A stretch of 40,375 bases of DNA from Pseudobdellovibrionaceae bacterium (lineage in GTDB: Bacteria > Bdellovibrionota > Bdellovibrionia > Bdellovibrionales > Bdellovibrionaceae): NCBI GenBank assembly GCA_021731025.1, contig JAKFYD010000053.1:1-40375 (forward strand). Direction: 5' to 3'. Each line of letters begins with the position of its first letter. Within the stretch, counting starts at the first letter, position 1. The notes under the pieces are model-generated. The model was not told the DNA's origin and made no database searches. It saw only the letters and a program-made list of their open reading frames with translations. Shown here in pieces: positions 1 to 40,375 of the stretch. Position numbers and translations under genes: made by a program.

Positions 1-944
1 TTATTTTCTATCACAGGGATATTGTGTTCACGGGCAATGGCTTTAATTTTTTCTGCAATAAGATCGGCACCTTTAGCAACCACCTGAGGAGCTGGAAGAT
101 TTTGATCGTATTTGAGAACCACGGCAATGTGAGTCGGGTTTGTTACGACTACGTCAGCTTTTGGTATGGCTTCCATCATGCGACGATTCGACATTTCTTT
201 TTGCACGCGTCGAATCCGTGCTTTAATCATCGGATCCCCTTCACGCTGCTTAAGCTCTTCTTTCACTTCTTGCTTTGTCATCATCATTTTCTTTTCCAAA
301 TCCCATCTTTGAAAAAGATAATCAGCCAAAGCTAAGCCCAACATGACCAGGCCAACTCCAAAAAGAAGTTTTGCCGAAATGTAACCGAGGTAAGAAAGCA
401 ATTCAGAGACAGAAAAAGAAAGGATGCTGCCGAACCGAGGAATTTCTGCTTTAAGAATAAAATAAACGACTGAGCCTATTAGTAAAAATTTAAAGATAGA
501 CTTTATTCCTTCAGAAAGACTGCGCAAAGTAAAAATACGCTTCATTCCTTCGACGGGATTCATCTTGTTAAAATCAGGCGACATGGCATCTTCAATGTTT
601 AAAAATCCAATTTGCAGGACGGAAGCCGCAGCGCCAATAAGACCGCCCAAGCCAACAACGGGCATGATCAACATGAAGGCCTTCATTGACGAAAACCCTA
701 AGGCCTCGACAAATTTTCCTTCGCGGATTTGGGCCACCATATTCAAGCCCAAACTTTGCTGAAAAAGTTCGTAACAGTTTTTAAAAAAATAACTCGATAG
801 CATGTAAATGCCGCCCGCACTGACCAGCAAAATAAATGCTGAGCCCAACTCTCGGGAATGAGCGACTTGACCACGCTTACGAAATTCTTCGCGTCGTGTG
901 TCTGTAGCTTGCTCTGAACGTTCACCTTGTTCGTCTTGAGCCAC
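1..944 (-). CDS. flhB: FlhB, flagellar export gate/switch protein (C-terminus cut by window edge)
   Basis: Inner-membrane component of the flagellar type III export apparatus that switches substrate specificity from rod/hook to filament after self-cleavage. I read 314 codons; the frame runs off the left edge, so only about 40 residues of a typical FlhB of about 355 are missing. Visible features are a charged N-terminus, four hydrophobic segments and the NPTH autocleavage motif near residue 269, followed by the start of the cytoplasmic C-domain (IPVIEN). The start is a GTG whose first base is the last base of the fliR TAG stop (TAGTG), with GAGGA just upstream. It is the last gene seen of the operon that begins at fliL. 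Family assignment is secure. Confidence 0.95.
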   Translation of the reverse strand, partial: MAQDEQGERSEQATDTRREEFRKRGQVAHSRELGSAFILLVSAGGIYMLSSYFFKNCYELFQQSLGLNMVAQIREGKFVEALGFSSMKAFMLIMPVVGLGGLIGAAASVLQIGFLNIEDAMSPDFNKMNPVEGMKRIFTLRSLSEGIKSIFKFLLIGSVVYFILKAEIPRFGSILSFSVSELLSYLGYISAKLLFGVGLVMLGLALADYLFQRWDLEKKMMMTKQEVKEELKQREGDPMIKARIRRVQKEMSNRRMMEAIPKADVVVTNPTHIAVVLKYDQNLPAPQVVAKGADLIAEKIKAIAREHNIPVIEN

Positions 945-1726
945 TATAAGTTCCTCATAAGTTGGAAAACGTATTGACCGGTTAAATTAATAATCGAGTT
1001 CATTTCAAACACCATTAAAGGCAAGGTCAGAATCATCACGACCAAACCAACAGCTAAAGTCACCGATAAGCTGGTGACTAAAACATTCAATTGAGGAACG
1101 GTTCGACCTAAAATACCCATGGTAATATTAACGAGAAAGATCGACACAACTACGGGAGAGGCCATCTTCAAGGCAATTTCAATCAACTGGCCACCCATGT
1201 GAGCCACTTCGGGGAAAGGCTTCCAACTGAATCCGGCGCTAGCGACGGGAAAAAGATTAAAGCTTTCGGAAAGCGCAGTGATTAACAAGTGGTGCCCCTG
1301 TAAGGCGAAAAAAACCAAAGTTGCCAACAGCACTTGGAATTGCTCCATGGTGTTTGAATTAGCTCCACTGATAGGATTGAAAACTTGGGCCGAGTTCAAA
1401 CCAATAGAAACAGAAATAAGGTCTCCGGCCATACTGATGGCGAAGAAAAAGAAGCGCGTCACTAAACCAATGACAATGCCGACAAAAAGTTCTTGAGTGG
1501 CGTTGCCAATGATGTGCTCTGCAAGATTCAAATGTTTTTGAATTTCAACCTGGTGTAAAGGAAAAATGATAAAGGAAAGTACAAAAGAAAATAACACTTT
1601 AACGGGCATAGAAATGTTGGACGAGCTGAAAACAGCTGAAGAGAATACAAAGGCAATAACCCTTAACAGGATAAGTGCTAAAAATAAAATTTGATTTTCA
1701 TTCGCTAAGAACGAATTGAACACCAA
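944..1726 (-). CDS. fliR: FliR, flagellar export gate protein
   Basis: Polytopic inner-membrane protein of 260 residues that forms the flagellar export gate with FliP and FliQ. Length and the run of hydrophobic helices fit the family, as do the internal VGIVIGLVTR and LNSAQVFNP segments. The ATG directly follows the fliQ stop with no gap, and its own stop shares one base with the flhB GTG, so FliQ, FliR and FlhB are probably translationally coupled. Gene order fliP-fliQ-fliR-flhB is the usual one. No unusual feature was seen. Confidence 0.95.
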   Translation of the reverse strand: MVFNSFLANENQILFLALILLRVIAFVFSSAVFSSSNISMPVKVLFSFVLSFIIFPLHQVEIQKHLNLAEHIIGNATQELFVGIVIGLVTRFFFFAISMAGDLISVSIGLNSAQVFNPISGANSNTMEQFQVLLATLVFFALQGHHLLITALSESFNLFPVASAGFSWKPFPEVAHMGGQLIEIALKMASPVVVSIFLVNITMGILGRTVPQLNVLVTSLSVTLAVGLVVMILTLPLMVFEMNSIINLTGQYVFQLMRNL

Positions 1727-1999
1727 TTACTCCCTAACGATCGTTGAAATGCTTTCAAAAAGTGTCACTGTATAATTCTGCAAGAGATCTAACATCCAGG
1801 GTCCAGCAAAAACCATAATAAGACCGATGATGATCATCTTCGGAACGAAAGTAAGGGTGGCTTCATTAATTTGTGTGAGGGCTTGAAAAATACTGACGGC
1901 TAAGCCGACAATAAGTGTACTGATAAGCAAAGGTGCCGCGACCATGGCCGTGGTTCTTAAAGCGTCCTGCCCTAATTTGATGACAATTTCCTCTGTCAT
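1727..1999 (-). CDS. fliQ: FliQ, flagellar export gate protein
   Basis: Small inner-membrane protein of 90 residues with two hydrophobic hairpin helices, the standard size and topology of FliQ, which assembles around FliP/FliR in the export gate. The motif around residues 37-55 (AVSIFQALTQINEATLTF) is the conserved core of the family. It lies 14 bases after fliP and abuts fliR. A GAGG-like ribosome site precedes the ATG. Assignment rests on both sequence and position. Confidence 0.95.
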   Translation of the reverse strand: MTEEIVIKLGQDALRTTAMVAAPLLISTLIVGLAVSIFQALTQINEATLTFVPKMIIIGLIMVFAGPWMLDLLQNYTVTLFESISTIVRE

Positions 2000-2013
2000 T
2001 TCATCCCCTCATC

Positions 2014-2766
2014 TCAACCGAAACTTTTGACCATTGAACCAATAAGCAATCCCCAGCCATCGACTAAAACAAACAACATAATTTTAAATGGCAACGAAAC
2101 GACAACAGGAGGTAACATCATCATCCCCATCGCCATAAGAACGCTGGAGGTCACAATGTCGATCACCAAAAATGGCAGAAAAATAATAAAGCCGATCTGA
2201 AAAGCCGTCTTTAATTCCGAAATAATAAATGCAGGAATAAGAACCATGCTGGGAACATCAGCGCGAGTTTTAGGTTGATCAACTTTAGCTAATTTTAAAA
2301 ATAACGAAAGATCTGTATCGCGAGTTTGGCTGAACATGAATTTTCGAAGAGGGGCCATGGATTGAGCAATGGCATCGTCCTGAGAAATTTTTCCGGAAAG
2401 GTAAGGCTGCAACCCGTTTTTATTCACCTCAGTAAAGGCTGGCCCCATAATAAAAAAAGTTAGGAACAAAGCTAAACCAACTAAAAGTTGGTTGGGTGGC
2501 ATTTGATTCACCCCTAAGGCTTGTCGCAAAAAAGAAAAGACAATGATGATGCGGGTGAAACTGGTCATCATGATCAAAATGGCCGGAGCTAAGGTTAATA
2601 CCGTGAGCATCAATACCAGTTTAATCGCACTGACAACTTCATTCGGATTGTCGGTCGTTTTAAAACCCAAGTTCACCGTTGGTAAGGTAACTTGCCCTTT
2701 GGCACTGATCGCACTCAGTAAAACCACCCCAAAACCAAAAATAAAGAAAAAACTTTTCCGATTCAT
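2014..2766 (-). CDS. fliP: FliP, flagellar export gate protein
   Basis: Export-gate subunit of 250 residues. A cleavable signal sequence (residues 1 to about 24) is followed by the conserved FliP body: LTVLTLAPAILIMMTSFTRI, FLRQALGVNQMPPNQLL and, near the end, MGMMMLPPVVVSLPFKIMLF, all hallmarks of the family. The first ATG overlaps the fliO stop by four bases (ATGA), implying coupling. FliP, FliQ and FliR form the helical gate complex at the base of the flagellum. Length matches the usual 245-255 residues. Confidence 0.96.
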   Translation of the reverse strand: MNRKSFFFIFGFGVVLLSAISAKGQVTLPTVNLGFKTTDNPNEVVSAIKLVLMLTVLTLAPAILIMMTSFTRIIIVFSFLRQALGVNQMPPNQLLVGLALFLTFFIMGPAFTEVNKNGLQPYLSGKISQDDAIAQSMAPLRKFMFSQTRDTDLSLFLKLAKVDQPKTRADVPSMVLIPAFIISELKTAFQIGFIIFLPFLVIDIVTSSVLMAMGMMMLPPVVVSLPFKIMLFVLVDGWGLLIGSMVKSFG

Positions 2767-3371
2767 GAAAAGCCTTTCATCTCTTTAAGCTTAGTGCGCA
2801 CGTGTTCGTGAATTCCTTTGATCGTAAATTCTTCGTCAGATTTTTTTTCAACCTGAAATAATGTTTGATCGAATTTTTTAGGAGTATCTTGGGGAATATC
2901 TTCGTCCAAAAGAGATAGAGATTTAATCATGGAAATATTATGATCGGTGACTCCAATCAAGATTGATTCCCCTGCAACCCGAATGATGGCTAAAGATTTT
3001 CGTGGTCCTAAATGATGTTGAGTTAACATTTTGATTTGGTGAGAATCAGTCTTTTGACTGCGAATGGAATACTTGCGCAAAAGAAAATAAATTCCGATGA
3101 GCAAACAACTTAAGACAACTGAACCCAACAGAAATTTTTGTAAAGATGATCCCGAGACTTCGTCTTTTTTCTCGGTCGCTACTTTTAAAGGGATCTGTGA
3201 TTCATCCTTAATTTCGGCTTTCATAACTGGTTCTGTTGACTCTGTCGCGGGGGCCGCGATGGCGGAAGCCGCAGGAGGCATTTCAGCAAGGGCTACAGTC
3301 GTCGCCGAGCCACTTTCTTCAGCGTGAACTTGCAGGGATAAAAATAGAATCAGAACAATATTTCTTATCAT
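2763..3371 (-). CDS. fliO: FliO, flagellar biosynthesis protein
   Basis: Protein of 202 residues with a signal-like N-terminus, a long low-complexity Ala/Thr/Glu-rich segment (residues about 18-70), one transmembrane helix (about 77-96) and a C-terminal FliO domain with IKMLTQHHLGPRKSLAIIRV and a following ILIGVTDHNISM strand. FliO assists assembly of FliP. It is longer than enterobacterial FliO because of the N-terminal periplasmic extension, which is common in deltaproteobacteria-type FliO. It sits 4 bases after fliN and overlaps fliP by 4. Identity rests on the C-terminal motif plus synteny. Confidence 0.88.
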   Translation of the reverse strand: MIRNIVLILFLSLQVHAEESGSATTVALAEMPPAASAIAAPATESTEPVMKAEIKDESQIPLKVATEKKDEVSGSSLQKFLLGSVVLSCLLIGIYFLLRKYSIRSQKTDSHQIKMLTQHHLGPRKSLAIIRVAGESILIGVTDHNISMIKSLSLLDEDIPQDTPKKFDQTLFQVEKKSDEEFTIKGIHEHVRTKLKEMKGFS

Positions 3372-3375
3372 GAAT

Positions 3376-3744
3376 TTACCTCAACTGCTCAACACGTTCA
3401 GCCGGAGAAATGATATCAGTTAATCGCACACCAAATTTTTCATTGACGACAACGGCCTCACCGCGAGCAATCAGTTTGTCGTTAACTAAGACTTCCATCG
3501 GCTCACCGGCTAGCTTGCTGAGCTCGATGACACTTCCCTGAGTGAGATTTAAAAGCTCACTGACGGGCATTTTTGTTCGTCCCAACTCGACAGTCACACG
3601 CAATGGAATATCGAGAATTAAATTCAGATTTCGATCTTTAGGACCGTCTTCTTTATTCTCGACGGCCTTTACCGGCGATTCTGTCATTGCGGCGGCCTCT
3701 TGAGCCAATTTATCCGCTAAGTTGTCCAATGAGTCTTCTGCCAT
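3376..3744 (-). CDS. fliN: FliN, flagellar motor switch protein
   Basis: C-ring protein of 122 residues. An acidic/alanine-rich N-terminus (about residues 1-40) is followed by the SpoA/FliN-type domain with [38 protein letters not shown] and the terminal [18 protein letters not shown]. FliN forms the lower ring of the motor switch with FliM. It lies 8 bases downstream of fliM and 4 upstream of fliO. Length and motifs are standard; there is no FliY-type CheC domain. Confidence 0.96.
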
Positions 3745-3752
3745 GATTCCCC

Positions 3753-4757
3753 CTACTTCTCGATCACACGTGTGACTTGTATCGCCACTGTTCCATGATG
3801 ATTGCCATAGTAACCTTTAAATTTTTTTGTTTGCTCAACTTGAACGTCTAATTCACCGGTTGCATCCTGAGTCAATGGAATGACGTCTCCGACTTTTAGC
3901 TCCATTAAATCCTTCAGTAGAATTTCGTTTTCCCCTAAATTCACTTTGATATCGAGTTTAGTTTCCAGCAACTGTTCTTTGATAATACCAGTCCAAAGTT
4001 TTTTATCTGTTTGATCAGACTCAACTTGAAATCCTGTTGAAAGTTTTTGTTTGATAGGTTCAATGGTCGCGTAAGGAATCACCATTGAGATTGTACCGGT
4101 TGCATTCTCGAGCTCGACATCAAAAGTTGATGCTATAACCACATCTGTTGGCGGAACGATTCCCACGAACTGAGGATTGACCTCGGTTCGTACGAAAGAA
4201 CAACCAATTTTCTCTACCGAAGCCCAGGCATTTTCTAAATCATTGATAGCCAGCTCGACAACTTTACGAACAATAGAAAGTTCAATAGGAGTAAAATCTT
4301 TACCGTCAATTTTTGTATAGGGCCGGTCAGCTCCACCGAAAAAACTATCGACCAAAGCATAGGCCAGTTTACTTTCAATCACCAGTAAAGCGGATCCCCG
4401 CAAATTTCCAAAGCGAAGCACACTCATGCAAGTGGGCATGGGTAAGGTATTGATGAACTCACCAAATTTTAAAAACTCGGTGCTTGTTAAAGTGATCGAG
4501 GCAATTTTTCGAAGTGCTGAAGACAAGGAAACGCGAAAAGCGCGCATGAATTTTTCATAAATAACTTCCAGTTGAGGGAGACGACCGCGAATAATACGGT
4601 CCTGACTGGTAAGATCATAAGTGACAATTTTGCGGTCATCAACGGGCTTACTGCCTCCGCCACCTTCTGATTTTTTATTTTCAGAACTCTGCACATCGCC
4701 ATCGGAAACCGCGGCGAGTAAGGCATCAACTTCGTTCTGTGATAAAACTTGATTCAC
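3753..4757 (-). CDS. fliM: FliM, flagellar motor switch protein
   Basis: Motor switch protein of 334 residues that receives phosphorylated CheY and sets rotation direction. The extreme N-terminus carries the CheY-P docking motif ([13 protein letters not shown]). A glycine/serine-rich linker (about 25-38), a CheC-like middle domain (about 45-240, with [20 protein letters not shown]) and a C-terminal SpoA domain (about 250-332, with [16 protein letters not shown]) follow. Domain order and length match the family. It sits 12 bases after fliL and 8 before fliN. A functional docking motif implies chemotactic control of the motor. Confidence 0.97.
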
Positions 4758-4769
4758 GCTTCAATCCCC

Positions 4770-5315
4770 TTAGTTGTAGATGAACTCTGTAAAAAACACG
4801 TTCGTGATCTTTCCTTTAGTTAGGAAAGAATTGATTGTGTCTTTTATTTCATTGCGCAAATGATCTTTCCCTTCCCTTGAAGAAACTTCCTCATAGGTTT
4901 TTGAAGAGAGAAGAATAATAATGATGTCACGGATTTGCGCTTTTCTTTTATCGATTTCATCCGCAACATTACCGCCGTCACCGTCTTTCAATTCTATTTC
5001 CATATTTACTTTAGCCACTTTGCGGCCTTTGGAATTAGCAAGGTTAACGATGAAAGTTTCCAGCGGAACAACTTTTCCGACGAAGGCTTTTTCTTGATGG
5101 CCTTCCTTCTCGTGAGTCTCACTTTCGCCTTTTATGACGTGATCTATGCTTGGTTCATGCGCTTCTTTTTGTTTACCTTTGTAGAGCATAAACCCAACGC
5201 CAGCGACGACGAGCATATTGATAACCACGAGTGCAATGAGCCAAATCGGTTTTCCACCGGTAGCGGCTGCAGACGCAGGACTAGACTCAGCTTGAGCGGC
5301 TTTTTCTTCGGCCAC
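4770..5315 (-). CDS. fliL: FliL, flagellar basal body-associated protein
   Basis: FliL-family protein of 181 residues that associates with stators and supports motor torque. A short cytoplasmic Ala/Glu/Ser-rich segment leads into one transmembrane helix (about residues 27-46) and a periplasmic domain containing GKVVPLETFIVNLANSKGRK and the final LRNEIKDTINSFLTKGKITNVFFTEFI region, cited here as two separate family blocks. I choose the GTG at 5315 because AAGGAGG stands five bases upstream. The longer in-frame reading starting at 5372 would begin inside the sigma-54 promoter. An ATG two bases after the AGG is in another frame. First gene of the operon. Confidence 0.93.
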   Translation of the reverse strand: MAEEKAAQAESSPASAAATGGKPIWLIALVVINMLVVAGVGFMLYKGKQKEAHEPSIDHVIKGESETHEKEGHQEKAFVGKVVPLETFIVNLANSKGRKVAKVNMEIELKDGDGGNVADEIDKRKAQIRDIIIILLSSKTYEEVSSREGKDHLRNEIKDTINSFLTKGKITNVFFTEFIYN

Positions 5316-5363
5316 TTCATCCTCCTTGATGACGGTAACACTTTGATTCAATAGATTGATAAA

Positions 5364-5378
5364 GCAACACAAGTGCCA
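5364..5378 (-). promoter_or_regulatory. Sigma-54 (-24/-12) promoter of the fliL-flhB operon
   Basis: On the minus strand the sequence reads TTGGCAC-TTGTG-TTGCTT. It has the invariant GG and GC separated by exactly ten bases and a near-perfect match to the TGGCAC-N5-TTGC consensus. The expected start of transcription is about 12 bases further on, near 5352, giving a leader of about 37 bases to the fliL GTG with its strong ribosome site. This supports RpoN control of the switch/export operon and rules out the longer fliL reading. No experimental evidence is available here. Confidence 0.82.
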
Positions 5379-5495
5379 ACAAGACTTAGGGCACAGCGAG
5401 GAAGTTATTGCCCAACAAATTGATTTTAAGAAAAAAATTTTCCTAGATCAGGGACTGAAGTCGGAACAGACTTGTCATGAATTTGACAGAGTCTG

Positions 5496-5653
5496 AGCAA
5501 CCCGCCAAAAGTAACTTGACAGTTTGCCGATGAAATTTACGCGCAAATCAAGGCGCGACGACGAAGGCCTAGCACCGCTAGGTCGAGGAGAAGCAACGAT
5601 GAGTTGCGCGGAAAGATCGAGGAAAACTGTCAAGTTACTTTTGGCGGGTTGCT
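5496..5653. repeat. Nested 158-bp inverted-repeat element (MITE/REP-like)
   Basis: Perfect 30-base terminal arms (5496-5525 and 5624-5653) face each other around a common centre near 5575. Inside them are a second pair (5540-5546 CGCGCAA with 5604-5610 TTGCGCG) and an apical hairpin (5568-5573 CCTAGC, loop ACC, 5577-5582 GCTAGG). A one-mismatch extra copy of the arm tip lies at 5661-5676, 22 bases after the first. The element fills most of the 363-base gap between suhB and fliL and would form a strong hairpin after suhB, so it may stop transcription. No transposase or target duplication was recognised. The remainder of the gap (5379-5495) shows nothing I can name. Confidence 0.85.
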
Positions 5654-5678
5654 TAAACCCTTTTGGCAGGTTGCTTAA

Positions 5679-6512
5679 TTAAACCAAAAGATTCACGCTT
5701 TTTTGAATCAGCTGACAAATAGCTGTGTTCCCAGAGATCAGAGAATTTTCATAGGGATTGTAAGGTCTTCCATCATATGTAAGTAAAGTTCCACCGGCTT
5801 CTTCAACCAACAACTGGCCTGCAGCCGTATCCCAAGGCTTCAGATTCTTTTCCCAATAAGCGTCAAAAACTCCGCGGGCCACCTGACAAAGATCGTAGGC
5901 GGCGGAACCAGAGCGTCGCACACCGCGAGCTTTTCTGACGAAGTGTGAAAATATTTTTAATTGTTCTTCTAAAGAAGGAACATCATCCGCAAAGAATCCC
6001 GTTGAAAGAAGCGATTTCTCGATTTCTTGAGTGTTGGAAACTTTTAGACTTTGACCATTAACCCAAGCGCCCTGACCACGAATGGCGGTGTAAGTTTCAT
6101 TGAGTAAGGGCACATCAATAACCGCAAGCTTAAGATCTCCGTCGACTTCCAAAGCTAGACTGATGCAGAAAAGTGGAAAACGATGAATATAATTAGTTGT
6201 CCCATCCAAAGGATCAAGAATCCATCGTCCTTTTTCGTTCGCACGCCCGGCCGCAACGGTAGCTCCTGCAAAACTGGATTCTTCCCCCAGGAATTCTGCG
6301 TCGGGAAGAATTTTTTTCAATTCTTCACTGATAATTTTTTCTGACTCCTTGTCCGCTTCACTGACTAGACCGGCGTGTTTTTTTTCTTCAATTTTTTTAA
6401 GGTGACCAAAGTAATCGAGCAAAACTTTACGACCCAGGATACAGGCCTTTACCGAGTCATCGAGTATTTTTTTCCAATTGCTTGTATTTGGTTCTTTAGT
6501 CTGGTTTTTCAT
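5679..6512 (-). CDS. suhB: Inositol monophosphatase family protein (SuhB-like)
   Basis: Magnesium-dependent phosphatase of the FIG superfamily, 277 residues, cytoplasmic. Metal-binding motifs are all present: the glutamate pair in LGEESS (about residues 77-78), WILDPLDGTTNYIHRFP (Asp100 and Asp103) and the late KPWDTAAGQLLVEEAGG (Asp228). Substrate is probably inositol-1-phosphate or a related sugar/nucleotide phosphate; CysQ-type 3'-phosphoadenosine activity cannot be excluded from motifs alone. The ATG has AAGGA five bases upstream. It is transcribed toward the inverted-repeat element, away from the divergent SPOR gene. The symbol follows the usual naming of the family rather than proof of SuhB function. 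Confidence 0.85.
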   Translation of the reverse strand: MKNQTKEPNTSNWKKILDDSVKACILGRKVLLDYFGHLKKIEEKKHAGLVSEADKESEKIISEELKKILPDAEFLGEESSFAGATVAAGRANEKGRWILDPLDGTTNYIHRFPLFCISLALEVDGDLKLAVIDVPLLNETYTAIRGQGAWVNGQSLKVSNTQEIEKSLLSTGFFADDVPSLEEQLKIFSHFVRKARGVRRSGSAAYDLCQVARGVFDAYWEKNLKPWDTAAGQLLVEEAGGTLLTYDGRPYNPYENSLISGNTAICQLIQKSVNLLV

Positions 6513-6544
6513 AGGCTTCCTTAAGGTTTAACGACTGGACTCCA

Positions 6545-6574
6545 TTGACCTCTTTTGCGCCCGGAGGTTAACAT
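6545..6574 (+). promoter_or_regulatory. Candidate sigma-70-type promoter for the SPOR-domain gene
   Basis: TTGACC (6545-6550) and TAACAT (6569-6574) are separated by 18 bases in the divergent gap between suhB and the SPOR gene. The -10 match is only fair, so this is a tentative call. It would start transcription near 6581, about 40 bases before the ATG, which has its own GAGG site. Confidence 0.35.
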
Positions 6575-6620
6575 AAAGATATTGGTCCTTCAAAGAATCT
6601 AATTTATAGAGGATGAAAAA

Positions 6621-7394
6621 ATGAGTTCAAAATCAGATGTGGTTGTTAAGTTAATTCTTGTTTTCTTTATTTCGCTCTTATCTTTTTCGATCGGCACCTT
6701 TGTTGGAAAGAAATACAGCGACAATCAGTATAAATTGTCAGCCCTTGAGCCTAAAAAAGTGGCTAAAGAAGAACGCTCTGTGGCTTCCGTTGATGACAAG
6801 AACAAGAAAAGCGAAACTTTAACCGATGATGAAATTAAAAAGTTAGCTGAAGAATTTGTTGCTGATGATTCCGAAGATTCAAATCATTCAACGGCGGAAT
6901 CACATAATAGTCACTCAGCAGAAAAAAAACCTGCCCCATCACAGGCTACGGCCGCGGCAGACTCGCACGATGAAAAGCCAGAACATAAGCCTGCACCCAG
7001 TGAGAACAAACCTGCAAAAGCTGCGGTCACTCAGCACGATTCTGCAACAGCAGCGGCACACGATATTATTGACGGTAAAACAACAGCTGCAACCGCTACG
7101 GCCCGTCCTCGTCGTCCCACTAGCTTACCTAAAGATGTGGCTCAATATTCTGTAGGGAAATACACGGTGCAAGTCGCTTCATTCGCGACCGAACAGGAAG
7201 CTCGCCAACGCGCCAATGAACTTAAAGAAAAAGGCTACAGTGCTTTTTTCGTTCCCGCACAAGTTAAAGGCAAATCGTGGTATCGAGTGAGTGTAGGATT
7301 ATTTGCGAACGAAAATGAAGCTAAAGAGTACAAAAAAGAATTCATGGCAAAATCAAAAGTAGAATCTGCAATTATTCAAAAGATTGCGAACTGA
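6621..7394 (+). CDS. Membrane-anchored SPOR-domain protein
   Basis: Protein of 257 residues with one N-terminal transmembrane helix (about 9-28), a long low-complexity Ala/His/Pro/Lys-rich linker (about 60-170) and a C-terminal SPOR domain (about 178-255: YTVQVASFATEQEARQRANE, WYRVSVGLFANENEAKEYK). This is the FtsN/DedD layout. SPOR domains bind denuded septal peptidoglycan, so a role at the division site or in cell-wall remodelling is likely. GAGG precedes the ATG by eight bases. Its 3' end overlaps the convergent gene at 7376 by 19 bases. It lacks recognisable FtsN essential-domain sequence, so I do not name it ftsN. Confidence 0.85.
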   Translation: MSSKSDVVVKLILVFFISLLSFSIGTFVGKKYSDNQYKLSALEPKKVAKEERSVASVDDKNKKSETLTDDEIKKLAEEFVADDSEDSNHSTAESHNSHSAEKKPAPSQATAAADSHDEKPEHKPAPSENKPAKAAVTQHDSATAAAHDIIDGKTTAATATARPRRPTSLPKDVAQYSVGKYTVQVASFATEQEARQRANELKEKGYSAFFVPAQVKGKSWYRVSVGLFANENEAKEYKKEFMAKSKVESAIIQKIAN

Positions 7395-7945
7395 ACGCCG
7401 ACCCGAATCAGTCCACCTAAGGTGGGCTGAGGATCAAAGTCTTTTCCCGCTAAAGCTTGTAATTCTGCACCGTAAAATAAATAATTCCAACGGCCACTGA
7501 TTCCGACCATTCCCAATCCTGACATTTGATATCCTGAATCTTCACTGATTTCTTGGGCTCCCAATCGAGACTTCAGAGTATCACTGTACATTCCCAATCC
7601 CATGCCGACTTGTAAATCTAAAGAAGGCGTAAAAGACATAACCGCATAGCGATAACTGAGCATCCATTCCACACGCTCTTTCTTAAAAGCCAAGGTCGGG
7701 TTTCCTGAAGAGTCAGAAGTCTGCGTGTGATCTAAAAAAACGGAATGCTTTTGCCACTGGCCACCAACTCCGAAACTGGGTAGACCCTGCCAGATAATAT
7801 CGGTGTTCAATTGTTTGACGTAACGAAACCCATATTGCAGAGGCGAAATCATAAGGTAAGTTTTTTGAGTTGGCTTAGTATCATTGGATTTAGCCCAGAC
7901 CGAGGGCGTTGCTAAGATCAAGAAAAGAAGAAATATTCTGATCAT
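7376..7945 (-). CDS. Exported protein, probable small outer-membrane beta-barrel
   Basis: Not recognised as a named family. The 189-residue product has a clear signal peptide (hydrophobic core, cleavage after about VWA-18). Alternating hydrophobic strands rich in Gly, Tyr and Trp follow, and it ends in ...VGVQFAIF, whose final Phe is typical of barrel-assembly signals. The length would allow an eight-stranded barrel. Its ATG overlaps the stop of the metalloprotease gene by four bases (ATGA), so the two are probably made together. The 3' end overlaps the convergent SPOR gene. Function unknown. Confidence 0.7.
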   Translation of the reverse strand: MIRIFLLFLILATPSVWAKSNDTKPTQKTYLMISPLQYGFRYVKQLNTDIIWQGLPSFGVGGQWQKHSVFLDHTQTSDSSGNPTLAFKKERVEWMLSYRYAVMSFTPSLDLQVGMGLGMYSDTLKSRLGAQEISEDSGYQMSGLGMVGISGRWNYLFYGAELQALAGKDFDPQPTLGGLIRVGVQFAIF

Positions 7946-9312
7946 TGGATTTTTACTTTTCCTACTTTGTTTTCACACTTCAGCTGATGTTCAGAAGCTT
8001 TTGTCTTATTCAGAACTTTAATCGTTGAAGTGCATTCTTCCAAGTTTAAATTAGGGATTCCTTCAATCATTTTTAAAGCCAAATCATTGGGATCCACTAA
8101 AGCTGTTTTTCCTTTATTAATAAATTCTTGAGCCAAGCGAGGCAAAAAGTCGACGATGGCTTTCGCCACATTAGTTTTTGCTTCTCCCAAAGTGATCTTA
8201 CGACTGTCCTTATGAAGAGATGTAAAGGCTTTCATATTTCGAGCGAATTGAGTTCCCAAATCATAAGCGTAAGCGTTTAAACTTCCTTCAAAGGCTTTCG
8301 CATTTTTAGAAAAGGATTTTATTTGGCCAGAGATTATTTCCCGTGAAGGTAAAATTAGATTTTCCTGCTCGGCTTCACTGAGTTTTAAATTGCGACCATG
8401 GCTAACCACGGGTAAGGAATGAATAATAAAATTGTTATCATTCGTGTAAATCCATCCCCAAAAATCAGCCAAGCCTTCGTTGAGACCCTTTAGCAAAGTC
8501 ATGTTATAGTAAATACGAAGATCTTCATCATTCAGGTCCCCATCAATGGAGAGACTATTTCCTTCGTCGACAGAAACGGGCTCCAGACCTTGAAAGGATT
8601 CTTGAAATTTTGAAGATGAATGAATGCTGACGGGTTTATCCAGGATAATATGATTTTCAACCAAAACTTTCAGGGTCACTAATTTGAAAAATAAAGAATG
8701 GAAATGCTCGTGGGCTAAGATTCCCCCGTTAACAGCAATGGGAAGCTGATCATTGCGATTTGGAACAAATAAAATCGCATCGTAACGTCCCTCGTAGATG
8801 GCATTGTTTTCCATGACACTAAAATCACCAGCTTCCGTGACTTGTGGAATCTTAACGGAAAGTCCTATATCCCGAGGCCAATAGTTAATTTCACCGACGC
8901 CTAAGCTTTTATCCAGAAGAGCCATGCTTTGCATGTGATAATAAATGCTAGCCATCTGCACGCTGAGTTCATTCGAAGGCGTATAAATGTTCTTTTTATT
9001 TTTTACGAAGTCAGCACTGGGAAAAGTTCCTGTCAGACGACCTTCTTTAATTATGGGCGTAAGATAAAAGCGCGCGTACTGTCCACGCACTTTTTTAAGT
9101 TCAAAAATATTTAAAAGCTTAACGATTTGGAATTCATAAGCTTGTTTTGCAGTTTCGGAATCATCTTCACGTTGGATAGGTAATGGCAATTGAACATCCA
9201 AATCACCAGCCGCAGAGTTCCTTTCAAAAGCTTTATCACAAGCCGTTAAAATTAGAGACATGCTTAAAGAGAATAGAATTGCGAAGCCTTGAATTTTTGT
9301 TTTTACTGCCAT
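7942..9312 (-). CDS. Putative zinc-metallopeptidase lipoprotein (thermolysin-like motifs)
   Basis: A 456-residue lipoprotein: signal peptide ending in LTAC with lipidated Cys25, followed by a Ser/Ala/Asp-rich tether. The middle holds ILAHEHFHSLFF, an HExxH zinc site (His201, Glu202, His205), and 74 residues later LNEGLADFWGW (Glu279). This resembles the Glu-containing second helix of gluzincins (thermolysin NExxSD). Together they give a full His-His-Glu ligand set, so an active protease is plausible, although I recognise no named family over the whole length. It is probably anchored in the outer or inner membrane facing the periplasm or exterior. It is co-transcribed with the barrel protein at 7376. 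Confidence 0.7.
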   Translation of the reverse strand: MAVKTKIQGFAILFSLSMSLILTACDKAFERNSAAGDLDVQLPLPIQREDDSETAKQAYEFQIVKLLNIFELKKVRGQYARFYLTPIIKEGRLTGTFPSADFVKNKKNIYTPSNELSVQMASIYYHMQSMALLDKSLGVGEINYWPRDIGLSVKIPQVTEAGDFSVMENNAIYEGRYDAILFVPNRNDQLPIAVNGGILAHEHFHSLFFKLVTLKVLVENHIILDKPVSIHSSSKFQESFQGLEPVSVDEGNSLSIDGDLNDEDLRIYYNMTLLKGLNEGLADFWGWIYTNDNNFIIHSLPVVSHGRNLKLSEAEQENLILPSREIISGQIKSFSKNAKAFEGSLNAYAYDLGTQFARNMKAFTSLHKDSRKITLGEAKTNVAKAIVDFLPRLAQEFINKGKTALVDPNDLALKMIEGIPNLNLEECTSTIKVLNKTKASEHQLKCENKVGKVKIQ

Positions 9313-9363
9313 GCGTTATTTGTACAAAACAATATAAAAAATCTCAATAAAAACTTATATATG

Positions 9364-9394
9364 GACAAATTTTGTCGGTTGAATTCGAATTCAA
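9364..9394. promoter_or_regulatory. Two adjacent palindromes in a divergent promoter region (possible operators)
   Basis: In the 133-base gap between the metallopeptidase gene (minus) and uvrD (plus), GACAAATTTTGTC (9364-9376, palindrome about a central T) is followed two bases later by the perfect 16-base palindrome TTGAATTCGAATTCAA (9379-9394). Either could be a repressor site acting on one or both genes. No known regulator consensus (such as the LexA SOS box) was matched. Confidence 0.35.
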
Positions 9395-9445
9395 TCGTTT
9401 CCAGCCCTAAATCAATTTGAAGGCCATAAAAAGGATAGCTTAGGA

Positions 9446-11701
9446 ATGCCCGATTTATCGATTTTAACGAAAAATCTTAACCCCGCTCAACAAAAGGCGG
9501 TGGAGACTCTTCAAGGGCCACTTTTGATTTTAGCCGGTGCTGGTTCAGGAAAAACCCGCGTCCTCACCCACCGCATGGTGAATTTAATTGCTCAGGGCTT
9601 GGCTTCCACAGATGAAATTCTTTGTGTCACTTTTACGAACAAAGCCGCTCGCGAAATGGAAAGTCGGATCTTTAAACTTCTTTCAGATATTGATATTCCA
9701 GTGCGCACCGATATGTGGATCAGCACCTTTCACAGTTTTTGTGTAAAGATCTTAAGAAAAAATCTCGAGCTTTTAGATTATAAACCTTTTTTCACGATTT
9801 ATGATTCTTCAGACCAACTGAGTGTCGTGAAAAAGACCATGCAGAATCTCAATATCAACGACAAAATGTTTCCACCAAAAAATTTTCTTTCCCGAATTAG
9901 CAGCGCAAAAATGTTGGGGTTAACCCCAGATGCTATCGAAAAAAATCCACGTGGCATTATGGATCCCCGCTCTTTAGAAGTCTATGCGGCCTACGATGCT
10001 GAATTGAAAAAAGCGAATGCTTTGGACTTTGATGATCTCTTGCTGAAGACCCATCTGTTATTCCAAATGTATCCTGATATTTTGGCCATGTATCAAAATA
10101 AGTTTAAATATATTTTAGTTGATGAGTATCAAGATACAAATCACATCCAGTATCTTTTAGTGCAAATGCTCGCAAAAGCTCATCGGAACTTAGCGGTCGT
10201 GGGCGACGAAGACCAATCCATTTACAGCTGGCGAGGCGCCGACATCAGCAATATTCTTGATTTTGAAAAAGATTTTCCTGAAGCGACTGTGATTAAGTTA
10301 GAAGAAAATTACCGATCAACCGGAAACATCGTTAGCGCTGCCACTGCAGTCATTAAGAATAATACTCAACGAAAAGATAAAACTCTTTTCACCTCGAATG
10401 AAGCTGGATCTTTAATTCGTATTCGTGAAGAACGAAATGAATATGACGAGGCCCGCTTTATCGCGAAGACCGTTGAAACTCTTTTGAACGAAGGGCAGTA
10501 CGTCCACAATGACTTCGCGGTTTTTTATCGCACAAATGCTCAATCGCGGGTGCTCGAGGAGCAACTGCGCACTTTAGGAATACCCTACCGCATAGTTGGT
10601 GGAGTCCGTTTCTACGAGCGCATGGAAATTAAAGATGTCCTGGGCTATCTGAAATTATCCTTAAACCCCGCTGATGATCTTTCTTTCAAGCGCATCGTGA
10701 ATGTCCCCACCCGAGGAATTGGAAAGACAACCATCGAAAAGTTGGATGAGTTTGCCGGGCAAAATAAATTAAGTCTGACGGCTGCACTTCCTCTCGCCTT
10801 GGATCAACGACTTTTCAACGCCGGTACAACGGGAAAATTGCGTCGTTTCTATGATTTGATGTTGGATCTGAAAAGCAGCTCTCAGGAATTTAAAATCCAT
10901 GATTTTTATCACATTGTTTTAGAACGCACTGGTTATTTGGTTGAATTAAAAAAAGATGAGTCTCCCGAAGCCCAAGCGCGCATCGAAAACTTAGAAGAGT
11001 TAGACAACGCCATTTCACAGTTTGTGAAAGAGCGGGGCGAAGAAGCGACCTTACAAAGTTTTCTGGAAGAGATGGCCTTAGTCTCTGAAGCCGATAAGCT
11101 TGATGACACTTTAAATTCAGTTACGCTGATGACTTTACATATTTCAAAGGGCCTGGAATATCCCAATGTTTTTATTGTCGGCCTTGAAGAAAACTTATTT
11201 CCCAGCCGAAGCTTTGAAGAAAACGCCAGTGAAGATGACCTTGAAGAAGAACGGCGTTTGGCTTACGTGGGCATGACTCGGGCTCGAGAAAATTTGTGGC
11301 TCACCTATACGAAAATTCGCCGGGTTTGGGGACAAGAGCAAATGAATCCCCCTTCCCGTTTTATTAAAGAAATTCCACGAGAGCTTACTGAATTCAAATC
11401 GAATGTTGAAATTGGCGGTGGATTTCTGCAAAGACACTCCCAGCGTTTCGTCAATGATTTGGGCTTTAATCACTATCAAAGAAATCAGTTTGAAAATGAG
11501 GTTCAAAGCTTTCCTGAAGATGAAGTGAGGCCCTCAACGGACAATTTCAGCAAGGGCATGCGAGTGCGCCACCCCACATTTGGTGTAGGTTCCGTATTTT
11601 CCACCGAGGGCGATGGAGATCAGCTTAAAGTCAGTGTCGTTTTTTCGGATCAAACGATTAAAAAATTTGTTGTCAAATATGCAAGATTAGAGAAGGTTTA
11701 A
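9446..11701 (+). CDS. uvrD: UvrD/PcrA-type superfamily 1 DNA helicase
   Basis: ATP-dependent 3'-5' DNA helicase of 751 residues used in repair and replication restart. Visible motifs: Q motif NPAQQKAVE, Walker A AGAGSGKTRVLTHRM (residues about 30-44), motif Ia CVTFTNKAAREM, Walker B VDEYQDTNHIQY, motif III GDEDQSIYSWRGA, motif IV LEENYRST, motif V TLHISKGLEYPNVFIVGLEE and motif VI EEERRLAYVGMTRA. A C-terminal Tudor-like domain (about 700-751, GMRVRHPTFGVGSV) is the RNA-polymerase contact seen in PcrA/UvrD. An AAGGA site lies upstream of the ATG. Length and domains are normal; whether it is called uvrD or pcrA is a matter of usage. Confidence 0.95.
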   Translation: MPDLSILTKNLNPAQQKAVETLQGPLLILAGAGSGKTRVLTHRMVNLIAQGLASTDEILCVTFTNKAAREMESRIFKLLSDIDIPVRTDMWISTFHSFCVKILRKNLELLDYKPFFTIYDSSDQLSVVKKTMQNLNINDKMFPPKNFLSRISSAKMLGLTPDAIEKNPRGIMDPRSLEVYAAYDAELKKANALDFDDLLLKTHLLFQMYPDILAMYQNKFKYILVDEYQDTNHIQYLLVQMLAKAHRNLAVVGDEDQSIYSWRGADISNILDFEKDFPEATVIKLEENYRSTGNIVSAATAVIKNNTQRKDKTLFTSNEAGSLIRIREERNEYDEARFIAKTVETLLNEGQYVHNDFAVFYRTNAQSRVLEEQLRTLGIPYRIVGGVRFYERMEIKDVLGYLKLSLNPADDLSFKRIVNVPTRGIGKTTIEKLDEFAGQNKLSLTAALPLALDQRLFNAGTTGKLRRFYDLMLDLKSSSQEFKIHDFYHIVLERTGYLVELKKDESPEAQARIENLEELDNAISQFVKERGEEATLQSFLEEMALVSEADKLDDTLNSVTLMTLHISKGLEYPNVFIVGLEENLFPSRSFEENASEDDLEEERRLAYVGMTRARENLWLTYTKIRRVWGQEQMNPPSRFIKEIPRELTEFKSNVEIGGGFLQRHSQRFVNDLGFNHYQRNQFENEVQSFPEDEVRPSTDNFSKGMRVRHPTFGVGSVFSTEGDGDQLKVSVVFSDQTIKKFVVKYARLEKV

Positions 11702-11721
11702 TCAAACACAGGAGTTATCGC

Positions 11722-12276
11722 ATGAAATTTTCTTTCGCTGCCCTATTCACAATTCTTATGGTTTCGAGCTTTGCTTTGGCTCGCCCGGCTCAACGAACAA
11801 ATCCCAACTTGATGACATCGTGGGGAAGCGAAGAAGAGTATGAGATTCAAAGTTCCCTCTCCGGTGGTGGTTATGAATCGAAAAAACAAGGGACAACGAC
11901 TGTCTCAACGCTGCAGGCAAAAATTTCTATGGCAAAATCGCTCAAAAATAATATTCAAGTGGGCGGCGAAGTTGAATTTTCAAACACCAGCGGTGGATCT
12001 TTTTCCGGCAGTTATTTTGAAGTTGCAGGCTTTGGAGTTTACAACTTTTCAACCATCCTTAAAGACACTTTCTATGTGAAAGGTGGAGCAGGTTTATACA
12101 ACACCATTAATACTCGGCAAGAGAATGAAAATAAATTTGGATTTTTTGCTGGCGGTGGAAAACGCTTCCCACTGTGGAACCAAATTACCTATTCGCCCGA
12201 AGCTCGCATTTGGAAGATCGGCGATCAGGATATTACATTCTCGTTCTATTTCTTAAACCTTTCATTATTTTTCTAA
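11722..12276 (+). CDS. Exported protein, probable outer-membrane beta-barrel
   Basis: A 184-residue product of unrecognised family. A signal peptide (cleavage near FALA-20) is followed by Gly/Ser-rich alternating strands (GGEVEFSNTSGGSFSGSYFE, YVKGGAGLYNTI, KFGFFAGGGKRF), and the chain ends in LSLFF with a terminal Phe. This is the pattern of a small OmpW/OmpA-like barrel. AGGAG stands seven bases before the ATG, 20 bases downstream of uvrD, so it may be read partly from the uvrD transcript. The next gene (12286) has similar character and follows closely. Function unknown. Confidence 0.7.
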   Translation: MKFSFAALFTILMVSSFALARPAQRTNPNLMTSWGSEEEYEIQSSLSGGGYESKKQGTTTVSTLQAKISMAKSLKNNIQVGGEVEFSNTSGGSFSGSYFEVAGFGVYNFSTILKDTFYVKGGAGLYNTINTRQENENKFGFFAGGGKRFPLWNQITYSPEARIWKIGDQDITFSFYFLNLSLFF

Positions 12277-12285
12277 GCGAATATC

Positions 12286-12816
12286 ATGACGTTACAATTC
12301 ACAATTATTTTATCTTTCCTAATGCTGGGCTCGCTTGCAAAAGCCCAGCTTGACGCCAACCCCAGCATTCTTGCCCCGCAAAAGCCGACGTATTCCGCTG
12401 CTGTCACTAGCAACATTGCTGAGTTAGTGAAAGGCAATGGCAACGCCATGCTGGAATTTTTTTCTGGCCCAAAAACAGCTGGATTTTTTTCAGCCTCCCT
12501 TTCTTCCGCAAAAGAAAAACGACCAAAGCTTTCGAATGCCGAGCTTACAGTGGATCGCTCTCAATACACCTTGGGCCTTGTTTGGTATAAAAATGAAATC
12601 GAACAAAAGAAAAATTTATTTTTAGCTGCCGGAATTGGATTTGGTCAGGAAAAAGATTTTTCCGATGTGGATACCAAATCCGCTTTGGAAATCATGGCAG
12701 CGGCCCAAATTATTCCTGAACGAAGTCGCATGAGACTGCAAGCGGGAGTAAAGATGTCGAATATCTCTGGCGAGTTTAAAGGGACTGCAGTGCTTGCTGT
12801 TGGAGCGATGTTTTAA
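12286..12816 (+). CDS. Exported protein of unknown function, possible small barrel
   Basis: Unrecognised 176-residue protein with a signal peptide (cleavage after AKA, about residue 20). The mature part has alternating hydrophobic strands such as YTLGLVWYKNEI, FLAAGIGFGQEK and MRLQAGVKMSNI and ends in ...TAVLAVGAMF with a C-terminal Phe, compatible with a short outer-membrane barrel. It begins nine bases after its neighbour and has no clear ribosome site, so coupled translation is likely. Its stop codon abuts the stop of the convergent lipoprotein gene at 12817 with no bases between. Confidence 0.62.
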   Translation: MTLQFTIILSFLMLGSLAKAQLDANPSILAPQKPTYSAAVTSNIAELVKGNGNAMLEFFSGPKTAGFFSASLSSAKEKRPKLSNAELTVDRSQYTLGLVWYKNEIEQKKNLFLAAGIGFGQEKDFSDVDTKSALEIMAAAQIIPERSRMRLQAGVKMSNISGEFKGTAVLAVGAMF

Positions 12817-13818
12817 TTACTTCGCCCCAACAAAGAAGTCCCCAAAATCATGATAGTCATCGAAAGTTCGACAATCATTGGGGAGCGTGGTCGGTGACAA
12901 GCTTTTATTTCGCATAGCACACTGACCATCCCAAGTGTGGTTGGTTTGCAACGAGGCCCAATCGTACTGAGGCGTGTTTACATTATTGTGACTGATTCGC
13001 AAGGATCCATCGATCCACATTTTTATAATTCCATCTTTAGAAGATCCCGTTGAACTTCTTTTAAAGTGAACTTCAACTCGATGCCATTTTCCTTCAAGCA
13101 CCGGTGATTTATCCACGTTGGGCAAGAAGACCATCGACGAGGAAGTCTCGCAATCACCGTAAATGTTATCAACGTGGCAGTTATTAACTTCACCATTCTG
13201 AAGGAAAAAATTCACGACTCGTTTCCCGCTTTCGCTGCCGAAGTAGTGCGAACCCCAGTCTCCCCCCGCGGTATTTGGTATATTTGAAATATAGAAAACC
13301 ATTTTGTTGGCGCCATTGTTATATCCACCAAATGGACTGCTGGGACGCCAAGTGTAAGCATAATAAATTTCACCTCTATTTGGATGAACACAATCGGTTG
13401 TCGAGCCCCCTTCAGAGGCCCCCGCCGGTTTTAAATTTCGCATAAAATAAGGTGGAGAGCTCGGCTCGGTCGGGTCCATCATGATTGATGAACCACCACC
13501 GTAATAATTGGTACAACCATTACTTCCACCTTTGGTGGTAAAATCGTGATGCAACAGTTCCTTAAAACCAGCTGGCATATTGGGAGAAATCGCTTTGGTG
13601 AGAGGACCCGGCATAGGAGCTGGTTGCTGGGGATTAGGTTGCGGAGCCGGGAGATTATTTTGTTGATCCTCAGTTGATGGGATATCCGCATTGGAAGCTT
13701 GATCCATCGTGAAAGATTTTGATGAGAATCCGGAGCGACTGCAATTTTGGAATAAGAATATTAAGCCAAGCGCAGAAACGAAAAAAAAGGGCACCAGTTT
13801 ATTTGACTTATTGAGCAT
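12817..13818 (-). CDS. Lipoprotein with concanavalin A-like (LamG/polysaccharide-lyase-type) domain
   Basis: A 333-residue lipoprotein. A hydrophobic leader ends in FLFQNC (lipid Cys about 26), followed by a Pro/Gln/Asn-rich tether (about 45-75). The rest (about 85-333) resembles the jelly-roll domains that bind or cut polysaccharides. The best segment is LEGKWHRVEVHFKRSSTG followed by GIIKMWIDGSLRISHNN, the 'width-of-chain then displayed ligand' pattern of LamG/ConA-like families. It also has several Cys (about six) that could form disulfides, and many aromatic residues. Probable carbohydrate binding or degradation at the cell surface; catalytic residues cannot be identified. Read downstream of kamA. 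Confidence 0.6.
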   Translation of the reverse strand: MLNKSNKLVPFFFVSALGLIFLFQNCSRSGFSSKSFTMDQASNADIPSTEDQQNNLPAPQPNPQQPAPMPGPLTKAISPNMPAGFKELLHHDFTTKGGSNGCTNYYGGGSSIMMDPTEPSSPPYFMRNLKPAGASEGGSTTDCVHPNRGEIYYAYTWRPSSPFGGYNNGANKMVFYISNIPNTAGGDWGSHYFGSESGKRVVNFFLQNGEVNNCHVDNIYGDCETSSSMVFLPNVDKSPVLEGKWHRVEVHFKRSSTGSSKDGIIKMWIDGSLRISHNNVNTPQYDWASLQTNHTWDGQCAMRNKSLSPTTLPNDCRTFDDYHDFGDFFVGAK

Positions 13819-13883
13819 ATTTAATTGTAGTTCTGAGCGCTCGTAAGGGCAAGCAAACTGAGCTTGCGTTTCAATTTGAGATG

Positions 13884-15092
13884 CTAAAACTTAGCTGACT
13901 TCAGCTCTTCCCACTCGGCGAGGTAATTTTCGGCATCTAAAGGAGTTATCATTTTTTCTTCGCGGGGACTGATGTATTCAGCCTCGACTCCGTCCCATCC
14001 TCGATAGGATCTACGCTCTCCGTGAATTTCATTCTCACCAGAAATCGAAATTTCAAAATTAGGGGTCAGCACTGTTTTTCCCCCACCCTCGGGAATATCC
14101 ACGGCAAAGTTCGGCATTGCTAGTCCTGAAAGATGGCCCCAAAGTTCCCTCTGAATGGAGGATGAATTTGCAATGGACGTGCGCAAATGATCTGTTCCTA
14201 GTGATGGATCACATTGAAACATGTAATAAGGTTTAGCTCGTAAGAAGAGCAATCGTCGCGACAGAGCTTGTACGACGGCCGCGTGATTGTTCACTCCATT
14301 CAGTAAAACCATTTGGTTCATCACGGGAACTCCATGATCCACTAGGTTTTCCACAGCAGATGCCGCTTCAAAAGTTAATTCGCGAGGATGATTAAAGTGA
14401 GTCATCATAAAAACAGGTTTATGCCGACGAAGAATCTTCGATAGGTCTTCCGTTATTCTCTGAGGAGCCACCACCGGCATGCGTGAACCGATACGAATGA
14501 TCTCGACATGATCGATTTTTCTTAAATCAAAAAGAATGCGATCCAAATGAGAATCAGAAAGAGTCAGTGGATCGCCCCCTGACAGAATCACTTCGCGAAG
14601 GCCTGGGTGCGAGCGAATGTAATCCAAGGCTTGTTCATACTCTGAATTTTTAATAAGAGCTTGATCAGCGCCGGTGAAATGTTTACGAGTGCAAAAACGG
14701 CAATAAACACTGCAGATATCCGTCACCAAAAAAAGAACTCGATCGGAATAGCGATGAATCAAGCGCGGTCGAACTTGGTTTTTTTTCTCGGCCAAAGGAT
14801 CAAGCATTTGCTGGCTGCCTGCAGAGAGTTCCTCTTCTCGAGGCATAAAGATTCGGCGTAAAGGATCGTGCTCATGAGAACCCACCAAGGAAGCGCAATA
14901 AGGAGTTGTACGTATGTTAAAGACTTCTTTTCCCGATGAAAACCCGGCGCGTTCAGCTTGGGATAAGACGAATTTCTTCTGAAAATCTTCTAAGGTTTTT
15001 AGCGAATTTCGCAGCTGCCAAGTCCAGTCCTGCCAGTCGGAAGGCCTGACCTCAGATGGAAGAGGTGCTTTTTGAAAGGAAAACTTCGCCAA
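13884..15092 (-). CDS. kamA: Lysine 2,3-aminomutase family radical SAM/PLP enzyme (KamA-like)
   Basis: Iron-sulfur, SAM and PLP enzyme of 402 residues that moves the alpha-amino group of lysine to carbon 3. The radical SAM cluster motif is CSVYCRFC (Cys127, Cys131, Cys134). SGGDPLTLSD follows, the PLP lysine is Lys339 in GGGKT, and the two acidic residues that hold the substrate side-chain amine appear as Asp295 (QCDPSLGTDHLRTS) and Asp332 (VDIPEGGGKT). Full length and the C-terminal extension favour free-lysine KamA over the shorter EF-P modifying EpmB, but no epmA or efp is nearby to test this. The start is TTG with AAGGGA six bases upstream. Confidence 0.88.
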   Translation of the reverse strand: MAKFSFQKAPLPSEVRPSDWQDWTWQLRNSLKTLEDFQKKFVLSQAERAGFSSGKEVFNIRTTPYCASLVGSHEHDPLRRIFMPREEELSAGSQQMLDPLAEKKNQVRPRLIHRYSDRVLFLVTDICSVYCRFCTRKHFTGADQALIKNSEYEQALDYIRSHPGLREVILSGGDPLTLSDSHLDRILFDLRKIDHVEIIRIGSRMPVVAPQRITEDLSKILRRHKPVFMMTHFNHPRELTFEAASAVENLVDHGVPVMNQMVLLNGVNNHAAVVQALSRRLLFLRAKPYYMFQCDPSLGTDHLRTSIANSSSIQRELWGHLSGLAMPNFAVDIPEGGGKTVLTPNFEISISGENEIHGERRSYRGWDGVEAEYISPREEKMITPLDAENYLAEWEELKSAKF

Positions 15093-15168
15093 TTTTGGTC
15101 CCTTATTGCTTGTTGAGATCTTGGCCTTTTATCACAGCTAATGAATGGAAATCACGCAGACTTTTTTC

Positions 15169-15251
15169 ATTCTCAAAATGAGACACTAAACTTTCGACAG
15201 ATTCTCAGAGTGAAACACTTGAGCGGAATTACAAGATAGCCATGTAATTCC
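15169..15251 (+). promoter_or_regulatory. Two 32-bp-spaced direct repeats and an inverted repeat upstream of the 15353 gene
   Basis: ATTCTCAAAATGAGACACT (15169-15187) and ATTCTCAGAGTGAAACACT (15201-15219) agree at 16 of 19 positions and are exactly 32 bases apart, three helical turns, which would put bound proteins on one face of DNA. They are followed by GGAATTACA (15225-15233) and its inverted partner TGTAATTCC (15243-15251). A short hairpin (15321-15337) lies just before the AGGAGG site of the gene. These look like regulator sites for one or both divergent genes (kamA and 15353); no known consensus was matched. The rest of this 260-base gap shows nothing else. Confidence 0.4.
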
Positions 15252-15352
15252 AGCAACTTATTCGCGAATTCGTGCAAGGCCAAAAGTGGAGCGTTTGTGG
15301 CATTTCTTTCAGTTGAAGCTGCGGACCGGAGGTCTGCTTTACAGGAGGATTT

Positions 15353-17002
15353 ATGAAATTCACGAACTTACAACAAAAGTGGACTTTAACCACAGGTTTG
15401 ATGATCGCTTTGGGATTTAGTTTCTCGATGCACTTCTCACCTAAATCAGGACCTGAGTACGCTCAACTGGGCGCAGCTCAAGAACAAATCGAGCCGGTGA
15501 TGTTGGCTCAGGACAAAAAGCTGCAGGTCACACATATGAGTAGTGAAAATAAATTGCCTCCTCCCCCAACTGTTGTTGATAAAAAAGAAGAAGCAAAAAA
15601 AACTGAAGCCAATGTATTTCCTGTTTGGATCAATCGGGAAAGTGAGATGCAACAAATCAAGTTTGAGACTTCAGACCAAGCTGGCAAAACCAAAGTGACC
15701 TTCCCTGTTTGTAAAGTGGAAGCCACACAAAAAAATCAAAACTGTCCAACAGGAACTTGTGGAACAAAAAGCCAATTAATGGATGTTGATATGAACAGCG
15801 GTATCAGCGAACTGGTGAATGTCTTTGCTGCGACCTATGGAAAGTGTGCTACTGAAGAAGCAAAGACAGCTTCTCCTGTTACCACTCCAGCAAACAATGC
15901 TGAAGTTAAATCTTCAACAACGACAACAGTAGCTGCAACAGAAGTTTCTGAAGAAGATAAACACAAAGCTGTTTTTGATAAAGTGCGAGCTAAGTGTGAC
16001 AAAGAATCAAAAGAGAGCCGTATTGATTGCCGCATTAATGAATTAACAAAATTATTATCTGACTCTAAAGTGGTTTATACAAAATCAGTGGTCCTAGATT
16101 TCTTTAAAACTCAAATTGAGGAACCTATGAAAAATTCTTTAGGTTCGTATGATTACACTAATCCTTTTGCTCAACACGAATATGTCGAAAAAACACGTGA
16201 CCTGGCTAACAAAATCAAAGAGATGCAAGAAGAAATCGGTAGCTCTTACTCTTACCTTCGTGAAAGAATTGCTAACATGAGTGTTCGCGCCATTGCCGAA
16301 AAAGCTCTCGAAGTTAATACTTACCGCCACACAGGACAAGTTGGTTTGGAAAGCGCAGCTCTCGGCCAACTTCAAATCATGAATCAACTTTTACCCGCTT
16401 CAAACCGAATAGGCTTGATGTCTGCAATGAGCAACGAAATGGTGAAACTGAATCCCCTCTATGCGAGCAATATGTACAGCTCTGTGGGAAGCCTTGGAAA
16501 TAATATCTTCAATAACATTTCTCGAATTGCTGATATGGATTCTTATAGTGCTCAATCTCTTCTAACGACAGGACTTATCGGCTTAGATAGCTGGAACTAT
16601 CAAAGAGGTGCTCTAACTTCATTGGATTTAGTTCCACAGTTACATCGTTTGGGAATCGATGACGGCAGCATCTTATTATCCGATCGATTATCTGGCCGAG
16701 GACGACGCGGAAATGTTTTTGATCGTGGCGGTCTTTTCGGTTCGGGTCGCTTGGGATTAAATGATTCAAGCATGGGAAGTCGACGCGGCGGTCGCCGAGG
16801 GACAGGTGGTTCTTTGAGTTCAAGCTTTTTCCGAAATGATTCGGGTGTAATAGGTAATCGCTTGGGTTTAAGCACCGATGGACTTTTAGGTCAGCCGCAA
16901 GTTTACCAAACTGGTTTCAGCGCTGTTGGGAACAATTATCTTCCCCAAACTCAACGATCAGTTTTAAGCGGATCTCGTTTAATGCGCGGCAATCGCTTCT
17001 AA
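15353..17002 (+). CDS. Large secreted or membrane-anchored protein with RG-rich C-terminal region, unknown function
   Basis: Not recognised. The 549-residue product has an N-terminal hydrophobic segment (about 11-28) that may be a signal peptide or anchor, a Pro/Lys/Glu and Ser/Thr-rich stretch with clustered Cys (about 120-165, NQNCPTGTCGTK), a helical middle (about 200-420) and a C-terminal region rich in Arg, Gly and Ser (about 450-500, SGRGRRGNVFDRGG, SMGSRRGGRRGTGG) that ends in RGNRF. RG-rich tracts often bind nucleic acids or acidic polymers, but here they sit on a probably exported protein. AGGAGG precedes the ATG by six bases, and a terminator-like hairpin follows the stop. Confidence 0.7.
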   Translation: MKFTNLQQKWTLTTGLMIALGFSFSMHFSPKSGPEYAQLGAAQEQIEPVMLAQDKKLQVTHMSSENKLPPPPTVVDKKEEAKKTEANVFPVWINRESEMQQIKFETSDQAGKTKVTFPVCKVEATQKNQNCPTGTCGTKSQLMDVDMNSGISELVNVFAATYGKCATEEAKTASPVTTPANNAEVKSSTTTTVAATEVSEEDKHKAVFDKVRAKCDKESKESRIDCRINELTKLLSDSKVVYTKSVVLDFFKTQIEEPMKNSLGSYDYTNPFAQHEYVEKTRDLANKIKEMQEEIGSSYSYLRERIANMSVRAIAEKALEVNTYRHTGQVGLESAALGQLQIMNQLLPASNRIGLMSAMSNEMVKLNPLYASNMYSSVGSLGNNIFNNISRIADMDSYSAQSLLTTGLIGLDSWNYQRGALTSLDLVPQLHRLGIDDGSILLSDRLSGRGRRGNVFDRGGLFGSGRLGLNDSSMGSRRGGRRGTGGSLSSSFFRNDSGVIGNRLGLSTDGLLGQPQVYQTGFSAVGNNYLPQTQRSVLSGSRLMRGNRF

Positions 17003-17031
17003 ACAAATAAATATTTAATTCAATTTCCTCC

Positions 17032-17055
17032 ACGGGTTCATGACGAGCCCGTTTT
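17032..17055 (+). terminator. Candidate intrinsic terminator of the 15353 gene
   Basis: ACGGG (17032-17036) pairs with CCCGT (17048-17052) around a loop, and TTTT follows directly. It begins 30 bases after the stop codon. The stem is short, so confidence is moderate. Confidence 0.5.
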
Positions 17056-17105
17056 GGCATTTCCGAACGCAGAGATTTAAATTTTTAGTGCGATTGGATA
17101 TAATA

Positions 17106-17129
17106 CCCGGGAGTCTCACGACTCCCGGG
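17106..17129. terminator. Strong hairpin between convergent genes (likely bidirectional terminator)
   Basis: CCCGGGAGT (17106-17114) and ACTCCCGGG (17121-17129) form a perfect nine-base, GC-rich stem with a six-base loop. On the minus strand it is followed by TATTATAT, so it may end the porin-operon transcript. On the plus strand it backs up the hairpin at 17032. It lacks a long T run in either direction. Confidence 0.55.
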
Positions 17130-17200
17130 CCCTGCTCACCGCCACAAGATCAGATCATTAAGCCATCACAGATGTCGAACAAAGATGCAATCGTGCTGAA

Positions 17201-18682
17201 TCAAAAGCTGATGGCGGCTTTCGATGAAAACCCATAAGTAAAACTGTTATTTGAGCCAGGTACAGCATCATTTTTGAAGGCTCCACCGGGGAACAAAAGA
17301 CCGATTTGGTTAACCCATTGAACTCGTTCACGAGGTTTGTAAACGAACTCGATATCCCATTCGAAACCTAAAGATTTATTAAAAGCAACACCCGACAATG
17401 GATTCGCCACAAGATTCGCGTAAGTGATGGTGTTCACGAGATCCAATTTATCATTCCAAATGTATTTCACTCGAGGTGAAATGTAGAAAGTATTGCTGAT
17501 CGCTTCGTCATCGAGAGACGTCGCTAAGCCTTTTCTTACATGAGTCGCGGAGCCAGTAGTTCCACCTGGATCATACTGATCACGAATCAATCCCGTTCTT
17601 AAAGCATCATAAGAACCTAAACGATGATTGAAGAGCAAGAAAGCCACATTGTAGTTGCGATCAAAGTGAAAACTTTCGTAATCAACCGTGTCTGGGTTGT
17701 CCCCTGTTGCAAAACCAAAATGCATTCTCCAGTCCCATTTGGATTGGGGACGTGGGAAATAAAGTTCAGAAGCAATACCGTAGGCGTTCCATCGAACTCC
17801 TTGGCCATTTTTCACAACGCCCAAATCTCCATTGACGAAACCAGCTTCAACTTTAAATCCAAAAGGATCCCAAGATTTTCCCAAAACAAAACTGGTTTTC
17901 TGAAAAGAAATATCAGTGCGATTTGTGTTATCGACACTAATGCCGTTGGGATTATTGTTAGGATTAGCTCCGGTATTTATTGGCACGTCATTAACTTCAG
18001 CGCTGCCTTTTCTTCTTTCCAACATCACGCCGATGAGATTTCCTGTATCAGGTCTGTCGTACTCCACCAAGAAAGATTCCGATTGCAACACTCCACCTTG
18101 AGATAAAACAGGATCATAAATTCTTGCAATCATCGGCATGTACTTCACATTATCGATTAGGAATTTAAATGAAACCATATCCATAACTGTGGCGTAGTGA
18201 TCAAAAGGTCCTTGGCCTGAATTGTAATTGATCCCTAATCCGAAATGAAATGGGGCGCGACCGATCACTAAAGATCCGTACTCTTGGTTCACATTCAAAT
18301 ACAGCTGACTGACTTTTAAATACTGAGAGTCTGGCGCTTTCGAAGTGGCATTCGAGTTGGCCACATTTGTTGTACTTGTGTTTGAATTCCCCGAACCCCA
18401 TTGCTGACCGAACTGAGTGTTTTGATAAGCTGGATCTGTGTTCGGTAAAACATCCAAACGTGTGTGAATATTAATTCCATCGGAAGCAATAATTTTTCCA
18501 TCAAGGCCAAGATAATTAAGACCGTAAGCCTTGCGCTCATGAGGAGTCGCTAAACTTGGTCGATCAACCTCTGTCCACTCGAAACGGTAAGTGCCTGTAA
18601 AATCCATGGCCACAGCCAAAGATTGCTGAGCACCTAACAAACACACCAAATGAACCATACTTTTAAAATAATTTTTTGCCAT
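17201..18682 (-). CDS. Outer-membrane porin-like beta-barrel protein
   Basis: A 493-residue exported protein. A signal peptide (cleavage near AVA-25) is followed by amphipathic strands typical of a large barrel: FTGTYRFEWTEVD, SLVIGRAPFHFGLGINYN, YGIASELYFPRPQ, KWDWRMHFGFATG and a final YGFSSKAAISF ending in Phe, the barrel-assembly signature. Size would fit a 16- to 18-stranded channel. No named porin family is certain; the overall look resembles alginate-export/OprD-like single-chain barrels. AAGGA overlaps the stop of the GroES-like gene ten bases upstream, so the two share a transcript. Substrate unknown. Confidence 0.72.
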   Translation of the reverse strand: MAKNYFKSMVHLVCLLGAQQSLAVAMDFTGTYRFEWTEVDRPSLATPHERKAYGLNYLGLDGKIIASDGINIHTRLDVLPNTDPAYQNTQFGQQWGSGNSNTSTTNVANSNATSKAPDSQYLKVSQLYLNVNQEYGSLVIGRAPFHFGLGINYNSGQGPFDHYATVMDMVSFKFLIDNVKYMPMIARIYDPVLSQGGVLQSESFLVEYDRPDTGNLIGVMLERRKGSAEVNDVPINTGANPNNNPNGISVDNTNRTDISFQKTSFVLGKSWDPFGFKVEAGFVNGDLGVVKNGQGVRWNAYGIASELYFPRPQSKWDWRMHFGFATGDNPDTVDYESFHFDRNYNVAFLLFNHRLGSYDALRTGLIRDQYDPGGTTGSATHVRKGLATSLDDEAISNTFYISPRVKYIWNDKLDLVNTITYANLVANPLSGVAFNKSLGFEWDIEFVYKPRERVQWVNQIGLLFPGGAFKNDAVPGSNNSFTYGFSSKAAISF

Positions 18683-18692
18683 AGCTTTTTCC

Positions 18693-19247
18693 TTACGACG
18701 TCAAGATTCCCATCACTTCACTTTCGCGAAGGAGAATCAGTGTTTCACCTAACAAATCGATCTTTGATCCTGCATACTCTGCAAAGACCACTTTGTCTCC
18801 TATTTGCACATCCATTGGTCTAATTTTTCCGTGAGCATCACGATGTCCTCGTCCAACTGCAACTGCGACCCCTTGTTTATTACCCGTCACATCAGATGCC
18901 GTATCGGGAATATACAAACCCCCCGCTGTTCTTTTCTCGCCTTCAATGATTTGCACCATCAAACGATCATCCAGCGGAGTCACAAATTCATTCCATTTCA
19001 CGGAAGACTTTTTAGAAGCCTTCGGTGAAGCCAACTTCATCGATGTCGTCGAAGTTGTTTTTTTTGTTTTGGCTTTCGCTTTAACAGCTGGCGCTTTTTT
19101 TGCGGCTTTTTTAACAGAGGGCGAGGGCTTTTTAGCGGCGCGAGCTGAAACTTTTTTCACAACTGATTTCTTCGCAGGAGTTTTTTTCTTTGCAGCCGCT
19201 TTTTTAACTTTCTTACCTTTGGCCACGCTTGCCCCTTTCTTCTTCAT
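18693..19247 (-). CDS. GroES-like (Cpn10) protein with histone H1-like lysine/alanine-rich N-terminal tail
   Basis: A 184-residue protein in two parts. Residues 1 to about 84 are an extremely basic Lys/Ala/Pro/Ser tail with units such as AKKKTPAKKS, AKKPSPSVKKAAKK and APAVKAKAKTKK, like histone H1 or bacterial H1-like proteins. Residues about 88-183 form a complete GroES fold: VTPLDDRLMVQ, mobile-loop AGGLYIPDTAS, KQGVAVAVGRG, MDVQIGDKVVFAEYAGSKI and LILLRESEVMGIL. I start at the ATG at 19247; an upstream in-frame ATG at 19295 would add 16 non-tail residues and increase overlap with the preceding gene. No groEL is adjacent. It could be a nucleoid- or RNA-associated co-chaperonin; that is inference. 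Confidence 0.85.
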   Translation of the reverse strand: MKKKGASVAKGKKVKKAAAKKKTPAKKSVVKKVSARAAKKPSPSVKKAAKKAPAVKAKAKTKKTTSTTSMKLASPKASKKSSVKWNEFVTPLDDRLMVQIIEGEKRTAGGLYIPDTASDVTGNKQGVAVAVGRGHRDAHGKIRPMDVQIGDKVVFAEYAGSKIDLLGETLILLRESEVMGILTS

Positions 19248-19488
19248 AATATTTTTTGTACAAAATATCCCATTCTGGCGTGTTTTCCAGGACATTTCTT
19301 TTCAACGAAGCCACTTTTTCTCGAGCTCGTCGATCAATTTCTTCATCTTCAGCCACAAAATCAGCAATGGCTCTTTTGGCTGCGCGCAAAGCGTGATCAT
19401 CGTCACTGAAATCCACGATGTCATCGCCCCACACGGCATCTGTCACTAAGTGGGCCCAGTGGCTTTGGCGATCTTCCGACAAAATCAC
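19213..19488 (-). CDS. DUF507-type protein, C-terminal-half homologue
   Basis: A 91-residue soluble, acidic protein of unknown function. The segment DFVAEDEEIDRRAREKVASL followed by ENTPEWDILYKKYYEEERGK matches what I recall of the second half of DUF507 proteins (IDREAR...L...G...Y). Its ATG overlaps the stop of the 92-residue partner by four bases, and its 3' end overlaps the start chosen for the GroES-like gene by 35 bases. In many related bacteria DUF507 is a single protein of about 175-185 residues, so here the family appears as two separately encoded halves. No membrane segment or signal peptide. Confidence 0.68.
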   Translation of the reverse strand: MILSEDRQSHWAHLVTDAVWGDDIVDFSDDDHALRAAKRAIADFVAEDEEIDRRAREKVASLKRNVLENTPEWDILYKKYYEEERGKRGQR

Positions 19489-19763
19489 AGAATCACCTTC
19501 TTTTCTTTAGCAATTTTTTTCTTCAAAATAGGGTACATCTTATAGCGCTGGAATTCACCAGGATTGCTGCGTTCGAGCTCATCCAGCATGCGATTCACTT
19601 CACGCTCAAGATCCTGTTCTTTTTGCAGATCTTTTTTCAATTCTTCAATCATGCGAGCGAGAACTTTTTTCTCTTCGACCTTAAAAGTAATTAAGTTTTG
19701 TTTTTTCCATTGATCTAAAACTTTTTGTGCGATCACTTCAATTTGAAGCTGAGTCAATTTCAT
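19485..19763 (-). CDS. DUF507-type protein, N-terminal-half homologue
   Basis: A 92-residue charged helical protein starting MKLTQLQIEVIAQKVLDQW, like the beginning of DUF507 proteins. The Leu/Glu/Lys-rich centre (ARMIEELKKDLQKEQDLERE) probably forms a coiled coil. It is first in the operon with its 91-residue partner (ATGA overlap), the GroES-like gene and the porin-like gene. Only 34 bases separate its start from the divergent penicillin-binding protein gene, so their promoters must overlap or lie in coding DNA. A GAGGA site stands 11 bases from the ATG. Function unknown. Confidence 0.7.
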   Translation of the reverse strand: MKLTQLQIEVIAQKVLDQWKKQNLITFKVEEKKVLARMIEELKKDLQKEQDLEREVNRMLDELERSNPGEFQRYKMYPILKKKIAKEKKVIL

Positions 19764-19791
19764 TGTGAAAACTGTCCTCTTCCACTAGTAT
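19763..19791 (+). promoter_or_regulatory. Sigma-70-type promoter giving a leaderless PBP transcript
   Basis: TTGTGA (19763-19768) and TAGTAT (19786-19791) are separated by exactly 17 bases. The ATG of the PBP gene begins seven bases after the -10, where transcription would be expected to start. No ribosome-binding site precedes the ATG, so the message is predicted to be leaderless. The -35 overlaps the start codon of the divergent DUF507 gene. Confidence 0.5.
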
Positions 19792-19797
19792 AGGCCT

Positions 19798-22128
19798 ATG
19801 TTACGAAAACGATTAAAGACTATTTTACTGGTGTTTACAACACTTCTGACGCTAATGATCATCGTGGGTGTGGTGTCCTTCCTGAGTTTCAAGAAGGAGC
19901 TGTCAGAAAAGCTCGAAGCAAAAAAATACATTTTACCAACCGAATATTACGCAGCACCCGTCAGTTTTAAAGCAAAAATGCTCTATTCACGAGAAGCTGT
20001 CGAAGATCTTCTCTTAAAAAGAAATTATCGCCGCCGCAACATTCAGCAAAGTCTTTTACCAGGCGATTTTTTGACGGGCCAACCCATTGAATGTGCCACT
20101 CGCATGCAGGTGGAAATCCCTGACACCACCAGTGGCTGTCTTGGCTTTTCCATCAAGGAAAATTCAGAAATCACGGCTGGAGCACATCTCGAAGATACCA
20201 TTGATAAAAATATCCAATGGATTCTTTTTACTGAAAACACATCGATACTTTCTGTTCATCTAGGAATTCCGGCGCGCACGACGGTCGATGTTTCCCTTCG
20301 CCCTCCCCTACTTGCTCAATACATTGGCAATATTCCCGTCATGCAAGAAGCCGTTAATATCAGCCAAATTCCTCCGGCCTGCCTGAACGCGGTGATGGCT
20401 ATTGAAGACACTCAGTTTTTAGAGCACAGCGGTTTTAGTTTCACGGGATTAGTTCGAGCTTTTATCAAAAATGTTACAGGTGGACGTCGTCAAGGCGGAA
20501 GCACTATCACTCAACAGTTAGTTAAAAATTACTTTCTGAGCAGCGAGCGAACTTACAAAAGAAAAATTAACGAATTATTTTTTTCCATACTTCTTGAGTC
20601 AAAATTTGATAAAGACCAAATTTTGGAAATGTACGTCAACATTATTTACATGGGACAGAATGGTCCCTTCCAAGTGATCGGATTTCCAGCGGCTTCTCAA
20701 TATTATTTTCAAAAGGCGGTCTCGGACCTCAATCTGTCCGAGTGCGCGACTTTAGCCGCTATCCTGAATGGGCCCGGAGTTTACGATCCCTTTCGAAAAC
20801 CCGATAAAGCCATAGCTCGTCGCAATTTAGTTTTAGAAAAAATGAAGGAACTTAAATTTATTTCTGAATTTGAGTTCACAGCTGCGACTCAAATTGCTCT
20901 TCCAACTAAAGCTGCGGCGAAAGCTTCGGAAACCGCTCCCTATTTTATTGATGCCGTCAGAAAGCAACTCAGGGATTTAAAAATGTCGGGCGAGGGCGCA
21001 AAAATCTACACCAGCTTGGATCTCGAAGCTCAGCAAGAAGCTCAACACGCTTTGCAAAGTCATCTGAATAATTTAGAAAAAAACGTTAAAAGTATAAAAC
21101 TAAAAAAAGAAAAGGGTCATCATCTTGAAGGGGTGGTTCTTTCAGGAGACGCCGAGACCGGCTTGATCAGCGTTGTCGTGGGGGGACGGTCTTTCCGCAT
21201 GACTCAATTTAATCGAGCCCTTGATGGTCACCGACAAGTGGGTTCCATCATGAAACCTTTCGTTTACTTGACCGCTCTTTCCCAGCAAGAAAATGAAAAT
21301 AAAAATTTTAGCCCAACCAGTTTACTGAATGATGAAAAATTCGAAATTAAATATGAAGGCCAAAAATGGGCCCCAGAAAATTACACTCAAAAATTTTACG
21401 GCTTTGTCCCTATGTTTTACGCTTTAAAAAATAGTTTGAACGCTTCAACGGCTTCGTTGGGATTAAAAGTTGGATTAGATAAAATCATCACGACCGCAAA
21501 TACGCTGGGTTTGCAATCTCCCATGAAAGCTTTGCCTTCTTTGGTTCTTGGTTCTTTTGAAATGTATCCGAAAGAAGTTCTGCAAGCCTACATGACAATC
21601 ACAAACTTGGGACAAAAACCAAATTTAAGTTTTATCCGCAAAGTTGTTGATGCGGACGGAAAAGATGTTTTCGAACATGTTCCCCAAAGGACACCCGTCT
21701 ATGATCCTATCGATACAGCGGTGTTGGTGGGAATGATGAAGCAAACTGTTCTTACAGGAACAGCTCGTGCCGTCACTCTCAGTGGGTTTACTCATCCCGC
21801 CGCTGGAAAAACGGGAACCACTAGTGATTATAAAGATGCATGGTTCGTTGGATTCACTCCTCACTTAACGACTCTGGTGTGGGTCGGTTACGATGGCAAT
21901 GAACCGACCCGACTCACAGGGGGAAGTGGTGCCGTTCCGGTGTGGGTGCAATTCATGAAAAAGACCGCTACGGTTTATCCCGCCGAAGATTTCAGTTGGC
22001 CCGAAGGAACAGTGAAAATGACTTTATCTCCGGAACAACTTGAAAAAATAGGTGCAGTTAAAGAAGAGGAAGATCGTCAGCCCATCGAATTGATTTTTAG
22101 ACAAGGCACTGAACCTAGCGATTTATAA
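19798..22128 (+). CDS. mrcB: Class A penicillin-binding protein (PBP1b-like, bifunctional)
   Basis: Peptidoglycan polymerase and cross-linker of 776 residues. A short cytoplasmic end and one transmembrane helix (about 9-30) precede a UB2H-like region (about 45-140). The GT51 glycosyltransferase domain has catalytic Glu203 in MAIEDTQFLEHSGFS, GGSTITQQLVKNYFL, KRKINELFFSILLE and the second Glu in ILEMYVNIIYMGQ. The transpeptidase domain has Ser483-x-x-Lys486 (GSIMKPF), Ser546-Leu-Asn548 and Lys671-Thr-Gly (KTGTTSDYKDAW). Domain order is that of PBP1b. No ribosome site is visible; the message is probably leaderless. The 3' end overlaps the convergent MBL gene by six bases. Symbol given by resemblance to mrcB/ponB. 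Confidence 0.92.
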   Translation: MLRKRLKTILLVFTTLLTLMIIVGVVSFLSFKKELSEKLEAKKYILPTEYYAAPVSFKAKMLYSREAVEDLLLKRNYRRRNIQQSLLPGDFLTGQPIECATRMQVEIPDTTSGCLGFSIKENSEITAGAHLEDTIDKNIQWILFTENTSILSVHLGIPARTTVDVSLRPPLLAQYIGNIPVMQEAVNISQIPPACLNAVMAIEDTQFLEHSGFSFTGLVRAFIKNVTGGRRQGGSTITQQLVKNYFLSSERTYKRKINELFFSILLESKFDKDQILEMYVNIIYMGQNGPFQVIGFPAASQYYFQKAVSDLNLSECATLAAILNGPGVYDPFRKPDKAIARRNLVLEKMKELKFISEFEFTAATQIALPTKAAAKASETAPYFIDAVRKQLRDLKMSGEGAKIYTSLDLEAQQEAQHALQSHLNNLEKNVKSIKLKKEKGHHLEGVVLSGDAETGLISVVVGGRSFRMTQFNRALDGHRQVGSIMKPFVYLTALSQQENENKNFSPTSLLNDEKFEIKYEGQKWAPENYTQKFYGFVPMFYALKNSLNASTASLGLKVGLDKIITTANTLGLQSPMKALPSLVLGSFEMYPKEVLQAYMTITNLGQKPNLSFIRKVVDADGKDVFEHVPQRTPVYDPIDTAVLVGMMKQTVLTGTARAVTLSGFTHPAAGKTGTTSDYKDAWFVGFTPHLTTLVWVGYDGNEPTRLTGGSGAVPVWVQFMKKTATVYPAEDFSWPEGTVKMTLSPEQLEKIGAVKEEEDRQPIELIFRQGTEPSDL

Positions 22129-23106
22129 GATCACTTCGAGACCATCGTAAGCAAAATCCCACTTCACTTCACCAATGGGTTCGTTACTTTGTTTGGCGTG
22201 CTGTAGGCGCCAGTTGTAGTACTCCATTGTCTGCTGACGAATTTCATGAATCTGTTGGATACTGGCTCCAGGGTCATGATGAGCAAATAAAATTTGCTTT
22301 ATATTTTCGCGAAAAGCGATGTCCAAGCCAATCTGTGCAGCACTGTGCCCCCAATTCGCTTTTTCGGCGAGCTCGGGAAATGTGTATTGAGCATCGAAAT
22401 ACATCAAGTCGACATTTTGATACAAAGGCAAATCAGGGCCCAGCTCTTCGCGACTGACTCGGGTGCCCTCGGTGTCCACGCAGTGAGAATAAGTTTTATC
22501 TTTACAACTGATTTTGTAACCCCAACAAGGATCTGGATGATCAAGTTGGTAAGGAGTGACGTTGAGATCGCCCAACTGCAAAGTTTTATAAGGTTCAAGA
22601 ACATGGAAATGAACTTTGGCCGCTAAGGCTTCATAGGGCACCGGGAAGTAGGGTTTTTGAAACACCCCCCGAATTAATTTTTCCAAATCTTTTTGCACAC
22701 CATAATAGTGAATATTAGCTCCCGGCATGAAATGGGGAGTGAAAAAAGGCAAGCCGATCAAATGATCCCAATGAAAATGGGTCATGAAAATATGAAAGGG
22801 TCCGCGGGTTGAAGTGTGAGTTCTTCCACTCATCATTCTTTCGCTGAGAATACGAATTCCACTGCCACCATCGATGATCAGCTGTTGTTTCGATGATGAA
22901 ACTTCCACGCAAGTCGTGGCCGTCCCGTAACCACCCAAGTTAGGTACATCATAGTTCTCGATGAATTTTTGAATTTGCGAAGGCTCTTTTAAACCTGCAT
23001 TAAAAAAACTTCGCAGCACACCTTCAATGTGAGTAATCCAACCCTGCGGTGTTTTTGAAGAGGGCAAAGAGCCACGCACTCCCCAGTACTTGATGCTTAG
23101 AGACAT
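22123..23106 (-). CDS. MBL-fold metallo-hydrolase (PhnP/phosphodiesterase-like)
   Basis: Cytoplasmic metallo-beta-lactamase-fold protein of 327 residues. It opens with KYWGVRGSLPSS, the typical start of a subgroup that includes cyclic phosphodiesterases, then YGTATTCVEVSS and LIIDGGSGIRIL. The zinc motif is THFHWDHLIGLPFF (His110, His112, Asp114, His115). Later ligands are probably in LDHPDPCWG, CVDTEG and LFAHHDP. Such proteins hydrolyse phosphodiesters (cyclic ribose phosphates or cyclic nucleotides), but the substrate cannot be read from the sequence. A variable insertion (about 20-58) sits between the first strands. Single gene, convergent with the PBP. Confidence 0.8.
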   Translation of the reverse strand: MSLSIKYWGVRGSLPSSKTPQGWITHIEGVLRSFFNAGLKEPSQIQKFIENYDVPNLGGYGTATTCVEVSSSKQQLIIDGGSGIRILSERMMSGRTHTSTRGPFHIFMTHFHWDHLIGLPFFTPHFMPGANIHYYGVQKDLEKLIRGVFQKPYFPVPYEALAAKVHFHVLEPYKTLQLGDLNVTPYQLDHPDPCWGYKISCKDKTYSHCVDTEGTRVSREELGPDLPLYQNVDLMYFDAQYTFPELAEKANWGHSAAQIGLDIAFRENIKQILFAHHDPGASIQQIHEIRQQTMEYYNWRLQHAKQSNEPIGEVKWDFAYDGLEVIL

Positions 23107-23160
23107 ACCTCTACAGAATCTCTTACCCTTTCAGACTTCGCAAATTAAATTTAAGTAGGT

Positions 23161-23436
23161 TTAGTCGAGGTCGTAATTGATAGTCACCGAACTGGACTTT
23201 GGAAAAGTTTGGCAAGTTTTAATTCGTCGAGGATGCCCCTCGATTTCGTAACCCGAAATAACTTGGACCTCACCGCTTTCGACCTTAGCTTCGCAGCGAG
23301 AACAAACTCCTTCTAAACAAGAATAGGGCGGATCAAGTCGGTGAATCAGGGCACCATCGAGCAAAGTTACGCTTGGTTCAAGCTCAACTTCATTTTCTTG
23401 TTTATTAATTCGATAGATAACTTTCGTCGAGCTCAT
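23161..23436 (-). CDS. 2Fe-2S ferredoxin (plant/adrenodoxin-type fold)
   Basis: Electron carrier of 91 residues. Four cysteines in the order Cys40-x4-Cys45-x2-Cys48-x26-Cys75 (SCLEGVCSRCEAKV ... KTCQTF) define a [2Fe-2S] plant-type ferredoxin, as found in chlorophyllide/phenol hydroxylase reductases. There is no signal peptide, so it acts in the cytoplasm. It follows the membrane protein gene at 23440 by three bases, an odd pairing with exported proteins. A redox partner is not visible in the window; the radical SAM enzyme at 25037 needs an electron donor but lies on the other strand. Confidence 0.87.
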   Translation of the reverse strand: MSSTKVIYRINKQENEVELEPSVTLLDGALIHRLDPPYSCLEGVCSRCEAKVESGEVQVISGYEIEGHPRRIKTCQTFPKSSSVTINYDLD

Positions 23437-23439
23437 AAA

Positions 23440-24111
23440 TTATTGCCATTTATCAAGGGGAGCCAAAAAGAAATTCAAAGGTTCACCATGAATTGCAATC
23501 ACGTCATAGCCTGTGGTCAAAAAAGAGGCACTGCCATCAGGAGGATACAAACGCAGTTCAAACAAACTCCACTCCAGAGGCCAAAAATCGTCAAGAGAAC
23601 GAAAGATCAAGGTCACTTCCGTGTCTCTGAAAGTTTTTGTGCCTGTCGGAAGTGCTTTGATTTTTTTCCAAGGAATACGAATGGGATCCAAAAATTCTGA
23701 TCCTGGCTGAGCTTTGCAAGACGTCCGTACAATTAATTTCGGCGCATCTCCCGCAATTGCAATCCCTTCAGCTTGAAAAACCAACTCGATCATCGAATAA
23801 ACTTCACACAGTGTGCTGGTCTTTTCCCGCGAAGACTTAAATTTCGCATTTCCTAAAATTAATCGGTGGTCATAAGCATCAGAGGTCCAGCGAATATTTT
23901 CAAACAAACGGTATTTAATACGTCGACTTAATGAAATGCCATCATACCGAGTCAGATCAAATTCCACTCCTAAAGGGATAATTTCGTCGCTCTCGTCGCT
24001 GGAAATTGATCTTCCGGAATGCTGGAAACTTTTTAAGACCATCACTGCAGTCACTAAAATCACTGCAGAAATAATCAGAAGAGCTCTTTTTTTGAGTCTG
24101 AATTTTTTCAT
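23440..24111 (-). CDS. Membrane-anchored protein of unknown function
   Basis: Unrecognised 223-residue protein. A basic N-terminus (KKFRLKKR) and a single hydrophobic helix (about 11-27) make it an inner-membrane protein facing the periplasm or a protein with an uncleaved signal. The rest is predicted beta-rich with strands such as LIVRTSCKAQ, RDTEVTLIFRSLDDFW and SASFLTTGYDVIAIHG; two Cys (about 102 and 131) could bridge. Its ATG shares a base with the stop of the matrixin lipoprotein (TAATG), and the ferredoxin follows after three bases, so the three are one operon. Confidence 0.65.
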   Translation of the reverse strand: MKKFRLKKRALLIISAVILVTAVMVLKSFQHSGRSISSDESDEIIPLGVEFDLTRYDGISLSRRIKYRLFENIRWTSDAYDHRLILGNAKFKSSREKTSTLCEVYSMIELVFQAEGIAIAGDAPKLIVRTSCKAQPGSEFLDPIRIPWKKIKALPTGTKTFRDTEVTLIFRSLDDFWPLEWSLFELRLYPPDGSASFLTTGYDVIAIHGEPLNFFLAPLDKWQ

Positions 24112-24752
24112 TAGTACTCACACTTCAAGGATTTCAGATCCTTTTCTGAGATCACATCGCGAACTGTATTCGACGCCAAAGTGGACCACATCACCGTCGG
24201 CCAAACCGTTGAATGCTTAAGACCTAAAAGATGGCCAAATTCGTGAACCAGTAAACTTTCCATATGAACTTCTTGATTTGAATTGGGATCTTTCGAATAA
24301 AAAAGAAAATCTTTGGCGTTAACTTTGACATCAGCTTCATTGATGCTATTTCCTCGGTAGAACAAAGTCGTTACGGCTTGCTGGTTGCTCTTTTCAGCCG
24401 CCCAATCGGTTCGCCAGTACAGACCGGTGGTCAAATCTTGCGAAGGACTAACAACATCTGTTGGCGGCAATCTTTCTAAAACTATTAATTTTTTTCCCGC
24501 TAAAGAATTCCATCGATCAGCAGCTCGGGTCGCGGCATTGAAAAATTCATCGTTCATCAAAGGATCAACTTGGACACTGACAGGAATTTTATTTTTCCAC
24601 GAAACTCGGGCCCCATAGGAATTCTGAACAAAACCACAGTCGTCTTCGGCCGCAGATCCAATAGAACTTTCTTCTGGCGATTCCAATCGCTCTTGGCAAG
24701 AGGTCGAAATTAACGCAAAAAAAATAAGAAGCCCAAACAGCCCAGTTCGCAT
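24111..24752 (-). CDS. Matrixin-like zinc metalloprotease lipoprotein
   Basis: A 213-residue lipoprotein with signal peptide ending ISTSC (lipid Cys19). The metzincin site is complete: LLVHEFGHLLGLKH provides His170, Glu171, His174 and His180 in HExxHxxGxxH, and the Met-turn follows in PTVMWST (Met188). The domain before it (about 50-130) resembles the matrixin N-lobe (AADRWNSLAGKKL). It is likely to be an active protease displayed from a membrane, in the manner of M10-like predicted proteases common in predatory bacteria. No propeptide cysteine switch is seen. Heads the operon with the membrane protein and ferredoxin. Confidence 0.83.
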   Translation of the reverse strand: MRTGLFGLLIFFALISTSCQERLESPEESSIGSAAEDDCGFVQNSYGARVSWKNKIPVSVQVDPLMNDEFFNAATRAADRWNSLAGKKLIVLERLPPTDVVSPSQDLTTGLYWRTDWAAEKSNQQAVTTLFYRGNSINEADVKVNAKDFLFYSKDPNSNQEVHMESLLVHEFGHLLGLKHSTVWPTVMWSTLASNTVRDVISEKDLKSLKCEY

Positions 24753-24771
24753 GATTTTATTTCGGTTATTT

Positions 24772-24881
24772 CTTCGGCAAACTTGCTAGCCTTTTGGCGA
24801 GTCCCGAAGGAAATTCCTCAAAAAGCCGGGGACCGTGTCCCAAAAAAGAGCAAATTTACGAAACGCTTTCGTTTCAAATTT
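24772..24881. other. Structured intergenic segment: three hairpins between divergent operons
   Basis: The 284-base gap (24753-25036) holds three hairpins. (1) CTTCGG (24772-24777) pairs with CCGAAG (24804-24809), enclosing an eight/two internal loop and an inner stem closing a TTTT loop (24786-24801). (2) GGGAC-CGT-GTCCC at 24829-24841. (3) GAAACG (24860-24865), loop CTTT, CGTTTC (24870-24875), with flanking AAATTT copies at 24852-24857 and 24876-24881, followed by a T-rich run. It could be the 5' leader of the matrixin gene, a small RNA on the plus strand ending at hairpin 3, or (3) alone a regulator site. It matched no riboswitch class I know. Confidence 0.45.
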
Positions 24882-24999
24882 TTACATTCTTTTTCCATCT
24901 TCTTTTCACTCCCCTTCAGCCTGGGGCCAAAAGGCACCCGCCCGCAATATGTAAATAATTGAAATTGTTACGCATTTAAGCTTCTCATTTTGTTTTTTC

Positions 25000-25015
25000 T
25001 GGTTTATTTTTTGCA
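25000..25015 (+). promoter_or_regulatory. Sigma-54-like promoter for the maturase-peptide-kinase operon
   Basis: TGG at 25000-25002 and TTGCA at 25011-25015 place GG and GC exactly ten bases apart, as sigma-54 requires. The -12 part is perfect; the CAC of the -24 part is replaced by TTT, so the match is partial. Transcription would start near 25026. The operon encodes an NtrC-type activator, and the palindrome at 24860-24875 lies about 160 bases upstream of that start, a usual enhancer distance. Confidence 0.42.
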
Positions 25016-25036
25016 GCTTTCGCTAGGGTTAAGAGT

Positions 25037-26419
25037 TTGAGATATTTTGGCACCTTTGACCGACTTGATAGAGAGCGAAGAATGATAGAAATGCGTCGTC
25101 ACAAAGACATCGTGGCTTTCCGCCGGGACCTTGAGCTTCCGACGGCCTTTCACGCTCAAAATCTTGAAGTCGCCGAAATTTCCGAAGAGCTTTGGCAGAG
25201 TTTAATTCCGACCAAACTCAGCGACAGTAATGCAGTTCAAATGCCACTTGAGCAGACTGATTCCGAAGTTTTTGCTGCAGCCGAAGAATGGCTTCATGAA
25301 AACAATCCCGATGTTCAATCAGGATCGGTGCCTTTTGGAATTCGCAGCCTAACCTTGAATGTGACGCAAATTTGCAATCTTCATTGCACTTATTGCGCAG
25401 CTGGTGGTGATGGCACCTACGGCGATGCCGTCAAAAGAATTTCCATTGAAAAAACTTTGCCGCAAATTAAATTCTTCATGGAGAAATTAAGTCCAGGACA
25501 AAGTTTTCATATCAGTTTCATTGGGGGAGAGCCTTTGCTGTACCCCGAAGCCATTCAAATGATTGGCGAACACGCGGCGCAAATTGCTGCTTCCAGAAAA
25601 ATTCCACTGAGTTTCAAAGTGACTACAAACGGAACTTTGTTTACGGACCGGGTTCTTGCTATTCTTAAAACTCTGAAAGCTCATGTCGTGGTCAGCATTG
25701 ATGGACCCGCCGAAATCAATGATCGAGTGCGACCGCAGAAAAACAAGCAGCCCATCACTGAAAAAATCATTCAGGGAATTCGGATGTTGGCTCAGGATAA
25801 ACTTTTTTTAGGAAGCCTGGGCCTTCACGGTGTTTTCAATAAAAACAATATGGAAATTGAAAAAGCTTACGAGTTTTATCTTGGACTTGGAGTTGACTGG
25901 TTTGAATTTACCTACGCTGTCGACGAACACGATTTCGAGTTGAACCAAGAGTACATGAAAAAAATGAAGTCGATCGCTGAAAAAGCTTGGGCCACAGGGG
26001 GCGAAAGAGAATTAAGGAAGATCTCTAACTTTGATCACTTTTTTAAAATTTTAGATTCTCAAAGACGAGTTGAAAATCACTGCGGCTCCGGCAAAAGCTT
26101 AGTGGTTGTGGATGCACGAAATCGCATTTATGGCTGCCCCTGGGCTGTTGGCAAAAGCCAAGAGCAAATGGGTCAGGACACTCAGCTGGACATGTCAAAA
26201 TTCGAAGCTCTTAAGGAATCATTGATCGAAAAAAATGATTGCGGCAGTTGCTGGGCCCGTTACCTGTGTGGTGGGGGCTGCATGTTTATTCATCAAGGCC
26301 GCACTGGGAATAAGCATAAAAAAGACCCTGAATTTTGCGAAAGAACAAGATTTCTAGTTTCTTTATCAATAATGTATTATAAGAGAAGTCGCGAGGCCTC
26401 TCAAAATTATGAGGTATAA
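25037..26419 (+). CDS. Radical SAM-SPASM peptide maturase
   Basis: Iron-sulfur enzyme of 460 residues, probably modifying the peptide encoded next to it. An N-terminal region (about 1-100) that could bind a leader peptide precedes the SAM cluster motif CNLHCTYC (Cys113, Cys117, Cys120), GGEP (163-166) and other TIM-barrel elements. The SPASM domain is complete: Cys349, Cys367, then Cys402-x2-Cys405-x5-Cys411-x3-Cys415 and Cys434, enough for two auxiliary 4Fe-4S clusters. This is the architecture of sactipeptide/ranthipeptide-type and sulfatase maturases. No sulfatase is nearby, favouring a peptide substrate. Start is TTG with AGGG eight bases before; ATG at 25082 is a strong alternative. Confidence 0.88.
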   Translation: MRYFGTFDRLDRERRMIEMRRHKDIVAFRRDLELPTAFHAQNLEVAEISEELWQSLIPTKLSDSNAVQMPLEQTDSEVFAAAEEWLHENNPDVQSGSVPFGIRSLTLNVTQICNLHCTYCAAGGDGTYGDAVKRISIEKTLPQIKFFMEKLSPGQSFHISFIGGEPLLYPEAIQMIGEHAAQIAASRKIPLSFKVTTNGTLFTDRVLAILKTLKAHVVVSIDGPAEINDRVRPQKNKQPITEKIIQGIRMLAQDKLFLGSLGLHGVFNKNNMEIEKAYEFYLGLGVDWFEFTYAVDEHDFELNQEYMKKMKSIAEKAWATGGERELRKISNFDHFFKILDSQRRVENHCGSGKSLVVVDARNRIYGCPWAVGKSQEQMGQDTQLDMSKFEALKESLIEKNDCGSCWARYLCGGGCMFIHQGRTGNKHKKDPEFCERTRFLVSLSIMYYKRSREASQNYEV

Positions 26420-26420
26420 T

Positions 26421-26519
26421 ATGGGCAAAAAAGTACATATCAAAAAAACGAAGCCACAAAAAACCGCAAAACCGGTGATGGCACGAGGGCCTGGGGAAGG
26501 CTGTATTCCCGTTCGCTAA
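26421..26519 (+). CDS. 32-residue basic peptide, candidate RiPP precursor for the adjacent maturase
   Basis: A short gene that is easy to miss: ATG at 26421, one base after the maturase TAA, with GAGG in the end of the maturase gene six bases before it, and TAA at 26517-26519. The N-terminal part (1-19) is rich in Lys, Thr and Pro (MGKKVHIKKTKPQKT), like a leader. The C-terminal part (20-32) reads MARGPGEGCIPVR, with a single Cys28 in a Gly/Pro context suited to a thioether or other radical SAM modification. Position, ribosome site and composition argue that it is translated. No homologue is known to me, and neither exporter nor protease gene lies beside it. Role as precursor is inferred. Confidence 0.68.
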   Translation: MGKKVHIKKTKPQKTAKPVMARGPGEGCIPVR

Positions 26520-26522
26520 CGA

Positions 26523-28418
26523 TTGAAACGAATGGCGCTTCCTCCCTCACCTCAAGAGCCTTCACGACGTCAGACGATCAAAAGGCTGACTTTCCTGGCG
26601 CTGAGGGTGGGACTAGCCTTAGCTCTCGCTGTCTTTATTTGGCAAATTAAGCTCGATTATCTGGAATCTTATTTTTACGACCTGCGAGTTCGCTTGCGAC
26701 CCGCCCCCGAAACATCAGGCCATGTTGTCCTCGTCATGATTGATCCGATGACGGTGGAAAAGCTCAAAGGGGCACCGACCCTTTCTTACCACGCTGATTT
26801 TTTAAAAAAAATTAAATCCGCAAAAGTGAATTCCCTGCTCTATGATCTTAAAGTTCCAGATCTCAAAGGAGATCTTAAAGAAGCAAAGCAATTTGCGGAT
26901 GAAGCTCAAAATTTTCCGCAATTTTTTGTGCTTACTGATGCCTTGGAAATGCGGGGGGAAGAGGGAAAATTAAAACTCAATCCCCCCTTCGAAAAAATAC
27001 AACTTTTTAGCGGTCCCAAATCTTCGGACCGCGCTAACTTTGCCAAAGATGGAGTCACTCGAAGGTTACTGATCAGTTATCAAAACCAAATCATGGCTCA
27101 CCCCTATTTGGCGAGTCAGTTCAATCCTGACATCATCCATCGAGAAAAAATCCGCGGACACTTTGAGTTCTTTGATACCGAACAAACTTATATCAACTTC
27201 AGGCCAACAGGTTCCTACCCCGCTTACAGTTTCGTGGATGTGATCGAAGGCCAAGTTCCCTTGGAAAAACTCAAAGATAAAATTGTTATCGTCGGCAGAG
27301 ATCTGGCTTTGAGTGAAGACGAATACATCCTTACTCCTTATTCCCGCGATGTTGTGGCGATGACCACTGCAGAAATGCACGCGAACATGATCGACACATT
27401 GATCTTGAATAATTCACCCAAAAAATCGAAAGAGATTTGGAACTTAATTTTCACCATCGTTATTTCTTTGATCACAGTTCACGTTGTTTTTTCGATGCGC
27501 CCTACTCGGGGGCTTTTAGTCATTGCCGCCACGGGGGGAGTTTACGCTCTGGTGGCCTTTTTTGCTTTTTGGCCAATGGGAATCTGGATTTCCATGGCCC
27601 ATCCCGTAATTGCTATTTTTCTTTGTTATTACTTTTTTATTCCCTACCGGCTCATTATTGAAAACCGTCGCAGTTGGGAATACTACCAAAGAAATCAACT
27701 GTTGAAACAAGTTGAAGAGTTAAAAACAAATTTCATTTCCATGATGTCTCACGATTTGAAGACTCCCATTGCACGGATTCAGGGAATGACGGATGTCATC
27801 CTGAAAGGAAGTACCGCTTTATCTTCTGAGCAAAGAGAAGCTGTGGATTCCATTCGGCAGTCCAATGATGATTTGTTGAAATTCATCAATTCTATTTTGA
27901 ATTATGCGAAAATCGAAAGCCAAGGTGTTCAACTTCATCTGCAAAGTAAAGATGTGAACGTCATCTTAAAAGAAGTTGTTCGTAAACATGAATTTTTGGC
28001 CCGAGTGAAAAAAATTAAAGTGACTTGCGAACTTGAACCCCTATTTCCTATCGCCATGGACCCCGAGCTGATACGCCAGGTGCTATCGAATTTGGTCGAA
28101 AACGCCATAAAGTACAGTTCCGATGAAACTGAGATCAAAATATCGAGTTCGGAAAAAGACGGTTTTATCTTCCTTAAAGTCAAAGATCAGGGGCCTGGCA
28201 TTTCCAGTGACGATCTTCCGAACATCTTCATGAAATTTTTTCGCAGTCAAAATGCAAAGAGTTCGCCGATCAAAGGCTCTGGTTTGGGCTTATATTTGGC
28301 CCAGTACTTTACCGAGCTCCATAAAGGCAAAATTGAAGTCGAATCGACCGTAGGAGTAGGTTCTACCTTTACTGTCGCTTTGCCGCTGGCGACAAATATG
28401 GTAACATCCCCTAGTTAG
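26523..28418 (+). CDS. CHASE2-domain sensor histidine kinase
   Basis: Membrane sensor of 631 residues. One transmembrane helix (about 24-41) leads to a large extracytoplasmic CHASE2 domain (about 45-300, with YDLRVRLRP, VLVMIDPMTVEKL, KIVIVGRDLALSEDEYIL, MHANMIDTLI), then three more helices (about 306-375), a HisKA domain with phospho-acceptor His410 in MMSHDLKTPIARIQ, and an HATPase domain (NLVENAIKYSS, VKDQGPGIS, GSGLGLYLAQYF). It autophosphorylates and should act on the regulator 24 bases downstream. Start is TTG at 26523, three bases after the peptide gene, or ATG at 26532; neither has a clear ribosome site, implying coupling. What the CHASE2 domain senses is unknown. Confidence 0.9.
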   Translation: MKRMALPPSPQEPSRRQTIKRLTFLALRVGLALALAVFIWQIKLDYLESYFYDLRVRLRPAPETSGHVVLVMIDPMTVEKLKGAPTLSYHADFLKKIKSAKVNSLLYDLKVPDLKGDLKEAKQFADEAQNFPQFFVLTDALEMRGEEGKLKLNPPFEKIQLFSGPKSSDRANFAKDGVTRRLLISYQNQIMAHPYLASQFNPDIIHREKIRGHFEFFDTEQTYINFRPTGSYPAYSFVDVIEGQVPLEKLKDKIVIVGRDLALSEDEYILTPYSRDVVAMTTAEMHANMIDTLILNNSPKKSKEIWNLIFTIVISLITVHVVFSMRPTRGLLVIAATGGVYALVAFFAFWPMGIWISMAHPVIAIFLCYYFFIPYRLIIENRRSWEYYQRNQLLKQVEELKTNFISMMSHDLKTPIARIQGMTDVILKGSTALSSEQREAVDSIRQSNDDLLKFINSILNYAKIESQGVQLHLQSKDVNVILKEVVRKHEFLARVKKIKVTCELEPLFPIAMDPELIRQVLSNLVENAIKYSSDETEIKISSSEKDGFIFLKVKDQGPGISSDDLPNIFMKFFRSQNAKSSPIKGSGLGLYLAQYFTELHKGKIEVESTVGVGSTFTVALPLATNMVTSPS

Positions 28419-28442
28419 TAAACGTCTCGGGGGAGGCTTTAG

Positions 28443-29978
28443 ATGTTACGCGTACTTGTAGTTGATGATGATCAAGGCTTACGTTTCTCTTTAAAAAGCT
28501 CATTGCTCGGCACCGGCCGCTTCGAAGTTGAAGAAGCTTTTGACGGTGTTAACGCTATCGAAAAAATTCGCGCCCAAACTGACAGAAAATTTGACGTCGT
28601 TATTCTTGACGTTGATATGCCCCGCCTGAACGGCCTTGAAACCCTGAAAAAAATTAAAGAAGAAGATCCTGGGATGATCGCCTTGATGGTGACAGCTCAC
28701 GCTACTTTAACTGATGCTGTTCAAGCTGTTAAAGATGGAGCTTACAACTATTTATCAAAACCTGTTTCTGGTGATGAACTTGTTGCCTTAGTTGATAAGG
28801 CTGTTTCAGCTCACAACTTAATTTCAAATATCGCTGCTAGTGCTCCTGTGTTGGTTGAAGCAGGTAAAAAAATCATCGGTAATACATCGCAAATGCAAAA
28901 GGTGTTTAACATCATCCACCGTTTAGCTAAGGTGGATACACCGGTGTTGATTCGTGGTGCTTCAGGAACAGGAAAAGAGTTGGTTGCAAAGGCCATTCAC
29001 TTTAATTCCAGTCGCAAAGATGAAAAATTTGTTGCTATCAATTGTTCTGCAATTCCAGAAAATCTTTTCGAGTCTGAACTTTTCGGTCACGAAAAAGGCT
29101 CTTTCACCGGGGCCGATCAACGTAAAATTGGAAAGTTTCAGTACGCTGAAGGTGGAACTCTGTTTCTGGACGAAGTCGGGGATATGCCGGCACTGATGCA
29201 AGTGAAAATCTTGCGCGTGCTTCAAGAAAAATTATTTACTCCGGTGGGTTCAAACCGCGAGATCCAATCTAATGTTCGCATTATAGCTGCAACCAATCGT
29301 CCTCTTGAAGAGATGATTAAAGTGGGGACATTCCGCGAAGATTTATTCTACCGCTTGAATGTTGTACCTATACTTTTACCGCCTTTAGCTGATCGCAAAG
29401 AAGATATTGAAAGATTGGTTAACATTTTCGTTAAAAAGTTCAATGGCGCTCACAAAAAACGAGTTACTGGAGTTTCTCCAGATGCTCTCAATGTGCTGAA
29501 AAAATACCAATGGCCAGGCAATATTCGTGAACTTGAAAATGTGATCGAACATTCCTTTGTCTTGGAAAATACCAATATTATCACTTTGGGTTCTTTACCC
29601 GAAAATATTTTAGCTGCGGCCGGAGTTAACCTCATCGACTTGGAAAGCCTCAACACTAAGGCTCAATCTGCGGGGCCTATCGCACATGATGGTGGCGTTG
29701 ATGAACTGGATGCAGATTTGGATCAAGACTTGGGTGAAGAAGATGACGGTGAATTGATCTCTGACCCAGCACAGATTTCCGCTGTTCCTGCAGGTGCACC
29801 AACGAGCTTAGATTTTAATGCTCAAAAAGAAGCCTTCGAAAAAGAGTTTATCATTAAAGCTTTAAAAACTTTCAAAGGGCGCATCAATCAAACAGCTCTG
29901 CACGCCAATATCCCCAAGAAAACTCTTTTGCGAAAAATTGAAAAATACGGAATCATCGCCAAAGATTTTTCCCACTAA
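28443..29978 (+). CDS. NtrC-family sigma-54-dependent response regulator
   Basis: Regulator of 511 residues. Receiver domain (1-120) with Asp56 (VILDVDMP), Thr84 and Lys106; AAA+ domain (about 145-390) with Walker A GASGTGKE (172-179), the sigma-54 contact loop GSFTGA (219-224, a common variant of GAFTGA) and Walker B LFLDEVGDMP; a long acidic linker (about 415-442, many Asp/Glu) and a C-terminal Fis-type helix-turn-helix (about 480-508, GRINQTALHANIPKKTLLRK). It activates RpoN-dependent promoters when phosphorylated, presumably by the adjacent CHASE2 kinase. GGAGG precedes the ATG. The acidic linker is unusual for the family. A bidirectional hairpin follows the gene. Confidence 0.94.
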   Translation: MLRVLVVDDDQGLRFSLKSSLLGTGRFEVEEAFDGVNAIEKIRAQTDRKFDVVILDVDMPRLNGLETLKKIKEEDPGMIALMVTAHATLTDAVQAVKDGAYNYLSKPVSGDELVALVDKAVSAHNLISNIAASAPVLVEAGKKIIGNTSQMQKVFNIIHRLAKVDTPVLIRGASGTGKELVAKAIHFNSSRKDEKFVAINCSAIPENLFESELFGHEKGSFTGADQRKIGKFQYAEGGTLFLDEVGDMPALMQVKILRVLQEKLFTPVGSNREIQSNVRIIAATNRPLEEMIKVGTFREDLFYRLNVVPILLPPLADRKEDIERLVNIFVKKFNGAHKKRVTGVSPDALNVLKKYQWPGNIRELENVIEHSFVLENTNIITLGSLPENILAAAGVNLIDLESLNTKAQSAGPIAHDGGVDELDADLDQDLGEEDDGELISDPAQISAVPAGAPTSLDFNAQKEAFEKEFIIKALKTFKGRINQTALHANIPKKTLLRKIEKYGIIAKDFSH

Positions 29979-29988
29979 CATGATTTTG

Positions 29989-30013
29989 TTGAGAGCTTCC
30001 TAAAAGCTCTCAA
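29989..30013. terminator. Hairpin terminator between convergent genes
   Basis: TTGAGAGCTT (29989-29998) pairs perfectly with AAGCTCTCAA (30004-30013) around a five-base loop. It fills the space between the regulator gene and the convergent gene ending at 30014, and probably stops both transcripts. T tracts are weak on either side. Confidence 0.55.
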
Positions 30014-30886
30014 TTACATACTGTACGAGTCCATTTTGGGGCGATGAATTTCTGAGGCTGGCAAATTGACCTTGGGGTTCGGAGTGAGTTCTTGCAGATC
30101 AACCAGTTGAAAACCTGATTTTAGAAGTTTCACTAGAAAAGCCAGCCGCACAGGGCGACGGACAATGTTTTTTCCTGGGGCCTCGAAACGAATTTTGTAA
30201 CCGTGAGCAGTTATAACAAGATGAGTATCTGAGCGACGTATGGTTTGGACCGGATCAAAAACTTTGAGCTCAATCATTTCAGAATCCAAAACCTGTTCGG
30301 GGTTTACGCTGGTTAAATCTTTAAGATAAATTTTTCGTTCCTGAATAATTTTGTCGCTGACCATTTGTGGCCGACGGGTCATCTCGAAATCACAGCGAGG
30401 ATAGATTTCGCGCAAACGCTGATCCAGAAAAATCTTAAGATTACTCAGGGAAGGGACGCTGACGGCCTGTGAACTTTGGGCATCAAAACCAGCAGTGGCT
30501 TGGGGAACAAAAGAATTTTTCCCAACATTCAGCGATTTCCATTTGGCTGCTTGGGCTCCGTCCTTTTTAACCATTTCCATTCGTTGGTTATTGATTTTTA
30601 ATCCTTCTTCCCACTTAGCTTTCAAATAAAGGTAGTTTCGATTAGGACAAAAGTCTTTGATGTATTGGCTGAGCTCGGGATCTTCAATTTTTTTTCGTTC
30701 TTGCTCGGAAACAAGGGGGGCATTTTTTTTAAGCTCGGGGGCGGATTTTAAAATTTCTTTGGCAATCTCTTGTTTGAGTTCTTGCGACACCGGGGCTGCT
30801 TCAGGGGCTCCCCACGCAGGATCACCAAAAGCAATTGAAGCAAAAATCAAGTGAAAAAAAGTAAGATTTATTCTTTCCTGAAGCAT
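30014..30886 (-). CDS. Exported protein of unknown function
   Basis: Unrecognised 290-residue protein. A signal peptide (cleavage near AWGA, about residue 27) is followed by a Lys/Glu/Ala/Pro-rich helical stretch (about 30-75) and a mixed region with YIKDFCPNRNYLYLKAKWEE, IYPRCDFEMTRRPQM (two Cys, about 80 and 166) and IRRSDTHLVITAHGYKI. No catalytic motif was seen. I use the ATG at 30886 in place of the TTG one codon upstream. It stands alone, divergent from the gene at 31014. Probably periplasmic or surface-associated. Confidence 0.65.
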   Translation of the reverse strand: MLQERINLTFFHLIFASIAFGDPAWGAPEAAPVSQELKQEIAKEILKSAPELKKNAPLVSEQERKKIEDPELSQYIKDFCPNRNYLYLKAKWEEGLKINNQRMEMVKKDGAQAAKWKSLNVGKNSFVPQATAGFDAQSSQAVSVPSLSNLKIFLDQRLREIYPRCDFEMTRRPQMVSDKIIQERKIYLKDLTSVNPEQVLDSEMIELKVFDPVQTIRRSDTHLVITAHGYKIRFEAPGKNIVRRPVRLAFLVKLLKSGFQLVDLQELTPNPKVNLPASEIHRPKMDSYSM

Positions 30887-30973
30887 CAATTCAAGTTTTG
30901 CTTAACATCCATTACAATGTCATTTGCTTTGTTTAATTGATGGCTGAATGTCGGGCTGATTCTGAGTTTAAGG

Positions 30974-31002
30974 TTGACTGAAAATCAGTTCTGCCATTAG
31001 TT
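30974..31002 (+). promoter_or_regulatory. Candidate sigma-70-type promoter for the 31014 gene
   Basis: TTGACT (30974-30979) and TTAGTT (30997-31002) are spaced by 17 bases. Transcription would start near 31009, leaving only about five bases before the ATG, so the message would be almost leaderless. The -10 match is moderate. Confidence 0.38.
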
Positions 31003-31013
31003 TCAACAGCCTC

Positions 31014-31541
31014 ATGACAATGAATCCACTACCCCCTCAGGCTTATACCAAAGAAACTTTGCTTAAAGCCTATTCGTGGCTTCAGAATCAGCCCTCAAAT
31101 ATTAAAGAAATGGCAAGCACCCCCGACGTGCTGGTCAGTCTGTATTTGAAAACCACTCGGGATGGTGAAGGCGCGCTGTCACGCCCAAGTATTCAGAATT
31201 TTAAACACGAACTTAAGCAGCTGGCCCATATGATGGGTGAGCTCGAAGCCCCAGCGACTCATCCTCCTCATTCTGCACCGGCGTCTCACGCGCATGGAGC
31301 TGGCGCTACTTTTCATAACTCTGGGCAGGCACAAAACATTTCTCGCCCCGAAGCGCCCCCACCTATTTTCCAAAGACCTTCGCTTCCTGAAATGGAAATT
31401 TCTGCTTATCCAACTCAACTGGATCCTAAATCTTGGTATTTGATTCAGGAAGTCAAAGAGCGTCTGAATCTCTCATCAGAAACAGAAGCACTTCGTTTAT
31501 TAATTAAAGTTGGCTCTGATAAAATAAAAAGTCTTTCTTAA
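31014..31541 (+). CDS. Hypothetical protein with a possible ribbon-helix-helix C-terminus
   Basis: A 175-residue cytoplasmic protein not recognised as a named family. The N-terminal part (about 10-75) is helical and charged (LLKAYSWLQNQPSNIKEMA, SIQNFKHELKQLAHMMGEL). A Pro/His/Ala-rich linker (about 78-125, THPPHSAPASHAHGAGAT) follows. The last 40 residues (LDPKSWYLIQEVKERLNLSS then ETEALRLLIKVG) resemble a ribbon-helix-helix fold, in which a strand and two helices form a DNA-binding dimer. A DNA-binding or partition-like role is therefore possible but unproven. It lies 44 bases upstream of ileS and may share its transcript. A second ATG at 31020 is an alternative start. Confidence 0.62.
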   Translation: MTMNPLPPQAYTKETLLKAYSWLQNQPSNIKEMASTPDVLVSLYLKTTRDGEGALSRPSIQNFKHELKQLAHMMGELEAPATHPPHSAPASHAHGAGATFHNSGQAQNISRPEAPPPIFQRPSLPEMEISAYPTQLDPKSWYLIQEVKERLNLSSETEALRLLIKVGSDKIKSLS

Positions 31542-31585
31542 GATTTGGCCCTGACTTCTTAAATCAAATCAGCTACATAACTTAA

Positions 31586-34390
31586 ATGGATTACAAATCA
31601 ACAATACGTTTACCCGTGACCGATTTCCCTATGAAAGGGAATCTTCCTCAAAAAGAACCTCAATTGATTTCCACTTGGGAAGAAAAAAAGATTTATCATC
31701 GCCTGCTGGAAAAAAATAAAGGGCGCCCAAAATTTATTTTGCCGGATGGACCTCCCTACGCCAATGGTTCGATTCACGTCGGTCATGCCCTGAACAAAAT
31801 TTTGAAAGACATTATCATCAAGTACAAAAACATGAAGGGCTTTTCGACACCCTTTGTACCCGGGTGGGATTGCCATGGGCTTCCCATCGAACACAAAGTG
31901 ATGAAAGACCTTTCCGAAAAAAAAATAACAAAGACGGATCAAGAAATTTTGACACTCTGTCGAGCGGAAGCTTCAAAGTGGATGGCTCACCAAAGCCAGC
32001 AATTCCAACGCCTGGGTGTTTTGGCGGATTGGAAAAATCCTTACCTCACCATGGATGCTACTTACGAGGCCGAAGAAGTGCGAGAATTTGCTCGCGCTTT
32101 CAAGAAAGGCCTTATTTACCGAGGAGAAAAACCCGTCTATTGGAATTGGACTTTGAAAACGGCGCTCGCTGATGCCGAAGTTGAATACCATATGCATCGG
32201 TCACCTTCGATTTACGTCAAATTTAATGTGGAAGATTCAAGTTCGATAAAAAAATTGGGTTTCGCGGATGGTGCAAATTCGCTGGGATCTAAAAAATTGA
32301 GCTTCGTGATTTGGACGACAACTCCTTGGACATTGCCAGCGAACGTGGCGATCAGTCTTCATCCTGATTTTGATTATGGAGTTTACGATTCAGGCAGCGA
32401 TTATTTAATCGTTGCAAAAGGTCTTAAAGAATCTTTCGAAAAAGAAACGGGCTTAGCTTTACGGCTTGTCAGGGAATTCAAGGGTGCTGATCTCGAAGGC
32501 TTGAAAGCAAAGCATCTGTGGATCGATCGCGACTCGCTGATTGTTCTGGGTTTGCATGTTAGTCTTGATGCGGGGACAGGTTGTGTTCACACGGCCCCTG
32601 GCCATGGTGCTGATGACTACAAAGTGGGTTTAAAATATCAACTCCCTATACTTTGTCCCGTCAATGAAAGCGGAGCCTTTACAGCAGAAGCTGGAAGTTT
32701 ACCTAACGGAGAAAAACTTGAAGGCGTCAATATCTTCAAAGCAAATCCAAAAATTGTCGAGTACTTGAAAACTTCAGGACATCTTCTGAAGTTCAGCGAG
32801 TTCGAGCACAGTTATCCTCACTGCTGGCGCACAAAAACTCCGTTGATTTTTCGCACGACTCCGCAGTGGTTTTTGGGAATTGATTTAGAGAAATCAGAGA
32901 TTCGCAAAAAAGTTTTAAAGACAATGGATCAAGTTCAATTCGTTCCCGAATGGGGTCGCGCTCGTTTTCACGCGATGATGGAGAATCGTCCTGACTGGTG
33001 TTTGAGCCGTCAAAGAATTTGGGGCGTTCCAATTCCTATTTATTATTGTAAAGCGACCAGTGAACCTTTACTGGACACCGAAGTAATGATGAAGATTGCT
33101 GATCTTATCGAAACCAAAGGTGGTATCGAGGCTTTTTATCAGACTTCCCCAGATGAAGTTATTGGGAAATTTCAAAAATCAAAAGAGTCCGAAAAATTTC
33201 CAGATTTTGGTTCACAAGGTTTCCGTCACGGAAAAGATATTTTGGACGTATGGTTTGATTCCGGCGTTTATCATGCTGCTGTTCAAAAACGTCATCCCGA
33301 AATGACTTTTCCCGCAGACATTTATCTGGAAGGCAGCGATCAACATCGAGGTTGGTTTAACACCAGCTATCTGACATCGATGGCGACACAGGAGAGTGCG
33401 CCCTTCAAAACTTTGTTGACCCACGGCTTTGTGGTGGATTCTCAAGGTCGGAAGCAAAGTAAATCTTTAGGAAATGTCATCGATCCCAATGATGTCGCCG
33501 CAAAAAGTGGAGCAGAAATCATTCGTCTTTGGGCTTCTTATGAAGATTATGGAAAAGATGTTTCCTGCGGAACCGAAGAGCTCACTCGCGTGACTGAAAC
33601 CTACCGTCGCATGCGAAACACGATGCGATTTCTTTTAGGAGCTTTGCACGATTTCGATCCCGATCAACATCGGGTTTCGGTTAAGGACATGACTCAATTG
33701 GATGTTTGGGCTCTGAATGAACTCAATGAATTGATCGAGAAAGTCACTGAAGCTTATGACAATTATGATTTTTATAAAATTTATCACGCCTTAAATACCT
33801 TTTTCACCGTCACACTTTCAGCGACTTATTTGGATATCCTGAAGGATCGCCTTTACACCTGGAAGGCTGACGGGAAAGCTCGCCGTGGATCGCAAACCGT
33901 GCTTTATGATTTGACCGAGACATTGATCAGCTTGATGGCCCCCATCTTGTCTTTCTTGAGCGAAGAAAGTTACCAGTACCTGCGGGGTAAAAAATTCGAC
34001 AGTGTTTTCCTGGTGGATTTCCCTCAACCAAAACCAGAGTGGAAAAATCCTGAAATTAAAAAACTGTTTGTGGAATTATTACGGGTCCGCACGGAAGTGC
34101 AAAAAAGTTTAGAACTTCAGCGCGCCGAAAAAGTCATTGGTGCTTCCCTGGAAGCGAAAGTGACTGTTACTGCGGAATCCGAGACTTTAAATTCCTTGAA
34201 AGGTTTTTCCAAAGACCTCCGGGAATTTTTTATTGTTTCTGAAACCGAATTGAAGCAGGGACCTTTTGCGATCCAAGTTGAAAAAGCTCAAGGGGAAAAA
34301 TGTGTGCGCTGCTGGGTTTATTCGACACAAATCAGCCAGGATCCTAAACACCCTGGTGTTTGTCCCAAATGCGTGGAGGCTTTGACATGA
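31586..34390 (+). CDS. ileS: Isoleucyl-tRNA synthetase
   Basis: Class I aminoacyl-tRNA synthetase of 934 residues that charges tRNA-Ile. Signature GPPYANGSIHVGHALNK contains the HIGH motif as His64-Val-Gly-His67. The KMSKS loop is KQSKS (about 623-627), and the editing domain contains the conserved WTTTPWTLPAN and DAGTGCVHTAPGHG segments. A C-terminal zinc finger has four Cys (CVRCWV, then CPKC near 929), typical of bacterial-type IleRS. No ribosome site precedes the ATG; TACATA at 31574-31579 ends six bases before it, suggesting a leaderless message. Its stop overlaps the lspA start (ATGA). Confidence 0.97.
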   Translation: MDYKSTIRLPVTDFPMKGNLPQKEPQLISTWEEKKIYHRLLEKNKGRPKFILPDGPPYANGSIHVGHALNKILKDIIIKYKNMKGFSTPFVPGWDCHGLPIEHKVMKDLSEKKITKTDQEILTLCRAEASKWMAHQSQQFQRLGVLADWKNPYLTMDATYEAEEVREFARAFKKGLIYRGEKPVYWNWTLKTALADAEVEYHMHRSPSIYVKFNVEDSSSIKKLGFADGANSLGSKKLSFVIWTTTPWTLPANVAISLHPDFDYGVYDSGSDYLIVAKGLKESFEKETGLALRLVREFKGADLEGLKAKHLWIDRDSLIVLGLHVSLDAGTGCVHTAPGHGADDYKVGLKYQLPILCPVNESGAFTAEAGSLPNGEKLEGVNIFKANPKIVEYLKTSGHLLKFSEFEHSYPHCWRTKTPLIFRTTPQWFLGIDLEKSEIRKKVLKTMDQVQFVPEWGRARFHAMMENRPDWCLSRQRIWGVPIPIYYCKATSEPLLDTEVMMKIADLIETKGGIEAFYQTSPDEVIGKFQKSKESEKFPDFGSQGFRHGKDILDVWFDSGVYHAAVQKRHPEMTFPADIYLEGSDQHRGWFNTSYLTSMATQESAPFKTLLTHGFVVDSQGRKQSKSLGNVIDPNDVAAKSGAEIIRLWASYEDYGKDVSCGTEELTRVTETYRRMRNTMRFLLGALHDFDPDQHRVSVKDMTQLDVWALNELNELIEKVTEAYDNYDFYKIYHALNTFFTVTLSATYLDILKDRLYTWKADGKARRGSQTVLYDLTETLISLMAPILSFLSEESYQYLRGKKFDSVFLVDFPQPKPEWKNPEIKKLFVELLRVRTEVQKSLELQRAEKVIGASLEAKVTVTAESETLNSLKGFSKDLREFFIVSETELKQGPFAIQVEKAQGEKCVRCWVYSTQISQDPKHPGVCPKCVEALT

Positions 34391-34911
34391 ATAAAAAATA
34401 TATTTATCTGCTAACAATTTCAGGAATATTGATTTGTTTAGATCAACTGACAAAGCTCTATGTTCACACTCAATTCCATTTGGGTGAATCCACGGTGGTT
34501 ATTAAGAATTTTTTCAATATCACTTACGTTCGAAATTTCGGTGCCGCTTTTGGTTTTTTGGCCAACAGCCATCCCGAATTCCGTGAAGCTTTCTTTTTGA
34601 TGATGCCCCCAGTAGCCTTAATTATTATTTTATTTATTTTGAAAAGCGTTCACGAAAGTGATCGTTGGCAGGTCACCGCACTTTCCTGCATCTTTGGTGG
34701 CGCTATTGGCAATTACATCGATCGCGTCCGCTTTCGCTACGTGATCGATTTTTTAGATTTTCATATCAATGAAAAGTATTCGTGGCCCGCGTTTAATATT
34801 GCGGATTCAGCCATTGTTTGCGGAGTTATTATCCTTATAGGCATGATGCTGCTTGAAGGACGAAAGCATCGCCAAGCCGCTGCCGTTTCAAGTGAAAAAA
34901 TAATGGAATGA
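34387..34911 (+). CDS. lspA: Lipoprotein signal peptidase (signal peptidase II)
   Basis: Inner-membrane aspartyl protease of 174 residues that removes signal peptides from prolipoproteins after lipidation. Family motifs: DQLTKLYV, VRNFGAAFGFL, GGAIGNYIDR and FNIADSAIVCG. The two catalytic Asp are about residue 121 (VIDFLDFH) and Asp140 (NIAD). Four hydrophobic segments are present. The ATG at 34387 overlaps the ileS stop; ileS-lspA is the common pairing. The last 24 bases overlap the convergent gene at 34888. With lgt 1.5 kb away, this matures the many predicted lipoproteins in the window. Confidence 0.96.
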   Translation: MNKKYIYLLTISGILICLDQLTKLYVHTQFHLGESTVVIKNFFNITYVRNFGAAFGFLANSHPEFREAFFLMMPPVALIIILFILKSVHESDRWQVTALSCIFGGAIGNYIDRVRFRYVIDFLDFHINEKYSWPAFNIADSAIVCGVIILIGMMLLEGRKHRQAAAVSSEKIME

Positions 34912-36318
34912 GGGCAAAGGTTCTTTCTTGTTGCTCTCGACATAAAATAAAGAAATGACTTCGGTTCGCACGTTTTTCTTAATATTAAAAATGGTTAGGT
35001 CTGAATTTTCGATGATTTGGTGTAAACCACGGCCGGCTCCACCCTTATCTTGATTCAAGGAACCAGCTCGTCCTTCGTAGCAACTTTCAAGATAGTTGAT
35101 AATGATATCTTTTGTTAATCCACCAAAAGGATCAGTCACCGATAGAGCGAGATACATCCCATCACAAGCGTATTTAAATTGAGATTGCAAATGACTGTCC
35201 AGAATGACTTGGGTACGGCGCGAGTAGTGATTAAATAGCGGCACGCCACTGCTGTCGATGGGCGCATCATAAATCGAATTCATCAGAAGCTCTTCGGAAA
35301 CCGTGTAGCACCGATCAATTAAGGTCTGTCTAACACCAAGTCCTTTAAAATAATTCGTCATTTCATCTTTTAAATTCTCTCGGTCATCGGAAGACTTAAC
35401 TTTGCGAGATTGAACCTCGACTCCCCAAGAAAGGTATTTTTCCAGCCCGAAAATGTCCTGACTCAGAACCTTTGTCAGGGTTGTCAGCATTGTTCGAATG
35501 GTTAGAGCACGATCTTCGGGATCGCGGGTGATCATCGTGTTGACGGAAGGATTCTCTCGGTAGTAGTGAAGGTTTTCTTTCACCAACTTTGAAGTCATCA
35601 TGATAAACTTCGCAGGATTCTTGTTAACTTTTAATTTCTTAAATAAGTCGATGGATTGATCGTCACAGATAATGGCATCGTAAGTTTGAGAAGAAATCAA
35701 GGTTTCGGCCGTAGTAAGATCTGAAGCCGTATCCATTTTCACCCCTGTGCTTCCGACTGCAACTTTCGCCATCACCAGCTGTTTGCGATCAGAATCGACC
35801 AAGAGAACTTTTTTATTTCCGATTGTGTCCAATGCCATCTGGGCTTGATGCAATTCACGATTGGCAATTTCGAAAAACCGGGCCTTTTCATTCGTTTTTG
35901 TCAGGCGATCCGCAAGAACCACAGAGTAAATACGGTAAAGTAAGGATTGAAAGTGATCAAGATCTTTGGGGTTAACGTGACTAAAGTTTTCAGAATCCAA
36001 GACCCAACATTCCAAATGAGAGGCCGCTCGAATGGTCGAAGTGGCTGGTTTGTTCAGTACCACACTCATTTCCCCCATCACTTCACCGGGATTTTGCAGA
36101 ATAGCTACGACTTCACCTGCCAGAACAACTTCGGCTATACCCTTACGAATAAAATAGAGCTTGGTATTTTGTTCATTTTCTTTAATGACGAAATCGCCCT
36201 TTTTAAAAGTCACCAGTTCGCACATTGTACAAATTTGCAAAAGCAATTCATCCCGAAAGGACCGAAAAAAATTATAAGTTTTTAGCTCTTTAGCTATGTC
36301 AGCGGGATGCAAATTCAT
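34888..36318 (-). CDS. Three-domain regulator: cNMP-binding-like, degenerate receiver, GHKL-like ATPase
   Basis: A 476-residue cytoplasmic protein. Residues about 15-135 form a cyclic nucleotide-binding fold (GDFVIKENEQ, LYFIRKGIAEVV, PGEVMGEMSVVLNKPATST). The Arg that grips the phosphate in CRP-like proteins is replaced by Ala92, so binding may be lost or altered. Residues about 168-285 resemble a receiver domain (VLLVDSDRKQ with Asp175/177, AIICDDQ with Asp219/220, MMTSK), but the usual Lys is Arg265. The C-terminus (about 320-465) has an N-box-like SEELLMNS, DPFGG (396-400) and GGAGRGL (426-432), as in RsbW/histidine-kinase ATPases. Probably a signalling switch or anti-sigma-type kinase; target unknown. 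Confidence 0.72.
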   Translation of the reverse strand: MNLHPADIAKELKTYNFFRSFRDELLLQICTMCELVTFKKGDFVIKENEQNTKLYFIRKGIAEVVLAGEVVAILQNPGEVMGEMSVVLNKPATSTIRAASHLECWVLDSENFSHVNPKDLDHFQSLLYRIYSVVLADRLTKTNEKARFFEIANRELHQAQMALDTIGNKKVLLVDSDRKQLVMAKVAVGSTGVKMDTASDLTTAETLISSQTYDAIICDDQSIDLFKKLKVNKNPAKFIMMTSKLVKENLHYYRENPSVNTMITRDPEDRALTIRTMLTTLTKVLSQDIFGLEKYLSWGVEVQSRKVKSSDDRENLKDEMTNYFKGLGVRQTLIDRCYTVSEELLMNSIYDAPIDSSGVPLFNHYSRRTQVILDSHLQSQFKYACDGMYLALSVTDPFGGLTKDIIINYLESCYEGRAGSLNQDKGGAGRGLHQIIENSDLTIFNIKKNVRTEVISLFYVESNKKEPLPSFHYFFT

Positions 36319-36417
36319 CAGTTAAATTATGACTATTCCCTCGTGTTCTGACGACATAAATGTTATCCATCTTATGACTAAGGTCGTGATGTGCAAATCA
36401 CTGCGGAAAGGAATGAG

Positions 36418-37143
36418 ATGTATCCGTGGATCATTGTTGGTCCAGTTACACTGCCCACGTTTTTTTTAGTTAATGCTGTTATCGCCAGCGTGGCTTTTTT
36501 ATGGGTCATGGCTCGGGCTGAAAAGTCCAAGACTGATTTGCGCTTTGTCGCTGACCTAACCCTGATTCTTATGATCACCGCTTTGGTCGGCGCCCGTTTG
36601 TTTCATATCTTTTATGAAAATTTTGATTTTTACCAGAACCATCCTTGGAATGTTTTTTTTCTGTGGGAGGGAGGATTTGTTTTCTACGGCGGATTAATTT
36701 TTTCCGTGTTGGGAGGAATTTCCTTCGCAAAGTATCGCCATCAGGATCCTATCGAATATTTTGATTTGTATGCGCCGGTGATAAGTCTTAGTTATGCTTT
36801 AGGACGAATCGGCTGCCTTTTAACGGGCTGTTGCTTTGGAAAATACTGCGAGCTTCCTTGGGCTATCAGTGGACGACATCCAACTCAACTTTATTCAACA
36901 ATTTGGGAGCTTGGTGTACTTTGCATTCTACTGAGTCTCGAACAAAAATCTCCTCGGCCAAGAACATTGATTTTTGCAACTTGGATGCTGTTACATTCGC
37001 TGGGACGATTTCTGATTGAATTTTTGCGGGATGACTTTCGCGGGCCGACGGTTTTTCTTTCAGTATCGAGCTGGATCAGTTTAGGTTTATTTACTCTATC
37101 TGCTATTTGGCTTTTTCGTCTTTCACGACTGAAAGTAAAATAG
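36418..37143 (+). CDS. lgt: Prolipoprotein diacylglyceryl transferase
   Basis: Inner-membrane enzyme that transfers diacylglycerol from phosphatidylglycerol to the lipobox cysteine. With the ATG at 36418 (AAGGA five bases upstream, chosen over a GTG at 36391) the protein has 241 residues, shorter than the E. coli enzyme. Visible motifs are GARLFHIFYEN, WEGGFVFYGGLIFSVLGG, LGRIGCLLTGCCFGKYC, GRHPTQLYSTIWELG and LIEFLRDDFRG. The HGG motif of E. coli reads YGG here; I believe this substitution occurs elsewhere in the family. The 3' end overlaps the convergent gene by 41 bases. First step of the lipoprotein pathway whose next step is lspA. Confidence 0.94.
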   Translation: MYPWIIVGPVTLPTFFLVNAVIASVAFLWVMARAEKSKTDLRFVADLTLILMITALVGARLFHIFYENFDFYQNHPWNVFFLWEGGFVFYGGLIFSVLGGISFAKYRHQDPIEYFDLYAPVISLSYALGRIGCLLTGCCFGKYCELPWAISGRHPTQLYSTIWELGVLCILLSLEQKSPRPRTLIFATWMLLHSLGRFLIEFLRDDFRGPTVFLSVSSWISLGLFTLSAIWLFRLSRLKVK

Positions 37144-38128
37144 TTCGAATCATATTTTCCGGCGGCATCTGAAGAATTTCAGAAGGGTTAAGAGAATGGG
37201 AATTCAGTTTTGTTCCATCCAAAGCTCCTTGCAATCCTGTCCACACATCAGACCAGTGTTCCTTGGGTAAGTCCTTTGGCTCTGAAACCAGAGTCTCTAA
37301 TGAGCTCTCGTCAAAGAGTTCATAAAGATAATTGAAGATGAAATTAACAAAGAAAACTTTTTCAGCGGGTTGCCCTTCCCTCTTCATTTTCATCGCCGTG
37401 TAACGAATGACGTAATAGTGGTAGAAAGCTGAGCTTAAAAAGTTCAATTGATTTTGATAGGCCGGAGGATAAATTTTATAAGAGAAATCAGAGATGCCCT
37501 TTTTCAACACCACTTCTCGCAAGAGGCCGATCACACGATGAAGCAGTTCAATGTTGTATTTACTGATCTCATCAAAGCGGTCCGGGTATTTTGCAAGGCG
37601 GCTCTTGAGCCAAGTGACGTGGGATTCTCCGTAGGAAATATCTTGGAAAAGGACTGCTAAATATTGAGAGGCTCGGAAATCCGTCTTTAAAATTTTTAAA
37701 CTCGAAATAAAAAGATCAAAATTTTGCGCCTGAGCAAGTTGGATCTGATTCGCAAGCTCTCCCAAAAAACGACTGACCTGAGGCTGCCGTATAAGCAAAA
37801 GCAATTCTGAGGGGAAAACAATCGTGGTGGGACCCGTATTTCCTGAGCTTGGATCTTCGAGGAGCTCGACCCTTAAAGACATTTGTCTTAAAAAGGAAGC
37901 CACCGTTTTCTGGCAAGACGTCAGGACATTTTTTTCATTTGAGCTGTGTTCGCCGAAATATTTGTAACAGCGTTGGTTCAACATTAATGAAAGACTTTTT
38001 TCTTGAATGAACTTTGAAGACAGAATTTTTGTTTTTAAAAATTCATTGGGCGAATGACGGCCCCATCCTAAGGATGAGGCCGCATAGAAAATAAGAATGC
38101 TAAATAAGACTATTGTTGTTGAGCGCAT
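37103..38128 (-). CDS. Exported protein of unknown function
   Basis: Unrecognised 341-residue product with a signal peptide (hydrophobic 6-20, cleavage near SLGW). The mature chain is mostly helical, with motifs such as QRCYKYFGEHSSNEK, PTTIVFPSELLLLI, DRFDEISKYNIELLHRV and FVNFIFNYLYELFDE. No enzyme motif or membrane segment after the signal was found. It lies 18 bases downstream of the Tat-signal gene at 38147 and probably shares its transcript. Its end overlaps the 3' end of lgt by 41 bases, an unusually long convergent overlap, so the last 13 codons of both are under joint constraint. Confidence 0.62.
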   Translation of the reverse strand: MRSTTIVLFSILIFYAASSLGWGRHSPNEFLKTKILSSKFIQEKSLSLMLNQRCYKYFGEHSSNEKNVLTSCQKTVASFLRQMSLRVELLEDPSSGNTGPTTIVFPSELLLLIRQPQVSRFLGELANQIQLAQAQNFDLFISSLKILKTDFRASQYLAVLFQDISYGESHVTWLKSRLAKYPDRFDEISKYNIELLHRVIGLLREVVLKKGISDFSYKIYPPAYQNQLNFLSSAFYHYYVIRYTAMKMKREGQPAEKVFFVNFIFNYLYELFDESSLETLVSEPKDLPKEHWSDVWTGLQGALDGTKLNSHSLNPSEILQMPPENMIRTILLSVVKDEKAK

Positions 38129-38146
38129 GGAGTATAAGTTTTCCTC

Positions 38147-38536
38147 TTAACCTCGAACTGAAGTTAAACGAATACGGTAAAGATGATCTTTAACCGTATC
38201 TTCAGCAACAACTTCGCCTTGATCTCGAATTGCAAGCAATTGTTGTTGAGTTAAGATAACGGTATGCCAGTGAAGAGCCCATGCCAAAGTTGTTTTAAGT
38301 GTTATCCCCTCGGCAGGTGGATTAAAGATAATCGCAATAGGAACATGAAGTTCATGATGATGATGAACTAAGGGAAACAGACGACCTGGACCTGATTCAA
38401 CAACGAGGTTTTCACCATTTTTACTTTGCTTTAAAGACTGAGTATCTCCTTGATGAGACAATGCCTGCTCTGCCACTGTGAGGGATAAAACAACTAAGCC
38501 TGTTTTCTTTAGAAAATTTCTTCTTTGATCGTTCAT
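38147..38536 (-). CDS. Small Tat-exported histidine-rich protein
   Basis: A 129-residue protein whose N-terminus QRRNFLKKTGLVVLSL is a twin-arginine (Tat) signal, usually used for proteins folded with a cofactor before export. The mature part contains HHHHELHVPIAI (His58-61, His64) and ALHWHTV, enough histidines for a metal site such as copper, nickel or zinc. The rest is beta-rich (TLKTTLAWALHW, KDHLYRIRLTSV). I start at the ATG at 38536 because AAAGGG lies eight bases upstream; a TTG two codons earlier lacks spacing. No named family recognised. Paired with the exported protein at 37103. A metal-carrying periplasmic protein is the best guess. Confidence 0.65.
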   Translation of the reverse strand: MNDQRRNFLKKTGLVVLSLTVAEQALSHQGDTQSLKQSKNGENLVVESGPGRLFPLVHHHHELHVPIAIIFNPPAEGITLKTTLAWALHWHTVILTQQQLLAIRDQGEVVAEDTVKDHLYRIRLTSVRG

Positions 38537-38695
38537 GGCCAATACCCTTTCATTAGATAATTCTGTTTTGATTGAGGGATTGCTAGAATTGAACCAAGGC
38601 CATGAGAAACCAATTCCAAAAGATAACAGAAAGGATGTCGACCTTTTTTACAGAAGCTGAAAATGGGAACCACAGCATAAGCACACTTTATCTAC

Positions 38696-39256
38696 TTACT
38701 TCCTACTGCCTAAAGCACTATCACATTTAATGAGTAAGTCCGCACACCCACCTATTGCAATGGGAGCTAAAAAGATCGTCATCGAAGCCACAGCTCCGAG
38801 TGGACAGAAGATCCAAGCCTCTGTACATGCCGTAGGCATATCTTTAAATGCAACAACCCGATATTCTTCATGAAGTATTTTTATGGACTTTCCCTGCACC
38901 TTTAGATTTTCATCCTTCTCGTCCATCGTGCTTTCAATGATTCGCCCACTCGAGGCGTTGACAATTTTCCATAATTTTACAGGTTCCTGCGGATCTAATG
39001 GCAATACTTCAAATCTAAGAAGCTCTTTCTCATTCTCAATAAAATTCGTTAACCTAACTTCATGTAATACCCAGCCTGCCTTATTCATAGCCGTGAGTAA
39101 GAATGATTTTTCTCCGATTTTAGAAATATTCAAACATGATACTTGATTTGGATTTTTATCATATTCGCTTTTCACGCAAAATTTGTTTTCTTGGCTAGCA
39201 GATGCTATTGAAAAAAAATAAAAGCTCATCGTTAAAGTTAAAAAAAGTGTTTTCAT
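38696..39256 (-). CDS. Exported protein of unknown function, possibly membrane-associated C-terminus
   Basis: Unrecognised 186-residue protein. A signal peptide (hydrophobic 3-17, cleavage near SASA) is followed by beta-rich sequence (FCVKSEYDKNPNQVSCLN with two Cys, FLLTAMNKAGWVLHEVRL, RFEVLPLDPQEPVKLWKIV). The C-terminus has a Cys-containing hydrophobic stretch (about 150-178: ACTEAWIFCPLGAVASM, IAIGGCADLLIKC). Six or more Cys suggest disulfides. I use the ATG at 39256 (GGAG ten bases upstream) over a GTG at 39277. Stands alone. No function proposed. Confidence 0.62.
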   Translation of the reverse strand: MKTLFLTLTMSFYFFSIASASQENKFCVKSEYDKNPNQVSCLNISKIGEKSFLLTAMNKAGWVLHEVRLTNFIENEKELLRFEVLPLDPQEPVKLWKIVNASSGRIIESTMDEKDENLKVQGKSIKILHEEYRVVAFKDMPTACTEAWIFCPLGAVASMTIFLAPIAIGGCADLLIKCDSALGSRK

Positions 39257-39537
39257 AAGATTTAAACTCCGTTGCACTCAGTAGGATTAAGTTCCTAAAT
39301 CTCTGATCAACGAATCCTTAAATGTTTCACAATGCGACAATTGTACCGCTGTCTAAGGGAGCTAATTTTGATTTAGATTTCTGTTTTGAAAGCAAAGAGC
39401 CTTTTTGGGAAAACGACTGTCAAAGAATAAGACAGTTATCTCCTCAGGAATCGGGCCTAGCGCTTGTTAAATGGATCTGACCCCTCTTTAACTTGGCACA
39501 GAGTCTGTATTATCTCTTTAATGAAAAGGAGTCTGAT

Positions 39538-40323
39538 ATGAAAAACGGACTTAGCACTTTAAAAATTACGACGGCTTTTACGGCTATATTAACTGTTGCC
39601 GTTATGCTCGTGGCTTGTAACCGAAATAACGGGGCCGACAATGCGGGAATTCCCCCAGGTTATAATCCTAATGCCATCGGTGGTTGCACCACTGGCACCT
39701 ATTATATGGGTGGCTACTGCAACAATGCCAATGGAACAGCTTACGGAGCCTACAACGGAATTAATTTTATCACCGATAATTATCAGTACCGAAATATAAC
39801 CATTACAAATAGCAGCGTTTTCAGAAATCTTTTAAAAGATGGAATGGGAGTTTGTGATCGGGCCCAAACATCAGCCGGTTTAGCTTCCTGCTCAAGTTGG
39901 ACCAGTGGGTATTTCCAAATCGTTCTGCAAGCTCAGTCGGCTCAGTCGACACATCTCTATGCGACCTTTTCTGCCTACCCACGTGTTGACCAATATATGA
40001 ACTGGAGCATGCAATTACCTTCGGTTAAAGAATTTTTCTTAGGACTAGTAGGTTTCCCTGTTATGGATTATGGCAGTGCCATCCGCAATCCTTTAACAAT
40101 TGATGCGGTTATCTCGAACGTTAATAAAAGTCAGGGTTTCGAGGCGCGCGGTTACGGCGATCTTTACACAACAGCCAACACCACCTTATTCCAAATTATT
40201 GTTAGTAATCAGAAATTGGATTCTTACTATGCAGATCCAACGAATATGAACTTGCCTGGGTTGCAATACCAAATTGCATTCCGAGGAGAAGTGTTTGCCA
40301 CAGGAACATTTAGACGATATTAA
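39538..40323 (+). CDS. Lipoprotein of unknown function
   Basis: A 261-residue lipoprotein. The leader MKNGLSTLKITTAFT and the hydrophobic core end in LVAC (lipid Cys about 27), followed by an Asn/Gly-rich tether (CNRNNGADNAG). The mature part is rich in Asn, Gly, Tyr and Ser and predicted beta-rich (FITDNYQYRNITITNSS, YFQIVLQAQSAQ, LYATFSAYPRV), with Cys pairs near residues 54/64 and 103/114. AAGGAG lies six bases before the chosen ATG; a longer in-frame reading from 39493 has no such site. Possibly a surface adhesion or jelly-roll protein, but no family was recognised. Confidence 0.68.
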   Translation: MKNGLSTLKITTAFTAILTVAVMLVACNRNNGADNAGIPPGYNPNAIGGCTTGTYYMGGYCNNANGTAYGAYNGINFITDNYQYRNITITNSSVFRNLLKDGMGVCDRAQTSAGLASCSSWTSGYFQIVLQAQSAQSTHLYATFSAYPRVDQYMNWSMQLPSVKEFFLGLVGFPVMDYGSAIRNPLTIDAVISNVNKSQGFEARGYGDLYTTANTTLFQIIVSNQKLDSYYADPTNMNLPGLQYQIAFRGEVFATGTFRRY

Positions 40324-40345
40324 TAGAGCTCATATGAGCTCTATT
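40322..40345. terminator. Perfect 24-base palindrome after the lipoprotein gene
   Basis: The sequence beginning AATAGAGCTCAT is followed immediately by its exact inverse complement, starting within the lipoprotein stop codon. With no loop it is a DNA palindrome that could form a short-loop RNA hairpin and end transcription. It contains the ATG proposed as the start of the next gene, so it could also be an operator or a translational switch. There is no T run after it, which weakens the terminator call. Confidence 0.4.
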
Positions 40346-40375
40346 CCTGAACGAAAAATCCGCTGTCCCCAATGT
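40334..40375 (+). CDS. Start of a possible zinc-ribbon protein (cut by right edge)
   Basis: From the ATG at 40334 fourteen codons read MSSIPERKIRCPQC to the right edge. The CPQC at once after a basic stretch resembles the first half of an MJ0042-type zinc ribbon found at the N-terminus of many deltaproteobacterial regulatory and adventurous-motility proteins. Only the first knuckle can be seen. A GAG lies close upstream, inside the palindrome. The call rests on a very short reading. Confidence 0.35.
   Translation, partial: MSSIPERKIRCPQC

Follow-up and report, generated by a model that had tools for sequence, protein, structure and literature searches.

The window, by which we mean the whole stretch of 40,375 nucleotides analysed here from a Pseudobdellovibrionaceae bacterium, carries on its minus strand a gene, groES2, whose sequence in the interval 18693-19247 encodes a Lys/Ala-rich N-terminal region and, behind it, a complete Cpn10 domain. 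The gene belongs to a gene order that is conserved across families. A divergent penicillin-binding protein gene (PBP; Transgly plus Transpeptidase; 19798..22128, plus strand) forms the conserved border of the locus, followed on the minus strand by a pair of DUF507 genes (DUF507a, 19485..19763, and DUF507b, 19213..19488, corresponding to the N-terminal and C-terminal halves of PF04368), by groES2 itself and, 10 nt after it, by a gene for an outer-membrane-type protein weakly like TIGR04551 (17201..18682). The latter is found downstream of groES2 and on the same strand in 70/70 loci where it was detected. DUF507, the structure of which has been solved (PMC10439177), is a single family of 182 positions that most loci of the order encode as two overlapping genes. 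The pair precedes groES2 in the window's genome but is absent from the groES2 locus in the genus that holds B. bacteriovorus HD100. Several genomes of the order that do not have groES2 keep the rest of the locus, DUF507b then mostly standing directly ahead of the outer-membrane-type gene. groES2 is a cassette that can be gained or lost independently of its neighbours, which weakens the case for a direct dependence between them, and because it is missing from several genomes it has been dispensable over evolution.

The initial annotation read the protein from the entire open frame 18693-19247, with a tail of about 84 residues. This frame is indeed open upstream as far as an ATG at 19247 (184 aa from there), although the coding sequence probably begins seven codons further in, at a GTG at 19226 on the minus strand, and spans 18693..19226 (177 aa, tail of about 77 residues, TAA stop at 18693-18695). 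We prefer this start because relatives share a V/M-A beginning at this point (mostly V/M-A-K), because it is preceded by a Shine-Dalgarno-like sequence, AAGAAAGGGG (19232..19241, minus strand), lying within the DUF507b coding sequence, and because of the overlap with DUF507b. In the window the end of DUF507b, stop codon included, shares 14 nt with the beginning of groES2, and 39 of the 42 DUF507b-bearing loci show an overlap of 8-17 nt.

The polycationic tail (residues 1-77; 18996..19226, minus strand) consists mainly of Lys, Ala, Ser, Thr and Val. It contains 36% Lys and 22% Ala, has a net charge of +28 and has no Asp or Glu among the 74 residues measured. Tails of 72 distinct relatives range in length from 41 to 208 residues, with 26-58% K/R, 0-4% D/E and a net charge of +17 to +99 (family median +35), so that composition and charge are conserved, and exact sequence and length vary. 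In an AlphaFold monomer model of the 177-aa form the window's tail has low pLDDT and no secondary structure. The segment is thus disordered, acid-poor and rich in Lys and Ala in the manner of histone H1 and AlgP-like tails, though Pro makes up only about 7%; the Lys/Ala/Pro repeats of the initial annotation are better described as a Lys/Ala-rich stretch. This likeness to histone H1 and AlgP is one of composition only, in low-complexity sequence. When used alone as a query against the window's genome the tail retrieved its own locus only, no other protein there sharing it as a domain. The linker that joins tail and domain (18972-18998, minus strand) is well conserved, reading hydrophobic-D-[LWF]-S-x-F-V-T-P in many relatives; it is unlike canonical GroES and may pack against either the ring or GroEL.

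The Cpn10/GroES domain (residues 81-177; 18696..18986, minus strand), which had been recognised as a complete co-chaperonin domain at the outset, begins with a conserved entry motif, xxFVTPLDDR. It matches PF00166 with 83.6 bits (E 1e-23, residues 89-181 of the 184-residue form; curated cut-off 21.1). The NCBIfam GroES models score lower relative to their thresholds, the best reaching 89.4 bits against a cut-off of 133 and 15/15 matching models falling under their own cut-off. The best matches in a PDB sequence search are co-chaperonins, with Cpn23 at the top. The AlphaFold monomer comprises the disordered tail and a Cpn10 barrel (domain pLDDT about 90 over the last 60 residues), and its best structural matches in the PDB are Cpn10 structures, as expected of the GroES beta-barrel fold. 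The core of the GroEL-binding mobile loop, RTAGGLYIPDT (residues 99-109; 18900..18932, minus strand), aligns to residues 20-30 of E. coli GroES and contains, in TAGGLYIPD, both the Gly-Gly and the hydrophobic tripeptide. Across the tail family the tripeptide at positions 25-27 is hydrophobic in 72/72 and GG is present at 23-24 in 65/72. Of the 10-residue windows sampled in the domain, just 1.2% match this conservation.

Comparison of the domains of the 72 tail proteins with those of 30 plain GroES proteins from the same order revealed a second distinguishing feature in the dome (roof) beta-hairpin, GRGHRDAHGKIRPMD (residues 125-139; 18810..18854, minus strand), which in the established GroES structure sits at the top of the dome. 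This hairpin is basic in the tail family, with a mean net charge of +3.25 (minimum +2) versus -0.20 (maximum 0) in plain GroES, the two ranges being disjoint. Positions 50 and 51, which are Glu/Asp in the plain form (E50/D51), are both K/R in 59/72 tail proteins versus 0/30 plain ones. The window's own hairpin is an exception in detail, having A50 and H51, and is net positive through R45, R48, K53 and R55.

A doubt raised with the initial annotation was that translation might begin downstream of the tail. Lambert et al. 2012 re-annotated the groES2 gene of HD100, bd3349, from 224 to 117 aa, its first part being repetitive (PMC3464611). We take our locus L099 to be bd3349, since it yields 224 aa when read from the GTG of VKGLF and has a Met at bp 322 that leaves 117 aa, reproducing the published figures. 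If that re-annotation held generally, groES2 would be an ordinary second GroES beginning at the Met beside the domain, and the repetitive nature of the tail sequence would fit. We regard this as very improbable. The tail frame is open in 72 distinct orthologues, and a Shine-Dalgarno-like motif precedes the upstream start in 67/72 (looser motif) or 59/72 (strict); at internal in-frame start codons the corresponding figures are 22/304 and 3/304. Close pairs give dN/dS of 0.08-0.35 in the tail versus 0.03-0.12 in the domain, the higher values being rough owing to protein-guided alignment and saturation at larger distances. Recurrence of the open frame and composition, together with these tail values, excludes chance as the origin of the frame. 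In DNA alignments of six pairs, built without protein guidance, tail substitutions clearly concentrate at third positions in most pairs (18/23 in the closest) and gaps are mostly multiples of three; the exceptions are one pair with an out-of-phase stretch and one with little third-position excess. Finally, in locus L088 a 30-nt in-frame deletion removes the published internal Met from a protein whose domain is 99% identical. The conserved start signal, the purifying selection and this loss of Met contradict an internal start with an untranslated tail; to the extent that comparison can tell, the tail is both translated and under purifying selection. The published re-annotation would thereby be corrected, the 117-aa form of Bd3349 omitting the part that sets the protein apart.

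The window's genome contains two Cpn10 genes and one GroEL. A normal GroES, directly followed by the sole GroEL, is located on contig C24, in agreement with the earlier observation that no GroEL adjoins groES2; the separate groES-groEL operon that the initial annotation suggested looking for is therefore present. This second Cpn10 gene also rules out groES2 as the only GroES of the genome, which had been named, in combination with a poorly conserved tail, as an outcome that would speak against a special role. GroEL was found in 37 of the 40 nearest genomes, usually as one full copy adjoining canonical GroES, and neither there nor in the window's genome did we find a second, dedicated GroEL as a regular feature (none in the latter). 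With one GroEL, placed beside the canonical GroES, groES2 has no GroEL of its own. Near a canonical groES-groEL operon, L001:275-547 (minus strand) encodes a Lys-rich protein of 90 aa whose start resembles a signal peptide. One genome of the order (G027, 2.1 Mb, 99% complete) has no GroES or GroEL match at the thresholds used, possibly through chaperonin loss or an assembly gap.

Fusions of a tail to GroES in related bacteria, which the initial annotation had proposed searching for, are represented by the 72 distinct relatives. The order is represented by 104 genomes with a completeness of at least 90%, of which 82 have two Cpn10 matches, 21 have one and 1 has none. Where there are two, the additional match is as a rule the tailed protein, not every case having been read; tail-GroES proteins occur in most genomes sampled from the order. 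Within the window's own family all genomes at least 90% complete have two Cpn10 matches except G004 and G011. In the tree the tail proteins group as a single clade (support 0.957), and the plain GroES sequences of the order and class fall outside it. An alignment-based search of genome contigs returned 22 loci, nearly all from Bdellovibrio or its family or order. No tail-GroES was seen in 24 genomes of the phylum outside the order, mostly picked for extra or long Cpn10 frames, which have the plain domain only (0/24). Searches of phages and plasmids gave matches to the Cpn10 domain only, none covering 80% of the query, and none of the five viral Cpn10 matches read, out of 33, has a lysine tail.

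On the sequence evidence groES2 is a second co-chaperonin of Bdellovibrio's order and the orthologue of B. bacteriovorus groES2 (Bd3349). In B. bacteriovorus this gene is transcribed only 2-4 h into predation, its transcript is de-repressed in the absence of the sigma factor Bd0743, and the GroEL-contact residues of its product are mostly kept (PMC3464611). On balance we think it probable that the protein is a late-expressed alternative lid for GroEL that uses its seven tails and basic dome to fix the chamber to a polyanion, likeliest nucleoid DNA or RNA. Seven GroES2 subunits, assuming by homology a GroES-type ring, would cap the cell's only GroEL late in the predatory cycle, replacing GroES1, and seven tails (+28 each here) together with seven basic dome hairpins would hold the chamber on nucleoid DNA or RNA/polysomes most likely, or possibly on polyphosphate or membrane. 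The cell would then have an alternative folding chamber that is anchored in space and confined to one stage. By analogy, the mode would be that of PhaF and AlgP, in which a KPAA-type tail tethers an unrelated module to the nucleoid, the module here being a chaperonin lid. The nucleoid is favoured as partner for two reasons: KPAA tails in AlgP and PhaF either bind DNA or hold granules at the nucleoid (PMC9239181), and the nucleoids of the predator become compact again before or at septation (PMC11318664), when groES2 is on. Counting against an anchored lid are the drifting tail, the A50/H51 exception, the genomes that do not have groES2, and a model that is of the monomer only with poor confidence in the tail.

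The initial annotation offered two functions, a link between protein folding and the nucleoid and an architectural protein using the ring as a scaffold. The former, widened to other polyanions, appears the better, since few stretches are conserved as well as the mobile loop and the cell does have one GroEL. In the scaffold alternative, which we consider rather unlikely, the ring would serve only to multiply an H1-like tail and aid nucleoid recompaction before septation, GroEL not being a partner. The H1-like composition, the basic dome and the coincidence of late orthologue expression with pre-septation chromosome recompaction (PMC11318664) would all suit such a protein, but the mobile loop would be useless to it, and the main text of a B. 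bacteriovorus nucleoid study does not name GroES2, though the cells studied were in attack phase, when its expression is low. Drift in the sequence and length of the tail means that any polyanion, such as polyphosphate or membrane lipid, would fit, and an alternative lid might bind through its tail a non-nucleic partner: polyphosphate, the anionic inner membrane in connection with envelope-protein secretion, or GroEL itself, tuning the chamber. The similar tail of AlgP sits on polyphosphate granules (PMC9239181), and groES2 is constantly associated with the outer-membrane protein and PBP genes. This neighbourhood may, however, be merely inherited, DUF507 and the outer-membrane-type gene being kept together in loci without groES2 and hence independent of it, and the tail contains no known membrane or polyphosphate motif; we hold such a partner to be unlikely. 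The same drift would be expected of a mere solubility or charge appendage with no specific partner, an explanation to which we give very little weight given selection on the tail, the near absence of acidic residues across the order and the parallel switch of the dome to basic.

A more particular form of the anchored lid, a folding chamber tethered to the chromosome by chromatin-type lid tails and switched on when predator filaments divide, is put forward tentatively. If true, it would to our knowledge be the first example of GroEL being spatially addressed via a co-chaperonin. The usual view of co-chaperonins is that of simple lids with little variation between bacteria. In the present case an entire bacterial order retains, for a single GroEL, another lid that is equipped with a polycationic anchor and a basic dome, and if this anchor binds DNA or RNA, bacteria can position chaperonins through the lid.

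The gene was already known, and its tail had been seen and dismissed: GroES2/Bd3349 of B. bacteriovorus HD100 is an orthologue in which the tail, coding and selected according to the present comparison, was discarded (PMC3464611). Beyond Lambert et al. 2012 the open literature, which most subscription journals lie outside, held only an apparently unrelated mention of Bd3349 and nothing relevant on a GroES with a lysine-rich or H1-like extension. Canonical GroES/Cpn10 proteins (PF00166; E. coli GroES, Thermus Cpn10 1wnr, H. thermoluteolus GroES 8wuc) are alike throughout the domain, mobile loop and fold. In contrast to them, groES2 has a polycationic N-terminal tail, a basic roof hairpin, a DDR entry motif (canonical HDR) and an operon without groEL, and scores below the curated cut-off of every matching NCBIfam GroES model. 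AlgP and PhaF of Pseudomonas (PMC9239181), for which a nucleoid-tethering model exists, similarly combine a functional domain of unrelated type with a long, disordered Lys/Ala tail; the tail of AlgP differs in being C-terminal, with regular KPAA repeats, on a granule-associated domain, and no homology is claimed. Phage T4 Gp31, an alternative lid for host GroEL, offers a functional analogy (named in PMC3464611). Its structure (1g31) is a weak structural match only (E 0.016, 9% identity). We know of no lysine tail in Gp31. The chloroplast proteins Cpn20/Cpn23 (7ekq) are likewise enlarged members of the Cpn10 family, but the enlargement is by a second Cpn10 domain rather than a basic tail.
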